Shown here: piece after piece, positions 1-64,000 of the stretch | Numbering within the stretch: the first letter of the stretch is position 1 | Layout: the number at the start of each line of letters is the position of its first letter | Assembly (NCBI GenBank): GCA_030684405.1 | Contig: JAUXYA010000011.1 | Span: 310,001 to 374,000, forward strand | Reading direction: 5' to 3' | DNA: 64,000 nucleotides | Source: Burkholderiales bacterium | GTDB lineage: Bacteria; Pseudomonadota; Gammaproteobacteria; Burkholderiales; SG8-41 | Position numbers and translations under genes: made by a program | Notes under the pieces: generated by a model | What the model was told of the DNA's origin: nothing | Seen by the model: only the letters and a program-made list of their open reading frames with translations | The model's database searches: none

Positions 1-245
1 AGGATCGAGGTCGTCGACCCGCCATACATCGCGCCGTAATAGACACCGGCGAGCAGCACGATGGCGATGATCGGATCGAGGCCGAAGGTCGCCGGCAGCA
101 GCAGGCTGATGCCGGCGAGTGGCCCCAGTCCAGGCAACATGCCGACCAGCGTACCGATGACACATCCGGCGACGGCATACATGAACACCCTGGGCTCGAA
201 GGCCACCGCGAAGCCCATCATCAGGCTGTTGAAGGTCTCCACCAT
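1..245 (-). CDS. tctA: Tripartite tricarboxylate transporter large permease TctA (partial)
   Basis: This is the N-terminal part, about 81 codons, of the large membrane subunit of a TTT-family carboxylate importer; the rest lies beyond the left edge. The visible protein has the family's glycine/proline-rich stretch (GTLVGMLPGLGPLAGISLLL) followed by the YGAMYGGSTTSIL segment typical of TctA. Its ATG overlaps the TctB stop (TGATG), so the two are probably translationally coupled. It is the last visible gene of a leftward operon with TctB, a TctC binding protein and two FAH-family hydrolases. The substrate is likely an organic acid that the hydrolases act on, which is inference. Confidence 0.9.
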   Translation of the reverse strand, partial: MVETFNSLMMGFAVAFEPRVFMYAVAGCVIGTLVGMLPGLGPLAGISLLLPATFGLDPIIAIVLLAGVYYGAMYGGSTTSI

Positions 246-730
246 CAGAAGCCCCAGGGACCGCGCGGGAGCGGCACGCCGAGCATGACGGCGACCACGT
301 GGAAAGACACGATACTGAACCCGGCCGAAACCAGCAGCATGGGAACAGGCTTCTTGCGTTCAACCACGCCGAGGAAAAACACCAGAAAGGCAAACACCGA
401 CAGGCGATAGCCGATCCGCTCCAGCGCGAAAGTCAGCACGGCACAGGCAATGAGGATCACCACGGCGCGCCGAGCCTCTGTCCAACGGATCGCCCGCAGC
501 GGCTCGGAATCGCCGCCAAAGAAGGCCACCAGCAGCCCGATCACGCCGAGCCCGAGTGCCAGCAGCAGTGGCACGTAGCCGGGCCCGGGATCGGCAAGCG
601 TGCCCAGCGGAAACTCGCTGTTCAGCCAGACAATCCAGCCGGCCAGTACGAGCAGCACCAGGCCGGAGACACGATCGCTTTTCAGACTGCTGCTGACTTC
701 CTGCTGCGGCGGTTCGGATGATTCAGCCAT
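245..730 (-). CDS. tctB: Tripartite tricarboxylate transporter small permease TctB
   Basis: This 161-residue protein is the small four-helix membrane subunit of a TTT carboxylate transporter. It has a short polar N-terminus, a first hydrophobic helix at about residues 21-37, a loop with the DPGPGYVPLLLALGL stretch usual for TctB after the first helix, and two or three further helices ending near the C-terminus. Length matches the family. It lies 9 bases after the TctC gene and overlaps TctA by one base, giving the order tctC-tctB-tctA. In the complex TctB pairs with TctA while TctC delivers the substrate from the periplasm. Confidence 0.88.
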   Translation of the reverse strand: MAESSEPPQQEVSSSLKSDRVSGLVLLVLAGWIVWLNSEFPLGTLADPGPGYVPLLLALGLGVIGLLVAFFGGDSEPLRAIRWTEARRAVVILIACAVLTFALERIGYRLSVFAFLVFFLGVVERKKPVPMLLVSAGFSIVSFHVVAVMLGVPLPRGPWGF

Positions 731-739
731 GGCGCGAAC

Positions 740-1705
740 CTAGTTGCCGATCTTGCCTACCACCTTGACCACGGCGGCGAGGCGCTTGGCATCAGTATCC
801 ACGTACTTGGCGAAATCCGGTGCATCAAGATAATTCACCGGTGAATTCACCTTCGCCATCTGGCCCTTGAAGTCGGAATCGGAGACTGCCTGGCGTACCG
901 CGTCGCGCAGCACCTTGACCACCGGCTCGGGTGTCGCCACCGGCACGAACATGCCCGCCCAGATGTAATAGACGATGTCCATCCCCTGCTCCTTGAAGGT
1001 GGGCACGTCCTTGTAGTTCGGATGACGCTCGGCACCCCAGGTCACGATCGTGCGCAGCTTGCCGGCCTTGACGTGAGAGGTGATCGCTGCCGGACCGCCT
1101 GCGGTCATGGTCACGTGGCCGCCGAGCAGTTGGGTGATGGCCGGGCCGCCGCCGGTGGTCGGCACGTGACGCATTTTCAGTTTCGCTGCGTGCAGGAACA
1201 TTTCCATCGGCATGTGCAGCGCGCCGTAGACACCGGAAGAGGAATACGACAGTTCGCCCGGCTGCTTGCGCGCGAGCGCGATGACCTCCTTCACTGTTCT
1301 AACCGGCAGCGAGGGATGAACCACCAGGATCATCGGATCGGCAGATATCAGCGCGATCGGAGCAAGCTGGTCCAACGTGTAGGCTGGCTTGCGGTTAAAC
1401 AGCTTGTCGGCTTCCGGAATCACCGTAATGCTCGACAGCGCCATCAGTACCGTATAGCCGTCGGGCTTGGCATTGGCTGCTGCCGCATTGCCCACCGCAC
1501 CACCGGCGCCCGGACGGTTGGCCACTCCCACCGGCTGTTTCAGCACCTTCTCCAGCGCCGCCGCAGTCGGACGGCCGGTGACGTCAGCAACGCCGCCCGG
1601 CGGGAAAGGCACGATCATGGTGATCGAACGGCTGGGAAAAACATCCTGCGCCTGTGCCACGCCGCAGGCCAGCAGCATTACGGACATCAGATAACGGATA
1701 TTCAT
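740..1705 (-). CDS. Bug/TctC-family periplasmic solute-binding protein
   Basis: This 321-residue exported protein captures a carboxylate in the periplasm for the TctAB permease. A signal peptide covers about residues 1-19 (cleavage after AQA). The mature start has FPSRSITMIVPFPPGG, the standard Bug motif, followed by NRPGAGGAVGNAAAA, which forms the ligand pocket in this family. The ATG is preceded by a strong GGAGGAG ribosome site, which settles the start. It is directly upstream of tctB. Bug proteins are greatly expanded in Burkholderiales, so the ligand cannot be predicted from sequence. The two upstream hydrolases suggest an acylpyruvate-like or related organic acid. Confidence 0.93.
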   Translation of the reverse strand: MNIRYLMSVMLLACGVAQAQDVFPSRSITMIVPFPPGGVADVTGRPTAAALEKVLKQPVGVANRPGAGGAVGNAAAANAKPDGYTVLMALSSITVIPEADKLFNRKPAYTLDQLAPIALISADPMILVVHPSLPVRTVKEVIALARKQPGELSYSSSGVYGALHMPMEMFLHAAKLKMRHVPTTGGGPAITQLLGGHVTMTAGGPAAITSHVKAGKLRTIVTWGAERHPNYKDVPTFKEQGMDIVYYIWAGMFVPVATPEPVVKVLRDAVRQAVSDSDFKGQMAKVNSPVNYLDAPDFAKYVDTDAKRLAAVVKVVGKIGN

Positions 1706-1747
1706 GATTTCTCCTCCGGGTTTTTATGGGCCACAAAAACAATTTAA

Positions 1748-1809
1748 AGGATGGACAGGATTAAAACCTTATAAGCGTGCATGCCTGGCCCTTTTATCCT
1801 GTACATCCT
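1748..1809. repeat. Intergenic inverted repeat (AGGATGGACAGGAT type)
   Basis: Left arm AGGATGGACAGGAT (1748-1761) and right arm ATCCTGTACATCCT (1796-1809) are inverted with one mismatch around a 34-base loop that holds GCATGC. It lies between the FAH-family hydrolase and the TctC gene, both transcribed leftward. It could form an RNA hairpin that separates expression of the hydrolases from the transporter. Similar sequences occur in gene gaps of other bacteria as far as I recall; no search was done. Confidence 0.6.
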
Positions 1810-1839
1810 GATAATTCGCTTTTTTCTTTCCTATCCGCT

Positions 1840-2790
1840 TTAGCCCGCAACCACGCGGTTGACCAGCCGCCCCACGCCCTGAATTTCACACACCACCTCG
1901 TCGCCGGGCTGCAGATAGCCGGTCGCAGTAACCACGTCCTTGCGCATCGGCTTCTTGCCACCGAGTTCGGCGTCCGAACCCCAGGCCGTGCCGCCAGGGG
2001 TTCCTGTCGAAATCACCACGCCTGGCTGCAGCGTGACGAAAGTCGAGAAAAACTCGACCAGCTGCGCGCAGGTCCAGATCATTTTCGCAGTGCTGTTGTT
2101 CTGGCGCAGTTCGCCGTTGACCGTGGTGCGCAATTCGAGTTTTTGCGGATCGCGCACCTCGTCGGCGGTCACCAGCGCAGGCCCGATCGGCGCACAGCCG
2201 TCGAAGTTCTTGCCGGGGCCAAGGTTATAGACCGAGGAGCCGTCGGGCCGCAGCGTAACCTGGCGGTCGCGTGCGGTGACGTCGTTCATCACGGTGTAGC
2301 CCCAGATGTGCTCATGCGCCCGCGTCGCAGGTATGTGCCGCCCGGGCTTGCCGATGATGATCAGGAGCTCGGTTTCGTAATCGAGTTTTCGGGTCACCCG
2401 TCGATCAAGCGGAATAGCGTCGCCGGGGCCGATGACACCGAGCCCGGTCTTCAGGAATAACTCCGGATCCTTGCGCGTGACTTCCGGTTTCTCCTCGCGG
2501 TGATCCCAGTAGTTCTCGCCGCTGCACAGGATAAGCGACGGCAGCAACGGCGCGAGCAGGCGGGTCTTCGCGAGCGGCATGCGTGCGGCGGCCGGCGCCT
2601 GCTTCACTGCCTGCGCCGTGGACCGCAGGCCCCCGGCGCCTGCGGCGATCAGCAACTTCATGTCCGCCAAGGCCGCGAGCAGCGCCGGCGCGATGCCCAG
2701 CGGCGCAGCGTCCAGCAGATCAACGACGCCATCGCCATCCAGCGCACCTAGGCGCGGCACACCGTTGCGGTCGTAGCGTACGAAACGCAT
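1840..2790 (-). CDS. Fumarylacetoacetate hydrolase family protein
   Basis: This 316-residue protein is a FAH-superfamily enzyme, a metal-dependent group that cleaves C-C bonds of acylpyruvates or hydrates and isomerises related oxo-acids. The catalytic core occupies about residues 90-315. It shows the metal-ligand region YETELLIIIG, the signature WGYTVMNDVTARDRQ and the C-terminal GDEVVCEIQGVGRLVNRVV. The N-terminal 85 residues form the usual small extra domain. It starts two bases after the stop of a second FAH paralogue and is followed by the TctC gene. A role in the breakdown of the imported acid is inference; the exact reaction is unknown. Confidence 0.9.
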   Translation of the reverse strand: MRFVRYDRNGVPRLGALDGDGVVDLLDAAPLGIAPALLAALADMKLLIAAGAGGLRSTAQAVKQAPAAARMPLAKTRLLAPLLPSLILCSGENYWDHREEKPEVTRKDPELFLKTGLGVIGPGDAIPLDRRVTRKLDYETELLIIIGKPGRHIPATRAHEHIWGYTVMNDVTARDRQVTLRPDGSSVYNLGPGKNFDGCAPIGPALVTADEVRDPQKLELRTTVNGELRQNNSTAKMIWTCAQLVEFFSTFVTLQPGVVISTGTPGGTAWGSDAELGGKKPMRKDVVTATGYLQPGDEVVCEIQGVGRLVNRVVAG

Positions 2791-2792
2791 GC

Positions 2793-3680
2793 TCAGGCCA
2801 CCGGGTTTTCCAGCGTGCCGATCGGCTCGATGGTGATGGCTACGTGGTCGCCGGGTTTCAGGTACTTCGGCGGATTGAAACCGATGCCGACGCCGGCGCA
2901 GGTGCCAGTGGCGATCAGGTCACCCGGCTCCAGCGTCATCACCTTCGACAGGTCGGCGATCAGCCTCGGGATGTCAAAAATCAGCTGGCTGACATAGGCG
3001 TCCTGCCGCAACTCGCCATTGACCTTGGTGATCAGGCGCAGCTGGGTGACGTCCTTGATCTCGTCGCTGGTGACGATGCAGGGCCCCATCGGGCAGAAGC
3101 CGTCCGGGCTCTTGCCGAGGAACCACTGCTTGTGGCGGTTCTGCAGCGTGCGTGCAGTGACGTCATTGATGATGGTGTAACCGTAAACATGTTTGTAGGC
3201 GGCCTTCTCGGAAATGTTGCGCCCCCCCTCGCCCATCACCACTGTCAGCTCGCCCTCGTAGTCCACCGAGTTGGTGTAGTCGTTGGCACTGGGAATCGCA
3301 TCGCCGGGACCGATCACCGAATTCGGCCACTTGGTGAACATGATAGGCACATCGGGGATCGCATTGGCGCCGGCGCTGGCGTCGAAGCCGCTGTTGTGGA
3401 ACTCCCTGGCATGGTCGTGATAATTCTTGCCGACACAGAGGATGTTCTTTGCCGGCCGCGGGAAGGGCGCCAGCAGCTTTACCTCTGACAAGGGCAGCCG
3501 GCCCTCGCCGCTTTTTACTGCCTTGCGCGCGCGCGACAGGCCTCTCTTGCCCAGCGCAACGAAGGCATTCATATCCTTCGGCAGACGTGTCGATGCCGAC
3601 AAGTCGACGACAGTGTTGGTCTCTGGGTCATGCACGCCGACGCGTGCGCCCTTGGCATCGGAAAAAGTCACCAGACGCAT
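2793..3680 (-). CDS. Fumarylacetoacetate hydrolase family protein (second paralogue)
   Basis: This 295-residue FAH-superfamily enzyme is a diverged paralogue of its downstream neighbour. The N-terminus MRLVTFSDAKGARVGV is typical of this family. The ATG at 3680 follows a GAGGAG ribosome site by eight bases, so it is preferred over the upstream in-frame codon at 3707. Core motifs include VDYEGELTVVMG (metal ligands), YGYTIINDVTARTLQ and the C-terminal GDHVAITIEPIGTLENP. It is the first gene of the leftward FAH-FAH-tctCBA operon. Having two non-identical FAH enzymes side by side suggests consecutive steps or two substrates, which is inference. Confidence 0.9.
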   Translation of the reverse strand: MRLVTFSDAKGARVGVHDPETNTVVDLSASTRLPKDMNAFVALGKRGLSRARKAVKSGEGRLPLSEVKLLAPFPRPAKNILCVGKNYHDHAREFHNSGFDASAGANAIPDVPIMFTKWPNSVIGPGDAIPSANDYTNSVDYEGELTVVMGEGGRNISEKAAYKHVYGYTIINDVTARTLQNRHKQWFLGKSPDGFCPMGPCIVTSDEIKDVTQLRLITKVNGELRQDAYVSQLIFDIPRLIADLSKVMTLEPGDLIATGTCAGVGIGFNPPKYLKPGDHVAITIEPIGTLENPVA

Positions 3681-3866
3681 TAAGAAGCTCCTCGTTGTAT
3701 GGGGCACGGACGATGTCCGCTGCGGGTTAAGCCGGCGGACGTTATTTTCCGCATATTGTAAACCACAGCCCTACCTTGCAACCCTCAATTCCCGGGCCAA
3801 TCCCCTCCCTGCACCGTCGCACAGCCTCTATACTCGGCACAGTCCATAAGCCCAGATCCCCGCGAG

Positions 3867-5195
3867 ATGAACGCCTCCCTGCAAGCGGCCCCATCCTGGC
3901 TCGTCCGTGTCGTTGCCGTGAAACCCGGCGAGGCGCGCGCACTGCTGTGGTCCTTCGCCTATTTCTTTTTCCTGCTCGCCTCGTATTATGTGCTGCGCCC
4001 CGTGCGCGACGAAATGGGACTCGCCGGCGGCATCAGGAACCTGCCCTGGCTGTTCACCGCGACCTTTTTCGTGATGCTCGCTGCGGTGCCGCTGTTCGGT
4101 GCAATCGTCGCCCGCATACCGCGACGCCGATTCATTCCGCTGGTCTACCACTTCTTCGCCGCCAATATCCTGATCTTCTGGCTGCTGCTGACCTTCAAGG
4201 TGGGGATGGCCGACACCGCCCGCGTATTCTTCGTCTGGATAAGCGTCTTCAACCTGTTCGCGGTATCGGTGTTTTGGTCCTTCATGGCCGACCTCTACCG
4301 CTCGGAACAGGGCAAGCGCCTGTTCGGCTTCATTGCCGCCGGCGGCTCGGCCGGCGCGCTGCTCGGCCCGCTGATCGCCGTAACGCTCGCCGAATCGCTG
4401 GGCCGCGCCAACCTGCTGCTGATCGCGTTCGTGCTGCTGGAGGTCGCGGTGTTCTGCGCGATGCGGCTGGAAGCGGCCGCGATGGCACTGAAGGCAGGCG
4501 CAGGCGAAGCGCCGCCTGCCGCGGGCACGCCACCAGAAGCCGGGCTCGGCGGCGGCTGGATCTCCGGCCTGATGATGGTATTGCGTTCACCCTATCTTGC
4601 CGGCATCGCGTTGTGGGTGGCGCTGCTGTCGCTGGCCGGAACCTTCCTCTATTTCCAGCAACTCGGCATCGTGGCTTCAATCAGCGACGATCCCAACCGC
4701 CGCACCGCAATCTTCGCGCGCATCGACCTCGCGGTGAGCCTGCTCACCATCCTCGTGCAGTTCCTCGCCACCGGCAGGCTGATCCGGCGTTTCGGCGCCG
4801 GACCCGCCGCGGCTTTCCTGCCTCTGGTTTTCGCCGCCGGCTTCCTCGCGCTGGCGCTGACGCCGATGCTGTGGGTGGTGATCGCCTTCCAGGCATTGCA
4901 GCGCGCGGCAAACTTCGCGATCTCGAACCCGGCGCGCGAGGTCCTGTTCACCGTGCTTGCGCGCGAGGAAAAATACAAGGCCAAGTACGTCATCGACAAC
5001 GTCGTATTCCGCGGCGGCGACGCCGCCAGCGGCTGGCTTTATCACGCGCTGCGCGGCAGCGGCATGGATCCCTCGTCGATCTCACTGGCCACGGTACCGG
5101 TGGCCGCGGGTTGGCTTGCGCTCGCGCTGCTGCTCGGCCGCGAACATGAACGACGCTCGCCCAAAGATCCTTCATCCACCCCTGCGGAGAAATGA
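3867..5195 (+). CDS. MFS-like transporter (ATP/ADP translocase-like, COG3202 type)
   Basis: This 442-residue polytopic inner-membrane protein has about twelve hydrophobic segments. Near the N-terminus are the features SYYVLRPVRDEMG and a charged IPRRRFIPL loop, which recall the bacterial proteins annotated as NTP/NTP exchange or MFS transporters. The N-terminal 20 residues are cytoplasmic and lack a signal peptide. The gene is divergent from the FAH operon (about 190 bases apart) and ends four bases before the ATG of an aldo/keto reductase, so the two may be cotranscribed. Substrate is unknown. The nucleotide-exchange label is only a family resemblance and true nucleotide transport is unlikely in a free-living bacterium. 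Confidence 0.75.
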   Translation: MNASLQAAPSWLVRVVAVKPGEARALLWSFAYFFFLLASYYVLRPVRDEMGLAGGIRNLPWLFTATFFVMLAAVPLFGAIVARIPRRRFIPLVYHFFAANILIFWLLLTFKVGMADTARVFFVWISVFNLFAVSVFWSFMADLYRSEQGKRLFGFIAAGGSAGALLGPLIAVTLAESLGRANLLLIAFVLLEVAVFCAMRLEAAAMALKAGAGEAPPAAGTPPEAGLGGGWISGLMMVLRSPYLAGIALWVALLSLAGTFLYFQQLGIVASISDDPNRRTAIFARIDLAVSLLTILVQFLATGRLIRRFGAGPAAAFLPLVFAAGFLALALTPMLWVVIAFQALQRAANFAISNPAREVLFTVLAREEKYKAKYVIDNVVFRGGDAASGWLYHALRGSGMDPSSISLATVPVAAGWLALALLLGREHERRSPKDPSSTPAEK

Positions 5196-5199
5196 ATTT

Positions 5200-6159
5200 A
5201 TGAATAAAATCAATAATTTATATACACGTCGCGCCATGCTCGCCATGGGCGCGGGACTGACCGCCGCAGCGGCACTGCCCGGCCTGTCGCTGGCCCAGGC
5301 TGCGGCCAAACCCCTGCTCAGCCGCAAGATCCCGAAAAGCGGCGAACTGCTCCCAGTGATCGGGCTCGGCACCGCAATCATTTTCGACATCGACAACGAC
5401 ACTGAAAAACGCGCCGAACGCACACAGGTCATCCGCACCCTGCTCGATGGCGGCGGCCGGATGATCGATACCGCACCGTCTTATGGCACGGCAGAAACCG
5501 TGGTCGGCGATCTGCTTGCCGCGGCGAAGCTGCGCGACCGGGTTTTCCTCGCGACCAAGGTGCGCTCCAACGACAACGATGCCTTTGTCGCGCAGATGAA
5601 ACAATCGCAGCAACGGCTGCAATCGCCGAAAATCGACCTGATGCTGATGCACAACGTCGGCTTCCTCGACCGCGGCATGGTGGCCTCGCAACTCGCTATC
5701 GTGCGCGAATGGAAACAACAGGGCCATTTTCGCTACCTCGGCGTTACCCACTCGCAACGACAAGCGGACGCCAATGCACGCTTGATCGAAATCATGCAGC
5801 AGGACAAACTCGATTTCATCCAGGTCAATTATTCGATGGCAGAACGCAGCGTCGAGGACCGGCTGCTTGCCGCCGCTGCCGACACCGGCACGGCCTTGAT
5901 GTGCAATCTGCCCTTCGGGCGTGCCCAGTTGTTCCGTGCGGTCAAAGGCAAGACGGTGCCGGACTGGGCTGCCGAATTCGATGCAACGACCTGGGGCCAG
6001 TTTTTCCTGAAATACCTGCTGGCCAACCACGCCGTCAACGTCGTGATCCCCGGCACCGACAAGGTCGAATACATGGTCGACAACCTGAACGCGGGACGTG
6101 GCCGACTGCCGGATGCGGCGATGCGCAAGCGGATGGTGGCGTTTATTGAAGGGCTGTGA
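5200..6159 (+). CDS. Aldo/keto reductase with twin-arginine signal
   Basis: This 319-residue protein is an aldo/keto-reductase-fold enzyme. A twin-arginine leader (YTRRAMLAMGAG, then an alanine-rich h-region ending at about residue 32) suggests Tat export. The AKR catalytic tetrad is visible: Asp and Tyr in MIDTAPSYG, Lys in FLATKV and His in LMLMHNV. The ATG at 5200 is chosen because it begins the Tat leader; an in-frame start further upstream would overlap the preceding gene. A paralogue lies at 7921. AKRs normally use NAD(P)H, so either the cofactor is bound before export or the function differs. Substrate is unknown. Confidence 0.88.
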   Translation: MNKINNLYTRRAMLAMGAGLTAAAALPGLSLAQAAAKPLLSRKIPKSGELLPVIGLGTAIIFDIDNDTEKRAERTQVIRTLLDGGGRMIDTAPSYGTAETVVGDLLAAAKLRDRVFLATKVRSNDNDAFVAQMKQSQQRLQSPKIDLMLMHNVGFLDRGMVASQLAIVREWKQQGHFRYLGVTHSQRQADANARLIEIMQQDKLDFIQVNYSMAERSVEDRLLAAAADTGTALMCNLPFGRAQLFRAVKGKTVPDWAAEFDATTWGQFFLKYLLANHAVNVVIPGTDKVEYMVDNLNAGRGRLPDAAMRKRMVAFIEGL

Positions 6160-6163
6160 AAGT

Positions 6164-6253
6164 CAGCGATGAGTGATAAGTGATGAGTGATGAGTGATGA
6201 ACGCGGAGTGCAAGCGCCGCGGCGCTCCGCCGATACGCTCCCCACTCTTCACT
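6164..6253. repeat. GATGAGTGATGA-type repeat, copy 1
   Basis: Directly after the stop of the aldo/keto reductase is a run of near-identical 7-8-base units (GATGAGTGATGA and variants). A GC-rich hairpin (GCGCCGCGGCGC) and a run in the opposite sense follow. Related copies lie at 6348-6440, 19936-19990, 56625-56660 and 61905-61990. The structure is palindromic overall. Confidence 0.7.
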
Positions 6254-6259
6254 GCAGAC

Positions 6260-6336
6260 CCGTAATCCGGGGCGGTAAGCAGCACCCCATTGCGGTGCTT
6301 CTTCCCGGATTGCGCTTCGCTTCATCCAGGCTACAA
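6260..6336. repeat. GTAGCCTGGATG...ATCCGGGG palindromic intergenic element
   Basis: On the minus strand this reads GTAGCCTGGATGAAGCG, then AATCCGGGAAG and further imperfect stems, ending in CCGGATTACGGG. It resembles the palindromic GTAGCCCGGATG...CATCCGGGCTAC elements familiar from intergenic DNA of beta- and gammaproteobacteria, from general knowledge and not a search. It is nested between two GATGAGTGATGA-type repeats and lies between two convergent genes. Confidence 0.65.
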
Positions 6337-6347
6337 AACCGTAAAAA

Positions 6348-6440
6348 TCAACGATGAACAATGAGCGATGAACGCAGAGCACCGGCGTCGCATTGCCCCG
6401 CCGTTCCGCTCATCACTCATTGTTCCGAGCTCATCGCTGT
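6348..6440. repeat. GATGAGTGATGA-type repeat, copy 2
   Basis: The left arm contains ACGATGAACAATGAGCGATG and the right arm CGCTCATCACTCATTGTTCC then GAGCTCATCGCT, so the element can fold into a long hairpin. Its right end overlaps the 3' end of the ketopantoate-reductase-like gene: the TGA stop of that gene is part of the repeat's AGCGATGAGC. Confidence 0.7.
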
Positions 6441-7450
6441 AATTTCACCGGCCGTATCGCCACACCATCGTCGCAGATCCGCTTGTTGAGCAGGTTGACG
6501 CAGGACGCGATCACCGCCAGCGACGGCGTCGCGACACCGGTCATCTGCCCCAGCTCAAGCACTGCATTGACGATGGCGTCCATCTCCAGCGGACGCCCGG
6601 CGCGCACGTCCTGCAGCGTCGAAGTCGGCAGCGATACACGCTTTGCGGCACCGTCGACCAATGTCTGTGCATTGGCATCCAGCGTCGTGCCGACGGCGGC
6701 GGCCACCGCAATCACCTCGCGCATCAGCGCAACCGCCAGCGGCCGGGTGCCGGGAAACTCCGCGGCCTCGCGCGCAGTCGACTGGGTAATCGCGCCCAGC
6801 GGATTCCATACCGCGTTCGACAGCAATTTGTTCCATTTCACCTTGCGCACGTCGTCCGATACGCGGCCAGTCCAGCCGGCGCGGGTCGCCATATCGGCAA
6901 TCGCCTGCACCCGCGGCGTCACGCTGTGGTCGATCTCGCCGATCACCAGCGCATCGGTCTCAGCGTCCGGCAGGCGGATGCGGCCCGGTTCGACCAGATC
7001 AGCGGGCTTGATCGAGGTGCCGCCGATGATCATCTCCGGCTCGAAGGTCCTCGACAACACACCGTCCGGATCCACGGATTTGAGCTGCGCCCCCTTGAAC
7101 TTCGACTCGATACCCTGGAAGTACCACCAGGGAATACCATTCTGCGGAAACACGAAAACGCCGCCCTTTGCTACCAACCCACGCAGGTGCTGCGCCACCG
7201 CCGCGATCTGCTGCGACTTCAGCGTCACAAACACCACGTCGTAGGGCCCCTTTTCCTCGCCGGGCTTGCATACACGCACCTTGACCGGATCGGGCAGCCC
7301 GCTGCGCGGACCCTCCAGGATCACGCCGCGGTGGGCCAGCGCCTCGTATTGCGCACCGCGCGCCACCAGTGTCACGTCCTCGCCGGCGTGAGTCAGCCGC
7401 GCGCCCAGGAATCCGCCGATCGCGCCGGCGCCATATACCAGTATCCTCAT
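6431..7450 (-). CDS. 2-dehydropantoate 2-reductase family protein (ApbA/PanE-like)
   Basis: This 339-residue cytoplasmic NADPH-dependent reductase belongs to the ketopantoate reductase family. The N-terminus MRILVYGAGAIGGFLGARL is the Rossmann GxGxxG motif. The segment VKWNKLLSNAVWNPLGAIT holds the catalytic lysine region, and the C-terminal helical domain covers about residues 185-335. Burkholderiales carry many paralogues that act on other 2-oxo acids, so pantothenate synthesis is not certain. It lies convergent to the aldo/keto reductase and divergent from a lipoprotein gene. Its stop codon is inside an intergenic repeat, so the last residues may be repeat-derived. Confidence 0.85.
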   Translation of the reverse strand: MRILVYGAGAIGGFLGARLTHAGEDVTLVARGAQYEALAHRGVILEGPRSGLPDPVKVRVCKPGEEKGPYDVVFVTLKSQQIAAVAQHLRGLVAKGGVFVFPQNGIPWWYFQGIESKFKGAQLKSVDPDGVLSRTFEPEMIIGGTSIKPADLVEPGRIRLPDAETDALVIGEIDHSVTPRVQAIADMATRAGWTGRVSDDVRKVKWNKLLSNAVWNPLGAITQSTAREAAEFPGTRPLAVALMREVIAVAAAVGTTLDANAQTLVDGAAKRVSLPTSTLQDVRAGRPLEMDAIVNAVLELGQMTGVATPSLAVIASCVNLLNKRICDDGVAIRPVKLQR

Positions 7451-7556
7451 GGTTTGCTCTGTTCCTCTGCTGATTTCGGGTGTTGTCTTCGACGAAAACC
7501 GCCGCGATGCGGACCTGCACTGAACCCGGCTGGCGGGGTGCTACTCTAACAGCAAT

Positions 7557-7877
7557 ATGATGCGTTTCTGCACCTGGGCGCTTGCCGCGGCGCTGCTGCT
7601 TTCCGGCTGTGCAACGCTGGAATGGCACAAGGACGGCGCGACGGCCGAAACCCGCGACCGCGACTTCACCGCCTGCGCCGCGAAGGCGCAAGCCGACACC
7701 CGGTATCTGGCGCTGTTGCCGCCGCCTCAGGTGGTCGTGGATGCGCAGGGTCGCGTGATCTCGGCCCAGCCGCCGCGCCAGGTCAGCGAGCGTTTCATCG
7801 CGGAACAGGACCTGCTGCGTGCCTGCATGCAGGCACGCGGTTACGCGCTGCGCGAGAGCGCAGCAAAAGCAAACTGA
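7557..7877 (+). CDS. Small outer-membrane-type lipoprotein
   Basis: This 106-residue protein has a signal peptide ending in the lipobox LLLSGC, with the lipidated Cys at about residue 18. The mature part is soluble and contains a pair of cysteines (FTACAAKA and LLRACMQARGY). A C-terminal CMxxRGY motif is common in small hypothetical lipoproteins of proteobacteria. It is followed 43 bases later by the second Tat-type aldo/keto reductase and may be coexpressed with it. Function is unknown. Confidence 0.75.
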   Translation: MMRFCTWALAAALLLSGCATLEWHKDGATAETRDRDFTACAAKAQADTRYLALLPPPQVVVDAQGRVISAQPPRQVSERFIAEQDLLRACMQARGYALRESAAKAN

Positions 7878-7920
7878 AAGCACTGATTGAATCAAACTGA
7901 AGCAATGACGAGGCCACAAC

Positions 7921-8856
7921 ATGAAACGCCCGATTCCGGACAACCCGCAGCGCCGCACGCTGCTCAAAACAGCCGGCGCCGCTGCGCTGCTCGCTACCAT
8001 GCCTGAAGTCGTCGCCGCCCCCGTCGATCTGATCACACGCGCGATCCCGCACAGTGGCGAACGCCTGCCCGCCGTCGGGCTCGGCACCTGGCAGGTCTTC
8101 GACGTGCCGCCGGCGCGGCTCGCCGAAACCGAGTTGCCCGCAGTGATGAAACGGTTCACCGAACTCGGCGGCAAGGTCATCGATTCTTCGCCGATGTACG
8201 GCAATTCCGAAGCCGCCGTCGGTGCCCTGTCCGCCGCGCAGAAAAACCGCGCTGCGCTGTTCCTCGCCACCAAGGTCTGGACCAGCGGCCGCGAGGCAGG
8301 CATCCGCCAGATGGAGACGTCGACGAAGCTGATGCAGGCTGGCAAGACCATCGACCTGATGCAAGTGCACAATCTGCTCGACCTCAAAACCCATCTGCCG
8401 GTGCTGCGCGAGTGGAAGAAGTCCGGACGCATCCGTTACCTCGGCATCACCCACCACACCCAGGGTTCGCACGCCGAGCTGGAGCGGCTGGTCAAAACCG
8501 GTGATTTTGATTTCGTCCAAATCAATTATTCGCTGGAAGAGCCCGAGGCTGATGCCCGACTGCTGCCGGCCTGTGCCGATTCCGGCACAGCGGTGCTGAT
8601 CAACAAGCCCTTCTCCCAGGCCGGCATGTTCAGCCGTGTGCGCGGCAAGACCCTGCCGCCCTGGTGCGCTGACATCGATTGTTCGAGCTGGGCGCAGTAT
8701 TTCCTGAAATGGATCATCGGCCATTCCGCGGTGACCGCGGCGATCCCCGGCACCAAGCTGGTCCGCCACATCGAGGACAATATGGCAGCCTGCCGCGGCC
8801 GGCTGCCGGACGCGGCGATACGCAAAAAAATGGCCGCCCACTTTGCAGCGCTCTGA
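7921..8856 (+). CDS. Aldo/keto reductase with twin-arginine signal (paralogue)
   Basis: This 311-residue paralogue of the enzyme at 5200 has the same layout. A Tat leader (NPQRRTLLKTAGAAALLATM) is followed by an AKR barrel starting near ITRAIPHSGERLPAVGLGT. The tetrad is retained in KVIDSSPMYG (Asp, Tyr), FLATKVW (Lys) and LMQVHNLLD (His). The two copies share motifs along their whole length but are clearly diverged, so this is an old duplication. It ends one base before the ATG of a lipoprotein gene, indicating an operon. Redox partner and substrate are unknown. Confidence 0.88.
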   Translation: MKRPIPDNPQRRTLLKTAGAAALLATMPEVVAAPVDLITRAIPHSGERLPAVGLGTWQVFDVPPARLAETELPAVMKRFTELGGKVIDSSPMYGNSEAAVGALSAAQKNRAALFLATKVWTSGREAGIRQMETSTKLMQAGKTIDLMQVHNLLDLKTHLPVLREWKKSGRIRYLGITHHTQGSHAELERLVKTGDFDFVQINYSLEEPEADARLLPACADSGTAVLINKPFSQAGMFSRVRGKTLPPWCADIDCSSWAQYFLKWIIGHSAVTAAIPGTKLVRHIEDNMAACRGRLPDAAIRKKMAAHFAAL

Positions 8857-8857
8857 G

Positions 8858-9760
8858 ATGCACATCCGCCTGCTGCTCTGCGTACTGTTGCTGTCCTTCG
8901 CTGCCGGCTGCAGCATGGTGCGACTGGGCTACGGCCAGCTCGACACCCTCGCCGGCTGGCGCGCCCAGAGCTATTTCGATTTCGACACCGCGCAGCGCGA
9001 AAGCTTCGGCCAGCGCTTCGCGCGTCTGCATGTCTGGCACCGTAGCGAACAGTTGCCGGAGTACGCGCGCTTCCTCACTGAAACCCGCAGTCGCGCAGAA
9101 CGCGGGCTGCAGGCGAAGGACATCCTGTGGCTGATCGACGGAATCAAGGCACGTTATGGCGTCATCGCCGAGCGCGCCGCGCCCGACGCGGCGGAACTGC
9201 TGGCCGGGTTGACACCGGCGCAGGTCGATCACCTGAAACGCGAATTCGAGAAGGAAAATCGCAAGTTCCTGCGCGAGCACCGCAGCAACGAATCGGCGGA
9301 GAACCGCCGCCAGGCGCAGAACCGGCGCACGCTGAAACAGCTGCGCGACTGGGTCGGCACCTTGTCCGTCGAGCAGGAACAGCGCATCACGGAACTGATG
9401 CGCGAACAACCGCTGATAGACCGCCTGCGCCACGAAGACCGGCTACGCCGCCAAAAGGAATTTCTCGCGCTGCTCGAAATCCGCGATGGCGACCGCAAGG
9501 TCTTCGCCGCACGGCTGCGCGACTGGCTGGTGAACTGGGAACAAGGCCGCCCGCCAGCATTAACCAAAGCCTTCGAAGAGTCCTGGAAAAAACGCGCCGC
9601 CTTCTATGCTGCGGTGGACGACATGCTCACCCCAACCCAGCGCGGCCACCTGCTGCGGCGACTGCAGAACTACAGTGCGGACTTCATTGCGCTGGCTGGC
9701 GAGAGCCCGGCGGTGGCCAAAAGCGAGAAAAGCGACTGCGCTAAAATCGCCAGCTGTTGA
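8858..9760 (+). CDS. DUF6279-like lipoprotein
   Basis: This 300-residue lipoprotein has a signal peptide with lipobox FAAGC (Cys about residue 18). The mature protein is highly charged and helical, with many Arg/Glu (RFARLHVWHRSEQLPEY, LKREFEKENRKFLREHR). The pattern matches the proteobacterial family annotated DUF6279, whose members are lipoproteins of about 300 residues with a YGQLD segment near the N-terminus. The ATG at 8858 is preferred because it directly begins the signal peptide; it lies one base after the preceding stop. Function is unknown, probably envelope related. Confidence 0.78.
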   Translation: MHIRLLLCVLLLSFAAGCSMVRLGYGQLDTLAGWRAQSYFDFDTAQRESFGQRFARLHVWHRSEQLPEYARFLTETRSRAERGLQAKDILWLIDGIKARYGVIAERAAPDAAELLAGLTPAQVDHLKREFEKENRKFLREHRSNESAENRRQAQNRRTLKQLRDWVGTLSVEQEQRITELMREQPLIDRLRHEDRLRRQKEFLALLEIRDGDRKVFAARLRDWLVNWEQGRPPALTKAFEESWKKRAAFYAAVDDMLTPTQRGHLLRRLQNYSADFIALAGESPAVAKSEKSDCAKIASC

Positions 9761-9777
9761 ACAACCCGTCGACCGCA

Positions 9778-10935
9778 ATGCCCACCTATACCGGACGCAT
9801 CGACTCCAAGCTGCCGAACGTCGGCACCACCATTTTCACCGTGATGTCGCGGCTCGCCGCCGAACACAAGGCGATCAACCTGTCGCAGGGCTTTCCCGAC
9901 TTCGATTGCGCGCCGGAACTGCGGGCGCTGCTGACGAAGTACATCAACTCCGGCGTCAACCAGTACCCGCCGATGGCCGGCATCCCGGCACTGCGCGAGG
10001 CGATCGCCGAGAAAATCACAACACTCTACGGCACCCACTACGACGTCGAACATGAAATCACCGTCGTCCCCGGCGCCACATACGGCATCTACACCGCCTG
10101 CGCCGCGCTGATCCGCCCCGGCGACGAAGTGATCCTGTTCGAGCCGGCCTATGACAGCTACGCACCCGCGGTCGAGGTCCACGGCGGCGTGCCGGTCTAT
10201 GTGCAACTGCGCTACCCCGACTACAGCATCGACTGGCAGGCGGTGCAGGCCGCAATCACGCCGAAAACGAAACTGCTGATTATCAACACCCCCAACAACC
10301 CGACCGCCACCGTGCTCTCGGCCGAAGACCTGCGTCTGCTTGAAGGCCTGCTGCGCGGCACGAACATCGTCATCATCAGCGACGAGGTCTACGAACACAT
10401 CGTCTTCGACGGCCACCGGCACCAGAGCGTCGCGCGTTTTCCCGGACTCGCCGAACGCAGCTTCGTCGTGTCCTCCTTCGGCAAGACCTACAGCGTCACC
10501 GGCTGGAAAACCGGCTATGTCGCCGCGCCGAAGGAACTGATGACCGAATTCCGCAAGGTCCACCAGTTCAACGCCTTCGTCGCCAACGGCCCGCTGCAGT
10601 ACGCCTTCGCCGATTACATGAAGAACAAGGACGCCTACCTCGATCTCGCGGCGTTCTACCAGAAGAAACGCGACTTCTTCCTGGAAGGTTTGAAAGGCTC
10701 GCGCTTCAAACCCCTGCCCTCGCGCGGCACCTTTTTCCAGAACCTCGCCTACGACGCGATCAGTGACGAGAAGGACACCGACCTCGCGGTACGGCTGACG
10801 AAAGAGAAAGGCATCGCCTCGATTCCGGTGTCGGTGTTCTATCGCCAGCCACCTGAGCATCGCGTGCTGCGTTTCTGCTTTGCCAAATCGGAGGCGACGC
10901 TGGCCAAGGGGGCGGAAATCCTCAGCCAGCTTTGA
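9778..10935 (+). CDS. PLP-dependent aminotransferase (methionine aminotransferase type)
   Basis: This 385-residue class I/II aminotransferase has the N-terminus SKLPNVGTTIFTVMSRLA, then INLSQGFPDF and NQYPPMAGIPALREAIA, features of the YbdL / kynurenine-oxoglutarate aminotransferase group. The PLP-binding lysine lies in SSFGKTYSVTGWKTGY, and NTPNNPTATVL supplies the conserved Asn. The ATG at 9778 is used; an upstream TTG would overlap the previous stop region. It probably transfers the amino group of methionine or aromatic amino acids to a 2-oxo acid, for example in methionine salvage. The specific substrate is inferred from family only. Confidence 0.88.
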   Translation: MPTYTGRIDSKLPNVGTTIFTVMSRLAAEHKAINLSQGFPDFDCAPELRALLTKYINSGVNQYPPMAGIPALREAIAEKITTLYGTHYDVEHEITVVPGATYGIYTACAALIRPGDEVILFEPAYDSYAPAVEVHGGVPVYVQLRYPDYSIDWQAVQAAITPKTKLLIINTPNNPTATVLSAEDLRLLEGLLRGTNIVIISDEVYEHIVFDGHRHQSVARFPGLAERSFVVSSFGKTYSVTGWKTGYVAAPKELMTEFRKVHQFNAFVANGPLQYAFADYMKNKDAYLDLAAFYQKKRDFFLEGLKGSRFKPLPSRGTFFQNLAYDAISDEKDTDLAVRLTKEKGIASIPVSVFYRQPPEHRVLRFCFAKSEATLAKGAEILSQL

Positions 10936-11279
10936 TTAAAAATATCAATAAAAACAAATACTTAAAATCTATCTGCCGGGGAAAGCCCGTGGATTCAACG
11001 ACGCCGGCGACCAAGACTGCTTGGGAGAGCGCTGCGCCGGGACATGTTAAGGTTTCGTCGAATACATTCAGCGCGCTACCGTCGCGACATAAGCACATAT
11101 CAGCAATCGCTTGAATTGCCGGTTTTGCCGAAATTTAATACTGTATGCAGCCTTACAGGACTCAGCTCAAGCCGATGATAACGAACGGTTTTTCTTGTGA
11201 AATTGTCGGCAAGTTAGGGAGACAGGGTTGCAGGTTATCCGGCAAACCTGTCGCCCCAAATTAAAGTTAGAAGTCAAAG
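10936..11279. other. Gap without a recognised gene
   Basis: The first 40 bases after the aminotransferase stop are very AT-rich and contain AAACAAATACTTA (10952-10964), a motif that recurs in three other gaps. The remainder is ordinary GC-rich sequence. Short open frames here have no signal of being genes. Confidence 0.5.
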
Positions 11280-11486
11280 ATGTTGAATATGGATGCCGTA
11301 ACGATTGGTCTACGCTTTCTCTTTGGTGCCGTTGTCGGCGGAATTCTCGTCGCATTTCTCGCCATCTGGGGTTTGGTGCCGCTGTGGCTCGGAGTCGCGA
11401 TGCCGCTCATATCAGGGTTGCTTGCCGTATTTTTCGGCGATCGGTTTCTGGTCGGCTTTATGCGCGTGTTTCGGTGGCTTCAATGA
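11280..11486 (+). CDS. Small two-helix membrane protein, unknown
   Basis: This 68-residue open frame is almost entirely hydrophobic, with two predicted membrane helices (about residues 9-29 and 31-52) and a short cationic C-terminus (FMRVFRWLQ). The composition is convincing for a small inner-membrane protein, but no family is recognised and the upstream ribosome site is weak. It lies alone between the aminotransferase gene and a toxin-antitoxin pair. Confidence 0.45.
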   Translation: MLNMDAVTIGLRFLFGAVVGGILVAFLAIWGLVPLWLGVAMPLISGLLAVFFGDRFLVGFMRVFRWLQ

Positions 11487-11650
11487 AGCACTGCACCAAG
11501 ATTTCTAACTTCAGGTCGAACGGTCGGGCCGCGAGCGTCGTGGCTAATCAACTATCCGTGCTGGCCCGCCGTTCACCAACACGTAAGTAGCGAAGAGGAT
11601 TGCGGGATCCGCAGTGTCCGTGTCCCCATAATCCCCCGCCCAATAGTCCG

Positions 11651-11681
11651 TCATTGACGGAATACGTCAATGACGTATAAT
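11651..11681 (+). promoter_or_regulatory. Promoter with embedded palindromic operator for the toxin-antitoxin operon
   Basis: A near-consensus sigma-70 promoter is visible: TTGACG at 11654-11659, a 16-base spacer and TATAAT at 11676-11681. A perfect inverted repeat, TCATTGACG then CGTCAATGA with five bases between (11651-11673), covers the -35 box and spacer. A repressor bound there would block RNA polymerase. The toxin ATG at 11687 starts only five bases after the -10 box, so the transcript is predicted to be nearly leaderless. Confidence 0.8.
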
Positions 11682-11686
11682 CCGGC

Positions 11687-12004
11687 ATGCTCACGTTCAT
11701 CCAGACCAAGCTGTTCACGCGATTATTCAGCGAGCGCTATTCGGATGACGATCTGGCGGAACTGGAGCGACACCTGGCCGCTAATCCGGAAGCCGGTGAC
11801 CTGGTGGTGGGTTCAGGCGGTGTCCGGAAAATGCGCTGGGGTGCGCCTGGGCGTGGCAAACGCGGCGGTGTGCGCATCATTTATTACCTGAAGCTGCGCC
11901 GGGAACAGGTTTGGCTGCTCACCCTGTATGCCAAGAACCAGACAGACTCGATACCGGGACACGTCCTCAGACAGATCAAGGAAGAGATCGATGCCGAAAG
12001 CTAA
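11687..12004 (+). CDS. RelE/HigB-family toxin
   Basis: This 105-residue protein resembles RelE/HigB-superfamily ribosome-dependent mRNA interferases (COG4737 type). The core shows DLVVGSGGVRKMRW, then GKRGGVRIIYYL and VWLLTLYAKNQ, the arrangement of strands and basic residues usual in these toxins. The toxin comes first and the antitoxin second, as in higBA-type loci, with a 14-base overlap. A strong promoter with a palindromic operator lies just upstream, so autoregulation by the toxin-antitoxin complex is likely. The locus sits alone between chromosomal genes, as such modules often do. Confidence 0.87.
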   Translation: MLTFIQTKLFTRLFSERYSDDDLAELERHLAANPEAGDLVVGSGGVRKMRWGAPGRGKRGGVRIIYYLKLRREQVWLLTLYAKNQTDSIPGHVLRQIKEEIDAES

Positions 12005-12263
12005 ACGCAATATCGGGCTGGAAATCCTCGAAGGCATCCGCGAGATCAAGCGCGGCGAACACGGACGAGTGCGCACCCTGCCCTCGGTATCCAGCATCCG
12101 CGAGAAAACCGGACTGTCTCAGTCGCGCTTCGCCGAGCTGCTCGGTGTATCCGTGCGCACCCTTCAAGAATGGGAGCAAGGCCGCCGGGCACCTTCCGGC
12201 GCGGCAAAAACCCTGCTGATGATCGCCGACAAGGACCCGCGAGCACTGCTGGCGGTGGCCTGA
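11991..12263 (+). CDS. HTH (Xre-family) antitoxin
   Basis: This 90-residue protein is the partner antitoxin and probable repressor of the upstream toxin gene. The N-terminal 30 residues (IGLEILEGIREIKRGEHG) are a helical segment that likely neutralises the toxin. The C-terminal part, about residues 38-80, is a lambda-repressor-type helix-turn-helix (TGLSQSRFAELLGVSVRTLQ, then EWEQGRRAPSGAA). The ATG at 11991 is preferred since it matches the family's usual N-terminus (MPKAKRN) and overlaps the toxin end. It presumably binds the palindrome at 11651-11673. Confidence 0.87.
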   Translation: MPKAKRNIGLEILEGIREIKRGEHGRVRTLPSVSSIREKTGLSQSRFAELLGVSVRTLQEWEQGRRAPSGAAKTLLMIADKDPRALLAVA

Positions 12264-12303
12264 AAATTTTCCGGCCTGCGACAACCGCAGTTCAGGAGCA
12301 AGC

Positions 12304-12453
12304 ATGCCTCCGACAATGAAGCCGCTCAATAACGCCGAATTACGCAGGTTCGAGGCCAGACGCGACTTGGCTGCGGAATTGCTGGAATCCATCCGACAAA
12401 TGAAGGCGGGAAAAATCCGGACTGTACTGATACCCGCTGTCGCAAAACGTTGA
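12304..12453 (+). pseudogene. Antitoxin-like N-terminal fragment, 49 residues
   Basis: A short open frame begins with ATG 41 bases after the antitoxin stop. Its middle, LAAELLESIRQMKAGKIRTV, aligns with GLEILEGIREIKRGEHGRVR of the adjacent antitoxin, including the spacing of E, L, I and K residues. The helix-turn-helix part is missing because the frame ends soon after. It is most likely the remains of a duplicated antitoxin. A functional mini-antitoxin lacking the DNA-binding part is a less likely alternative. Confidence 0.5.
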
Positions 12454-12486
12454 ACGCCACAGGGCGGATCAGCTGCGCCAGCGGCG

Positions 12487-13800
12487 TCACCCGCCGGCCG
12501 TCACCGCCACATAAACGTGGATGATCGCGACACAGATCGCCGTCACCTTCATGCTGAACGCCCGGTTCAGCTTCAGCAATTCCCCGAAGGGCAAACCGTA
12601 ACGCCCCGCCATCGCCAGCATCGTGTTCGACATCGGGCAGGCGGTCAGTCCGACGCCCCAGCTCATCAGGAACACCATCGCCAGCAAGGTCTGGTCGGGC
12701 TGCAGCGGCATCACCCAGGGGCCGAGCACCGATACCAGGATGATCGGATGCAGGCCCAGCCAGGCGGCGACATTCATGACCACCAGCACCAGGCTGGCCT
12801 CGAGGGCGCCGAACTTCGAAAACGGCAGGCCGAGCTCGAGCACGTCGATGGCGCCGTTCATGCCGGCCGAGAGGATGCCGGCGGCGAGGAACAATGTCAG
12901 TTCGCCGTTCATTGCCGGCAACCGCGCGCGGCCGTGGCGTAGCAGAATCTCGCCGGTGCGTCTTCCGCTGCGCACCAGCAACGTGAGCACGGTAACAAGG
13001 AAGGACATCGCCGCGATCACCGCCAGCACCGACCACTGCGGCCGCCATTCGTGGATCGCCAGCACGCTGACCGCCAGCACCGCCGGCACCCACAGCGCTT
13101 CGAGGTGCAGCGGATAACCGGTAAAGTCGCGGGCACGGCCATATTTCTCTGAGGTCAGCGTCAGCCAGGTGACGGTCATGCCGGCCGCAGCGACCGGCAG
13201 GCCCCAGAAGATCAGCTGGGTCAGGCTGGCACCGGGCGCTGCGGTCAGCGCCGCCGCCATCGCGCCGTAGAACGGCGACCAGGCCGCGCCGACGATGAAG
13301 GCCTGCGACAGACCCATCGCCTGCTCCATGGTCAGCTTGGTGCGGCTGCTGAGGCGGTCGGCAAAAATCGCCACCGCGGAAAAATTGATCACCGCGCCGA
13401 AAAGATGCACGCCGAGCATGGTCCGGAACAGCGCCCCCCGCCCCTGCTGCAACGGCTCGTTCGCCTTCTCGCGGCCCATCGCAATCAGTTGCAGAAAGGA
13501 CACCGCGATCAGCATGCCGGCCAGCGGCACGTTCTGGGTCAGCGCAATCTCGATCAGCCCGCTACCACCATAGGCCATGCTCCAGCCGATGCCCAGCGCG
13601 CCGAGGCCGGCGAGTGCCAGCACCATTTTCAATTGGTGGCCCGGCAGTTTCGGCAACAGCAACAGGCAGGCGGCCCAGGCGATGATGCCGGTGATCCACA
13701 AGGGATAAGCGGGCAGCCAGACGGCTGCGATCACCAGCACGACGACGGCGAAATAGAGCCAGGCGGCGAGGGTGTCGCGGGCTGCGGTGTGGGAATTCAA
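12487..13800 (-). CDS. Polytopic membrane protein, probable transporter
   Basis: This 437-residue protein has about eleven or twelve hydrophobic segments and a short charged N-terminus. It has no signal peptide and no nucleotide-binding motif. Mid-protein it has GVHLFGAVINFSAVAIFADR, and near the C-terminus the segment GVGLTACPMSNTMLAMAGR, both suggestive of re-entrant or substrate-lining regions as in ion-transporter superfamily carriers. I do not recognise the exact family. It is flanked by the toxin-antitoxin remnant and a palindromic repeat, with no obvious operon partner. Confidence 0.7.
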   Translation of the reverse strand: MNSHTAARDTLAAWLYFAVVVLVIAAVWLPAYPLWITGIIAWAACLLLLPKLPGHQLKMVLALAGLGALGIGWSMAYGGSGLIEIALTQNVPLAGMLIAVSFLQLIAMGREKANEPLQQGRGALFRTMLGVHLFGAVINFSAVAIFADRLSSRTKLTMEQAMGLSQAFIVGAAWSPFYGAMAAALTAAPGASLTQLIFWGLPVAAAGMTVTWLTLTSEKYGRARDFTGYPLHLEALWVPAVLAVSVLAIHEWRPQWSVLAVIAAMSFLVTVLTLLVRSGRRTGEILLRHGRARLPAMNGELTLFLAAGILSAGMNGAIDVLELGLPFSKFGALEASLVLVVMNVAAWLGLHPIILVSVLGPWVMPLQPDQTLLAMVFLMSWGVGLTACPMSNTMLAMAGRYGLPFGELLKLNRAFSMKVTAICVAIIHVYVAVTAGG

Positions 13801-13881
13801 CTACGGAAGGCCCAATGGCTCGTCATGCCAGACGCGCAACGCACGAGCCGGAATCCAAGACACGCCACTCAAAGTCACTGG

Positions 13882-13901
13882 ATTCCGGCGTTCGCCGGAA
13901 T
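13882..13901. repeat. Short palindromic intergenic repeat (ATTCCGGCGTTCGCCGGAAT)
   Basis: A perfect 9-base stem with a 2-base loop lies between the stops of neighbouring genes. A related half (GAGCCGGAATCC) occurs about 35 bases upstream. This sequence type is a familiar dispersed intergenic palindrome in beta- and gammaproteobacteria. It may serve as a transcription terminator or mRNA stabiliser for the SDR gene that ends at 13950. Confidence 0.65.
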
Positions 13902-13949
13902 GACGACGAAGGAAAGTCAGGGGTGATCGATAAGGACCACCCCCGGACA

Positions 13950-14723
13950 TCACAACACGCCGGACAATCCGCCGTCGACGTTGATGCAGCAACCGGTGAC
14001 ATAACTCGCAGCATCGGAGGCAAGGAAAGCAACCACGTTGGCGACTTCGGCCGATTCGCCCATGCGCTTCATCGGCACGGACTTGCCGGTATCTGCGTAA
14101 TGCTGTTCGACCGTCTTGTTGTTGCGCGCGGCGCCGCGTTCCTGCTGCTTCGACTTGATCTTGCCCACCGCAACGACGTTGACCAGAATGTTGTCGGCTG
14201 CCAGTTCCTTGGACAGGCCCTTGGACAAGGCCAGGCCCGCGGCGCGGCTGACAGTGGTCGGGAACATCGCGGCACCGGGCTGCTTGGCGCCGACCATGTT
14301 GAGGCTGATGATGCGGCCACCGCCGACCTTCTTCATGTGCGGAATTGCCGCACGCGCGGTACGCACCTGCGCCATCACCTTGATTTCAATGTCGAGGTCC
14401 CAGAAGTTGTCCTCGACCTTGTCGAAAGCCATCTGGCCCGAGCCGCCGGCGTTGTTGACGACGATGTCGAGGCGGCCGAAATGTTTCGCGGTGTCGTCGA
14501 TGAAACGCTCCATGTCGCCTTCCTTGGACGCATCGGCAACAATGCCCAGCACATCGCCGCCCTGCTTCTTCAGTTCGGAGGCAAACGCGTCGATCAGTTC
14601 CTTGCGGCGCGCGCAGAACGCGACTTTCGCGCCCTCGGCGACCAGGCGCCGCACGACGGACTCGCCGATGCCTTCGGTGCCGCCGGTGACGGCGGCGACT
14701 TTGCCTTTCAATCCAAGTTCCAT
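13950..14723 (-). CDS. SDR-family protein with altered catalytic residues
   Basis: This 257-residue short-chain dehydrogenase-fold protein has the cofactor motif VTGGTEGIG and the NNAG motif (DIVVNNAGGSG). The ATG at 14723 follows a GGAAAGGA ribosome site and matches the family N-terminus (MELGLKGKVAAVTGG). The active site departs from the family. Where YxxxK is expected there is TTVSR (in MFPTTVSRAAGLALSKGL), and the catalytic Ser region reads RIISLNMVG in place of the usual ISS. It may therefore bind cofactor without standard dehydrogenase chemistry, or use other residues. The flanking D-2-hydroxyacid dehydrogenase is divergent. Confidence 0.85.
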   Translation of the reverse strand: MELGLKGKVAAVTGGTEGIGESVVRRLVAEGAKVAFCARRKELIDAFASELKKQGGDVLGIVADASKEGDMERFIDDTAKHFGRLDIVVNNAGGSGQMAFDKVEDNFWDLDIEIKVMAQVRTARAAIPHMKKVGGGRIISLNMVGAKQPGAAMFPTTVSRAAGLALSKGLSKELAADNILVNVVAVGKIKSKQQERGAARNNKTVEQHYADTGKSVPMKRMGESAEVANVVAFLASDAASYVTGCCINVDGGLSGVL

Positions 14724-14841
14724 GATGTGAATCCTTTCCGTGCTTCTGCAGCGGTTTTGCGGGAGGCGCGATTGTGACACATCCATGCCGCGGCGGATGG
14801 CGTCTGGCCCGCGCAGCCCAGTCGCGGTAGACTCGCAGCCC

Positions 14842-15819
14842 ATGATCATCGCCATCCCTGACGACTACCACAATCTGGTCCACACTCTCGACTGCATGAA
14901 GCTGCTCGAAGGGCAGGAAGTGCGCATCTTCCGTGACGTGGCGCCACCCGAAACCACGCTGATCGCGAATCTGCGCGACGCCGACATCATCGTGCCGATC
15001 CGTGAGCGCACACGTTTCGCACGCGGCATCATCGAACAGCTGCCAAAGCTGAAAATGTTCAGCCAGACCGGCCGCAGCTTCCACCACATCGATGTCGATG
15101 CCTGCAACGACCATGGCATCGCGATTCTGTCCGGCGGACACCCCTCGCCCTACACCGTGGCGGAGCACACCTGGGCGCTGATCATGGCGAGCTGGCGCGA
15201 TGTCGCACGCGAATGCGACGACATGCGCCAGGGTATCTGGCGCTCGCGCTTCAACACCGGCCTGCACGGCAAGACGTTGGCGATCCTCGGACTGGGCACC
15301 ATCGGTGGGCTGATCGCGCAGACCGGCGCCAGCTTCGGCATGCGCGTGCTGGTGTGGGGCCGCGAGAATTCGCTCAACGCCGCAAAAGCTGCAGGCTACG
15401 ACGTCGCCGCGAGCCAGGACGACCTGTTCGCGCAGGCCGACGTGCTGGTGATCATGGCCAGGCTGTCAAAGGACACGCGTGGCCTGGTTAAGGCGGCGCA
15501 CCTCGCGTTGATGAAACCCGCTGCGCTGCTGATTAACACAGCACGCGCCGAACTGATCGAAGCGGGCGCACTCGTTGCCGCGCTGAAAGCCGGACGGCCT
15601 GGCATGGCAGCCACGGATGTCTACGAAAACGAGCCGGTGCAGCACGGCGACCATCCGTTGCTGAAACTCGATAACGCACTGTGCAGCAATCACAGCGCCT
15701 GGCTGGAGAAAGGCACCTACGAGGCGTACTTCGGCGAAGCCTTTGCCAATGCAGCGGCCTTCGCCGCCGGCAAACCGCTGAAATTCGCCAATTCACCAAA
15801 AACAAATAAAAACAGATAG
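14842..15819 (+). CDS. D-2-hydroxyacid dehydrogenase family protein
   Basis: This 325-residue NAD-dependent oxidoreductase is of the D-isomer-specific 2-hydroxyacid dehydrogenase family. The nucleotide-binding motif GLGTIGGLIAQTGASFGMRV lies at about residues 151-170. The catalytic Arg is in LINTARAELIE, Glu in TDVYENEP and His in SNHSAWLE. It interconverts a 2-oxo acid and the D-2-hydroxy acid; the substrate is unknown. The ATG at 14842 is chosen because it begins the first beta strand (MIIAIPDDYHN). A strong terminator follows at 15908. The neighbouring SDR gene is divergent. Confidence 0.9.
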   Translation: MIIAIPDDYHNLVHTLDCMKLLEGQEVRIFRDVAPPETTLIANLRDADIIVPIRERTRFARGIIEQLPKLKMFSQTGRSFHHIDVDACNDHGIAILSGGHPSPYTVAEHTWALIMASWRDVARECDDMRQGIWRSRFNTGLHGKTLAILGLGTIGGLIAQTGASFGMRVLVWGRENSLNAAKAAGYDVAASQDDLFAQADVLVIMARLSKDTRGLVKAAHLALMKPAALLINTARAELIEAGALVAALKAGRPGMAATDVYENEPVQHGDHPLLKLDNALCSNHSAWLEKGTYEAYFGEAFANAAAFAAGKPLKFANSPKTNKNR

Positions 15820-15907
15820 TTACCGAGGCTTATACCAAAGCGGCGCAGCGCCTGAAGCGCCGGCGGCCTTGGCTTAAAGCGCCGATCAGGGTATAAAGAC
15901 ATTAACC

Positions 15908-15937
15908 ACCGCGGCCCGCAAGGGCCGCGGTTTTTTT
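15908..15937 (+). terminator. Rho-independent terminator
   Basis: A perfect 10-base stem, ACCGCGGCCC with GGGCCGCGGT, around a GCAA loop is followed by a run of seven T. It lies about 90 bases after the D-2-hydroxyacid dehydrogenase stop and before rnk, so it ends the former transcript. Confidence 0.92.
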
Positions 15938-15987
15938 CTGGCGGCCGTGGCCGCCAGTTTCTTTTATTGAGCCCAATGAGAACTGCC

Positions 15988-16398
15988 ATGTCCAAAAAAC
16001 CACCTATCACCGTCTCCTCCCTTGATCTGGAGCGGCTTGAAACCCTGATCGAATCCACACCCGACACGATGTTTCCGGGCAAAGCTGCGCTGCTCGACGA
16101 GCTTGGCCGCGCCACCGTGCTCGAGCCCGAGCAGATGCCGCCCGACGTCGTCACCATGAATTCCACGGTGCGCTTCTCGGTCGCGGACTCCGGCAAGGAA
16201 TTCGAACTGACGCTGGCCTATCCGAAGAATGCAGGCGGCGAAGGACACATTTCAGTAATCGCGCCGGTGGGCAGCGCCCTGCTCGGACTGTCGGTCGGCG
16301 ACGCGCTGGACTGGACACTGCCGGACGGCCATGTCACCACGGTGCGGGTCAGTGCGATCACCTTCCAGCCCGAACGCGCCGGAGAGCTCCACCGTTAA
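15988..16398 (+). CDS. rnk: Nucleoside diphosphate kinase regulator (Rnk/GreA-like)
   Basis: This 136-residue protein is Rnk-like: a short N-terminal helical part (SSLDLERLETLIES) and a C-terminal GreA/GreB-type FKBP-like domain (about residues 50-135; PKNAGGEGHISVIAPVGSAL, then LLGLSVGDALDWTLPDG). Rnk binds RNA polymerase near the secondary channel and influences nucleoside diphosphate kinase levels in related bacteria. The ATG at 15988 fits the usual MS-rich start; an alternative ATG lies four codons upstream. It lies between a terminator and the convergent GGDEF gene, so it is probably monocistronic. Confidence 0.88.
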   Translation: MSKKPPITVSSLDLERLETLIESTPDTMFPGKAALLDELGRATVLEPEQMPPDVVTMNSTVRFSVADSGKEFELTLAYPKNAGGEGHISVIAPVGSALLGLSVGDALDWTLPDGHVTTVRVSAITFQPERAGELHR

Positions 16399-16428
16399 GC
16401 AGAATTGCCGCGCTCAGACCAAATGGCT

Positions 16429-18276
16429 TCAGGCATCGACCTCAACTCGGTCGCGCCCGGATTCCTTCGCCCGGTACAGCGCGCGATCGGCGCGCAGCAA
16501 GGCGGCATCCGAGCTCGCGTCCTCTGCGCGCAGCGCCGCGATGCCAATGCTTACGGTAACCGGTAGGGTCATACCCTCGTAAACGGCCGGAGATTCGGTG
16601 ATTCCACGGCGCAACCTCTCGGCAAACTCGGCTGCCGCAGGCAGCGTGGCGCCGGTAAGCAATATCGAAAACTCTTCGCCGCCCAGCCGGCCGCAGGCAT
16701 CCACTGCGCGTATCCGGGTGCTGATCAACTCGGCGACATGGCGCAACACGCTGTCGCCGGCAGGATGGCCGTGGGTGTCGTTGACCTTCTTGAAATGATC
16801 GAGGTCGAGCATCAAGACCGCGGCCGGCTGCTGCGGGAAGCGGCGAACCCGCGCATGCTCCTCCTCCAGCCGCGCGATGAAGACACGGCGGTTGGGGATG
16901 CCGGTCAGCATGTCGGTGGAGGCCAGTTCGCGCAATTCCGATTCAAGCTTCTTGCGCTCAGTGATGTTCTCGACAATGCGCAGGAAATAGAGCGGCTGCC
17001 CCCAGGCATCCCGCACCAGCGACACCGAGCGATTGACCCACATCAGGCTGCCGTCCTTGCGCACGTAACGCTTCTCCGCGGCTACGCTGTCGACCTCCCC
17101 TGCCAGCAATTTCCGCCGGTAGCTGTTGTCAGCCTCACGATCTTCCGGATAGGTGAACGACCCTGCCGGCCGACCGATGATTTCTTCAGGCGCGTAGCCC
17201 AGCATCTCGCAAAACCTGCGGTTGACCTGCAAATAGCGCCGGTCGAGCGAGGTATGGGCCATGCCGATCGCCGCCTGCTCAAAGGCGCCGCGAAAGCGCG
17301 CTTCGCTGTTCGCCAGCGCCTCCTGGGCGCGTTTCTGCCGCGCCAGCATCACCACCAGCATCGCAGAAAATGCTGCGATGATCAGGCTGATCAGCAGCAC
17401 CATGACGTAATCCCGATAGCGGCTGCGCCGGAATTCGCCGAGGACTTCATTCTCGGCAACTCCGACCGCCACCACCAGCGGATAGCCCGGCAGCGTGCGA
17501 TAACTGACGAAACGCTGAGTGTCGTCGAAGCCGCCAGGGCTGAGGAACTCGCCGTGCTCGTTCCGCGCGCGCTGCCGCATCAGGCTGCTCTTGGTCATAT
17601 CGATGTCGAAGCTCAATTCGCCACCGACGCGCCGCACGCGGGCAATGCCGTCAAACCCGACCAGCGTCACCAGACCCAGCACGCCGATGTCGGACTTCTG
17701 GTAGAAACGCGCGAAGTAGCCCGGATCCACCGACAGTACGACGACACCGCCGAAGGAGCCGTCCGGCTTGCTGATGCGCCGCGACATCGGCACCTGCCAG
17801 TTTCCGGACACGCGACCAAGCACCGGACGGCTGATGTAGAGCAGATCAGCGCCGCCACTCCGGTGTACTTGGAAGAATTCGCGGTCGGCATAGTTCGTCG
17901 GCTCGAAGCGACGGTTGCTGAGCACAATGTCGCCGTGCTCGTCGACTACACTGAGGATGCTGAACAACTGGCCATCGACAACGCCTTCAGCAATATAGCG
18001 CGCGATATCCATGGCGCGGCCGAGGCTGCGGTACTCGTGGCGCACGAACAGCAGCGTGCTGTCGAACCCCTTCAGCGTGCGCACCACATGCTCTTCGTAG
18101 GCGACCGCGAGGTTGGAGTTCTGCCTGACCGCGGCGCTGATGATCTCCTGACGATCGGCGGAATGCTTGCTCATCAGATAAAACCAGAGCCCCGCGATCA
18201 GCAAGGCGCTGAACAGGCCTATCGCCAGGTTGATGTCGGCAAAGCGGCGCAGTCCGTGCGCCGGTGCCGGTGTCAT
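16429..18276 (-). CDS. Membrane PAS-GGDEF diguanylate cyclase
   Basis: This 615-residue signalling protein has the order TM1 (about 15-37), a periplasmic dCACHE-like sensor (about 40-285), TM2 (about 293-315), a PAS domain with PAC motif (about 325-445; GSLMWVNRSVSLVRDAWG) and a GGDEF domain (about 450-612). The active-site motif is GGEEF (CGRLGGEEFSILL), a functional variant, and LDLDHFKKVNDTHGH holds the metal and substrate residues, so c-di-GMP synthesis is expected. Its start overlaps the stop of the metallo-hydrolase by ATGA, so it is coexpressed with that gene and the NUDIX gene. The sensed ligand is unknown. Confidence 0.92.
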   Translation of the reverse strand: MTPAPAHGLRRFADINLAIGLFSALLIAGLWFYLMSKHSADRQEIISAAVRQNSNLAVAYEEHVVRTLKGFDSTLLFVRHEYRSLGRAMDIARYIAEGVVDGQLFSILSVVDEHGDIVLSNRRFEPTNYADREFFQVHRSGGADLLYISRPVLGRVSGNWQVPMSRRISKPDGSFGGVVVLSVDPGYFARFYQKSDIGVLGLVTLVGFDGIARVRRVGGELSFDIDMTKSSLMRQRARNEHGEFLSPGGFDDTQRFVSYRTLPGYPLVVAVGVAENEVLGEFRRSRYRDYVMVLLISLIIAAFSAMLVVMLARQKRAQEALANSEARFRGAFEQAAIGMAHTSLDRRYLQVNRRFCEMLGYAPEEIIGRPAGSFTYPEDREADNSYRRKLLAGEVDSVAAEKRYVRKDGSLMWVNRSVSLVRDAWGQPLYFLRIVENITERKKLESELRELASTDMLTGIPNRRVFIARLEEEHARVRRFPQQPAAVLMLDLDHFKKVNDTHGHPAGDSVLRHVAELISTRIRAVDACGRLGGEEFSILLTGATLPAAAEFAERLRRGITESPAVYEGMTLPVTVSIGIAALRAEDASSDAALLRADRALYRAKESGRDRVEVDA

Positions 18277-19115
18277 CTGGCTCGCCAGATGCCGGCTGCG
18301 CTCGCTGCCAGCCCGTTACGCTCAAGCCGCAGCAGGTGGGCGTGCAGCGAGCGCATTGCCACTGGGTGGATGCGTTCGGGCACGTCGTCATAGGCATGGC
18401 GCACCAGCACGTCCAGCGTGGCTGGCCCCTGCTCCGCGAGTACGGCATGAATTTTTGCCTCGCGCTTCAAACGGTGCGCGATCAGGCGGTGCACTTCTTC
18501 AGCAGGCGTGGTGATCAGATGGCCATGCCCTGGCGCGAAAGCGCTGACCGGCAGTTCGAGCAGCCGTTCCAGAGAATCGAGGTAGGCCTGCATATCGCCG
18601 TCCGGCGGCGAAATTACCACCGTCGAGCCCTGCATCACGTGGTCGCCGGTGAACAGCAGGCCGCTGCCTTCAAGCAGATAGCAGAAATGATTGGAAGCGT
18701 GGCCAGGGGTGTGCACAACACGCAGCCGTGCACCGGCACAGTCGACAACCTCGCCGTCGCACAGCACACGGTCGGGTTTGAAGGCCTCGTCCTGGCGACC
18801 GTCAGTCGGCGTAACACCGTGGCCCAGCACCTCGGCACCCGTAGCCTGCTTCAGTGCCCGCGCCAGCGGCGAATGGTCGCGATGGGTGTGGGTGCAGAGT
18901 ATCCAGTGCAGTCGGTCACCAACGACGGCGAGCAGCGCATCGCGGTGCGCGTCGAGTTCCGGCCCCGGATCAATCAGGGCCAGCTCGGCGTCACCGATCA
19001 GATATGTGTTGGTGCCGGGTCCCGTCATCATCCCTGGATTGGACGCGGTGATGCGCCGCACGCCGGGTGCAATGGTGACGGTGACACCGGGCACAATCGA
19101 AGCGGGCGCGTTCAT
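18273..19115 (-). CDS. MBL-fold metallo-hydrolase (LACTB2-like)
   Basis: This 280-residue metallo-beta-lactamase-fold enzyme has the metal motif HxHxDH in CTHTHRDHSPLA, and further ligands in HTPGHASNH and FTGDHVMQ. A C-terminal winged-helix-like extension (about residues 215-278) resembles that of LACTB2 or related hydrolases. It overlaps the upstream NUDIX gene (start at 19115, NUDIX stop at 19112) and the downstream GGDEF gene by four bases each, forming a three-gene operon. NUDIX next to this MBL type is a common pairing in betaproteobacteria. Thioester or nucleic-acid hydrolysis are both possible. Confidence 0.9.
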   Translation of the reverse strand: MNAPASIVPGVTVTIAPGVRRITASNPGMMTGPGTNTYLIGDAELALIDPGPELDAHRDALLAVVGDRLHWILCTHTHRDHSPLARALKQATGAEVLGHGVTPTDGRQDEAFKPDRVLCDGEVVDCAGARLRVVHTPGHASNHFCYLLEGSGLLFTGDHVMQGSTVVISPPDGDMQAYLDSLERLLELPVSAFAPGHGHLITTPAEEVHRLIAHRLKREAKIHAVLAEQGPATLDVLVRHAYDDVPERIHPVAMRSLHAHLLRLERNGLAASAAGIWRAR

Positions 19116-19948
19116 TTTTTTTCTGCCCCCAACTCTTCGTAACCGGGCTCGCCCGGCATGATGCGCCGGCCGTCAGGACCGATGCGCGGCAATTGCACCC
19201 GCACATCGCGGCGCGCAGCGAGGCCGCGGCGCAGACTCGCCACGCTGTCGTAATCGGCAAAATCTTCCAAGGTACGCACGGTCGGTGTGCGCATCTCGAA
19301 ATCTCCGCGACGGTGGCGACTCAAGGCCTCACCAGGACTAACCCAGGCTGCGGCGATGGTTTCACGCTCGTCCTGCAGCGGCTCCTGCCCTTCCGGCGCT
19401 TCCGCCATGAAGAAGCGCGTGTCGTAGCGCCGTGGCAGTCCCACCGGCGTGATCCAGTGCGCGAAGTACGTCAGCTGGTCAGCCGCGAGTTGCAGGTCTT
19501 CAGCCTGCAATAGATCTGGAAACGCCAGTTGCCCGGCATTGAGCCGGCGACGATGTTCGGTGAAGCGCTGCGCGATGCCAGCATCGCGCAGGGACAGGGT
19601 CGCACCACGGCCATCGCGTGCGAGCAGCAAGCCCGACTCCTCGAAGGCTTCGCGGATCGCGGCGGCCCAATAGGCCAGGCCATCGGTATTCAGGCCCAAG
19701 GCGCCGCTCGCCCGAACGTCATCGAAGCAAGTACATAACCCATTATTTTTAAAACAAAAATCCGTATCGTCCACACCGCCACCGGGAAACACGTGCATGC
19801 CCGGCACGAATCCCGATTTGAGATTGCGACGCATCATCAGCACCTCTATGCCACCCTTGGCATCGCGCACAATGGTGACGGTCGCCGATGGCATCGGCAC
19901 TACCGGTTTGCCGCTGCGCTCTCCGCCTTTCGCCTGTTCAGCGCTCAC
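19112..19948 (-). CDS. NUDIX hydrolase family protein
   Basis: This 278-residue NUDIX-fold protein has the start of the box in HVFPGGGVDD and the catalytic part REAFEESGLLLA, separated by an insertion of about 45 residues, as in the NUDT7/NUDT19-like subfamily. Such enzymes hydrolyse nucleoside diphosphate derivatives, often CoA-type compounds. The GTG at 19948 gives a family-like N-terminus (KPVVPMPSATVTIV); an ATG 18 codons downstream is the alternative. The region upstream is a run of GTGAACA-like repeats that overlaps the proposed start, so the true start is uncertain. First gene of the NUDIX-MBL-GGDEF operon. Confidence 0.85.
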   Translation of the reverse strand: MSAEQAKGGERSGKPVVPMPSATVTIVRDAKGGIEVLMMRRNLKSGFVPGMHVFPGGGVDDTDFCFKNNGLCTCFDDVRASGALGLNTDGLAYWAAAIREAFEESGLLLARDGRGATLSLRDAGIAQRFTEHRRRLNAGQLAFPDLLQAEDLQLAADQLTYFAHWITPVGLPRRYDTRFFMAEAPEGQEPLQDERETIAAAWVSPGEALSRHRRGDFEMRTPTVRTLEDFADYDSVASLRRGLAARRDVRVQLPRIGPDGRRIMPGEPGYEELGAEKK

Positions 19949-19990
19949 TGTTCACCCTTCACTATTCACCATTCACCACTCACTGTTTAC
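19936..19990. repeat. GTGAACA/GTAAACAG-type heptad repeat
   Basis: About eight imperfect 7-8-base units (on the minus strand CAGTAAACAGTAAACAGTGA and variants) fill the 45-base gap between two leftward genes. The repeat carries the TAA region of the upstream dehydrogenase and covers the start of the NUDIX gene. It is similar in style to the GATGAGTGATGA family elsewhere in the window. Confidence 0.65.
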
Positions 19991-19993
19991 TGT

Positions 19994-20869
19994 TTACTGC
20001 TTACCGCCTTCGACGAGCAAGCTGATCAGGCTCGAAGTATCCAGGCGTCCCCCGCCCTCGCGCTGCACCTGTGCATAAAACTGATCAATCAGCGCGGTCA
20101 CCGGCAACTGCGCGCCATTGCCACGTGCCGCCTCCATCGCGATACGCAGGTCCTTGCGCATCAGGTCAACCGCAAATCCGAAATCGAACTTGCCGTCAAC
20201 CATGGTCTTGCCGCGGTTCTCCATTTGCCATGACGTTGCCGCGCCTTTCGAGATGACATCGACAACCCGCTTGGCATCAAGACCGGCATGCAGTGCAAAG
20301 GCCAGCCCTTCGGCCAGACCCTGCACCACGCCGGCAACACAGATCTGGTTCACCATCTTGGTTTTCTGACCGGCGCCGGAAGGCCCCATCAGCGTCACCG
20401 CGCGGGCGTAATGCGCGATCACCGGTTCAGCACGCGCATAGGGTTCGCGATCGCCGCCAACCATCACGGTGAGAATGCCCTGCTCCGCGCCCGACTGTCC
20501 GCCGGACACGGGAGCATCGAGAAAATGCAGCCCGCGCGCCTGCGCCGCCGCGTTGAGTTCCTGCGCCACCGCCGCGGAAGCCGTGGTGTGGTCGATGAAA
20601 ATCGCACCAGCCTGCATCGCCGCAAAAGCGCCGCGGCTGCCGGTCGTCACTTCGCGCACGTCGTCATCGTTGCCAACGCAACTGAACACGATGTCCGCGC
20701 CCTTCGCCGCGGCTGCCGGCGTATCGGCGATGCTGCCCGCATGACGTTCAAGCCAGGTCTGTGCACGTGCCGCAGTACGGTTATAGACGGTGACGCTGTG
20801 GCCGGCCATGGCGAGATGCCCAGCCATGGGGCCTCCCATGACACCAAGACCGATGAATCCAAGCTTCAT
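19994..20869 (-). CDS. NAD(P)-dependent beta-hydroxyacid dehydrogenase (GarR/MmsB-like)
   Basis: This 291-residue enzyme is of the 3-hydroxyisobutyrate / tartronate-semialdehyde reductase family. The N-terminus MKLGFIGLGVMGGPMAGHL carries the GLGxMGxxM motif. DAPVSGGQSGAEQG is the substrate-binding signature, and the catalytic lysine is in GAGQKTKMVNQI. The C-terminal helical domain follows from about residue 165. The ATG at 20869 is chosen since it begins the Rossmann strand. It reduces or oxidises a 3-hydroxy acid, with glyoxylate-derived tartronate semialdehyde as a likely substrate by family. Confidence 0.9.
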   Translation of the reverse strand: MKLGFIGLGVMGGPMAGHLAMAGHSVTVYNRTAARAQTWLERHAGSIADTPAAAAKGADIVFSCVGNDDDVREVTTGSRGAFAAMQAGAIFIDHTTASAAVAQELNAAAQARGLHFLDAPVSGGQSGAEQGILTVMVGGDREPYARAEPVIAHYARAVTLMGPSGAGQKTKMVNQICVAGVVQGLAEGLAFALHAGLDAKRVVDVISKGAATSWQMENRGKTMVDGKFDFGFAVDLMRKDLRIAMEAARGNGAQLPVTALIDQFYAQVQREGGGRLDTSSLISLLVEGGKQ

Positions 20870-21224
20870 GAAAATGCCTTCAATCCAAAACTGCAATTTT
20901 CTTATATATCGGCAAACCTTGCCCCTCCCCCACTAGGGCAGATCGGTTCCTGCTATTCCTGCCGCAAACAGGATTAACAACTATTGTTATTAATGACAAT
21001 AAGCAAGACCCGCCAGCTGACACGCTTGCTTGCGCCTAGTATCAGACCGATTCGAAATTGATGCGCGCATCGACCTGTCGGCGCCGCTGCGGCTGTGGGG
21101 CGAAATCGGGCATACGGCTCCTGTGGCGCGGCTTACCTCGACCTGCCACCAGCGGTTGCGGCGCCGGGCCGAAAATTGAGTGACGGAACTGTAAATATTT
21201 GTTTATAATCATATACTTATAACA
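20870..21224. other. Gap without a recognised gene
   Basis: The segment separates two leftward genes. It holds two AT-rich patches, around 20975-21005 and 21190-21225, the second including AATCATATACTTA (21207-21219), which resembles motifs in other gaps. No convincing open frame or terminator was found. The promoter of the beta-hydroxyacid dehydrogenase should lie in its left part. Confidence 0.5.
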
Positions 21225-22223
21225 TCATTCGACAGCGCAGCCAACGGTTGTCGCCTTCGGTGGCTCGACGAAACTACGGATGTCCACCCCGTTGCGGATC
21301 GCAGTCATCTCGGCGAGTATCGCCACCGCGATTTCGGGTGGAGTCTTGCTGCCAATCTTGAGCCCGACCGGGCCGTGCAGACGCGCGATCTCCTGCTGCG
21401 ACAGGTCAAACTCGGCAAGCCGCTGGCGCCGCGCGTCGTTGTTTTTCTTCGACCCGATGGCACCGATGTAGAAGGCCGGCGACTTCAACGCCTCCAGCAG
21501 CGCCATGTCATCAAGTTTCGGATCATGGGTCAGCGTCACCACCGCACTGTGGCCGTCGAGGTTCAGTTCAGTGACCACGTCGTCGGGCATGCCGCGTTTC
21601 AGTTCCACGCCGGGCACATCGAAGGTGGTGCTATATTCTTCACGCGGGTCGCAGATCGTGACCTGGTAGTCCAGCGCCTGCGCCATCTGGGCGAGATAGG
21701 TCGACAACTGGCCGGCACCGATGATCAGCAGCCGCCAGCGCGGGCCGTACACGGTCTGCAGCATGGCGCCATCAAAGGTCAACTGGTCCTGCCATTTCGC
21801 CGGCCCGATGATGGTCTCTCCGGTTTTCATGTCGAGCCGGCGCAGCACCAGTTCGTGGCGCTCAATGCGTGCCAGCAGTTGGTCGAGTCCGCTTTTCGCA
21901 GCCAGCGGCTCCAACACCAGTTCCAGCGTGCCGCCGCAAGGCAGCCCGAAACGCTGCGCCTCTTCAGCTGACACACCATACTTCGTCGTTACCGGTGAAT
22001 TTTCGGCGAGGCGGCCCTCCCTCACTCGAAGGATCATGTCATCCTCAACGCAGCCACCAGAAACCGAGCCCACCACCATGCCGTCGCCGCGGATCGCCGA
22101 CAACGCGCCGATCGGGCGCGGCGCAGAGCCCCAGGTACGGATCACCGTGGCCAGCACCACGCGATGGCCGCCGGCGAGCCAGTCGCGAGCTGTCCTGACA
22201 ACCTGCAGATCAACACTGTCCAT
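21225..22223 (-). CDS. XdhC/CoxI-family molybdenum-enzyme maturation protein
   Basis: This 332-residue protein belongs to the XdhC/CoxI/CoxF family, which helps insert sulfurated molybdenum cofactor into xanthine- or CO-dehydrogenase-type enzymes. The N-terminal domain has the motif GSAPRPIGALSAI and SVSGGCVEDDM. The C-terminal Rossmann domain starts near LLIIGAGQLSTYLAQM. The ATG at 22223 follows a GGAGGA ribosome site. A coxG-like gene is transcribed divergently, so both likely serve a molybdenum hydroxylase encoded elsewhere; none is present in this window. Confidence 0.9.
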   Translation of the reverse strand: MDSVDLQVVRTARDWLAGGHRVVLATVIRTWGSAPRPIGALSAIRGDGMVVGSVSGGCVEDDMILRVREGRLAENSPVTTKYGVSAEEAQRFGLPCGGTLELVLEPLAAKSGLDQLLARIERHELVLRRLDMKTGETIIGPAKWQDQLTFDGAMLQTVYGPRWRLLIIGAGQLSTYLAQMAQALDYQVTICDPREEYSTTFDVPGVELKRGMPDDVVTELNLDGHSAVVTLTHDPKLDDMALLEALKSPAFYIGAIGSKKNNDARRQRLAEFDLSQQEIARLHGPVGLKIGSKTPPEIAVAILAEMTAIRNGVDIRSFVEPPKATTVGCAVE

Positions 22224-22347
22224 GCAAATCCTCCGATCAGCCCTTAACGTCCACAATCAAGGTCCACATTAACGTCCAATGAACCCGCCTATTGTAGCGC
22301 TCCGCATGCGGTAACATCGGAAGCTGGACACAAGGAGAACTGCAACA

Positions 22348-22800
22348 ATGGAAATGACCGGCGAACAGTTGATTGCCTTGCCCCAGCAGGCCACCTGGGA
22401 CGCACTGAACGACACCGCTGTGCTGATGGACTGCATTCCCGGCTGCGACTCGATCGAAAAACAGTCCGACAACGAATACCTGCTGACCATGACCGCCAGG
22501 GTCGGCCCGGTCAGCGCCAAGTTCAAGGGCAAGATGACACTGCTCGATGTGCAGGCGCCGGATTCCTACACGCTGCAGTTCGAAGGCCAGGGTGGTGTCG
22601 CCGGTTTCGCCAAGGGCGAGGCCCAGGTCAGGCTCGCGCCGGAGGCGGATGCCACACGGCTGAGCTACAGCGTCAAGGCGAACATCGGTGGCAAGCTGGC
22701 GCAGGTCGGTGCGCGCCTGATTGACGGCGTCGCCAAAAAAACCGCTGAACAGTTCTTCAGCGCATTCAACAAGCGCGCCAGCGGGGGTGCGGCGGCCTGA
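22348..22800 (+). CDS. coxG: CoxG-family SRPBCC protein
   Basis: This 150-residue protein matches carbon-monoxide-dehydrogenase subunit G (CoxG), an SRPBCC-fold family. It starts MEMTGEQLIALPQQATWDAL and has the conserved LMDCIPGCDSIE and VGPVSAKFKGKM segments. CoxG is needed for membrane anchoring or maturation of CO dehydrogenase; many members accompany other molybdenum hydroxylases. The divergent XdhC-family neighbour supports a role with such an enzyme. It is followed by a clear bidirectional terminator. Confidence 0.88.
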   Translation: MEMTGEQLIALPQQATWDALNDTAVLMDCIPGCDSIEKQSDNEYLLTMTARVGPVSAKFKGKMTLLDVQAPDSYTLQFEGQGGVAGFAKGEAQVRLAPEADATRLSYSVKANIGGKLAQVGARLIDGVAKKTAEQFFSAFNKRASGGAAA

Positions 22801-22826
22801 GCGCCCGCAGCAAGGCTGGCAGCAAC

Positions 22827-22854
22827 AAAAAAGCCGGCATGCGCCGGCTTTTTT
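22827..22854. terminator. Bidirectional terminator between coxG and a convergent gene
   Basis: The stem AAAAAAGCCGGC pairs with GCCGGCTTTTTT around an ATGC loop, with T-tracts on both strands. It lies between the convergent coxG and dienelactone hydrolase genes and can serve both. Confidence 0.93.
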
Positions 22855-22867
22855 GCGCGCTTCAGAA

Positions 22868-23536
22868 TCAGCCCACGTGCTTGCGCAAAAACGCCAGCGT
22901 GCGCTCGCGCGCCAGTTTGGCGCTCGCTGCATCGTAGGAACCGCGCTGGTCGCAGTTGAAACCATGGCCCGCAGGATAGATGTGATGTTCCCATTGCGGC
23001 TGCGCAGCTTTGACCTTCTCCACCGCCTCAAGCGGGATGCCCTGGTCCTTTTCGCCCCAATGGAACATTACCGGGCATTTGGGCTGCAGGCTGGTGAGGT
23101 TGGGAATGCCGCCGCCGTAATGCGGCGACGCGCAGGCAAGGCCATCGACTTCCGCCGCAGCCTTCCAGGCCACGGTACCGCCCCAGCAATAGCCTACTAC
23201 GCCAATTTTTGCGGTTCCCTGCAAAGCCTGGACTGAGGCACGAACGTCCTTGACTGCGTCATCGAGGCTGGCCTTCTGCATCAGACCGCGGCTGACCTCG
23301 ATTTCAGACTGGGTGTAGCCGCACTCGTAACCGCGCTGCACGCGGTCGAACATCGCCGGTGCGATCGCCAGGTAGCCGTCCGCGGCGTAACCATCGGCGA
23401 CGGAACGGATGTGGCTGTTGACACCGAAAATCTCCATGATCACGACGAGGCCGCCGCGTGGTTTGCCTGCGGGCTCCGCCTTGTAAGCGGCGAATTTGTG
23501 GCCATCGGCCGCAGTAAGTTCGATCATGCTGCCCAT
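22868..23536 (-). CDS. Dienelactone hydrolase family protein
   Basis: This 222-residue alpha/beta hydrolase matches the dienelactone hydrolase family. The nucleophile elbow is GYCWGG (Cys), the acid is Asp in WGEKDQGIP and the base His in PAGHGFNCD. The glutamate in VVIMEIFGVN, which activates the Cys in this family, is present. It probably opens a lactone or ester ring in aromatic or chloroaromatic breakdown. It is divergent from a glutathione S-transferase gene. Confidence 0.9.
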   Translation of the reverse strand: MGSMIELTAADGHKFAAYKAEPAGKPRGGLVVIMEIFGVNSHIRSVADGYAADGYLAIAPAMFDRVQRGYECGYTQSEIEVSRGLMQKASLDDAVKDVRASVQALQGTAKIGVVGYCWGGTVAWKAAAEVDGLACASPHYGGGIPNLTSLQPKCPVMFHWGEKDQGIPLEAVEKVKAAQPQWEHHIYPAGHGFNCDQRGSYDAASAKLARERTLAFLRKHVG

Positions 23537-23643
23537 TTTATTCCTCCGAGCTGTGGGTAAACTGCGGACGATTATAGCCTGCGGTCATCCTGCGCTAGAC
23601 TACGGTCCATCGAGTGGAATCCGAATAACAATAAGGAACGACC

Positions 23644-24264
23644 ATGCTGAAAATCTGGGGACGCACGAACTCGATCAATGTGCAGAAAGTGCTGTGGACC
23701 TGCGCCGAGCTGGACCTGCCGTTCGAGCGCATCGACGCCGGCATGCAATTCGGTGTCAACAACACGCCGGAATACCGGGCAATGAATCCCAACGGCCTGG
23801 TGCCGCTGATCGACGACGACGGTTTCCTGCTGTGGGAATCCCATGCCATCGTGCGCTACCTTGCGCGCAAACACGGTCTCGGCAGCCTGTGCCCGGCGGA
23901 ACCGCGCGCTGCAGCCGATGCCGACCGCTGGATGGAGTGGTACAGCACGACGCTGTGGAACCACATGAAGCCTGTGTTCTGGATCCTGATCCGAACGCCG
24001 CCGGAAAAGCGCAACATGACCGAGGTCGAGGACAACCGGCAGAAGCTTGCCGGCTATCTAACGATGGCCGACGCGCACCTCGGGAAAAAAGAATACTTCG
24101 CCGGCGCGGCATTCACGATGTCCGACATCCCGCATGCGGTGCTCGCACACCGCTGGTTCAACGTGCCGATCGAGCGCCCGGCGCTGCCCCACTACGAACG
24201 CTGGTTCAAGACGGTATCAGCCCGGCCGGGATTCCAAAAGCACTGCGCGGCGCCGTTGACGTAA
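23644..24264 (+). CDS. Glutathione S-transferase family protein
   Basis: This 206-residue protein has the N-terminal thioredoxin-like GST domain (residues 1-80), with GRTNSINVQKVLWTCAELDL, the cis-proline in GLVPLIDDDG and the glutathione-binding motif ESHAIVRYL. The C-terminal helical domain covers about residues 88-205. It conjugates glutathione to electrophiles or acts as a glutathione-dependent peroxidase; the specific role is unknown. A terminator-like hairpin and a repeat array follow the gene. Confidence 0.9.
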   Translation: MLKIWGRTNSINVQKVLWTCAELDLPFERIDAGMQFGVNNTPEYRAMNPNGLVPLIDDDGFLLWESHAIVRYLARKHGLGSLCPAEPRAAADADRWMEWYSTTLWNHMKPVFWILIRTPPEKRNMTEVEDNRQKLAGYLTMADAHLGKKEYFAGAAFTMSDIPHAVLAHRWFNVPIERPALPHYERWFKTVSARPGFQKHCAAPLT

Positions 24265-24283
24265 AAAACAAAGTCAAAATCAT

Positions 24284-24418
24284 GGCCACAGAGAACACAG
24301 AGGAAAAGCGGAAAATCCGCTTTTGAATCTTTGGTTTTCTCTGTGTTCCCTGTGTTCTCTGTGTTCCCTGTGTTCTCTGTGTTCCCTGTGTTCTCTGTGT
24401 TCTCTGTACCCTCTGTGG
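24284..24418. repeat. CTCTGTGTTCCCTGTG tandem array with inverted flank
   Basis: Three exact copies of the 18-base unit TTCTCTGTGTTCCCTGTG start at 24337, 24355 and 24373, followed by degenerate units that end CCCTCTGTGGCT. An inverted counterpart, GGCCACAGAGAACACAGAGG (24284-24303), lies on the left, so the region can form a large hairpin. Between them is a small hairpin, AAAAGCGGA/TCCGCTTTT (24304-24324), which may end the GST transcript. Confidence 0.8.
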
Positions 24419-24437
24419 CTAAAGGTTTTCAAAGCCC

Positions 24438-25141
24438 ATGACCGCCCAGCGCAACTACCGCTATTACGAATTCGTGATGGCGGCTTTTGTCACGGTGCTG
24501 ATCTGCGCTAATCTGATCGGCCCGGCGAAAATCGCCCAGCTCGACCTGCCGCTGCTCGGTATCGTCACCTTCGGCGCCGGGGTGCTGTTCTTTCCCATTT
24601 CCTATGTTTTCGGCGACATCCTCACCGAGGTCTATGGCTACGCCCGCGCGCGGCGGGTGATTTGGGCGGGATTTCGGGGCTGGGATTCGCCTCCTTCATG
24701 ACCACCGTGGTGGTCGCGCTGCCGCCGGCGCCGTTCTGGACGCATCAGGCCGCTTACGAGATTGCCTTTGGAAATACCCCGCGCATCGTCGCCGCCTCGA
24801 TGATTGCCTACTTCTGCGGCGAATTTGTCAATTCCTACGTGATGGCTAAAATGAAGCTGGCCACCCGCGGCCGCTGGTTGTGGACGCGCACGATAGGCTC
24901 GACGATCGCCGGCGAAGCAGTAGATTCAGCGCTGTTCTATCCTCTGGCCTTTTACGGCGCCGGCATCATTCCCGATGACCAGTTGCCGATGGTGATGGCG
25001 GCACAATTTGTCGCCAAGGTTGGCGTGGAGGTGGCTCTGACGCCGCTGACCTACAAGATCGTCAATTTCCTGAAGCGCGCGGAACAGGTCGACCACTACG
25101 ATCGCGACACCGACTTCAATCCCTTCGCGCTTAAACCCTGA
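24438..25141 (+). pseudogene. Queuosine precursor transporter (YhhQ/VUT family), frameshifted
   Basis: Two overlapping frames together give one family-length protein of about 234 residues. The first (24438-24701) runs MTAQRNYRYYEFVMAAFVTV to about RRVIWAGF. The second (from about 24675 to 25141) continues GLGFASFMTTVVVALPPAP to the normal C-terminus. The shift falls in the run ATTTCGGGGCTGGG (24671-24684) and is explained by loss of one base, giving an expected WAGFxGLGFASFM. These six-helix inner-membrane proteins import queuine or preQ precursors. It could be a pseudogene or a sequence error in a G-rich run; no slippery heptamer was seen. Confidence 0.85.
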
Positions 25142-25150
25142 ACGCGGGAA

Positions 25151-25441
25151 TCAGGCGCGCAGGAAACGCCCGAAGGCCAGCAGCGCGCCGCCGAAAATCA
25201 TGCCAAACACGATCAGCTGCAGCACATAGCTGATCCAGGCATAACCCGTGTCTTCGCCGCGCTCGGCCAGGTTGTGGCAGTAGAGCAGGAATGGCGATGG
25301 TGAGTTGAACAGCGGCATTTTCTCGAAACGCACGTCAATCATCGCCTTCAGCGACAGCAGGACGAGGAGCAGCAGGAATGCGGCGGACGTGGGCAAGGGT
25401 ATAAAGCCGATTACGGCGCCCGTGAATAATGCAAACAGCAT
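25151..25441 (-). CDS. Small membrane protein, unknown
   Basis: This 96-residue protein has two or three hydrophobic helices, one at about residues 5-35 and one at about 70-90. A loop contains DVRFEKMPLFNSPSPFLLYC. The ATG at 25441 is preferred; an upstream TTG in frame would add seven residues. It ends ten bases from the stop of the convergent transporter gene. No family was recognised. Confidence 0.6.
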   Translation of the reverse strand: MLFALFTGAVIGFIPLPTSAAFLLLLVLLSLKAMIDVRFEKMPLFNSPSPFLLYCHNLAERGEDTGYAWISYVLQLIVFGMIFGGALLAFGRFLRA

Positions 25442-25483
25442 GATGCGTACCGGTTCCAACAAAAAAATAGAATGCGGGGTTGC

Positions 25484-25560
25484 TGGTCAGGGAGGTGGGA
25501 TTCGAACCCACGACCTCCTGCGCCCAAGGCAGGCGCGCTACCGGGCTGCGCTACACCCTG
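25484..25560 (-). tRNA. tRNA-Pro(TGG)
   Basis: A 77-base gene encodes the CCA end. The anticodon loop CTTGGGC between CCTGC and GCAGG stems gives anticodon TGG. The T-arm GTGGG-TTCGAAT-CCCAC and D-arm AGCGCAGCCCGGTAGCGCG are standard. The acceptor stem has one T-T mismatch at pair 6-67. Confidence 0.95.
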
Positions 25561-25654
25561 ATTCGCAATGCGGAATTCTACCGGAAAACGCGCCTCCCCC
25601 GGATAAGCCGGTTACCATTCCGCTAAAATCCCGGCTTTCATCGGCCGGACCGCA

Positions 25655-26869
25655 ATGAGCAAACCCAACTGGCGCACGCCCGCGATGGTGCTGTTCTGCG
25701 GCGGTATGATTCTCACCGTCGCCCTCGGCGTCCGCCACAATTTCGGCCTCTACCTGCAGCCGATGACCGCCGACCTCGGCATCGGCCGCGAAACCTTCGC
25801 TTTCGCGATTGCGATCCAGAACCTGCTCTACGGCATCTCGCAGCCGATCACCGGGCTGATCGCCGACAAGTTCGGTACCGCGCGGGTACTTATCGGCGGC
25901 GCCCTGCTCTACGCGCTGGGCCTCTATCTGATGTCGGTGTCGAGCACCGGAATCGAATTGACGCTGAGCGCTGGACTGCTGATTGGGGCCTCACTGGGCT
26001 GCAGTGGCTTCTCGATCGTTTTCGGCGTCATCGGCCGCGCCTTCCCGCCGGAAAAACGCAGCGTTGCGCTGGGCATCGCCGGTGCCGCCGGCTCCTTCGG
26101 ACAATTTGCGATGCTGCCTTACGGCCAATGGCTGATCAACCAGGTCGGCTGGCACCAGGCGCTGGTCATCCTCGCCCTAACGGTGCTGATCATCATTCCG
26201 CTGTCCTCGGCGCTGGTTGAGGACAAGAGCGCGCAGGCCGTGAGCCTGTTCAAACAATCCGCCAGCGAAGCGCTGCGCGAAGCCTTCGCCCACCGCGGCT
26301 TCCTGCTGCTATGCACCGCCTACACGGTCTGCGGCTTCCAGTTGCTGTTCATCGCCGTGCATTTCCCGGCCTATCTCGTCGACCAGAAAATGACACCGGA
26401 GACCGGCATGGCGGGACTCGCGCTGATCGGCTTTTTCAACATGATTGGCAGCTACACCTGGGGCTGGCTCGGCGGGCACCACACCAAAAAATACCTGCTG
26501 TCGCTGCTCTATTTCACGCGATCCCTCGTCATCGCCATATTCATCCTGCTGCCGGTGACGCCGCTGACGGTCTATCTGTTTTCCGCCGCCATCGGCTTTC
26601 TGTGGCTGGGCACGGTGCCGCTGACCGGGGGCCTGATCGCGCATGTCTTTGGTGTCCGCTATCTGTCGACGCTGACCGGCATTGCCTTCTTCTTCCACCA
26701 GGTCGGCAGTTTTGCGGGGGTGTGGATCGGCGGCTATGTGTTCGATGCCACCGGGTCGTACATGGTGATGTGGGTATTGACCATCGGCATGGGCATCGTC
26801 GCCGCCCTGCTTAACCTGCCGATCGACGACCGCCAGATCAATCGCGGCGCGTCCACAAAACCCGTTTAA
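25655..26869 (+). CDS. MFS transporter (monocarboxylate/OFA-like)
   Basis: This 404-residue protein has twelve hydrophobic segments. GVRHNFGLYLQPMTADLGIG in helix 1 and GLIADKFGTARVLIGG between helices 2 and 3 (the MFS loop motif) are clear. It resembles the oxalate/formate or monocarboxylate carrier branch of the MFS. The C-terminus overlaps the convergent LysR gene by four bases. A carboxylate substrate is inference. Confidence 0.87.
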   Translation: MSKPNWRTPAMVLFCGGMILTVALGVRHNFGLYLQPMTADLGIGRETFAFAIAIQNLLYGISQPITGLIADKFGTARVLIGGALLYALGLYLMSVSSTGIELTLSAGLLIGASLGCSGFSIVFGVIGRAFPPEKRSVALGIAGAAGSFGQFAMLPYGQWLINQVGWHQALVILALTVLIIIPLSSALVEDKSAQAVSLFKQSASEALREAFAHRGFLLLCTAYTVCGFQLLFIAVHFPAYLVDQKMTPETGMAGLALIGFFNMIGSYTWGWLGGHHTKKYLLSLLYFTRSLVIAIFILLPVTPLTVYLFSAAIGFLWLGTVPLTGGLIAHVFGVRYLSTLTGIAFFFHQVGSFAGVWIGGYVFDATGSYMVMWVLTIGMGIVAALLNLPIDDRQINRGASTKPV

Positions 26870-27837
26870 CCTGCCGGCGCGATGACTGCGGCATCCTTCG
26901 CCGCCTCCGCAATCAGCCAGTCGCGGAACGCGGCGACCGCGGGCCTGGTTTTCGCATGTGGCTCGCAGACCATGTAGTACGCAGACTGAAGAGGGACTTT
27001 CAGTTCGAAGGGCATCACCAGGCGCCCCGCCGCAAGATCTTCGGCGGCCAGCGCCGGCATTGAAGCCACCACACCCACCGCATCCATCGCTGCCTCGAAG
27101 GCGAGCACGGCGTGGCTGAAGCGCGCACCGCGTTTGGCGTCCACGTCCTTAACACCAGCGGCCTTCAGCCAGACGTTCCAGAACGACTCGCCGTCATACA
27201 TCTCGCCGGTGTCGTCGTGCAGCAGCATGTGGTATTTCAGGTCCTCGGGCGTACGCAGGGGATGCTCTCCGGTCAGGGCCTGCGGGCTGCAGATCGGCGT
27301 GATTGCCAGCGGCAGCAGTTTGTAGACGTCGAGATCGGGGTAATGGCCATGCCCGTAGAGAATCGCGACATCCGAATCATCCAACCAGTTTTCAATGGTG
27401 GCACGCTCCGCGACATCAGCTTTGCCGTCAACACTGGCGCGGCGCATGCGCGCTGAAATTCGCACGTCAATCTCCTGGTGCGCGGCGATGAAGCGGTGCA
27501 GCCGCGGCATCAACCAGCGGGCGGCGAATGACGGCGCCGCGCTGACGGTCAGCATGCCGCCGCTGGTATGCGTGCGCAGCCTGTCCACGGCCTGTGCCAG
27601 GCAATCAAAGCCTTCGCGCAGCTTTGGCAGGCAGGCGCGGGCGGCGTCCGTCAATTCAAGGGCACGGTTGTAACGGTGGAATAACTGAACGTTGAGGTAT
27701 TCCTCCAGCGTACGAACCTGGTGGCTGACCGCGGCCGGGGTCACGTTGAGCTCGACTGCAGCTTTTTTGACGCTCAAATGACGTGCAGCCGCCTCGAAAG
27801 CCTTCAGCGCATTAAGTGGGGGCAGGCGTTGTGACAT
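26866..27837 (-). CDS. LysR-family regulator (GcvA-like)
   Basis: This 323-residue transcription factor has an N-terminal winged helix-turn-helix (PPLNALKAFEAAARHLSVKK, then AVELNVTPAAVSHQVRTLEE) and a C-terminal effector-binding domain (about residues 92-310). The N-terminal pattern is that of the GcvA subgroup. It is convergent with the MFS gene and probably not its direct partner. A short AT-rich stretch upstream (27838-27900) should hold its own promoter. Effector and targets are unknown. Confidence 0.92.
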   Translation of the reverse strand: MSQRLPPLNALKAFEAAARHLSVKKAAVELNVTPAAVSHQVRTLEEYLNVQLFHRYNRALELTDAARACLPKLREGFDCLAQAVDRLRTHTSGGMLTVSAAPSFAARWLMPRLHRFIAAHQEIDVRISARMRRASVDGKADVAERATIENWLDDSDVAILYGHGHYPDLDVYKLLPLAITPICSPQALTGEHPLRTPEDLKYHMLLHDDTGEMYDGESFWNVWLKAAGVKDVDAKRGARFSHAVLAFEAAMDAVGVVASMPALAAEDLAAGRLVMPFELKVPLQSAYYMVCEPHAKTRPAVAAFRDWLIAEAAKDAAVIAPAG

Positions 27838-28006
27838 GATGTTCAGCTTAGCATAACTTAATCGATTCTTGATAATATATCAGGTGTTGCGATGCAACAT
27901 AAAAGGCCGAGTGCAGTCTATACTTCAGTCCGATCTCATTGACTTATAGGGCAGTGAGGCCTCAACGCCGGGACGGCGAACTACTTGAAAGGTCAGGGTA
28001 AATACG

Positions 28007-28207
28007 ATGAACAGCAAATCCGATAGCAAATTTGGCTCAGCCATTTATGAAAGGATCCACACCGTGCGCATGAGCGCCAGCGAGCGTCAGGCAGCGATTA
28101 ATGCGATGCGCGATGCCGATGCCATTGTCGACGCCATCCTGTGGGTCACGCGCAAGATCGAACATTTCGGGGCTTTCCTGTTCATGAAGCCCAGCGTCAA
28201 ACACTGA
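28007..28207 (+). CDS. Small hypothetical protein, 66 residues
   Basis: The protein is polar and helical, with IYERIHTVRMSASERQAAIN and DADAIVDAILWVTRKIEHFG. It has no signal peptide or membrane helix. A terminator at 28295 follows, which supports it as a transcribed unit. No family was recognised. Confidence 0.6.
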   Translation: MNSKSDSKFGSAIYERIHTVRMSASERQAAINAMRDADAIVDAILWVTRKIEHFGAFLFMKPSVKH

Positions 28208-28294
28208 TACGCCACGCGGCGTATCCAGCACCCAGCCGGGGGGACCCCTCCTCCTCCACCCGGTTGCTACGGCACCCGACAGGGGTGCCGGCAG

Positions 28295-28324
28295 ACGCGG
28301 CGGGCCTGGCCCGCCGCGTTTTTT
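28295..28324 (+). terminator. Rho-independent terminator
   Basis: A 10-base stem, ACGCGGCGGG with CCCGCCGCGT, around a CCTGG loop is followed by six T. A second hairpin (GGCACCC/GGGTGCC) lies just upstream. They end the short gene at 28007. Confidence 0.9.
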
Positions 28325-28582
28325 CTTCACTCGGACGTCGCTCGATGACGACCCGGAATTACCATAAAAAACAATTACTTGAGTGCAATCTCCAGCACCG
28401 CGTCTCTCATCAGCGACGCGACTGTGCCGGTATCTCAGGAGTTTGATCCAGTTATTTTTATAACCTATTGTTTATAAACATAATTTTATTCTGGCCCCGA
28501 TGTTGCTAAGTACCACACTGTTGTAACAGCGATTTCGCTCAGTCCACGCGGCCATCCTGGCCGCATCACCACCGGAGGCTCC
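28325..28582. other. Gap without a gene, partly AT-rich
   Basis: The segment upstream of the bactofilin gene contains AAACAATTACTTG (28369-28381) and a very AT-rich patch at about 28451-28492. Either could carry the bactofilin promoter. No open frame was supported. Confidence 0.5.
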
Positions 28583-29125
28583 ATGCTCAATCGAGACGCA
28601 TTTTTCAAAAAACGCGAAGACACCGCGCCGCGCAGCAATGTCAACGTCACCCCCGCACTCGGCGCCGCGGATCCTGCAGGCCGGAGCACAGTGACCGCAA
28701 CGACCGCTCGTACCGAAACACCGTCTGCGACAGAGCGCAGCAAATCGAGTAGCGGCAGTAAGCTGATCGTTGGCCCCGACATCAAGCTCAAGGGCGTCGA
28801 GATCACCGACTGCGACACGCTGGTTGTGGAAGGCACTGTCGAGGCCTCGATGGACAGCCGCGTCGTGCAGATCGCTGAACATGGGGTGTTCAATGGCACC
28901 GTCAGCATTGACATCGCCGAAATCCACGGCTGCTTCTCCGGTGAGCTCACGGCGCGCGATCAATTGATCATTCACTCCAGCGGCCGCGTATCGGGAAAAA
29001 TCCGTTACGGAAAGATCAAGATCGAGGAAGGCGGCGAGATCTCCGGTGACATCGCACGCGCCGATGATCGTTCGCAGCGTAGCAGCCAGCCCACCCTGAA
29101 GGCGGCAGGCGGCTCGGCAAGCTGA
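28583..29125 (+). CDS. Bactofilin family cytoskeletal protein
   Basis: This 180-residue protein has a central beta-helical bactofilin domain (about residues 55-155) with regular repeats: LIVGPDIKLKGVEITDCDTL, then LVVEGTVEASMDSRVVQIAE and LIIHSSGRVSGKIRYGKIKI. Flanking N- and C-terminal tails are disordered and rich in Ser, Thr and Ala, as usual. Bactofilins polymerise into filaments that affect cell shape and cell-wall enzymes. It is convergent with a secreted protein gene. Confidence 0.92.
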   Translation: MLNRDAFFKKREDTAPRSNVNVTPALGAADPAGRSTVTATTARTETPSATERSKSSSGSKLIVGPDIKLKGVEITDCDTLVVEGTVEASMDSRVVQIAEHGVFNGTVSIDIAEIHGCFSGELTARDQLIIHSSGRVSGKIRYGKIKIEEGGEISGDIARADDRSQRSSQPTLKAAGGSAS

Positions 29126-29144
29126 AAGCCTGCAGCCCGACTTC

Positions 29145-29741
29145 TCATCTACCCTGGAGAAGTGCGGGCCCCGTGAACGCCGCCAGCATCTGATCATTGA
29201 GGTCGCGCGGAATCGGCGCGACTCCGGAACGCAGCAGCTGAACCAGCTGGATGCGTTCCTCCGGCTGCAGGCGCTCGTATTCGGCGCGCGCGTCGGCAAC
29301 GATGGCGCGTTTCTGCGCGTTGCTGAGCTGCGCGATCCGCTCATGGGCGACGCGCACCGCCGAAGCCTGCTGCGCAAGCTGCTCGATGATCAGCGGTCGC
29401 GCCAGGGCGTTTTTCGGATCAGCCAGCATGCGGGTCAAGCTGGCATAGACCTCGTCGCGCTGCGCCGATGACAGATGGACAAAGCCGGTATCGATCAGTC
29501 CGCGCAGTTGTATTTCGTCGACGCCGTGGACGCCGACGAGGGCCGGTGCGACTACGGGAGCGCTTGCAGTCGGCCGCTTAGCCGAATTCACGGCAGATTC
29601 GATGACGGAAGTCGCGATCTGGTCGCGCAGCATCTTCAGCAGGAACAGGGTCAGCGGTTCGGCCGCATGCACAGGCACCGTCACCGCTACCAGCAGCAGA
29701 GTGACACCGACACCTCGCCCGACGCGCTGCATGACTGACAT
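29145..29741 (-). CDS. Exported protein, unknown
   Basis: This 198-residue protein has a signal peptide (about residues 1-26, cleavage after VHAAE or near it). The mature part is helical with few aromatic residues, containing LIDTGFVHLSSAQRDEVYAS and LSNAQKRAIVADARAEYERL. No family was recognised. It ends 19 bases from the bactofilin stop. Confidence 0.7.
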   Translation of the reverse strand: MSVMQRVGRGVGVTLLLVAVTVPVHAAEPLTLFLLKMLRDQIATSVIESAVNSAKRPTASAPVVAPALVGVHGVDEIQLRGLIDTGFVHLSSAQRDEVYASLTRMLADPKNALARPLIIEQLAQQASAVRVAHERIAQLSNAQKRAIVADARAEYERLQPEERIQLVQLLRSGVAPIPRDLNDQMLAAFTGPALLQGR

Positions 29742-30054
29742 TTGAGAGGGCCCGATCGGGCGGAAATACCGCAGGGACAGTCATGAAACAGCCATACGCC
29801 GGATAAAGTCAAGGCACTCCGGGGCACCAGCCGGCAAAGGCACCGTTCCTGGCTCCAGAACAAATAAATAACTTTTTGTTTTTAAACGTTATTTAAGCCG
29901 TATCGACTGGCTGCCGCGTTTTGAATTCCTGCAAGACACGCGGTTCTGGAACGATAGGCATCCGATTAACATCGGATAGCGCCGTATCGGATACGGAGTG
30001 GACTTCATTCAAACGTTCCCGTATTTCATCGGGAATACCGGCCGGAACTACTTT
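29742..30054. other. Gap without a recognised gene
   Basis: Contains an AT-rich patch at about 29862-29896 with an inverted pair AAATAAC/GTTATTT, then a mixed-composition stretch with short repeats of ATCCGAT / ATCGGAT. It lies downstream of the leftward 370-residue gene and upstream of the exported-protein gene. No open frame was supported. Confidence 0.45.
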
Positions 30055-31167
30055 TCAGCGCCGCCGGAAATCCTCCACCGATTTCGCCAGCCTGCCATCT
30101 TCCGTCTTCAGCGCACGAGTCACTGGCAGGGTGGCGCCGAACGTCGGCACGAAGGCGGAGTGCTTGCCGGCGCCCCCGATCACCGCGATCAGCAGATCTT
30201 CCGGCCGCTGCACCGCGTACAACACGTCATCCGGCTTCGGATCCGGCAGGCGGTCCTTCCATGTGACCTTCACCCGACGCTCGATGTTGTCACGCGACAG
30301 CTTGGCCACGGGCAGGGTCGCATGCTGCTGCAGGAAGCGTTTGGCTTCGTCCTTCGAATACGCGGCTGCAATGGTCCTGGCATGCTCGGGCCCCATGATC
30401 ACCAGCGGCTGCGCCTTGTAGTAAATGTCGTTGGAACCGGAAACGGCCATTGTGCCGGCAATGGTGGTCAGCAATCCTTCACCGTCTAGGCTTTCGTGGT
30501 CGTTGATGTTGTGCGGGCACTCGGCGCCGATCACCGTCACCGCGCTCGCTTCCCGCGGCAGGCCGCGTTCCACGTGCAGCGGCTCCCAGGGGCTCTCGTC
30601 CTCGTTCTCAGCGACCAGATAGCTGTATTTCGCAGGCGAGCCGAAGGTCGACATGTCGCCCAGCGCCGGAATCGCTCCGCCGATGTTGAGCAGCGCCAGC
30701 CGGATCGCGCGACCGATCGTCGCATTGGCCCTGTTGCCGGGACCGAAAGCGTTGTGCCCGGAGTTCAGGCCAAGTTCCTTCGTCACCGGCCCGTTGACGA
30801 TCACCAGCGGCGCGCAAAGGTGTGTCGTCGCCTGGACGCCGTAGAGGTTCAACGGCTCCTCGCACATTGCTTCGATCGCCAGCAGGTAGAGCGGGAAATA
30901 GCGCGGCTCGCAGCCCGCCATTACCGCATTGGCGGCCAGCCGCAGCGGCGTCGCTTCGCCCCAGCGCGGCGGAATCTTGGCCACCGGCTGGTCCCAGGGA
31001 CGGTCGCAATACTCGAGCATCGCCGCGACACGCGCCTCGGTCGGGGGTACTACCGGAAGCCCGTCGCCCCAGCCCTTCTCCATCATCAGCGCGTTGACCG
31101 AATCGAAATCGCCGTCGGCTTCAATGCTTGCACCCGACGCCTGCAGCAACTGTGCAAGGTTGCTCAT
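30055..31167 (-). CDS. UGSC-linked protein of unknown function, 370 residues
   Basis: This 370-residue protein has no signal peptide and no recognised fold motif. Its ATG overlaps the stop of the selenoprotein gene (ATGA), so the two are translationally coupled and probably act together. It begins with FDSVNALMMEKGWGDGLPVV and PPTEARVAAML. Several cysteines lie in likely conserved spots: AGCEPRYFP, AMCEEPLN, THLCAPLVI and GAECPHNIN. The last could be a metal or thiol site facing the selenoprotein. Whether it is an enzyme is unknown; a role with the Sec-containing partner is inferred from the overlap alone. Confidence 0.8.
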   Translation of the reverse strand: MSNLAQLLQASGASIEADGDFDSVNALMMEKGWGDGLPVVPPTEARVAAMLEYCDRPWDQPVAKIPPRWGEATPLRLAANAVMAGCEPRYFPLYLLAIEAMCEEPLNLYGVQATTHLCAPLVIVNGPVTKELGLNSGHNAFGPGNRANATIGRAIRLALLNIGGAIPALGDMSTFGSPAKYSYLVAENEDESPWEPLHVERGLPREASAVTVIGAECPHNINDHESLDGEGLLTTIAGTMAVSGSNDIYYKAQPLVIMGPEHARTIAAAYSKDEAKRFLQQHATLPVAKLSRDNIERRVKVTWKDRLPDPKPDDVLYAVQRPEDLLIAVIGGAGKHSAFVPTFGATLPVTRALKTEDGRLAKSVEDFRRR

Positions 31168-31703
31168 TGCGACTTCTCCTTCAGCAGTTTCACGAATTGC
31201 GGCACTGCCTGGTCGGCACGCGCCTTGACGCCCTCGATCGACTGGCCGCCCAGCGGATGCTGGATGACCAGCAGCGGCAAATCAGGTACGCCGAACACAC
31301 GTGCCTGAGCCTGTCCCAATTTGAGGAAAGGGTCGGAGCAGATCACTGCGGTCGTCAGACCGCGCTTCCGGAGGTTCGCCATGTCGTGGACACTCCACGA
31401 CGTGCACGACCCTCAATCGGCCATTGCGGTAATGACGTAATCCGATTCGGCTGCAAGCCGATCAAGGATTTCGGCGGGCGCGGGAAGACTGACGCTGTCT
31501 TTGCGCAGCGACACCACCGAGGCCACCGGCAGCAACGCCTTGACGCCGTCGACGATGAACTTCAGCAGATGGTCGGCATTGCCCTTGCTGTTGTCGAGCA
31601 CGCCGAGGCGGATGCCACCCTTCGCGACAGCACGCGTTTCGGTGGTGTCCACAGACTGCGGCGACGGCGCCTCCGGAACGACCAGACGAATTTTCTGATT
31701 CAT
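31164..31703 (-). CDS. UGSC-family selenoprotein (in-frame TGA read as selenocysteine)
   Basis: The frame from the ATG at 31703 to the stop at 31164 is open except for one TGA at 31413-31415, which is residue 97 of 179. Around it the protein reads ITAMAD, the TGA residue, then GSCTSWSVHDMANLRKRG, giving the Sec-Gly-Ser-Cys motif of the family I know as UGSC (seleno)proteins. The sequence on both sides is in the same frame and has coding character. The downstream part has no start codon of its own with a ribosome site. A strong stem-loop follows the TGA (31383-31401). Sec and Cys likely form a redox pair. The ATG at 31703 has GGAGTCC near it and is preferred over one 36 codons upstream. It overlaps the 370-residue gene. 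Loss of function by a nonsense change is the alternative. Confidence 0.85.
31383..31401 (-). promoter_or_regulatory. Putative bacterial SECIS stem-loop
   Basis: Eleven bases after the TGA on the minus strand, GTCGTGGA pairs perfectly with TCCACGAC around a GTG loop. The apical loop begins with G about 20 bases after the TGA. This spacing and a guanine in the loop fit the general form of bacterial SECIS elements recognised by SelB. It lies in coding sequence, as required. Confidence 0.7.
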
Positions 31704-31926
31704 GTTGGACTCCTGCAAACGATTGATACGCACTCGTAATGTTCGCGAAATACGCCGCAGGACTTTAGCGTATGCGAGGCGGCGTCGCAATGCGTCAACT
31801 CTGTAATCCACTTGCGCCGAGACGCAGGAATCAGCAGCGCCGCGCGTCGCGAGAAAAGATCCTCGCGAGGCTCAGTCGGTCACTGCAGTTCTCCCAGCCG
31901 TGGATCGCAGCGGTCCGTGCGCCCGC

Positions 31927-32934
31927 TTACGGCGCTGGCATCCTCGCCAGCCCGAGGTCGGTCAGGATCGACTTTATCTCCTTGAACTCCTTCTCGATAT
32001 GCGCGTTGGTCTGCTTGCGGTCGAGCGGTTCATTGGGGATGTAGTGCTTGGCGAGCTCCTTTTCCCATTCGTCGCTTGCGGTAAGCTTTTTGAGCGAAAC
32101 GTCCCAATAGTCCGCCTGCGCGTTGCTTAAGCCCTTCGGCGCAATGGCAAGCCGCCAGTTCTCAGCGACTATCGGAATGCCGGCCTCGATGAGCGTGGGC
32201 ACCGTCGCGTAGATGCCAGGGGCGCGCTTGGGCGCGGCAACCGCGAGCGGCCGGAGTTGCATGTTCTGGAACGGGCTGGCGGTAGCCGAGAGTGAGTTCA
32301 CGAACAGATCAACGTGACCACCGAGCAGGCCGGAGATGGCCTGCCCACTGCCGGAGAACACGACAACTTTCATTTTGCGCAAATCGACACCCGCGGCCTT
32401 GGCGAGTCGCCCAATCGCAATGTGATTCGCGCCGCCCGCGCTGCTGGATACACCCGCGACCACCGAACCCGGATCAGCCTTGAGCGCCTTGGTAAGGTCG
32501 CTGATGCTCTTGTACGGCGAGTCCGCGCGTACCGAATAAGCGATGTACTCGCTCGCAAGCAGCGAGATCAGCGTGAAGTCCGTGTAGGTGAGTTTGCTCG
32601 TGCCGTTGATGTAGTTGGCGACGATGTTGTACGAAGTGATGAGCAGATGGTGCGGATCCCCCGCGCGCTGACTGAGGTAAGCCCAGCTTACCGCGCCGCC
32701 GCCGCCCGGCCTGTTGACCACAATGACCGGGACCCCGAGCGCCTTCTGCTCGCGCCAGATCTGCTCCATCAGCCGCGCCACTCGGTCGGTACCGGTGCCC
32801 GCGCTGGAGCCTACGATAACCTCGACATTCCTTTCGGGCTTCCAGCCGCTTTGCGCGTGCGCGGCAAGGCTTCCGGCAAACACGAGTGATACACATACCG
32901 CAATCAGGCCGCTACGCATAAACGATCTCCTCAC
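31927..32934 (-). CDS. Bug/TctC-family periplasmic solute-binding protein
   Basis: This 335-residue protein has a signal peptide (about 1-27, ending AAHAQ). The Bug fold follows, with NVEVIVGSSAGTGTDRVARL and VIVVNRPGGGGAVSWAYL replacing the more usual NKPGAGG. No TctA or TctB gene adjoins, so it is an orphan binding protein or works with a remote permease. It lies 224 bases upstream of the selenoprotein gene on the same strand and may be part of the same transcript. Confidence 0.9.
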   Translation of the reverse strand: MRRSFMRSGLIAVCVSLVFAGSLAAHAQSGWKPERNVEVIVGSSAGTGTDRVARLMEQIWREQKALGVPVIVVNRPGGGGAVSWAYLSQRAGDPHHLLITSYNIVANYINGTSKLTYTDFTLISLLASEYIAYSVRADSPYKSISDLTKALKADPGSVVAGVSSSAGGANHIAIGRLAKAAGVDLRKMKVVVFSGSGQAISGLLGGHVDLFVNSLSATASPFQNMQLRPLAVAAPKRAPGIYATVPTLIEAGIPIVAENWRLAIAPKGLSNAQADYWDVSLKKLTASDEWEKELAKHYIPNEPLDRKQTNAHIEKEFKEIKSILTDLGLARMPAP

Positions 32935-33122
32935 TTTTAGTTGTTCCAGCCGGGATTAGCCCGCGCACCACTACCATAAAGCAGACATTTTTTATAAGGC
33001 GGCGCTGGTGAACACGCCGAAAGCCCGCGTGGGCAAAGCTTAGCCTATTTTTTCCGCTGACTCCCTTTGCATTATATGGACTCTCACAGCACCCGCGAAC
33101 CGGTCTGGAGCCGCGCGCAACA

Positions 33123-33869
33123 TCACCGCAGCGCGAGCAACCGACCCCAGCCCACGACCGGCGGCGCAACACCGGCGACAATCAGGCGCCACACCGGCGC
33201 GATCGGATTGGTGATCACCGGCACGCCGAAGTCCTCCTCAAGGATAGGCACCGCGGCGAGACTGCGCCATGCACCGCCAGCGAGCAGCAGTGCCTGAGCC
33301 TCAGGCGCCTTGTGCATCGCCTCACGGCCGAGCTGGAAGGCGAGCTTGACACCCGCCTCGATGCTCATCGAGAACGCCTGTTTCGCCCACTGACCGGCGG
33401 TGGTAATCGCAAGCACCTTGATGCCCGCCTCACCGAGATAGGCGACGAAAGCCTTGTTGAGCTCCGGCGTCCAGCGGCTGGCGATAGCAATCTCCTTTGC
33501 ACCCAGGTACTTGAGCGCAGCGATGGTCGCCTCCGCCTGCGAGTCGGCGATGACACCGGTGCGCTTCGCAGTTTCCTCCTGCAGCGCGAGGACGCGCTTT
33601 CTGCCGAGCTGCGAAGCAATTGGAAAACCCGCCAGCGTGATGCTCTGTGCACCCTGCTGCACCAGCGCATCGACACATGGCCAATAACGCGTGCGAATTG
33701 CATGATCGACGCCGTCTGGCGTGTAGTCGGCGATCTCGATCGAACTCGCTACGCGCACGACTGATGGTGGCAGCAGTGGCTCCGGCCGCGACATCGGGTT
33801 GCGATCCTCGCCGATTGGCGTAACAGTACCGGCGACGAAGCGCGCCCCGGCCGGTTCGTTCTTGCCCAT
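33123..33869 (-). CDS. Asp/Glu racemase-fold protein (maleate isomerase / AMDase-like), catalytic Cys missing
   Basis: This 248-residue protein resembles the Asp/Glu racemase superfamily, close to maleate cis-trans isomerases and arylmalonate decarboxylases. The second half shows EAQALLLAGGAWRSLAAVPI, then GVPVITNPIAPVWRLI, the family's second active-site loop. Where the catalytic cysteine usually sits (ALLLSCTN-like), there is AGG. The first-site loop (ITLAGFPIASQLG) also lacks Cys. The only Cys is in RYWPCVDAL. The ATG at 33869 follows a GGAGGAG ribosome site. It may be inactive, or use other chemistry. Confidence 0.8.
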   Translation of the reverse strand: MGKNEPAGARFVAGTVTPIGEDRNPMSRPEPLLPPSVVRVASSIEIADYTPDGVDHAIRTRYWPCVDALVQQGAQSITLAGFPIASQLGRKRVLALQEETAKRTGVIADSQAEATIAALKYLGAKEIAIASRWTPELNKAFVAYLGEAGIKVLAITTAGQWAKQAFSMSIEAGVKLAFQLGREAMHKAPEAQALLLAGGAWRSLAAVPILEEDFGVPVITNPIAPVWRLIVAGVAPPVVGWGRLLALR

Positions 33870-34050
33870 TGCATCTCCTCCTGGTTGGCTCTTGAGCTGA
33901 ATGGCTGACTTGTTGTTGCGCCGGTCTTGGTGCACGGCATCGACTTCGGAACTATACCGCGACCCGCCGTATTACTCGCTATCATATGTCTGCACCATCA
34001 CGATTCCACATTACGACTTCGCCTCGCCGAATACCACGGAGGAAACACCA

Positions 34051-35259
34051 TTGAGCAGACTGACTGAAGTCACGCGCGAGCGACTGCCAAAAGAGCAGCG
34101 CCGCTTCTACGATGCCGTGAAATCAATCCGCGGTCGGCCCGTGAGCGGGCCGTTCATCGTGCTGATGAACAGCAGCCCGGACCTGGCGGCGCGCTTCGCA
34201 CATCTCGGCCATTATTTTCATTCGCGCGGCCAGGCGGATGAGGCACCGCTGCCGGTGCGGGCGCGCGCCTTCGTGTCACTCGTCGGCTCACGCGCGCTCG
34301 ACGCGCCGTACGAGTTCGCCGCGTGGATCGACACGGTACGCGAAGCCGGCATCCCACAGGAGACGATTGACGCGATTCGCGAAGGCAAAACCCCGTCTCT
34401 GGATGCCGAGGAAGCGCTGATCGCGAAGATCTGCGGAGCGCTCGTCTCTGGCGACCACCGCATCGACGCCGCCACGTTTGACGCGGCGCTCGCGCACTTC
34501 GGCCCGCAGCAGCTCGTCGATCTGGTGTCCACGCTCGGCTACTTCGCGATGATCGCGCTCCCGTTGAACGCATTCGAGATCGCGATGACGCCGAAGCAGA
34601 TCGCGCTGCGCAAACCATTCACGCCGCTCGCGGTAAATGGTTCACCCTGGACGTTGAACAGCGAAACGGCGCGGGCGCTGCCGCCCCTTGGCAGCGGACA
34701 CACGGCAGCGCCACGCGTGCCGCTGCTTACCGGGCACGACGACGTCGCGCCGGAGCATCAGCACTTTCTCGATCGGGTGGTGCGCTCGCGCGGCTGGATC
34801 TCGCCGGCCTTCGCGGTGCTGATGCATTCAGCCGACGCTGCCGAGCGCATCGCGTACGTCGGGAGCCACTTGCTCTACGAGTCTGCGCTGCCGCCGGCGG
34901 TGCGGGCGCTGGTATTGCTCGCCGGCGCGCGCGAATTCGACTGTGCTTACACCTGGCGCGCAGCGATTGACGCCGCGGTTGCGGCCGGTATTGACGCTAC
35001 GGTGATCCAAGCGATAGAGCACGGCGAGGGACCGGCCGAAATCGCACCGGCAGCGCTGGCTGTGCTCGATTTCTGCCGGCAGCTCATGCGCGGAAACCAT
35101 CACGTAGACGAATCGGTCTACGAAGCGATGACCGGGCACCACGGCGTTCCCGTCGCAGTGCTGTCCGCCGCGATGCTCGGCTACGTCGTTATGATGAGCA
35201 TGATCGCCAACGCATTCGATCTCGCGCCGGACGAGGCGGCACCAGGGCCGCTGCTTTAG
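34051..35259 (+). CDS. Double carboxymuconolactone-decarboxylase-like protein
   Basis: This 402-residue protein has two tandem copies of a CMD/AhpD-like helical domain (about residues 5-180 and 215-400). The repeat is visible in FIVLMNSSPDLAARFAHLGH against FAVLMHSADAAERIAYVGSH. The CxxC of AhpD is absent in both, so peroxidase-type redox is unlikely and a decarboxylase-like or binding role is more plausible. A TTG at 34051, seven bases after GGAGGAAA, is the best start; longer in-frame versions lack a ribosome site. It is divergent from the racemase-like gene. Confidence 0.82.
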   Translation: MSRLTEVTRERLPKEQRRFYDAVKSIRGRPVSGPFIVLMNSSPDLAARFAHLGHYFHSRGQADEAPLPVRARAFVSLVGSRALDAPYEFAAWIDTVREAGIPQETIDAIREGKTPSLDAEEALIAKICGALVSGDHRIDAATFDAALAHFGPQQLVDLVSTLGYFAMIALPLNAFEIAMTPKQIALRKPFTPLAVNGSPWTLNSETARALPPLGSGHTAAPRVPLLTGHDDVAPEHQHFLDRVVRSRGWISPAFAVLMHSADAAERIAYVGSHLLYESALPPAVRALVLLAGAREFDCAYTWRAAIDAAVAAGIDATVIQAIEHGEGPAEIAPAALAVLDFCRQLMRGNHHVDESVYEAMTGHHGVPVAVLSAAMLGYVVMMSMIANAFDLAPDEAAPGPLL

Positions 35260-35573
35260 TGTGTGCGCCAAGTCCAATACGCACTGATACCCGGTTAGGT
35301 TGTCAGCACTCGGAAATCCGTATCAGATAAAAAATTTGAACCGAGCCGAGTATTTGATTTTTCTGACCTACCTGCGGGGGGATTTTTCACGCCTCGCCTT
35401 ACGCCGACCCATGAATCCCTCGCCAACTTCTGCCTCTGGACCGCCGGGTCTTGAAACGACCCGGCGTCCAACCCGATGCCCCCTCGGACATCGGGTTGTC
35501 GAACGAGGGGTCCAAATCCTGCGAAGGAAAGCAAAAACAAAAACGCCACCCGAAAGGGTGGCGTTTTCATTTG
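35260..35573. other. Gap between CMD gene and tRNA-Glu
   Basis: No gene is supported. The stretch holds an AT-rich patch (35330-35360) and, at its right end, the terminator at 35541-35567. The ORF here is a chance frame. Confidence 0.5.
35541..35567. terminator. Terminator for the tRNA-Ala/tRNA-Glu transcript
   Basis: The stem AAACGCCACCC pairs with GGGTGGCGTTT around a GAAA loop, with T- or A-runs on both sides. It lies directly after the 3' end of tRNA-Glu on the minus strand. Confidence 0.88.
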
Positions 35574-35649
35574 TGGCGTCCCCACGGGGATTCGAACCCC
35601 GGTTACCGCCGTGAAAGGGCGATGTCCTAGGCCTCTAGACGATAGGGAC
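35574..35649 (-). tRNA. tRNA-Glu(TTC)
   Basis: A 76-base gene including CCA. The acceptor stem GTCCCTA pairs with the 3' side, the anticodon loop holds TTC and the T-arm reads CCGGG-TTCGAAT-CCCCG. It is close to gltX, which charges this tRNA, and tRNA-Ala lies 29 bases upstream. Confidence 0.95.
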
Positions 35650-35678
35650 TGCGTCTGGTTTACAGCGAGGTGTTCTGC

Positions 35679-35754
<76 letters not shown>

Positions 35755-35804
35755 ACGAGAGCGGCGAATTATACCGATGCGTTCCGGGACTGTAAACCGG
35801 GATA

Positions 35805-37208
35805 TCAGCCCGGAAACAGCGCCAGTTCCCGCGCCATGCGCGCGAGCACCTGCTCGCGCCCGATCAGTTCCAGCGTAGCGTCCACCGAGGGTGTTTGGGG
35901 CTCGCCGGTGACCATCACCCGCAACGGCATCGCCAATTTCGGGAACTTGAGTTTGTGCTCCGCCACGACGGCCTTCATCACCGCAGCGATGCTTGCGCGA
36001 TCCCAGGCCACGCCGCCCAGCCGCCGGCACAGATCCTCCAGTGCCGGCCGCGCATCCGCTGAGTAATGCTGTCCGCGCAGTTCGGCGGAAGGCTCCAGCG
36101 CGCGGTAAAAATAGACCGCGGCATCGGCCAGTTCCTCGACCGTGCTGACCCGCTCCTTCAGCAACGCAACAACACGCTGCGGCTGCGGACCACCGGCGAT
36201 GCCGCAGCCATCACGCTCGAGAAAGGGCAACATCAGGCTGGCGAGCCGACCGTCGTCGGCCTCCTTCAGGTACTGCTGGTTGAGCCAGCCCAGCTTTTCG
36301 GGATCAAAACGCGCCGGCGAACGGCTGACATGGGCCAGGTCGAACCACTCGACCAGCTGCGCCATCGAGAATTTCTCGTCGTCGCCGTGCGACCAGCCCA
36401 GCCGCGCGAGGTAGTTGTTCAGCGCTTCCGGCAGATAACCGTCTTCAAAGTACTGCATCACGCTGACCGCGCCGTGGCGCTTCGACAGGCGTTCGCCGTC
36501 GGCGCCGAGGATCATCGGCAGGTGCGCGAACAGCGGCAGGTTGGCGCCCAGCGCGCGGTAGATGTTGATCTGCCGCGGCGTGTTGTTGACATGGTCGTCG
36601 CCGCGCACGACATGGGTAATGTCCATGTCGATGTCGTCGATCACCACGCCGAAGTTGTAGGTTGGAATGCCGTCGGCGCGCATGATCACCAGATCATCGA
36701 GCTCGGCGTTGGCCACCGTGATCGGCCCCTTGACCAGGTCGCCGAAGGTCACCTCGCCGCTGTCGGGCGTGCGGAAACGGATCACCGGCTGCGCGCCGGC
36801 CGGCGGCTTCAGACCCAGGCGTTTCGCGTTCTCCGGACGCCAGCGTCCGTCGTAGCGCGGCTTCTCGCCGCGCGCGCGCTGCTGCTCGCGCAGGGTGTCG
36901 ATTTCCTCGCGTGTCGCATAACAGTGATAGGCATGGCCCTGCTCCAGCAGCGTGTCCACGGCGGCGCGGTAACGCTCCAGCCGCTGCATCTGGAAATACG
37001 GCCCCTCGTAATCGAGGCCCAGCCATTTCATGCCGTCGAGAATCGCCTGCACCGAAGCATCGGTCGAACGTTCGCGGTCGGTGTCCTCGACGCGGAGGAT
37101 GAAGCTGCCGCCCTTCTGCTTCGCATAGGCCCAGCAGAACAGCGCAGTGCGCGCGCCGCCGATATGCAGATAACCGGTGGGACTGGGCGCGAAACGGGTG
37201 CGGATCAT
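35805..37208 (-). CDS. gltX: Glutamyl-tRNA synthetase
   Basis: This 467-residue class I aminoacyl-tRNA synthetase has the HIGH-type motif PSPTGYLHIGGARTALF near the N-terminus and the KMSKS-type motif GERLSKRHG at about residues 240-250. The N-terminal catalytic half has RFAPSPTG and DTDRERST, and the C-terminal anticodon-binding domain covers about 325-467. It attaches glutamate to tRNA-Glu. The tRNA-Ala and tRNA-Glu genes follow on the same strand. Confidence 0.97.
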   Translation of the reverse strand: MIRTRFAPSPTGYLHIGGARTALFCWAYAKQKGGSFILRVEDTDRERSTDASVQAILDGMKWLGLDYEGPYFQMQRLERYRAAVDTLLEQGHAYHCYATREEIDTLREQQRARGEKPRYDGRWRPENAKRLGLKPPAGAQPVIRFRTPDSGEVTFGDLVKGPITVANAELDDLVIMRADGIPTYNFGVVIDDIDMDITHVVRGDDHVNNTPRQINIYRALGANLPLFAHLPMILGADGERLSKRHGAVSVMQYFEDGYLPEALNNYLARLGWSHGDDEKFSMAQLVEWFDLAHVSRSPARFDPEKLGWLNQQYLKEADDGRLASLMLPFLERDGCGIAGGPQPQRVVALLKERVSTVEELADAAVYFYRALEPSAELRGQHYSADARPALEDLCRRLGGVAWDRASIAAVMKAVVAEHKLKFPKLAMPLRVMVTGEPQTPSVDATLELIGREQVLARMARELALFPG

Positions 37209-37280
37209 GGGATTGCCGTCGGAAAAAGGCGCTATTTTACGCCACGCCGCAACATGGCCGGCCGCGCCACGCGGGATATC

Positions 37281-38528
37281 TCAGCGGGAAAAACGCCCCG
37301 GGCTGTAGGGCGCCAGATCGATGCGCGGCGGTCGGCCCGCAATCATGTCCGCCACCAGCCGCGCAGTCGGCGCACTGCCGACGAGGCCGATGTGGCCATG
37401 GCCGAAGGCGTAATGCACATTGCCGAAGCGGCTGGCCGGGCCGATCACCGGCGTCGAATCCGGCATCGATGGCCGCCGCCCCATCCACTTCGTCGCATCG
37501 ACATCGCTGATGCCGGGGAACATGCGCTGCATCAGCTTGCCCAGCACATCGGCCCGCGCATAGTTGGGTTCGGCATTGACGCCGGCAAATTCGCTCTGCC
37601 CCGCAATGCGCAGTCCCATTTCCATCGGCGTCACAAAACATTTCTGCTCCGGCACCATCAGCGGCATCGGCAACTGGAAACGCGGATCGGAATAGGTGAT
37701 GTGATAACCGCGCTCCGCCTCCAGCGGCAGCGGATCGCCCAACTGCGAGGAGAATTCATTGGAATGCGCGCCGGCGCAGATCACCAGATGCTCCACCGGC
37801 AGGTCGCCGGCATCGGTGCGCAGGGCCCGCGGCCCGTCCGGACCGACATCGATGCCCAGCACCTTCCTCTGCAGGATTTTGCCGCCGTCGCGCTCGAACT
37901 GCGCCGCCAGCGACTTGGTCAGGCGCTCCGGATTGGCGCACCAGCCGTGGTCATGCAGGAACAGCCCGACTTCGTAATCCCCGCTCAATCCAGGCAGACG
38001 GCGTTTGACCCCGGCGGCATCGAGTTCATCGATCACCACGCCGCGATCGCGCCGCAGCTTCCAGCCCAGCGCATCGGAGTTGTAGGCTTTGCGCGAGGAA
38101 TACACCACCATGTAACCGCTTTTGTGGATCAGGTCCTCGACCCCGGCGTTTTTGACCAGCGGCGCATAGGCGTCAAAGGTCTGGCTCAGCAGCGCGCGCA
38201 ACCCGTCGGCAATCTTCTCCACGCGTTTGACGTCGGCCGCCGCGACAAACTTCAGCAGCCAGGGCAGCGCCTTGGGCAGGTACGACCAGCGCAGCGCCAG
38301 CGGCCCCAGCGGATCGAGCAGGTAACCGGGCACCTGGGACAGGATGCCGGGCATCGCGATAGGCACGCAGGAACCGGGACTGAGGATGCCGGCATTGCCG
38401 AAGGAGCAGTATTCCCCGGGCGGACGCTGATCGACGACCGTGACCTGGTGGCCATCGCGGCGCAGGTAGCTGGCGGTGGTGATGCCGACGATGCCGGCAC
38501 CGATGACGGTGATATTGCGGGTTTGCAT
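37281..38528 (-). CDS. dadA: D-amino-acid dehydrogenase (DadA-like)
   Basis: This 415-residue FAD-dependent oxidoreductase of the DAO family has the dinucleotide-binding motif ITVIGAGIVGITTASYLRR at its N-terminus and the C-terminal FAD-contact region YAFGHGHIGLVGSAPTARLV. It oxidises D-amino acids to 2-oxo acids and passes electrons to the respiratory chain at the inner membrane. Length and motifs fit DadA. It ends just after the tRNA-Val gene region on the opposite strand. Confidence 0.88.
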   Translation of the reverse strand: MQTRNITVIGAGIVGITTASYLRRDGHQVTVVDQRPPGEYCSFGNAGILSPGSCVPIAMPGILSQVPGYLLDPLGPLALRWSYLPKALPWLLKFVAAADVKRVEKIADGLRALLSQTFDAYAPLVKNAGVEDLIHKSGYMVVYSSRKAYNSDALGWKLRRDRGVVIDELDAAGVKRRLPGLSGDYEVGLFLHDHGWCANPERLTKSLAAQFERDGGKILQRKVLGIDVGPDGPRALRTDAGDLPVEHLVICAGAHSNEFSSQLGDPLPLEAERGYHITYSDPRFQLPMPLMVPEQKCFVTPMEMGLRIAGQSEFAGVNAEPNYARADVLGKLMQRMFPGISDVDATKWMGRRPSMPDSTPVIGPASRFGNVHYAFGHGHIGLVGSAPTARLVADMIAGRPPRIDLAPYSPGRFSR

Positions 38529-38597
38529 ATACGGCCGGATTATAGCCCCGGCGGTTTGGCAGCCCTGCGCGACCGGTGGTAAAATCCGCGCCGGCCC

Positions 38598-38672
38598 GGG
38601 CGGTTAACTCAGCGGTAGAGTGCCACCTTCACACGGTGGAAGCCACTGGTTCGATCCCAGTACCGCCCACCA
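38598..38672 (+). tRNA. tRNA-Val(CAC), integration site of the island
   Basis: A 75-base gene including CCA. The acceptor stem GGGCGGT pairs with ACCGCCC. The loop TTCACAC between CCACC and GGTGG gives anticodon CAC. The last 52 bases (38621-38672) are repeated exactly at 51406-51457, so the island's left end restores the complete tRNA. Confidence 0.96.
38621..38672 (+). repeat. attL: 52-base direct repeat within tRNA-Val
   Basis: The segment from the anticodon stem to CCA is identical to 51406-51457. Flanking bases differ on both sides. It defines the left end of the island and matches the insertion habit of tyrosine recombinases at tRNA 3' ends. Confidence 0.95.
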
Positions 38673-38740
38673 CTCCTCTATACGAGTGGAATCAAGGCAC
38701 TACGGTAGGCCATTTTGAAACGTCCCTCGACTACTTCGTG

Positions 38741-38751
38741 GGATACTTTGC
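38741..38751 (+). other. Possible integrase arm-type site (left)
   Basis: GGATACTTTGC lies just upstream of the integrase start. The same 11-mer occurs at 51327-51337 and a variant GGATACTTTTGC at 51339-51350, inside the right end. Repeated short sites at both ends of an island are typical of recombinase arm-binding sites. Confidence 0.55.
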
Positions 38752-38757
38752 TTCAGA

Positions 38758-40476
38758 ATGGACATCGAAATGTGCAAGCAAAACGGCCTGCTGATACGCG
38801 GCGGCTCCTACTTCTTCCAAGCAAGAGTCCCCAAGGACTGTCGGCAACAGTTCGGCAAGGAAGTAATCCGCGAAAAACTCCCCGCAAATTCCCCCGCTGA
38901 GGCCAAGGCACAGGTCCGCCAGAAGTGGGCAGCTTTCCACCAGCGCATTGATCAGATTCGCAGTGGCACCCTAGCCACACCCACTGAAGAAGAGTTACAA
39001 CGCTACGCCGACGCGTGGTTGGCCTATCGCCTTGCCGAGGATGAGCAGAAGCGCATAGCGGGCCTTGACGATGCCGAGCACGAGGAACTCCGCAACGAGC
39101 TGCTCATTGACAGTGCTATCGGGCAGCGCAACCTTGCACGCGGGGGCGGTGATAGCGAGTTCATGGAGAATCAGATGGAATGGTTCCTCCACAGCCAGTA
39201 TGGGGTCGAAGTCGATCCAGCTACACCGGCCTACAGGAATGCTCTCTACCGATTCACCGCAGCGGACCTGAAGGCCACCCAACTGATGCAGGCACGGCAC
39301 CGGGGCGAGATTGTCGAGACACCGCAAGCACCCGCCCCAGCAAGGCCACCAAGGGCTACCCGACCGGACACCCCAGCCGCTCCTACTGCCCCGCTCCTGT
39401 CCGAGATCATTACCTACTTCCTCGACAACTATCCCGACAAGACGCGCCCGATGTTTCGCAAGCACCGGTCTGTGCTGCCGGTCTTCCTCGATTGCCTTGG
39501 CGACCGCCCCATAGACAAGCTCAAACAGATGGACCTTGAGGACTTCGCGCGGGTGATTTGCAAACTCCCCCCGAGAGCAGCACCTATGGCACGCAAAAAG
39601 AAGCTTTCGATCAGGGCACTGGCCGAACTAGAACACCGGCAGACCATCGCTCCCAAGACTTTCGAGGACACCTTCATGGCCAGCGTGCGGCCATTCATTG
39701 CAGCTTCCCGCCGCATCTTCGGTGACTCCGGATTCCCACCAAACGTGACCACCGAGGGCATTGTCTATCGCGGCACCGTAAAAGCCGGGGGGAACAGACA
39801 GCGGGCAATGACTGCCACGGAGCTGGATAGCCTCGTGGAGGCTTTGCAGCCGTTCGCCAAGGATGATGCACAGATGCACAAGATGTGGCTCCCAATGGTG
39901 GCCCTGCACACTGGCGCAAGAATCAATGAGATATGCCAAGTGAACCCGCAGGTGGACATCGGCACCGAGGATGGCATCCCCTACCTCCACTTCACTAATG
40001 AGACCGAAGGTGACCCTCGCATCCGCAAGTCAATCAAGAATGCCACCTCACGTCGCAAGATGCCGATTCATCCCGCCCTAATCCATGCAGGATTCATGGC
40101 GTATGTAGAGGCGGTGAAGGCCACCGGTGCCAAGCTGCTGTTCCCTCAGTGGGCACCCTCTAAGAAACAGGCATCCCCGAACGCCGAAGACTGGTTCGGT
40201 AGCTTCCTGAGGGACGCTGGGCTGAGGGATAACACACCGGGCAATCGTGTGGTCGGCTTCCACACGTTCAGGTCAACGTTCCTCCGCCAAGCACGGACAC
40301 TCAAGGTAAAAAATGCAGAAATCCTCACAGGCCACGCTGGGGCCTCCAGCGCCATTGTCAGGGGGTATACCGGGGAGCTTGGGGTCGCGCAGAAGATGGA
40401 AATCTTGGAGCAGATTCGATTTGATTTGAGGTGGCCACTGCTCGGCACACCGCCAACAAAACTGGAACTGCAATGA
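38758..40476 (+). CDS. Tyrosine recombinase (island integrase)
   Basis: This 572-residue site-specific recombinase has an N-terminal SAM-like arm- or core-binding part of the type DUF6538 (MCKQNGLLIRGGSYFFQARV), then a long linker and a C-terminal catalytic domain. The catalytic residues are visible: Arg at about 387 (HTGARINEI), His-x-x-Arg at about 502-505 (FHTFRSTF), His at about 525 (LTGHAG) and the nucleophile Tyr at about 539 (VRGYTGELG). It lies 85 bases after the tRNA-Val, as expected for the enzyme that moved the island. An ATG four codons later is another possible start. Confidence 0.93.
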   Translation: MDIEMCKQNGLLIRGGSYFFQARVPKDCRQQFGKEVIREKLPANSPAEAKAQVRQKWAAFHQRIDQIRSGTLATPTEEELQRYADAWLAYRLAEDEQKRIAGLDDAEHEELRNELLIDSAIGQRNLARGGGDSEFMENQMEWFLHSQYGVEVDPATPAYRNALYRFTAADLKATQLMQARHRGEIVETPQAPAPARPPRATRPDTPAAPTAPLLSEIITYFLDNYPDKTRPMFRKHRSVLPVFLDCLGDRPIDKLKQMDLEDFARVICKLPPRAAPMARKKKLSIRALAELEHRQTIAPKTFEDTFMASVRPFIAASRRIFGDSGFPPNVTTEGIVYRGTVKAGGNRQRAMTATELDSLVEALQPFAKDDAQMHKMWLPMVALHTGARINEICQVNPQVDIGTEDGIPYLHFTNETEGDPRIRKSIKNATSRRKMPIHPALIHAGFMAYVEAVKATGAKLLFPQWAPSKKQASPNAEDWFGSFLRDAGLRDNTPGNRVVGFHTFRSTFLRQARTLKVKNAEILTGHAGASSAIVRGYTGELGVAQKMEILEQIRFDLRWPLLGTPPTKLELQ

Positions 40477-40904
40477 CCCACAGAAAAGCCGTGCTGGCCC
40501 TGCTCATCTTTGGAATTGCCGCACACACCGCCGCACATGCACAGGAGCGCCGCGAATACGACCGAAGCATCGACTGTAGCCGCACCGAAGAATTAACTGG
40601 GATGGAGCTGGGCCAGTGCATCGGGCGTGATCGCGATCTTGCGGAATATTCGATGGGAGTAACGTACCGACAGTTGATCAGTCGCACCTCAGACAAAGAG
40701 GCCGCAAAGGCCGTTGCTGTCGCGCAAAAATCATGGGAGGCTTTCCGCATGAAAGAATGCGAAGCCGATGCCCATATGCAAGGCTTTCGTCCCGCTGGAA
40801 GCATGTATGGCACGGTAGTTGGCATCTGCCTGACCGGAATGGCACAAATCAGGGAGAAAGAACTATCAAGACAGCTGAGAGTGATGAACGAGCTGCGGCG
40901 CTGA
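40473..40904 (+). CDS. LprI/DUF1311-like exported protein
   Basis: This 143-residue protein has a signal peptide (about 1-20, ending AHAQ) and the pattern of the DUF1311 / lysozyme-inhibitor LprI family: MELGQCIGRDRDLAEYSMGV and KSWEAFRMKECEAD. Its ATG overlaps the integrase stop (ATGA), so it may be coexpressed. The function in an island is unknown; family members inhibit lysozyme or bind envelope partners. Confidence 0.75.
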   Translation: MTHRKAVLALLIFGIAAHTAAHAQERREYDRSIDCSRTEELTGMELGQCIGRDRDLAEYSMGVTYRQLISRTSDKEAAKAVAVAQKSWEAFRMKECEADAHMQGFRPAGSMYGTVVGICLTGMAQIREKELSRQLRVMNELRR

Positions 40905-40914
40905 GGGTAGCCCA

Positions 40915-41301
40915 ATGACTACCGAAAAAAAGATAAAAATTGCCGTTACCTTGGTATTTCTATACGGCATTCATGCAGGCAATGTTCGTGGCTTCCATAT
41001 CATCTACGTAACTCTCTTGCTAGTTTGCATGTGGTACGGCTTCGATGAAGTAGATAGATTTTTATCGCGACGAAAGCCACCTCCCGAAGAACCCCCAAAA
41101 CCACGAGCGCCCCCTCCGCCAGAGATTTCACCTGAAGAAAAAACCTACGAATTTGAATTTATGGGCATGAAGGTTCAGCCCGTCGCCATCAATGGCCAAC
41201 GCTTGTGGAAAACCAAGGAAGGCAGCATCTACTCGATCGACGGCACGGCGATCCACCGGCATGACTCGGGGCACCCTCCGCCGAAGCTCGACGGGGAGTA
41301 A
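40915..41301 (+). CDS. Membrane-anchored protein, unknown
   Basis: This 128-residue protein has two hydrophobic segments within residues 8-45, then a charged, proline-rich linker (RRKPPPEEPPKPRAPPPP) and a C-terminal domain ending in SIYSIDGTAIHRHDSG. It starts ten bases after the LprI-like gene. No family was recognised. Confidence 0.6.
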   Translation: MTTEKKIKIAVTLVFLYGIHAGNVRGFHIIYVTLLLVCMWYGFDEVDRFLSRRKPPPEEPPKPRAPPPPEISPEEKTYEFEFMGMKVQPVAINGQRLWKTKEGSIYSIDGTAIHRHDSGHPPPKLDGE

Positions 41302-41324
41302 CGCCCTCCAGCCGACGTTCGACG

Positions 41325-44300
41325 CTAAACCGCCCACTCAGCCGACAGCGCCTCGGCCTGCTGCAGGACGTTCTGCACAGCCGAATCCTGCAAGTCCGGC
41401 GGATAACCATACTTCCTCAACAGCCGCTTCACATGCCGGCGGATATTGGCGCGGGCGGAGTCGCGGTGCATCCAGTCCACCGTCACATTGGCCTTGATGG
41501 CCGATACCAGTTCATGAGCGATCACCCGTAGGGCTGGCTCACCCATCGCCTCCCGTGCGCTCTGGTTCGCTGCCAGCGCGTCGTAGAACGCGATTTCCTC
41601 ATCGGTAAGGCCGGTCTCCTCTCCCCGTGAGCGGGCAGCCCGGATGTCCTTGGCAAGCTGGATTAACTCCTCCAACACCTGTGCAGTCGTGATGGCGTTC
41701 GAATGGTAACGGGCAATCGCATCCTCTAAGCGGTCTGAGAACGCCTTTGACTGGACCACGTTGCGCTTGGCCTGCGAGCGCACATCACCGTTGATCAGCT
41801 TCTTCAACGCCTCAATCGCCAGGTTCTTCTTGTCGTGTTGGCGAACCTCGGCAAGGAACTCATCAGACAGAATGGAGATGTCCGGGCTTTCAAAGCCAGC
41901 CGCCTTCATGATGTCCACGATTTCGGTGGACACCACCGCACGGCTTACGATCTGCTGAATCGCCAGTTCCCGCTCAGCGGTGCTCTTCCTGCCATCCCCC
42001 GGCAGACTCTTGACCAGTGCCGCACGTATGGCCTGAAAGAATCCCACCTCGTCACGAACCTGCCGCGCCTCATCGCTCGCGCTCGCCAGTGCAAACGCCT
42101 TGGACAAGGCCACCACGGCATCCGCGAATCGTCGGTGCACCCGCTTCTTGCCCTCGTCGGTCGACTCCTTGGCGGCGTCGGCCTGCTGCATCGTCAGTAT
42201 CCAGTCGATAGCACCCGCCATGATTGAGAGCCGCTTCTGCGGCGGCGTAGCTACTTGGAGCGCTGGACGGTAGTCAAAGCCCCCTTGGGTATCCGGACGG
42301 AACATCGCCCGGACCACCTCGTATTTCTCCAACAAGACCTTGACCGCTTGGGCCTCGTCAATCCCGGTCTGGTCACGGTCCCCCGGTGAGTATTGGCCAA
42401 GCGCACTTTGCAGACTCTGGGCAACCCCGATGTAGTCCACCACCAGCCCTGCAGGCTTATCCCGGAACACCCGGTTCACCCTCGCTATGGCCTGCATCAG
42501 CCCATGGCCCTTCATGGGCTTATCGATATACATCGTGTGCATACAGGGGGCATCGAAACCGGTGAGCCACATGTCACGAACAAGCACCAGCCTCAGCGAG
42601 TCATCAGGCTTCTTGGCGCGCTTAGCCAGCAGCTCCCGGCGGGCCTTGGGGCGCTTGCCGATGTGCTGTTGCCACGTTGGGGGGTCGGAGGCCGCACCGG
42701 TCATGACCACCTTGATAGCGCCCGCCTCGTCATCGTCGCTGTGCCACTGTGGCCGCAGCTTGACGATGGCCGCGTATAGCTCCACGCAAATGCGCCGGCT
42801 CATGCAGACGATCATTGCCTTGCCGTCCAGCCCCTCCATGCGGGCCTCAAAGTGCTTCACGAGGTCGTCGGCAACCAAGGCAATCCGCTTCTCCGAGCCA
42901 ACCAGCGCTTCAACACTCGCCCATTTACGCTTCAGCCTCTCCTGCTCCGTCTGAGCCTCGTCTTCTGTGAGGTCAGCGATCTCGGCGTCGATCTTGGGCT
43001 TCTCGTCCGCGTCGAGTTCAATCCGTGCCAAACGGCTCTCGTAGTAGATGGGAACCGTCGCACCATCTTCTACCGCACGGCTAATGTCATAGATGTTGAT
43101 GTAGTCGCCAAACACGGCGGGCGTGTTGACGTCTTCCTTCTCGATAGGTGTGCCGGTAAAGCCGATGAAGGATGCATTAGGCAGGCCATCGCGCAGATAC
43201 TTGGCGAAGCCATAGGAGATATCGCCGGTTTTGCGTTCGATCTTCGCCTCAAAGCCGTACTGGCTACGGTGGGCCTCGTCAGCGATCACCACCACGTTGC
43301 GGCGGTCTGTCAGCACGGGGTAGTCAGTCGCCCCCGTCCCCGGTGAGAACTTCTGCAGGGTCGTGAAGATCACGCCCCCAGAGGGCCTATCCAGCAGCCT
43401 GCGTAGATCATCGCGGTCTGCGGCCTGCTGGGGTGTCTGGCGCAGCAGGTCCTTGCACATACTGAATGTGCCGAACAACTGATCGTCCAGATCGTTACGG
43501 TCCGTCAGAACGATCAAGGTGGGGTTCTGCATTCCGGGGTGCTTGATCACCTGACCCGCATAGAAGGCCATCAACAGGCTCTTACCTGAACCCTGTGTGT
43601 GCCAGATCACGCCGGCCTTACGGTCACCACTCGGGGCCGTCGCTGCCAACGTGCGTGTCACTGCATGCCGTACCGCGTGGAACTGGTGGTAGCCCGCGAG
43701 AATTTTGACAACATCACTCCCGGTGTCACCGAAGACTATAAAGTCCTTCACCAGATCAAGAAACCGGCGACGATCAAATACCCCCTTGAGGACGGTCTCT
43801 AGCTCAGGCGTGCCCTTAGGTGCCACATCGTCGCCCGCCACGGTGCGCCACGGCATGAAGCGCTCGCGGTCAGCAGTGAGGGAGCCGATGCGCGCGGAGA
43901 TGCCATCCGATGTCACCAGTGCTGCATTGGTGCGGAACAGTGAGGGTATCTGCGCCTTGTAAGTCTGCAACTGGTTGAACGCACTATCCATCGTCGCGTT
44001 CTCGTCGCCGGGGTTCTTGAGTTCGATTACAGCAAGCGGCAGCCCGTTAACCAGGATCACCACATCGGGCCTGCGGTTCGCCTTGTTCTCTATCACCGTG
44101 TACTGATTGACCGCCAGCCAGTCGTTGGTGTCCGGGTCATCGAAGTCGATCAGCCGCGCCTGCTCTCCACCAATGGTGCCATCCGCGCGGCGCACCTCGA
44201 GCGGCACCCCCTCGACCATGTAGCGATGCAGCCGGCGGTTCTCGGCTACCAGTGCGGGCATCTCGGCCTGCACCAGTTTGTTCAGCACCTCAGCGCGGGT

Positions 44301-44498
44301 CTCGGCGGAGAGAGAAGGGTTCAGCCTCGCGATGGCGGCATGCAAGCGCTGTATCAGCAGCACGTCGCCGTAGCTGGCGCGCTCAGGGGTCAATCCATCC
44401 GGGCCGATGTCTAGGCCGTTTGCCGTGGCATAGCCAAGTTCAGAGAGCCACGCTAGGGTGGCTTCTTCTACGTGGCTCTCGGCTATACCCGAACTCAC
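41325..44498 (-). CDS. hsdR: Type I restriction enzyme, HsdR subunit
   Basis: This 1057-residue restriction and translocation subunit has an N-terminal nuclease domain with the PD-(D/E)xK-like segment [20 protein letters not shown] (about 145-165), a Walker A motif [14 protein letters not shown] (about 305) and the DEAH-box element [12 protein letters not shown] (about 410). The helicase domain and C-terminal helical region follow. It starts with GTG overlapping the HsdS stop by four bases. With HsdM and HsdS it cleaves DNA lacking the methylation pattern. Confidence 0.96.
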
Positions 44499-45738
44499 AG
44501 CACTTCCTCCGCCATCTTCTCGGCGTCCTTCACGCGGATTTCGCCAGACATGAGCTTGGGGAGCAGGAGGTCGCGAGTAGCTGCGAGTGTTGATATCTCG
44601 CCAAAGTTAAACAAACTCCTCTCGAACAGCACCCCTACCAGATCATCAAAAGCACCGATCATCCGCTCACTTGGATTGACCACTGGATAGTCCAGTAAAT
44701 CCTTTGTGCTGACATTTGCTTGTGCAGAGCCATGCGCCTTTGTCTCAGCATAAATCTTAAAGACAGGATCACGGACGCAAGCGCAAACGAATGGCGAGAA
44801 ATTCTTCGACGTTGAGAATCGGGCGACACGCTGATTAAGCATCGGGCAATTGGTTGTAGGCGGAATACGGCCCGTCTCGCCAACATAACCAGTCAAGCCA
44901 ACAAGCACGTCTCCAACATTCAATCGGAAGGCAGCATGCTCTTCCGCTAAAGTCGGAGATATAAAGCTTACCTCCGTAAGGTCAACGACCGCAGGTTTGA
45001 CAGAACCAATTTTCACAACAGGCACACCGTTAGACTGCCAATCTGAACTCTTAAATGCATAGCCGTTTTGCAGTTCGGTGAATGCGCCAAGGCGATCAAC
45101 CCCCCATCCCTCTGGCTGGCCACCATCATCCAGACGATCCGGGAAAAGCGCCCAGACTTCCGGTGCGAGGTACGGCGCGCGACCCCCCATCTTCGCCTTG
45201 GTAGGGCCGAAGTCGACGAACCAGTCCTTGAAGATTGCCCGAACCATCGCTTCGAGCGTTTCATTCATGCGGCGGTTGAGATCGATCTTGTCATCGAGGG
45301 CACCGAGGATAGAAACGATAGCGCGCTGCTCGCTTATGGACGGGCAGGGAATAAGTATGCGGTTGAGGTTACCTTGGGAGAGTTTAGGTATCGTGGAGCC
45401 AGTGACATAACCTGAAATGTCCGATGCGTTGACTGCATAGAAGAGATAGCGAGTATCGACTTCAGAATTTCCGCGCAAGATATGTGCATGATTGTTTACC
45501 CAAAACTTCCCTTGCACCCAGAGCGCAATCGGCTGCTTCCGGGATCGGAGATTCTCGCCATCCTCCGCGACGAGCACAAACTGACCATCGAAAAGATAGT
45601 CGTCAACATGATCCACAACGCCCTGAGCGCCATAGTATCGGTATGGACCGGGGCGACGGTCGCCTGACTTCACTGGCCGTCGCCGGGCATCCAGGTTTTC
45701 GGTAATATCACCGATGCATCGAAGCGGGTAGCCGTCGC

Positions 45739-45742
<4 letters not shown>
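44495..45742 (-). CDS. hsdS: Type I restriction enzyme, HsdS specificity subunit
   Basis: This 415-residue DNA-recognition subunit has two target-recognition domains (about 1-150 and 215-375) separated by a conserved helical spacer with [20 protein letters not shown], then [21 protein letters not shown] second helical region follows at the C-terminus. It overlaps both neighbours by four bases. The bipartite target sequence cannot be predicted here. Confidence 0.93.
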
Positions 45743-47316
<1,574 letters not shown>

Positions 47317-47933
47317 TGCTTATCCCCATTTTTTATTGGAACTTACGGCCCGGCCGCTACTCGCGCAACCGTCGCTCTCGACCGCAAACTCCCTGTTACA
47401 GAATTCTACGGTAAGTGGCTGATTCTAATGGCAACCCATGGAATATGGGGGCTTTACCCTGACCTACGCTATTACACAGTCCCATTTCCAACCTTGAACA
47501 GAGCGCTGCGAACGAGTCATAGGGACACCACAAAAGTTTTTCCACAAAAATGGGAGGAGGGTCTAATAATCCGGCTCACTCGAATTACCCCCCGGGGAGG
47601 GGGGAATGCTATCGAACAACATCACCGCACATCGAGATCAAGCGTTGTCTAGCGGCCATCGCTAACGATGCGCTGCATGGGGCAGGCTCCGAGCGCAGCA
47701 ATGAGGCGATCAACGTGAGCAGTCAGTAACAACGTGACTGCATTCCTGGGTAATCGAGGACCAATCGCCTCAGCCACGGCGCAGTAGAGAAAGCCGCTCC
47801 ACTTCCCACAGACCGCTTCTGCACAGGTCCACGCAAACAAAGTTCTGTACATCGCACCCGATACCGTACTACCCTGCTGACTACACACGCACCTCCGTTC
47901 GCAACTGTAGTCTTCATAGGGAATCACCACACC
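47317..47933. other. Divergent control region between hsdM and recombinase genes
   Basis: The 617-base gap holds a patch of mixed-frame sequence with a G-run hairpin (CCCCCCGGGGAGGGGG-type near 47586-47605). Promoters of both divergent genes should lie here. Short open frames on the minus strand overlap the recombinase start and lack support. Confidence 0.45.
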
Positions 47934-48590
47934 ATGGCCATCAAATTTGTCGCCTACTACCGTGTATCCACTGCCCGCCAAGGGGCATCAGGTCTCGGCC
48001 TCGAAGCGCAACGTGAGTCAGTCGCTCGCTACTTGGGCGGCATCAGTGAGCACAGCCTCGTCGCAGAGTTCACCGAAGTGGAAACCGGAAAGGGCAAGGA
48101 TGCACTCGACAAGCGGCCACAGCTGCGTGAGGCCATCGCCACCGCCAAGCGCCACCGCGCCACCATCCTGATTGCCAAGCTGGACCGACTGGCCCGCAAT
48201 GTGCACTTCATCAGCGGCCTTCAAGAGGCCCGTGTGCCATTCACTGCCGTGGACATGCCCGAGGCCAATGAGCTGGTGATTCACCTGATGGCCGCTATGG
48301 CCCAACACGAGGCCCGTATGATCAGCAGTCGCACCAAGGCAGCGTTAGCGGCCAAGCTTGCGCGTGGTGAGAAGCTAGGCAATCCTCACCTGTTGATGCG
48401 GGGCAACAAGGCCAAGGCACGGAATGCCCGCACCTTCGCTACCTCCCTGAAGACCACCTTGGGGGCACTGCAGGCACAGGGGCTGACGCAGCGGAGCATT
48501 GTCGAGGAACTCAACCGGCTGGGCGTCCGGACGTCAAACGGTGGTGATTGGCACCTAATCCAACTGCAGCGAGTGCTGGGGCGGCTCTAG
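47934..48590 (+). CDS. Serine recombinase / resolvase family protein
   Basis: This 218-residue protein has the N-terminal resolvase catalytic domain with YYRVSTARQGASGLGLEAQR (the active Ser in YRVST) and LIAKLDRLARNVHFISGLQE. A short C-terminal HTH-like part with LTQRSIVEELNRLGVRTSNG follows. It may resolve or invert DNA in the island. It lies upstream of the small-gene cluster. Confidence 0.9.
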   Translation: MAIKFVAYYRVSTARQGASGLGLEAQRESVARYLGGISEHSLVAEFTEVETGKGKDALDKRPQLREAIATAKRHRATILIAKLDRLARNVHFISGLQEARVPFTAVDMPEANELVIHLMAAMAQHEARMISSRTKAALAAKLARGEKLGNPHLLMRGNKAKARNARTFATSLKTTLGALQAQGLTQRSIVEELNRLGVRTSNGGDWHLIQLQRVLGRL

Positions 48591-48954
48591 TGGGTCGAGA
48601 AATTGACCTAACTATCTGATCCGGCTTAGTAATTCAGCAGGGATGCAGCTAAACCCTTACCTTTGGGTTAACAACGCAACCTGTCGGCTCTCCGTCCGAA
48701 CCAACTAGGACTGCCCCCAAGCAGTTCCCAGCCCCCAAGCAATGCAGCCAATCGGTACGGAACGGTACCGTGGCGACCCTCCCAGCCCCTTTGGTACCCG
48801 GGGGTACCTACAAACCGCAGCAATGCGCTCCCGCCCCTTCTGAGCGCCCCTCAAGGCTCCCTTTGTATCCAGCCTATAGGAGGGGGCACGCCGTCGTCCC
48901 GGCCACCGTAGGGAAATTCTTGTTCCATCTTCAACCACCCCAAGGAGTACAGCA
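48591..48954. promoter_or_regulatory. Repeat-rich control region upstream of the small HTH gene
   Basis: The 364 bases contain a perfect palindrome ACGGTACCGT (48762-48771), an inverted repeat GGTACCC-GG-GGGTACC (48793-48808) and a direct repeat GCCCCCAAGCA (48713-48723, 48731-48741), 18 bases apart. These look like operator or iteron sites for a DNA-binding protein such as the HTH or ParB-like gene products downstream. No open frame was supported. Confidence 0.55.
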
Positions 48955-49194
48955 TTGAGTGAATTACCAGCAGTCATCCCACTCGTCACCCTACTGTTGC
49001 CATTCGAGGCAGCAGCAAGGCTAGGAATATCAGCAGTAGTACTGGAAGGCCTCCACCGCTTTGGCTTCGCTCTCCCGCGCATTCGAAACGGGCGGAAGGT
49101 GCGCTACTGCAGTACGGACATTGATGCATTGCTGGCCAAGAACATCAAGCGTCACGACAACACGCCGCCAGGTGTCGGGGGCCAGCATGAGTAA
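48955..49194 (+). CDS. Small HTH protein, excisionase/AlpA-like
   Basis: This 79-residue protein has a winged-helix type core: FEAAARLGISAVVLEGLHRF, then PRIRNGRKVRYCSTDIDALL, the general pattern of excisionase or AlpA-like proteins. It starts with TTG eight bases after AAGGAG. It may regulate the island or help excision. It overlaps the next gene by eight bases. Confidence 0.65.
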   Translation: MSELPAVIPLVTLLLPFEAAARLGISAVVLEGLHRFGFALPRIRNGRKVRYCSTDIDALLAKNIKRHDNTPPGVGGQHE

Positions 49195-49417
49195 CAGCCC
49201 TGAGAAGCTGGTGTTCCGGCAGATTGCCTTCCCAGTCAGCACCTTCGATTGGCTGAAGGATTGCCAAAGGAGCTACGCGGCCCAGCATGGCCATTTCCTC
49301 AACAATAACGAAATACTCGCCGTGATCCTTCGGGAACACAGAACCCAAACTGAAGAATGTGGAGCACACCGAAATGTCATTAGTCACAGCCAAACGGGCA
49401 CTTACAAATCAGATTGA
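49187..49417 (+). CDS. Small hypothetical protein, 76 residues
   Basis: The protein has an amphipathic middle (FPVSTFDWLKDCQRSYAAQH) and a tail with HFLNNNEILAVILREHRTQT. No family was recognised. It overlaps both neighbouring genes, so it is probably a member of the same operon. Confidence 0.5.
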   Translation: MSNSPEKLVFRQIAFPVSTFDWLKDCQRSYAAQHGHFLNNNEILAVILREHRTQTEECGAHRNVISHSQTGTYKSD

Positions 49418-50174
49418 ACGGGGCCAGCCGCAGCCCATAGCCAACCCCACCAAACTGCCCATCGACGTTATAGGCGAACTACCTGAAGTGTTTCAGCATC
49501 GGATGCCTCTTGAGCACCAAAGCAGTTATCACGTAAAGGAACTCGCCAAGGCCCTACGAAGCGGACAACCCCTGACAGCCATCACGGTGTTCTGGGCGGG
49601 CACCGGGTGGCTGTGCGTTGACGGTCATCACCGCCTCAATGCCTACCGCAGCGCTGGCTGGAAGAAGAATATTCCCGTATTCGCTTTCACTGGCACCCTT
49701 GATCAAGCCATTAACCGCGCAGCGATGAACACTTACGACAAGCTGCCGATGCATCGAGGCGAAAAGGCTAATGCAGCTTGGCGGCTGGTAGTTGCCACGA
49801 GCCTGTCCAAGGCCAAAATCGTCCACAGCACCAGCGTATCCGACGGATCAGTTGCCCACATGCGGCGGGTCTTCAAAACTCTCGAAGCGCGGGAACCCGG
49901 ACGTGACCTCAGTGAGCTTGTCTGGGAAGACGCACGGAGGGAGTCTAGCGGGCAAGAGAAGGCTGAAGTTGATTGGGAATCTCAGATACAAGTTGAGGCA
50001 CAGCAATTTGCTAACACTCTCGCCAAAGCTTTCGGCAAGAGAGCGCACTTGCGGCTCGAAGCATTCGCAAATGCCTTGGAAATCTACAACCCCCGCCTAC
50101 GGCCTTTTCTGTCCGATTACTGGAGCGGTGATGCTGGCGCGTTCCCCAATCCATCTATCGAGGATGAGTTCTAG
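49374..50174 (+). CDS. ParB-like nuclease-domain protein
   Basis: This 266-residue protein has an N-terminal ParB/sulfiredoxin-like domain (about residues 25-130), with LAKALRSGQPLTAITVFWAG and WLCVDGHHRLNAYRSAGWKK, where DGHHRLxAY is the ParB box II region. The C-terminal part is polar and helical. It may bind the palindromic repeats upstream. It overlaps the previous gene by 44 bases; the ATG at 49374 follows GGAG by nine bases. Role is unknown, possibly island maintenance. Confidence 0.7.
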   Translation: MSLVTAKRALTNQIERGQPQPIANPTKLPIDVIGELPEVFQHRMPLEHQSSYHVKELAKALRSGQPLTAITVFWAGTGWLCVDGHHRLNAYRSAGWKKNIPVFAFTGTLDQAINRAAMNTYDKLPMHRGEKANAAWRLVVATSLSKAKIVHSTSVSDGSVAHMRRVFKTLEAREPGRDLSELVWEDARRESSGQEKAEVDWESQIQVEAQQFANTLAKAFGKRAHLRLEAFANALEIYNPRLRPFLSDYWSGDAGAFPNPSIEDEF

Positions 50175-50411
50175 CCGTCCCCACTTATAGTGCCCCAAGG
50201 ATTCTCCCGGTGTAACCACGGCTGTCCTCCATGGTGCTCCGGGGGTGCATCCTTACGATGCACTTGCTGCATATCCAGCAGCCTATGCAATTGCATGCCC
50301 GTTCGCCCCCTTCCCGGCCAAAATGTTCGGGATTGGTTGACAAGCTGTGGTTAGCTTTCGAGGCTGGGCATCTGTTTTTTTGCCAGAGCTGCGACGACAA
50401 CAAAGAAAGGA

Positions 50412-51011
50412 CTACGCCTTCCGCCGCCGTGCAATCCCCCCGACCAGACCCAAACCTGCCAACAGCATCGCATAGGTTTCCGGTTCCGGAATTGCACTCA
50501 CTTCCAACTGCTCTGAAGCAGAGAATGAAAACCCCCCTCCTTCCGAAACATAGTTGGTGGGCAGCGCCCCGGGGTAAGCTGGACCATACGTGACACTGTG
50601 GCGATATAGGAGATTCCCGACGAAGGACGGCTGATAAAAACCGAGGTCGTCGTATTGAAACGAAACCGTTAATGGACCGGGACCGATTGAAAAGTTGGTC
50701 ACACTGGTTTCCTGACCATCGCCCGATGAAAACACGCCGCTAATTCCTGTCGGAACAGAGGAACTCGAATACCATTGCGAACTTGAGACATGCCCCGAGC
50801 AGCCAATACCGGCGTTGGAAATCCCAAGTGACAGAATTGCTGTTTGGCCACTCGCGATCACCGACGGAGACACGTCGAAGGAATATCTAGCGTATGAAAC
50901 AGTGTTGCCACATGATTGAAAAATAGTTCCAGTCGAGGCAACGGCGCCTGTCGTCCCCATCAGCAACACCAATCCTGCGACCTCGCGTAACCCCTTCAAT
51001 CCGGCATTCAT
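50412..51011 (-). CDS. PEP-CTERM sorting domain protein
   Basis: This 199-residue exported protein has a signal peptide (about 1-25, ending GAVAS). The C-terminus carries the PEP-CTERM signal: VSAIPEPETYAMLLAGLGLV, then GGIARRRKA, with the Pro-Glu-Pro motif, a hydrophobic helix and a basic end. An exosortase would process it, so the host must encode one elsewhere. The central part is beta-rich and unlike known families. A ribosome site (AAAGGA) precedes the ATG. Confidence 0.88.
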   Translation of the reverse strand: MNAGLKGLREVAGLVLLMGTTGAVASTGTIFQSCGNTVSYARYSFDVSPSVIASGQTAILSLGISNAGIGCSGHVSSSQWYSSSSVPTGISGVFSSGDGQETSVTNFSIGPGPLTVSFQYDDLGFYQPSFVGNLLYRHSVTYGPAYPGALPTNYVSEGGGFSFSASEQLEVSAIPEPETYAMLLAGLGLVGGIARRRKA

Positions 51012-51405
51012 CTCGTATCCTTTCGTTGTGGAGGAACTCGCACCCCGTACTGCAGGTGCCTCGAAAGGAATTATTGATTGATGAAATAGGGGCCATCTGT
51101 TCGTTATCGAACTTGCGAGGAACTTGTATCAAGACCGAGCATCTCGTTAGTCTGACGACGTTCCGCCTCTTTTTAATGGAATGAAATGCTTCAATCACGC
51201 CAACCGCGTCCCGGTGCCGAGGTATGGAACGTTATAGATTGTGGTCAAGCTAGGCCGATTGATTAACAATCCAGCGCATAAATGGCATGACCGCATTCGG
51301 CTGCGAGTATTTCCCGTAGACACGATGGATACTTTGCGGGATACTTTTGCCCAGAGGCCTTTCGTAAGACCTTGATTTAATTAGGGCGCGAAAATCACGA
51401 GCCAA
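51012..51405. other. Right end of the island, no gene
   Basis: Contains the two recombinase-arm-like sites at 51327-51350 (GGATACTTTGC and GGATACTTTTGC). The rest has no supported open frame. Confidence 0.5.
51327..51350 (+). other. Possible integrase arm-type sites (right)
   Basis: Two adjacent copies, GGATACTTTGC (51327-51337) and GGATACTTTTGC (51339-51350), lie 56 bases inside the right att repeat. The first is identical to the site before the integrase at 38741. Confidence 0.55.
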
Positions 51406-51457
51406 TGCCACCTTCACACGGTGGAAGCCACTGGTTCGATCCCAGTACCGCCCACCA
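51406..51457 (+). repeat. attR: 52-base direct repeat of tRNA-Val 3' part
   Basis: Identical to 38621-38672. It lacks the 5' half of the tRNA, so it is not a functional tRNA gene. It marks the right end of the island of about 12.8 kb. Confidence 0.95.
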
Positions 51458-51884
51458 ATCTACCCTCTGCAACAAGCTGTTTCATCACGCATATTCATTT
51501 AGGGCCACATTTTGGCCCCTGTCAACACCGTCCCATTACTCCCTGCCTTTTGGCGTTCAGTGTGATGGGATTGTGATGGCCCCCCCCCTTATTATCCCCG
51601 TGTGAAGCGCTAGCCACTGCGTTCCCTAACGCTCACTCCGTGGCGCTTACGCTCACTGCCGTTCACTAGTGACACTCTACCGCTGAGTCAAACATCCTTC
51701 GCAATATTGATTAAACGCTCTCTGACGCGTTCCGTAGACGTTGGGGCACCCCTACCCCCCCCTTCTTTACTTTGAACGCGCAGAAGCCCCCCCCATAAGG
51801 GGGGTGTGGGGGTGCGTCTCACATTGCATTTTACCCCTCAAAAGTCGCTAACAATTTTTGTTGGATACGCTAGCGTTTTCTTGC
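51458..51884. other. Low-complexity gap with tRNA-like remnant
   Basis: No gene is supported. The stretch contains C- and G-run hairpins (around 51786-51812) and, at 51673-51688, CACTCTACCGCTGAGT, which is the reverse complement of part of the tRNA-Val D-arm region. This could be a remnant of a tRNA or a chance match, because D-arms are conserved among tRNAs. Confidence 0.4.
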
Positions 51885-52073
51885 ATGATGAACATGCAAC
51901 CCCATCCCTGCGAAACCTGCCGCAAGTATGTCGATCCGTTGGCCGAAAACGCCGCTGAAAATTTTAGCGCGCTCGGCATGCACCCATTCTGCGCAACAGG
52001 ATCCATCTGGTTCATGGATACGCGCCCGACTTGGCGCTGCAGTGGCTTTGAGCGTGAGCCAGGGGATCAGTAG
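51885..52073 (+). CDS. Small cysteine-containing hypothetical protein
   Basis: About 62 residues, with PHPCETCRKYVDPL and later HPFCATG and WRCSGF, possibly a zinc-binding layout. An ATG at 51894 is an alternative start. No family was recognised and the region is decayed, so confidence is low. Confidence 0.35.
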   Translation: MMNMQPHPCETCRKYVDPLAENAAENFSALGMHPFCATGSIWFMDTRPTWRCSGFEREPGDQ

Positions 52074-52234
52074 ATCACGCGACCTAAGTCATTTGGCGGT
52101 TGCGCCGCATATCGCCGTCCCAGGGGCGCTACTAAAGCGGATGCACTTGGATATTTCTCCAGTTTTGGTGTCAAGGCGCCACACCATTTCAGTGCTGGGC
52201 ATAGCCGCAATCTGATAGCGCCCATTATCGCAGC

Positions 52235-52573
52235 CTACTTCTTCGTGTGTTCATGAAACAGGTCTAATCCGCCGTCAAAAGTATTTTTGAGAGGGTTCGC
52301 TTGGCAATAGTTATCCATCCAGAGAAAAACGGATTCGGGGGATAGCAAATTTCCACCTTTGTTCCAGAACTCTATACCGGTGCCTATGGCAAGCCCCGAC
52401 AGATAACCAGCTAGCCAAGCTTCCCTTTGCCATGCGAGCCCTTTCCCTTCCTTGCGATCCTTCACCCACCCCCCGCAGTTAGTCGGCCCCGTTGCTGTGA
52501 TCGCCCAACTAGGTGCCGTAACTGACAGCATCACGAAAAGCAAAAAGGTTTTAAGTAAGATTGTTTTCTTCAT
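52235..52573 (-). CDS. Small exported protein with two cysteines
   Basis: This 112-residue protein has a signal peptide (about 1-25, ending SWA) and a mature part with TNCGGWVKDRKEG and MDNYCQANPLKN. The spacing of the two Cys and the LAGYLSG segment recall HdeA- or Rap1a-like secreted proteins, which is only a resemblance. The ATG that begins MKKTILLKTF is chosen. Confidence 0.55.
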   Translation of the reverse strand: MKKTILLKTFLLFVMLSVTAPSWAITATGPTNCGGWVKDRKEGKGLAWQREAWLAGYLSGLAIGTGIEFWNKGGNLLSPESVFLWMDNYCQANPLKNTFDGGLDLFHEHTKK

Positions 52574-52668
52574 GTTCATTGCTCCCAGTAGTCTTATGAG
52601 CAAATCATGCCTACGCCTAGAAGCTGAAACTTCACCCCGCACTCAAACGATTGACTGGAAGCGCCAAT

Positions 52669-52962
52669 TTACCGTCGCCACTCCCACGGTGCCACTGGCT
52701 GCGCATCCCGCCATAGTCCGGCGCGTGCGCTCTGCGCTTGGTCCTGCAGCGCATACAGCGGCGAATCTGGCCGCGCATAGCTATCATAAACCCAGGCCAT
52801 GCCACGGCGCACTTGTTCAGCGTTCGCATTTTGGGAATCGCACGTTGCCGTCCCAATAACTCTACCTGAGCGGTCTGCTCCACTTAAGCCAGAAGCGCAT
52901 GCGATACAATTAATTTCATGCGTGGTAAATAGCAGAAGAAAGCAAAATCGCCTCATCGTCAT
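52669..52962 (-). pseudogene. Truncated micrococcal-nuclease-like protein
   Basis: This 97-residue open frame contains the C-terminal half of a staphylococcal-nuclease-type (SNase) domain: DRSGRVIGTATC, NAEQVRRGMAWVYDSYARPD and ARAGLWRDAQPVAPWEWRR. The N-terminal half of the domain, with the first catalytic residues, is replaced by about 30 unrelated residues. It is probably a remnant. Confidence 0.6.
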
Positions 52963-52988
52963 AACATCAAACTACGGGGGAAATTTTA

Positions 52989-53306
52989 ATGTCCATGAGA
53001 ATGATAGCCGCATCCATTATCGCAACAGCATTGGCGGGATGCGCCTCGGTACAGCTAAGTCCCGAAGCTCGGCAAGTTCGCACAATTACTCCAGCTGTCG
53101 CAACAATGGAGAAATGCAAGTTTCTCTCAATAACATCTGCAAGAGGAGTGGCACTTGAGGGCGGAATGCAAGCAGCCCAAATTAAAATCAGAAACCAAGT
53201 AGCCAGTATGGGTGGAAACGCTATGGTTATAACTGCACGGGATCTAGAACAATCGGGCCAGTTCACCCACGGCAACGTTGAAGCCGAAGCATATCGGTGT
53301 CCATAA
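52989..53306 (+). CDS. DUF4156-like lipoprotein
   Basis: This 105-residue protein has a signal peptide with lipobox TALAGC (Cys at about 18). The mature part has LSPEARQVRTITPAVATMEK and NQVASMGGNAMVITARDL, the usual pattern of DUF4156 lipoproteins. Length fits. It lies in the decayed region but looks intact. Confidence 0.75.
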   Translation: MSMRMIAASIIATALAGCASVQLSPEARQVRTITPAVATMEKCKFLSITSARGVALEGGMQAAQIKIRNQVASMGGNAMVITARDLEQSGQFTHGNVEAEAYRCP

Positions 53307-53530
53307 CTTCACAAAAAGAATATGGATAGAATTGAATAAAACACGCCCCATTGAGTTCTTGCGATGCCGGAAACTAACCTCCAGCATCTCACATCCCAAA
53401 ACTCTCCAATCGCGTTTAATTCAATCCTCAGGCTATCTCCAGCTATCCATGAGCTATCCTGATCTATTTTTATTGGGATAGCCCTAATATATCTTGCTCC
53501 AAGCTTTTGAAATTGTGATTGAAATTGATT

Positions 53531-54289
53531 TTAGTTTGAGGTCTGCACAGGTTGTTTGGTAGATGTAATTGTTAAGTGCATTACATCTTGACCAATTATT
53601 CCCTGCTCATATTTGAACGACACAATATCTCCTACCCTTAGGTTGGGGGCTGAATTGCCAACGCACCACCAATTCCCATCAGCCTTAAACTTACGTTTCC
53701 TATTGATATCTCCGTTGTAGTCCGCACTCTCCTCCCATTGAACTTCCTCAACCCCAACGTTGTGAACTGGTGTTGCCCCACCCCAATCCTCTTCACTGTG
53801 CTCTGACACAACATTAGAGGACACTTTCGTGTCTGGGCTGGAAGAATGAACATCATCAATATATGCGCCGACACTCTCAATAAAGGGAGGCGCATGAACA
53901 TCAACAGCAAGATCCTCTTCCCTTCCTTTAAGAAGGGAAAGAGGAGTAACAATATTATTAATTAATTCTTTACTCTTTAATTCTTTATTCTTTACTTCTT
54001 TACTGCATGATTTCGTTACAACGTCCGTTGAACGTTCGTTATCACGATCGTTACTATCTAAAACACCTTCTTTACCCCTCCATCTACTCTGAGCAGACAT
54101 CTTTCCAGCATTCCTGCGTTGCTCAATTCTTTGATCTATTCGCTCAATTTCCTCGTCACACTGCACGTTGTGCAACAACCCATCATCCCCAACAGTAAAT
54201 TTCGTTTTTACCACTGCCTTCAATGCCTTTTTCTCTGATGGCGAACAAGCCCCCACAATGCGATAAAGCGCCTCAATGGACTGAGGCAA
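53531..54289 (-). pseudogene. DUF1376 phage-type protein, N-terminally truncated
   Basis: This 252-residue AT-rich frame begins with TTG and LPQSIEALYRIVGACSPSEK, which is the middle of a DUF1376 domain as found in phage replication proteins. The usual N-terminal 40 or so residues are missing, and a TAA lies two codons upstream in the same frame. The following ERIDQRIEQRRNAGKMSAQS is typical of the family. Base composition differs strongly from the core genome, which supports transfer. Confidence 0.7.
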
Positions 54290-54327
54290 GCTTTAATGCC
54301 AAGTCGGTTGCCTTCAGATGTGTGTAA

Positions 54328-54435
54328 CGCTTAGGCGAACTCCTGTCACTACGGTGGCAGGATGTCAGTTATGCAGATAGAACAGCTACCCTGCACATTT
54401 CCAAGAATGGGGAGGGAACCCTACTTCTAGCTTGA
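54328..54435 (+). pseudogene. Tyrosine recombinase fragment
   Basis: Plus-strand translation gives RLGELLSLRWQDVSYADRTA, then TLHISKNGEGTLL before a stop. The pattern RxGELLxLRW with the active Arg is the first catalytic box of phage integrases. A stop codon lies directly upstream in frame, and the rest of the enzyme is absent. It is a remnant of an integrase that could once have used the degenerate att copy at 54534. Confidence 0.65.
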
Positions 54436-54533
54436 GGATCACTTGCTTCCCAAGTCGTCGTTATCTGTTATTGAGGATTGAAGCCGATATCTGTAAGTTA
54501 TTGATTAAAAAGCCTCTACACTTCCAAGCCTGA

Positions 54534-54558
54534 TTCACAAGGTGGAAACCACCGGAAT
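54534..54558 (+). repeat. Degenerate third copy of the att core
   Basis: TTCACAAGGTGGAAACCACC and the next five bases match the tRNA-Val core (TTCACACGGTGGAAGCCACT...) in about 20 of 25 positions. It lies at the far end of the decayed region and just before the first core gene (nudC). Confidence 0.5.
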
Positions 54559-54600
54559 CACTGCCGGATATACTCGCGCATCCCAAGGCGAAAAAACACC

Positions 54601-55434
54601 ATGCCCGACCAGTACATCCCCCTAGTCACTGCACCCGCCGCCCAGGACAGCCCCGCCCTCTGGTTCGCCTTCCAGCGCGGCTCAATTCTGGTCAGCAACG
54701 CGGAATCTGCGGCTCTGCCTTGCTGCTGCACGCTGGAAGAACATGGCGTGGCCACGGTGCGCCACCACTATCTCGGCCTGCTCGGTGAACAGCATTGTTA
54801 CGCCGCCGAGGTCGATGAGGCGCAGCCGCTGCCCGCCGGCTGGGCGCCGCTGGGCCTGCGCGATTTGTTCGGCATGGTCGACAGCACGCTCGCCGCGCTG
54901 TCCGGGCGCGCGCTGCAACTTCTTGAGTGGGAACGCAACCACCAGTTCTGCAGCCGCTGCGGCACGCCGATGCAGGCGCGCAGCGATGAACGCGCGCGCG
55001 CCTGTCCATCCTGCCGCTTCACGACTTATCCGCTGGTGTCGCCGGCGGTGATGGTGCTGATCACCCGCGGCCGCGAGCTGCTGCTGGCACGCAAGGCCGT
55101 GTGGCCGGCGGGGCGTTATTCCGCGATCGCCGGTTTCGTCGAACCGGGCGAGATGCTGGAAGACACCGTGGTGCGCGAGACCCGCGAGGAAGTCGGTGTC
55201 GAGGTCGGCGAGTTGCGTTATTTCGGCAGCCAGCCCTGGCCTTTCCCGCATTCGCTGATGGTCGCCTTCACCGCCGAATACGCCGGCGGCCCGGTGCGTC
55301 CAGACGGCGTCGAGATCGAGGAAGCGGCGTGGTTTGACGCCGAGGCACTGCCGCGGCTGCCGCCGAGCGTCAGCATTTCGCGGCGGCTGATCACCACCGT
55401 TGCAGCGGAACTGGCAAAGCAGTATCCGCGCTGA
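54601..55434 (+). CDS. nudC: NADH pyrophosphatase NudC
   Basis: This 277-residue NUDIX hydrolase has a zinc-binding domain with CSRCGTPMQ and ACPSCRFTTYP (about 117-140), then the NUDIX box in GFVEPGEMLEDTVVRETREE. NudC hydrolyses NAD(H) and removes NAD caps from RNA. It is the first core gene after the mobile region and is followed by transaldolase 27 bases later. Confidence 0.94.
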   Translation: MPDQYIPLVTAPAAQDSPALWFAFQRGSILVSNAESAALPCCCTLEEHGVATVRHHYLGLLGEQHCYAAEVDEAQPLPAGWAPLGLRDLFGMVDSTLAALSGRALQLLEWERNHQFCSRCGTPMQARSDERARACPSCRFTTYPLVSPAVMVLITRGRELLLARKAVWPAGRYSAIAGFVEPGEMLEDTVVRETREEVGVEVGELRYFGSQPWPFPHSLMVAFTAEYAGGPVRPDGVEIEEAAWFDAEALPRLPPSVSISRRLITTVAAELAKQYPR

Positions 55435-55461
55435 ACAACACATTCAGGAACCGCATTCACC

Positions 55462-56550
55462 ATGATCGAAACCAATCCCCTGCTCCGCCTGCATGCCCTC
55501 GGCCAGCGCATCTGGCTCGACAACCTGTCGCGCACACTGCTGCAGGAAGGCACGCTGAAAAAACTGGTCACCGAGGACCGCATCGCCGGTGTCACCTCGA
55601 ATCCGACGATTTTTTTCAAGGCCATCAGCGAAAGTCCGTTTTACCGCGAAGAGCTGCAGAAGCTCAAGGCCGACGCGTCACTGTCCGCGGAGCAGCGTTA
55701 CGAAACGCTGGCCATCGCCGACATCCGGGCCGCCTGCGACATCCTGCAGCCGCTCTACAAGTCCAGCAAAGGCGACGACGGTTATGTCAGCCTTGAAGTG
55801 TCACCCGCGCTGGCGCATGACGCCGAGGGCACGCTGGCGGCCGGGCTGCGGCTGAAAGCGGCGGTCACGCGCGACAACCTGCTGATCAAGGTGCCGGCCA
55901 CTGCCGCCGGCCTGAAGGCCATCGAGGAACTGATCGCCCACGGTTGTTCGGTCAATGTCACGCTGATGTTTTCGCTGCGCCATGTGCGCGACGTCGCACA
56001 GGCATACCTGCGCGGCATTACGCGCCTGATCGAAGCCAATGGCGATGCGCGCAAGGTCAAATCGGTGGCGAGCCTGTTCCTCAGCCGTGTCGACACTCTG
56101 GTCGACAAGCGCCTCGGCGATCTCGGTGGAGCAGCGCTGGAGCTGCGCGGACGCTCGGCCGTCGCACTTGCCCGGCTGGCTTACCAGGAATGGCGCGAAA
56201 TATTTTCCGAACAATCCTTCGGTGCACTCGCCAAACGCGGCGCCCGCCCGCAGCTGATGCTGTGGGCGAGCACCGGCACCAAAAATTCCTCCTACAGTGA
56301 CGTGCTCTATATCGAATCGCTGATCGGACCACAGACCGTCAACACCGTGCCGGATGCGACGCTGGCGGCGTTCCGCGAGCACGGCAAGGCCGAGGCCACG
56401 CTGGAAACTGGTGTGGATGCTGCGCGTGAACAGTTCACCGCCCTGCAGAAACTGGGCATCGACATGGAAGCCGCCGGAGAAGAACTGCAGAAGGACGGTC
56501 TGAAGCAGTTCGAGGATTCGTTCCGGCAGTTGCTGGCGCTGACCGCCTGA
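55462..56550 (+). CDS. tal: Transaldolase
   Basis: This 362-residue enzyme of the pentose phosphate pathway transfers a three-carbon dihydroxyacetone unit. It has the N-terminal IWLDNLSRTLLQEGTLKKLV and AGVTSNPTIFFKAI, the Schiff-base lysine in DNLLIKVPATAAGL and the C-terminal helix. Length is typical for the longer transaldolase type found in betaproteobacteria. It starts 27 bases after nudC. Confidence 0.95.
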   Translation: MIETNPLLRLHALGQRIWLDNLSRTLLQEGTLKKLVTEDRIAGVTSNPTIFFKAISESPFYREELQKLKADASLSAEQRYETLAIADIRAACDILQPLYKSSKGDDGYVSLEVSPALAHDAEGTLAAGLRLKAAVTRDNLLIKVPATAAGLKAIEELIAHGCSVNVTLMFSLRHVRDVAQAYLRGITRLIEANGDARKVKSVASLFLSRVDTLVDKRLGDLGGAALELRGRSAVALARLAYQEWREIFSEQSFGALAKRGARPQLMLWASTGTKNSSYSDVLYIESLIGPQTVNTVPDATLAAFREHGKAEATLETGVDAAREQFTALQKLGIDMEAAGEELQKDGLKQFEDSFRQLLALTA

Positions 56551-56631
56551 TCCGGACAGAATTAAAAATTTATAAATATAATCAAGTACTTACAACAATT
56601 CTCCCGGCGCAGCAACTCCGTTCAGCACTCA
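56551..56631. other. Gap between convergent tal and dnaQ, AT-rich
   Basis: Contains AATCAAGTACTTA (56580-56592), a motif shared with three other gaps, and the edge of a GATGAGTGATGA-type repeat. Confidence 0.5.
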
Positions 56632-56660
56632 TCACTCCGCGTTCATCGTTGTCCACACCG
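56625..56660. repeat. GATGAGTGATGA-type repeat at the dnaQ 3' end
   Basis: On the minus strand ACAACGATGAACGCGGAGTG then ATGAGTGCTGA covers the last seven codons and the stop of dnaQ, so the C-terminus TMNAE is repeat-derived. Confidence 0.6.
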
Positions 56661-57339
56661 CTCCGCCACTGGCCTTGTCGATGTCCGCCAGTTGCGCTTC
56701 ATGCGCGGCAACTTCCCCGGAAGTCGCGCGCAGCACCACCAGCCTGAGCCCATCGCGGTTGAATCCCGCCACCGCCACTTCCGTGCGGACTGTATCGTCC
56801 TCGATCATCAGGCTGTCCTGGCCACGGGTCATCGCCAGGTAGACATCAGCCAGCAGTTCGGCATCCAGCAGCGCGCCGTGCAGTGTGCGCGCCGAATTGT
56901 CGATCTGATAACGGTCGCACAGCGCGTCCAGCCCGTTGCGCTTGCCCGGGTGCAGATCCCTGGCCATGCGCAGCGTGTCGATCACGTCCGGACAATAGAC
57001 CTTGAGCTTCTTGCGTCGCGCAAGCCCGAGCTCGCTGTCGAGAAAGCCGATGTCGAAGGGCGCGTTGTGGATGATCAACTCGGCGCCGGTGACGTATTCG
57101 AGGAACTCGTCCGCGATCTCGGCGAATTTCGGCTTGTCGCTGAGGAATTCCGAGGTCAGGCCGTGTACCTGCAGCGCGCCCTCGTCGCTGTCGCGGCCTG
57201 GATTGATGTAGCGGTGGAAATGGCGTCCGGTCAGGCGCCGGTTAACGAGTTCCACACCCGCCACCTCGATGACCCGGTGTCCCAGCTTGGGATCGAGGCC
57301 GGTGGTTTCGGTATCGAGCACAATCTGTCTTTTATCCAT
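56632..57339 (-). CDS. dnaQ: DNA polymerase III epsilon subunit
   Basis: This 235-residue 3'-5' exonuclease has the Exo I motif VLDTETTGLDP (catalytic Asp and Glu), Exo II IIHNAPFDIGFLDSE and Exo III HGALLDAELLADVYLAMT. It proofreads during replication. Its start overlaps the rnhA stop by one base (TGATG). The last residues fall in a repeat, but the essential parts are complete. Confidence 0.95.
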   Translation of the reverse strand: MDKRQIVLDTETTGLDPKLGHRVIEVAGVELVNRRLTGRHFHRYINPGRDSDEGALQVHGLTSEFLSDKPKFAEIADEFLEYVTGAELIIHNAPFDIGFLDSELGLARRKKLKVYCPDVIDTLRMARDLHPGKRNGLDALCDRYQIDNSARTLHGALLDAELLADVYLAMTRGQDSLMIEDDTVRTEVAVAGFNRDGLRLVVLRATSGEVAAHEAQLADIDKASGGAVWTTMNAE

Positions 57340-57818
57340 CAGGCTGCCGCCCCCGGTTTGACACCGCCGATCATACTGTCCACTCCACGGTTGGCCAAAG
57401 CATCGGCGCGCTCGTTGCCGTCATGCCCGGCATGACCCTTGACCCACAGCCATTCGATGTCGTGCTGCACCGCAAGCTCATCGAGGCGGCGCCACAGGTC
57501 CTCGTTCTTGACCGGCTTTTTGTCGGCGGTCTTCCAACCGCGATTTTTCCATGAATGTATCCACTCGGAGATGCCCTGCTGCACGTACTTTGAATCGGTA
57601 TGCAGGCGCACACGGCAACGCCGCTTCAGCGCCTCCAGCGCACGGATCACGGCCGTCAGTTCCATGCGGTTGTTTGTGGTCAGCATCTCGCCGCCGAACA
57701 ATTCCCGGGCATGTCCGCCACTCATCAGCAGCGCACCCCAACCGCCGACACCCGGATTGCCTTTGCAGGCGCCATCGGTATAGATGACGACCACCTGTTC
57801 GGACTTTTCTGCATTCAT
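57339..57818 (-). CDS. rnhA: Ribonuclease HI
   Basis: This 159-residue enzyme degrades RNA in RNA-DNA hybrids. It has the motif [19 protein letters not shown] (catalytic Asp), [14 protein letters not shown] (Glu) and [11 protein letters not shown] (Asp), plus the C-terminal [16 protein letters not shown] with His and Asp. It overlaps the upstream methyltransferase gene by four bases and dnaQ by one base. Confidence 0.97.
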
Positions 57819-58570
57819 TGCGTGCGCACCTTCGCCGCCGTACCTTCCTCTTCACGCACCCGCTCCGGCACTGCCGCCAGGTTCTTCTTCGGCGCAGCGC
57901 GGTCGCTCCATTTCGGCATGATCAGGCGAATGCCGCGCACGCGCTTGATCGCCTGCAGGAAAAACACGCCACCGGCAATCGGCCACCAGCGATCTCCCGC
58001 CTTTTCCATGAATCCGAAGCGGTCCAGCCACTTCTGATCAGCACAGGGCGGTGCATAGCAGGCCATGGAACCGGCGACGATCTCAAGACCTACCAGCGCG
58101 AACCAGTCCTTGACCCGTGTCAGGTGAATGAAATGGCCGTCCCAAGGGAAACCGGCGCGCGAACCCAAGCTGCGGCGCAGGCCCCACAGGCTCAGCGGAT
58201 TAAAACCGGCGATGACGACGTGGCCCTCCGGACGCAGTACACGCGCAACCTCGCGCACGATCTGGTGGGGATGTTCCGAAAATTCAAGCGTGTGCGGCAG
58301 CAGCAGCAAGTCCGCCGAATTCGACTCGACAGGCAGGTCACGGAAATCGGCACGCAGACTCACCGCGCCCTGAGGTGCGACGGTGACACGCAGCGGAATG
58401 CGGCTCGTGCGCAGCAGATCGATCTGCACCAGTCCCAGCTGAAGCGCGTGATAGCCGAAGATGTCGGCCACTGCAACGTCGAAATAATCCTGCTCTAGCG
58501 CCAGCATGTAACGCCCCGGTGGACTCACCAGCCATTCATCCACGGTGGGGCTAGGGCCTGCAATTGACAT
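57815..58570 (-). CDS. Class I SAM-dependent methyltransferase
   Basis: This 251-residue protein has the methyltransferase type 11 pattern: [20 protein letters not shown] and [20 protein letters not shown]. The glycine-rich first motif is weak, which is common in this family. It is the first gene of an operon with rnhA and dnaQ and is divergent from gloB. Substrate is unknown. Confidence 0.85.
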
Positions 58571-58619
58571 GATGCGAGTTTAAATCATAATCGCCTGCTG
58601 AACCGAACCGGAGTACCGA

Positions 58620-59390
58620 ATGCCTGCCTATCAAGTTGTGGCGCTGCGCGCGTTTGCCGACAATTACATCTGGACCATCCGCGACGAGACCCGTGCCGCG
58701 GTGGTTGACCCGGGCGATGCGCAGCCTGTCCTCGATTATCTTGAGCGCGAAAAACTGCAACTCGTCGCCATCCTCAACACCCATCACCATTCCGACCATG
58801 TTGGGGGAAACGCTGCCTTGCTGGCGAAACATCCAGCTCCGGTCTACGGTCCGCACGACGAACGCATTGTGGAAGTGAGTACGCGGCTCGCCGACGGCGA
58901 GCGATTTACGCTGCCGCATTTCGACATCAGCATGGAAACTCTGGAGATTCCCGGACACACGCGATCGCATATTGCCTTCTTTGGTGACGGCATGCTGTTC
59001 TGCGGCGACACCCTGTTCGCCGCCGGCTGCGGCCGCCTTTTCGAAGGCACTCCGCGCCAGATGCACGATTCGCTGACCCGATTGTCGCGGCTGCCGGATG
59101 ACACCCGGGTTTACTGCGGTCACGAGTACACGATGTCAAATATCCGCTTCGCCCGGGTTGCGGAGCCGGACAACAGCCGCCTGCCCGAACTCGAAGCGCG
59201 TATGCAGGCTTTGCGCGACCGCGACCAGCCGACTCTCCCCTCGACCATCGGCCAGGAAAAAGCCACCAATCCCTTCCTCCGCGTCGGCGAGCCCGGAATC
59301 GTCAGCAGCGCCAGTGCACGTGCAGAGAAAAAGCTGAGCGATCCGGTCAGCGTGCTCGCAGCAATCCGCGAGTGGAAAAACAACTATTGA
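58620..59390 (+). CDS. gloB: Hydroxyacylglutathione hydrolase (glyoxalase II)
   Basis: This 256-residue metallo-hydrolase has the THHHSDHVGG metal motif and further ligands in IPGHTRSHIAFF, LFCGDTLF and YCGHEYT. It hydrolyses S-lactoylglutathione to lactate and glutathione, the second step of methylglyoxal detoxification. The C-terminal HAGH-type domain covers about 165-256. Confidence 0.96.
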   Translation: MPAYQVVALRAFADNYIWTIRDETRAAVVDPGDAQPVLDYLEREKLQLVAILNTHHHSDHVGGNAALLAKHPAPVYGPHDERIVEVSTRLADGERFTLPHFDISMETLEIPGHTRSHIAFFGDGMLFCGDTLFAAGCGRLFEGTPRQMHDSLTRLSRLPDDTRVYCGHEYTMSNIRFARVAEPDNSRLPELEARMQALRDRDQPTLPSTIGQEKATNPFLRVGEPGIVSSASARAEKKLSDPVSVLAAIREWKNNY

Positions 59391-59539
59391 GCCTTTTGTC
59401 ACAAACTTCAAGCCGTGCCTCCAAATATGACAATAAAATATTGATTATTAATGGATATCAGGTTTGACAAGCAGATTTGCCAAGGCTACCATCCGGCAAA
59501 CTCTACGGCGTCCGGAGCCTGCCTCCGGGCCTTATCGCA

Positions 59540-60937
59540 ATGACCCATGCCGTTGCACGCCTGTTTCTGCTCGCTGCGACGCTGATCGCCACGGGCTGCG
59601 CCCAGATCCCGACGGTCGAATTCAGCGAGGCTCCCCCGCAAAGCCTGCCCGCGCCGGTAGTGGTGGCGGTGGCTCCTGCAGCGGTCCCGGAACAACCCGC
59701 CATTATTCCCGCAGCGCCGGTTCCGGAGCCTGTCGCCATCGAAAAGGCGCCGCCACGTGACATGTGGGAAAGGATCCGGGGCGGATTCGCAATGCGCCCA
59801 ATGGACAACGACCTGGTACGCGAATGGGAAGTCCGCTACTCCGCAAAACCCGAATATTTTTCGCGCATGGTCGACCGTGGCAGCCATTACCTGTTCCACA
59901 TCGTCGAGGAAATCGAGCGGCGGAAAATGCCTGCCGAAATCGCGCTGCTGCCGATGATCGAGTCGGCCTACAATCCGCAGGCCTATTCCAAGGCCCATGC
60001 TTCCGGGCTTTGGCAATTCATTCCCTCCACCGGCCGGGTTTTCGGACTGCGCCAGAACTGGTGGTACGACGGTCGGCGCGACGTCATTGCAGCCACTAAC
60101 GCCGCTCTCGACTATCTGGAAAAGCTCTACGGCATGTTCGGCGACTGGGAACTTGCGCTGGCCTCCTACAACTGGGGTGAAGGCGCGGTCGGCCGCGCGA
60201 TTGCGCGCAACCAGGCCAAGGGCCTGCCCGGGGATTACGCCAGCCTCACCATGCCTGCGGAGACGCGCAACTACCTGCCCAAGTTGATCGCGGTAAAAAA
60301 CATCATCGCCGACCCGGCACGCTTCGGCGTCCAACTGGCGAGGGTAGCCAACGAGCCCTATTTCGAGACCGTCACGCTCAAGGAGCATATCGACGTCAAG
60401 CTCGCCGCCAAATTCGCGGAAATGCCGCTGAATGAATTCAGCTTCCTGAACCCTGCGCATAACAAGCGGGTGATCAAGGCCTATGCCGAAACCATCGTCT
60501 TGCCGCGCAACCGTGTCGCCATCTTCCACGCCAACCTCCAGAACCACGGCAAGCCTCTGGTGACCTGGCAGGCACATACACTGAAACCGGGAGAAAAGCC
60601 GGAGAAGGTCGCTGCCAAGTACGGCATCAGCGTCAGCGAACTTAAGGAAGTCAACGGCATCGGCGGCAAGACTGCGCTTCGCCCGGGCCAGCCCCTGCTG
60701 GTGCCGGTGAAGGCAGGCATGACACCGAACCTGCCCGACCTCCCGGCAACGCCGGTCACGCTGCCGAGGGCCTACAAGGCAGCACGTGCCAATCACGCCA
60801 AGGGGAAAAAGCCCGCGGCAAAGCACGCAACCACGGCCACTATCAAGCGTGCACCGCCAAAACGCGCCAAGGTGACGATCAAGCCGTCCGCAAAGCCGGC
60901 GAAGTCTCCTGTGGTCGCATCCCAGTCACGGCGCTAG
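59540..60937 (+). CDS. mltD: Membrane-bound lytic murein transglycosylase D with LysM
   Basis: This 465-residue lipoprotein cleaves peptidoglycan glycan strands. A signal peptide has lipobox LIATGC (Cys at about 21). The SLT catalytic domain (about 115-240) includes PMIESAYNPQAYSKAHASGL (the Glu) and WQFIPSTGRVFGL. A LysM-like domain (about 340-395) with PEKVAAKYGISVSELKEVNG follows, then a Lys/Ala-rich tail. The ATG at 59540 is chosen because it begins the signal peptide. It is 149 bases after gloB, with an AT-rich patch between. Confidence 0.92.
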   Translation: MTHAVARLFLLAATLIATGCAQIPTVEFSEAPPQSLPAPVVVAVAPAAVPEQPAIIPAAPVPEPVAIEKAPPRDMWERIRGGFAMRPMDNDLVREWEVRYSAKPEYFSRMVDRGSHYLFHIVEEIERRKMPAEIALLPMIESAYNPQAYSKAHASGLWQFIPSTGRVFGLRQNWWYDGRRDVIAATNAALDYLEKLYGMFGDWELALASYNWGEGAVGRAIARNQAKGLPGDYASLTMPAETRNYLPKLIAVKNIIADPARFGVQLARVANEPYFETVTLKEHIDVKLAAKFAEMPLNEFSFLNPAHNKRVIKAYAETIVLPRNRVAIFHANLQNHGKPLVTWQAHTLKPGEKPEKVAAKYGISVSELKEVNGIGGKTALRPGQPLLVPVKAGMTPNLPDLPATPVTLPRAYKAARANHAKGKKPAAKHATTATIKRAPPKRAKVTIKPSAKPAKSPVVASQSRR

Positions 60938-60944
60938 CCGGACT

Positions 60945-62954
60945 TCATTCGTGCCGGTGGCAGTACGCCACCTGCGTGCTGCTCCAGGATTTTGCCGCGG
61001 GAAATCGCTCGCGGCATTGCGGCATAGCCACCGGGCAGCGCGGATGAAAGTGACAGCCCTGCGGCGGATTCAACGGTGAAGGCAGGTCTCCGGCCAGGCG
61101 TATGGCCCTGCGCTGCTGCTGCGGATCGGCTGCCGGAACAGCGGCCAGCAGCGCCTGCGTATAGGGATGACGCGGGGTGCGCAGCACCTCATCGACGAGG
61201 CCCTGCTCGACAATGCGCCCCAGGTACATCACCGCAACTTCGTCAGCCATGTACTCGATGACCGCCATGTTGTGGCTGATGAACAAGTAGGACAGTCCGC
61301 GCTCGCGCTGCAGGCGTTTCAGCAGGTTGAGGATCTGCGCCTGCACCGAAACGTCGAGCGCACTGGTCGGCTCGTCGCAGACAATCAGTCGGGGCTCCAC
61401 TGCCAGCGCGCGGGCAATCGCGATGCGCTGGCGCTGACCGCCCGAGAATTCATGGGGATAACGCGCCTTCACATCAGGCGTGAGGCCAACTTCCTCGAGC
61501 AGAGCATCAATATGCGACTGGCGCCACTCCGCGTCGGCGCCGATGCCCAGCGCCAGCAGGCCTTCCTCCAGCGCATCGCCGATGCGCACCCGGGGATTGA
61601 GCGACGCATAGGGATCCTGAAAAACGATCTGGACATCACGGCGCCGCTGTCGCAGTTCACCCCGACTCAAGGCAAGGAAATCCATGCCGTCGACGAACAC
61701 GCGGCCTGCGGTCGGCTCCATCAGCCGCAGCAATCCCTTGCCAACGGTAGTCTTGCCGCAACCGGACTCCCCGACCAGACCCAGCGTGCGTCCCGGCGCG
61801 ATGCTCAACGACACGCCATCAACGGCACGCACGTGACCAACCGTGCGCTGAAACAGGCCCTTGCGGACCGGGAACCAGACTTTGAGGTCGGAGACTTCAA
61901 GCAGCGATGAATGATGAGTGATGAACGATGAGCGCGAACTTGCCGGGGATTCCGCCTTGCGCTCATCACTCATAGCTCCGCGCTCATCGCTGCCGTACAA
62001 GTGGCATCTGACGGCGCGCCCTTGCCCGACTTCGTGCCATTGCGGCAGCGTGCCGGCGCATTGCGGCAGCGCGACTTCGCAACGCTCGGCAAAACGGCAA
62101 CCGGAAAAGGCTCGGTCCAGCCGCGGCACGCTTCCGGGAATCGCCGCCAGTGTGTGTCCGCGCCCTGCCCGTTCGGGCAGCGAAGCAAACAGCTTGCTTG
62201 CATAGGGATGCGCGGGGCTTGCAAAAAAGGCATCAACCGGCGCGGTCTCGACAATTTGTCCGGCGTACATTACGGCGACACGCTGCGCGACCTGCGCCAC
62301 CACGCCGAGGTCATGGGTGATCAGCAGCATCGCCATGCCGCGCGACTGCTGCAACTCGCGCAGCAGGTCGAGCACCTGCGCCTGCACCGTGACATCGAGG
62401 GCAGTGGTCGGTTCGTCGGCGATCAGCAGTGCCGGATCACAGGCCAGCGCAATTGCAATCATTACCCGCTGTTTCATGCCGCCGGACAGCTGGAAGGGAT
62501 ACTCCGTCGCACGGCGCTGTGCATCGGGCATGCGCACCGCATCGAGCAGTTCGAGCACTCGTGCGTCAGCTGCGGCGCCACGCAGTGCGGTATGCCGACG
62601 CACCGATTCGGCGACCTGCTCGCCGATGGTCATCACCGGGTTCAGCGACAGCCCGGGCTCCTGGAAAATCATCGCCACCCGGTGTCCGCGCAGGTCGCGC
62701 ATCCGCGATTCGGGCAGCGCCAGCAGATCCTCGCCCTGGAGTTCGACGCGGCCACCGGTGATTTCCCCTGCATCCGGCAGCAGGCGCATGATCGACAGCG
62801 CCGTCATCGACTTGCCGCAGCCCGACTCGCCGACCAGCGCGAAGGTTTCGCCGGCGGCGATACTGAAGGACAGGCCATCGACGGCACGCAAGGGAGCACC
62901 CCCGCCGTGAATGATCGTAGTCAGCCCGTCGACGCTGAGCAGCGGCGCGCTCAT
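60945..62954 (-). CDS. Double ABC ATPase for peptide-type transporter (DppD-DppF fusion, YejF-like)
   Basis: This 669-residue protein holds two complete ABC ATPase domains. The first has Walker [13 protein letters not shown], signature [12 protein letters not shown] and Walker [13 protein letters not shown]. The second has [24 protein letters not shown] and [12 protein letters not shown]. Both carry the C-terminal oligopeptide-binding-type Cys cluster. Together they energise uptake of peptides or similar. The linker at about residues 330-365 ([20 protein letters not shown] region) is encoded by an intergenic-type repeat. It overlaps the permease gene by four bases. Confidence 0.93.
61905..61990. 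repeat. GATGAGTGATGA-type palindromic repeat inside a coding region
   Basis: The plus strand reads AGCGATGAATGATGAGTGAT, then GAACGATGAGCG, a GC-rich centre and GCGCTCATCACTCATAGCTC, CGCGCTCATCGCT. It is the same palindromic repeat type as at 6348-6440 and keeps the ABC ATPase frame open. Confidence 0.75.
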
Positions 62955-64000
62955 GCCCGCCCTCCCGCCGCGCGCAGTCGCGGATCGAACGCGTCACGCA
63001 CCGCATCCGCAAAAAGGTTGGCCGCGAGCACCAGCGCGAGCATAAACACGAAGGCCGCGGCAAGTGACCACCACACCATAGGCTCGCGCGCCATTTCCAG
63101 CCGCGCGCCGTTGATCATCGTGCCGAAACTGATCATAGACGGGTCCACGCCGACGCCGATGTAGGACAGCACCGCCTCGGCGAGCACGAGGCCGCTGAAA
63201 TCCATTACCAGCGCGATCATCACGATGTGCATCACATTCGGCGTCAGGTGACGCATCATGATGCGCCAGTGCGACACACCAAAGGCCTGCGCCGCCTGGA
63301 CATATTCGAGTTCGCGCAACTTGAGCACCTCGCCACGCAGCAACCGGCACAGCCCTGTCCAGCTGGTAATGCCGAGAATCACGCACAGCGCCAGCAGGCG
63401 CACGTCAGCTCGGATCTCGGTGCTCGGGAATAGCTCCTGATGGTTTTCAACGTAGACCTGCATCATCAGCACGGCAGCCGCGATCAGCAGCACGCCGGGG
63501 ATCGACGACAGCGTCGTGTACAGGTACTGGATCAGGTCGTCGATCCAGCCGCGGAAATAACCGGCCATCACCCCGAGTACCAGCGCGAAAGGCAGGGTCA
63601 CCAGCGTCGCCAACGTACCTATGACGAGGCCGGTGCGCACGCTTTTCAGCGCCTGGTAGAGCACGTCCTGACCCACCTTGTCGGTTCCGAGCACGTGGTA
63701 ATGGGTCGCCAGCGCGGCCACCGGCCCCGCGACCACCAGCACCGCACCCAGCGCGCAGAGCACGGCACGCCATTGCAGCGGAGTCCTTCCACTCCAGACC
63801 TCGCGCCAGGCTGCCTCGATGCCCGATTCCGTGCGGCGCGCTGTCATCGCAGCCACCCCGATGGCAGCGACGAACCACAGCAGCAGGGCCAGTGAAAAGC
63901 CACGGAAGGCCCGCGCTGCCACATCCGCCCAGCGGTCGGCCTGCGGGTCCGCGAGATGCGCACCGCCGTGGCGCAGCCGCGGGAACAGGCGGTCCTCGCG
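62951..64000 (-). CDS. ABC peptide transporter permease (YejE/DppC-like), partial
   Basis: This inner-membrane permease, at least 350 residues, has several helices and the ABC coupling motif in the C-terminal half, with EYVQAAQAFGVSHWRIMMRH. No stop lies between the first internal start (GTG at 63922) and the window edge: the frame continues RLFPRLRHGGAHLADPQADR to base 64000. The N-terminus is therefore outside. With the downstream double ATPase it forms the second permease and ATPase of a YejBEF-type transporter. A second permease and a binding protein should lie to the right. Confidence 0.88.
   Translation of the reverse strand, partial: REDRLFPRLRHGGAHLADPQADRWADVAARAFRGFSLALLLWFVAAIGVAAMTARRTESGIEAAWREVWSGRTPLQWRAVLCALGAVLVVAGPVAALATHYHVLGTDKVGQDVLYQALKSVRTGLVIGTLATLVTLPFALVLGVMAGYFRGWIDDLIQYLYTTLSSIPGVLLIAAAVLMMQVYVENHQELFPSTEIRADVRLLALCVILGITSWTGLCRLLRGEVLKLRELEYVQAAQAFGVSHWRIMMRHLTPNVMHIVMIALVMDFSGLVLAEAVLSYIGVGVDPSMISFGTMINGARLEMAREPMVWWSLAAAFVFMLALVLAANLFADAVRDAFDPRLRAAGGRA

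Follow-up and report, generated by a model that had tools for sequence, protein, structure and literature searches.

A UGSC-family selenoprotein gene with a near-constant partner gene: a candidate two-subunit enzyme with probable kinship to selenoprotein B

Introduction

Among the closest described systems to the one reported here are the selenoprotein B proteins GrdB, PrdB and FarB (PF07355) of the glycine, betaine, proline and fluoroacetate reductases. They share with UGSC-family proteins a UxxC motif (UGTCT in GrdB) and, on the profile evidence given below, probably a homologous selenocysteine (Sec) domain, but they differ from UGSC in the PF07355 match itself and in their pyruvoyl partner of the GrdE/PrdA type. 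According to PMC10838667, GrdB-type enzymes in Synergistota have been proposed to cleave even C-F bonds, and several substrate-specific protein B paralogues are found per genome; UGSC, too, can have several copies in one genome.

The UGSC family itself was among the most abundant selenoprotein families of the GOS survey (PMC2398784), and a 2026 review counts it among the families of largely uncharacterised function (PMC13188914). The portions of PMC2398784, PMC13188914, PMC9312934 and PMC5029168 that were available describe UGSC only as a Sec family, and the literature searched, which included few subscription journals, named in its accessible text neither a function for UGSC nor a kinship with GrdB/PrdB. 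Here we describe a UGSC locus of a Burkholderiales bacterium, its partner gene and its relatives, and we propose an enzyme to which they may belong.

Results

The window, a stretch of 64,000 nucleotides from a Burkholderiales genome (contig JAUXYA010000011.1, positions 310,001 to 374,000), carries on its minus strand a UGSC-family selenoprotein gene at 31164..31703 with an in-frame TGA at 31413..31415. A first-pass annotation had read it as one minus-strand protein of 179 residues, obtained by reading through this TGA and carrying Sec97 in the UGSC motif, and both the translation and the family scores agree with that reading. The start codon, an ATG at 31703, is preceded at a distance of 6 nt by the sequence AGGAG (31710..31714, minus strand), probably the ribosome-binding site, and the true stop of the frame is a second TGA (31164-31166, minus strand). 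Codon 97 stands in the context AMAD-U-GSCTSW, where UGSC occupies residues 97-100, and the [U/C]GxC motif of the family is present. The protein scored 157.8 bits against Pfam PF24696 (UGSC; cut-off 25) over residues 8-175 and profile positions 3-171 of 172, with similarity on both sides of the TGA, and 129 bits against NCBIfam NF041046, 'UGSC family (seleno)protein' (cut-off 125), over profile positions 3-146 of 147, which bears out the family membership that had been proposed for it. The window protein and the NF041046/PF24696 family have the scores, the UGSC motif and the Sec with rare Cys in common and differ in nothing essential; the gene is a further member of a known selenoprotein family, and in kind the finding is an ordinary one. 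The locus had also been described as two ORFs parted only by the TGA. Six-frame translation does yield two ORFs, but the pieces do not exactly abut: the upstream mechanical ORF begins farther out, at 31811 with a GTG start, and the first start codon of the downstream one lies at 31382. The expectation that ordinary annotation would split the gene at this point holds for a naive gene caller, but NCBI already has the NF041046 model for the family.

At the TGA site, the residue among the 166 partner-paired UGSC copies listed was Sec in 160, Cys in four (a Sphingomonas MAG, a Binatia MAG and two mycobacteria) and another residue in two degenerate copies; Cys forms may be under-sampled in these counts because the loci were taken from best-scoring or capped lists (in one of them the best 80 of 582). 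Cys at the TGA position, suggested beforehand as something to look for in homologues, is thus found, and this is the classical Sec/Cys exchange. Carriers of Sec forms include Vineibacter terrae and Bacillus dakarensis. Most of the named records are MAGs, related copies are not independent, and overlapping loci (L019, L044 and L050-L053) were dropped before copies were counted.

A bacterial SECIS element is a hairpin directly 3' of the TGA, within a certain distance range, with a G at the start of its apical loop. A hairpin of this type is present in the window at 31383..31401 (minus strand), where GTCGTGGA-GTG-TCCACGAC (31401-31383) forms a perfect 8-bp stem with a 3-nt GUG loop. The stem begins 11 bases past the TGA and the loop follows after 19 nt, and the sequence reads exactly as the first-pass annotation had it. 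The TGA and the next 48 nt fold 4.2 SD (z -4.21) below 60 synonymous-codon shuffles. The survey covered 167 distinct UGSC genes with a TGA, taken both from relatives and from named genomes. A hairpin of at least 5 bp was found in 166 of them, a 3-nt loop beginning exactly 19 nt past the TGA in 142, and a G within the first two loop bases in 163 of the 166 hairpin-bearing genes, while 25 of the 167 were off the common register. Since the hairpin lies within coding sequence, the tests on synonymous changes are the strong ones. The loop codon encodes serine in 143 of the 167 genes and is AGT in every one of these 143, whereas AGT makes up 6.1% of the 1060 serine codons in the rest of these genes; among 68 representatives (<65% identity), the loop serine is AGT in 51 of 51. 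Base 17, the neighbour of the closing pair, combines with the third position of the opposite Val codon as G-C in 63 cases, C-G in 38 and A-G in one, with zero G-G and zero C-C, a swap made via synonymous valine codons that is also seen in the representatives (G-C 29, C-G 7; Fisher 1.2e-7).

The same hairpin was examined in alignment A9, made of 67 of 69 sequences (the 68 representatives and the window sequence) without the divergent L144:16323 and L160:1794. Paired cells amounted to 90.7%, against 18.5-51.5% in slid controls, and covariation to 0.261, against 0.113 in shuffled alignments, with 0 of 500 shuffles as high. Shuffles gave 8.7 two-sided changes where the alignment has 37; counted by the pairs that show such a change, the difference was less striking (6 versus 3.9, reached by 28 of 500). 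The mean folding excess over synonymous shuffles was modest (z -1.24 over the 167 genes, 54% of them below -1), and two of the four Cys homologues fold here to some extent too, with z -3.1 in L150 and z -1.75 in L130, where the hairpin is kept, against -0.5 and +0.5 in the others. In the window's genome, a covariance model of the family hairpin ranked the window site best (54.7 bits), a rank that is partly built in because the model includes the window sequence and 150 of 3551 candidates were scored. The best four genome sites were four of the five UGSC genes, the window first, and the fifth (on C35) was absent among the 18 matches listed; with training sequences included and this gene absent, the result serves as a check rather than as independent proof. 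Two further matches, C32:4074 and C2:113571, were rejected as Sec genes on account of reading frames unlike those of Sec genes. Rfam gave zero matches up to E 0.1 over 30000-33000. The hairpin has the behaviour of a SECIS element, and across homologues it is maintained through compensatory and synonymous changes.

The window's genome (3.74 Mb in 37 contigs, 99.4% complete) contains a complete Sec machinery. It has a tRNA-Sec gene (selC; 75.9 bits, cut-off 47), which ARAGORN reports as tRNA-SeC with anticodon tca, SelB (434 bits, cut-off 242), SelA (585 bits, cut-off 268), whose gene adjoins selB, and SelD (424 bits, cut-off 125), whose gene itself has one TGA. The first-pass annotation had held that selA, selB, selC and selD must exist in this genome and that a lack of selB or selC would speak against its reading; all four are present above curated cut-offs, selB and selC among them. 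The TGA at 31413-31415 is very probably decoded as selenocysteine. The genome carries at least eight Sec genes, namely SelD, five UGSC genes and two PrdB-like genes. Of the latter, L184 (G000:C27:68906-69259) has its in-frame TGA, as UPQC, just past the end of the Pfam GRDB match, and L194 (G000:C35:95725-95937) has a TGA as UPNC past that match and a similar GUG-loop hairpin.

A second gene, encoding 370 residues, lies on the same strand at 30055..31167, and its ATG overlaps the UGSC stop as ATGA (31164-31167). No Pfam or NCBIfam family matched its product at E <= 0.001. Among the loci listed, a partner homologue lies on the same strand within 700 bp of UGSC in 166 of 173 copies; of the seven others, L025 and L039 are on short loci, L025 having a partial match at the edge. 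UGSC comes first in 63 of the 166 pairs, the partner comes first in 51, and the two are fused in one frame in 52. These three arrangements of one pair argue for a two-subunit enzyme. Seen from the partner side, in the best 80 of 582 loci, UGSC lies within 700 bp of 86 of 105 partner domains and within 2.5 kb of a further 14, many of which are second, tandem partners; five domains are without UGSC, three of them at contig ends. The taxa of these loci, as given in record titles, include Betaproteobacteria, Rokubacteria, Chloroflexota, Alphaproteobacteria, Acidobacteria, mycobacteria, Bacillus and others. The distance matrices of UGSC and partner correlate with r 0.79 over 72 non-redundant pairs (permutation maximum 0.25) and with r 0.94 over 13 paralogues of one genome, where none of 2000 permutations was as high, yet the highest reached 0.92. 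The partner has one near-invariant Cys, conserved as Cys86 (alignment A5, of 50 of the 105 partner domains and the window's, was made for this family), and joint loss of the UGSC Cys and the partner Cys was not significant (p 0.07). Because a near-constant partner gene belongs to UGSC, the element of interest is larger than had been seen at first. A fusion of UGSC with a domain termed 'Unknown_1' is already in print (PMC2398784); that 'Unknown_1' is the partner described here is a guess on our side.

Relatives of the window's genome carry GrdB-like and small PrdB-like proteins, so named here in part for their PF07355 matches, in which Sec lies at or just past the end of the Pfam GRDB match. 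In L174-L197, the matches to Pfam GRDB (PF07355) end at Sec or a few residues before it and leave the Sec domain uncovered, so that a count of stop codons within the match gives none. A first comparison with GrdB was uninformative because the Pfam GRDB match stops before Sec, and the true C-terminal domain was used instead; alignment A8 holds 13 of the 24 GrdB/PrdB-like sequences found in relatives. When UGSC was compared with the Sec domain of GrdB/PrdB by hhalign, the profile of 173 rows gave Prob 94.6 and P 7e-8 over 118 columns, and that of 22 rows Prob 84.7 and P 6.7e-6, with Sec aligned on Sec. Masking the Sec motif on both sides lowered Prob to 54.7 with 173 rows and to 29.3 with 22 rows, but the masked score of 31.7 still exceeded the highest of 100 column shuffles, 23.3. 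Neither the reversed profile nor the partner gave any match to the Sec domain of GrdB/PrdB. Other hallmarks of selenoprotein B were looked for as well. UGSC is the sole Pfam match of the window protein at E <= 0.001, with none to PF07355; PF09338 (GrdE-type) has 0 matches in the window's genome and is found in one of six genomes, G021; and the partner shows no similarity to the GrdE-like protein of G021 and no sequence link to the N-terminal part of GrdB. UGSC is therefore not GrdB or PrdB, and, as the partner has no link to the N-terminal part of GrdB or to GrdE, the substrate-binding half of the GrdB analogy is unsupported. We take the profile comparisons as moderate evidence for UGSC being a distant offshoot of selenoprotein B.

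UGSC matches were found in 36 of 36 other searched genomes of the genus and family, in 3 of 24 elsewhere in the order, and in 4 of 298 further genomes sampled from across the phylum. The relative G021, of the same family, has 58 UGSC matches, one below the cut-off and some partial, a number that may be over-counted because the assembly is in about 330 contigs; 51 of the 58 have exactly one in-frame TGA. The first-pass annotation had called UGSC a small family, a description at odds with these 58 matches in one genome and with its rank in the GOS survey. Three of the G021 matches (C307:2580-3122, C45:3329-3712 and C7:46801-47088) contain a TAG or TAA in addition to the TGA and are probably decaying paralogues. 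G021 also carries a GrdB-like gene and two PrdB-like Sec genes. Its UGSC copies alone approach the record selenoproteomes of 57 and 63 genes reported in PMC13188914. Environmental MAG records titled Bordetella parapertussis (L107, L153 and L159) have UGSC pairs; their titles look like taxonomic misassignments.

Upstream of the UGSC gene, on the same strand, the window encodes a TctC-type periplasmic solute receptor (31927..32934; Pfam TctC, 101 bits) and an arylmalonate decarboxylase/Asp-Glu racemase-like protein (33123..33935; Pfam Amdase, 87.6 bits), the latter below the NCBIfam equivalog cut-off (77.7 versus 225). Neighbour families were scanned in 215 of 475 nearby ORFs (same strand, within 1.6 kb, below 900 aa). 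TctC-like proteins made up 36 of 84 same-strand neighbours in relatives versus 11 of 306 control genes (p 2.7e-18), the controls being drawn from 400 kb of picked stretches of two genomes and the 84 neighbours spanning more genomes; within the two control genomes the enrichment was 4/16 (p 0.004). In the 80 named loci (best 80 of 582) the count was 25/130, without a matched control. The other UGSC neighbours were catabolic and very diverse enzymes, and the neighbours of Cys-type copies in mycobacteria, Sphingomonas and Binatia showed no common pathway. Together, the many paralogues, the adjoining receptors and the diversity of enzymes suggest a single reaction on imported organic acids of which each version has its own substrate.

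Structure was approached through a natural UGSC-partner fusion from L112, whose model had pLDDT 90.9 and pTM 0.90; the structure alignment A3 comprises 23 of the 24 fusions with one TGA (all except L153) and the two window proteins, and alignment A4 leaves out L107. In the model of the UGSC domain, strands and helices alternate in a Rossmann-like order, and Sec opens the helix after the third strand of the domain. Structure matches were generic, with a best Z of 10.6 over 133 residues (8s7v_H) followed by many near 9, and for the UGSC domain consisted of receiver, nucleotide-binding, flavodoxin-like and Rossmann-like folds; because the lists of the fused model are filled by this domain, they say little on the partner. 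Searches of the PDB by sequence and profile gave no sequence relative and no credible profile match for UGSC, weak chance matches for the partner and none for GrdB.

These predictions bear on an alternative that we consider unlikely, namely that the selenoprotein is a general thiol-disulphide oxidoreductase or peroxidase of the thioredoxin-like type and the partner its protein substrate or a scaffold. Thioredoxin-fold selenoproteins have the same UxxC spacing as UGSC, and pyridine-nucleotide oxidoreductases (Pyr_redox_2) occur among the UGSC neighbours (3/107 and 6/108). The 2008 GOS paper called the fold 'likely' thioredoxin-like and tabulated this spacing for many other families (PMC2398784). 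The predicted succession of strands and helices, Rossmann-like and with Sec following strand 3, and the Rossmann-like, receiver and flavodoxin-like matches point elsewhere, as does the profile kinship, which is with GrdB/PrdB; thioredoxin folds were absent from the structure-match lists, although such lists cannot exclude them. In addition, 58 matches in one genome and adjoining receptors fit substrate-specific enzymes better than a housekeeping redox function.

The window partner, modelled alone (pLDDT 93.5, pTM 0.92), had zero Foldseek matches at E <= 0.001. Its first hits were chains of Leishmania fumarate hydratase (best E 1.3e-3), with cyclic amide hydrolases lower down, and MmgE/PrpD-type genes are found near UGSC (4/107 and 2/108). 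Such matches would fit a non-redox hydratase, lyase or isomerase in which Sec serves as nucleophile or metal ligand and the partner is akin to iron-sulphur (class I) fumarases or to Toblerone-fold hydrolases. We regard this as improbable: by VIA-align, the partner matched the fumarase and the hydrolase only with Z 4.3-5.2 and rmsd near 6, within the range of chance arrangements, and it has one near-invariant Cys, while the cluster of class I fumarases requires three. The best VIA-align Z of the partner was 6.2, which does not show a new fold. A further alternative takes the TGA as a genuine terminator, or as an artefact of sequencing or assembly, and the gene as split, truncated or a pseudogene. 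It is scarcely credible and is rejected: although six-frame reading yields two ORFs and three G021 matches with TAG or TAA look broken, 167 distinct homologues, in records from many phyla, have a TGA at this codon, sequence is conserved on both sides, the hairpin is conserved with synonymous covariation, and the Sec machinery is complete.

Discussion

Our preferred reading, which we consider reasonably probable, is that UGSC and its partner are the two parts of a selenium-dependent reductase acting on imported organic acids. In such an enzyme, SelB would decode the TGA at 31413-31415 as selenocysteine at the hairpin just downstream. UGSC would be the catalytic subunit, and the 370-residue partner, translated from the overlapping ATGA, would be the other. 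For the UGSC subunit a Rossmann-like domain is predicted, a putative distant relative of the Sec domain of selenoprotein B (GrdB/PrdB); its selenolate would open a helix, and Cys100 would follow three residues later. The partner may hold or activate a small organic acid brought in via the adjoining TctC-type receptor; the selenolate may then attack the substrate and displace a leaving group, as proposed for fluoroacetate reductase. For D-proline reductase, the same selenolate attack with loss of the leaving group has been proposed. The pair of Sec and Cys100, perhaps together with the conserved Cys86 of the partner, could be re-reduced by a thiol donor, and paralogous pairs with receptors of their own would serve different substrates. 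The selenocysteine, the partner and, moderately, the kinship are supported in this analysis; the chemistry, including the selenolate attack with loss of a leaving group, we infer from GrdB-type enzymes.

Beyond ordinary membership in a known family, a partner that is almost always present, a probable kinship with selenoprotein B, the link to receptors and the expansion in copy number make a long-unknown function testable, and turn an 'unknown redox protein' into a testable two-subunit enzyme. A wider proposal, which we put forward tentatively as possible but doubtful, is that UGSC pairs represent a new class of selenium-dependent, pyruvoyl-free reductases with a Sec domain homologous to that of GrdB/PrdB. 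Some Betaproteobacteria of lakes and groundwater (sources as given in record titles) would then hold dozens of substrate-specific pairs, many with an adjoining TctC, for reductive C-X cleavage in natural and man-made organic acids, and not necessarily as anaerobes. If the reading as a two-part reductase is right, one bacterial family would depend on selenium for broad organic-acid catabolism. In PMC13188914, large selenoproteomes are viewed as occurring mainly in anaerobes, and whether UGSC expansion conflicts with that view hinges on the oxygen relation of the carriers.

Six loci that are alphaproteobacterial by title (L128, L131, L135, L137, L140 and L157) have a second, tandem partner-like gene, mostly shorter than the first, so that some systems may have two different partner subunits.
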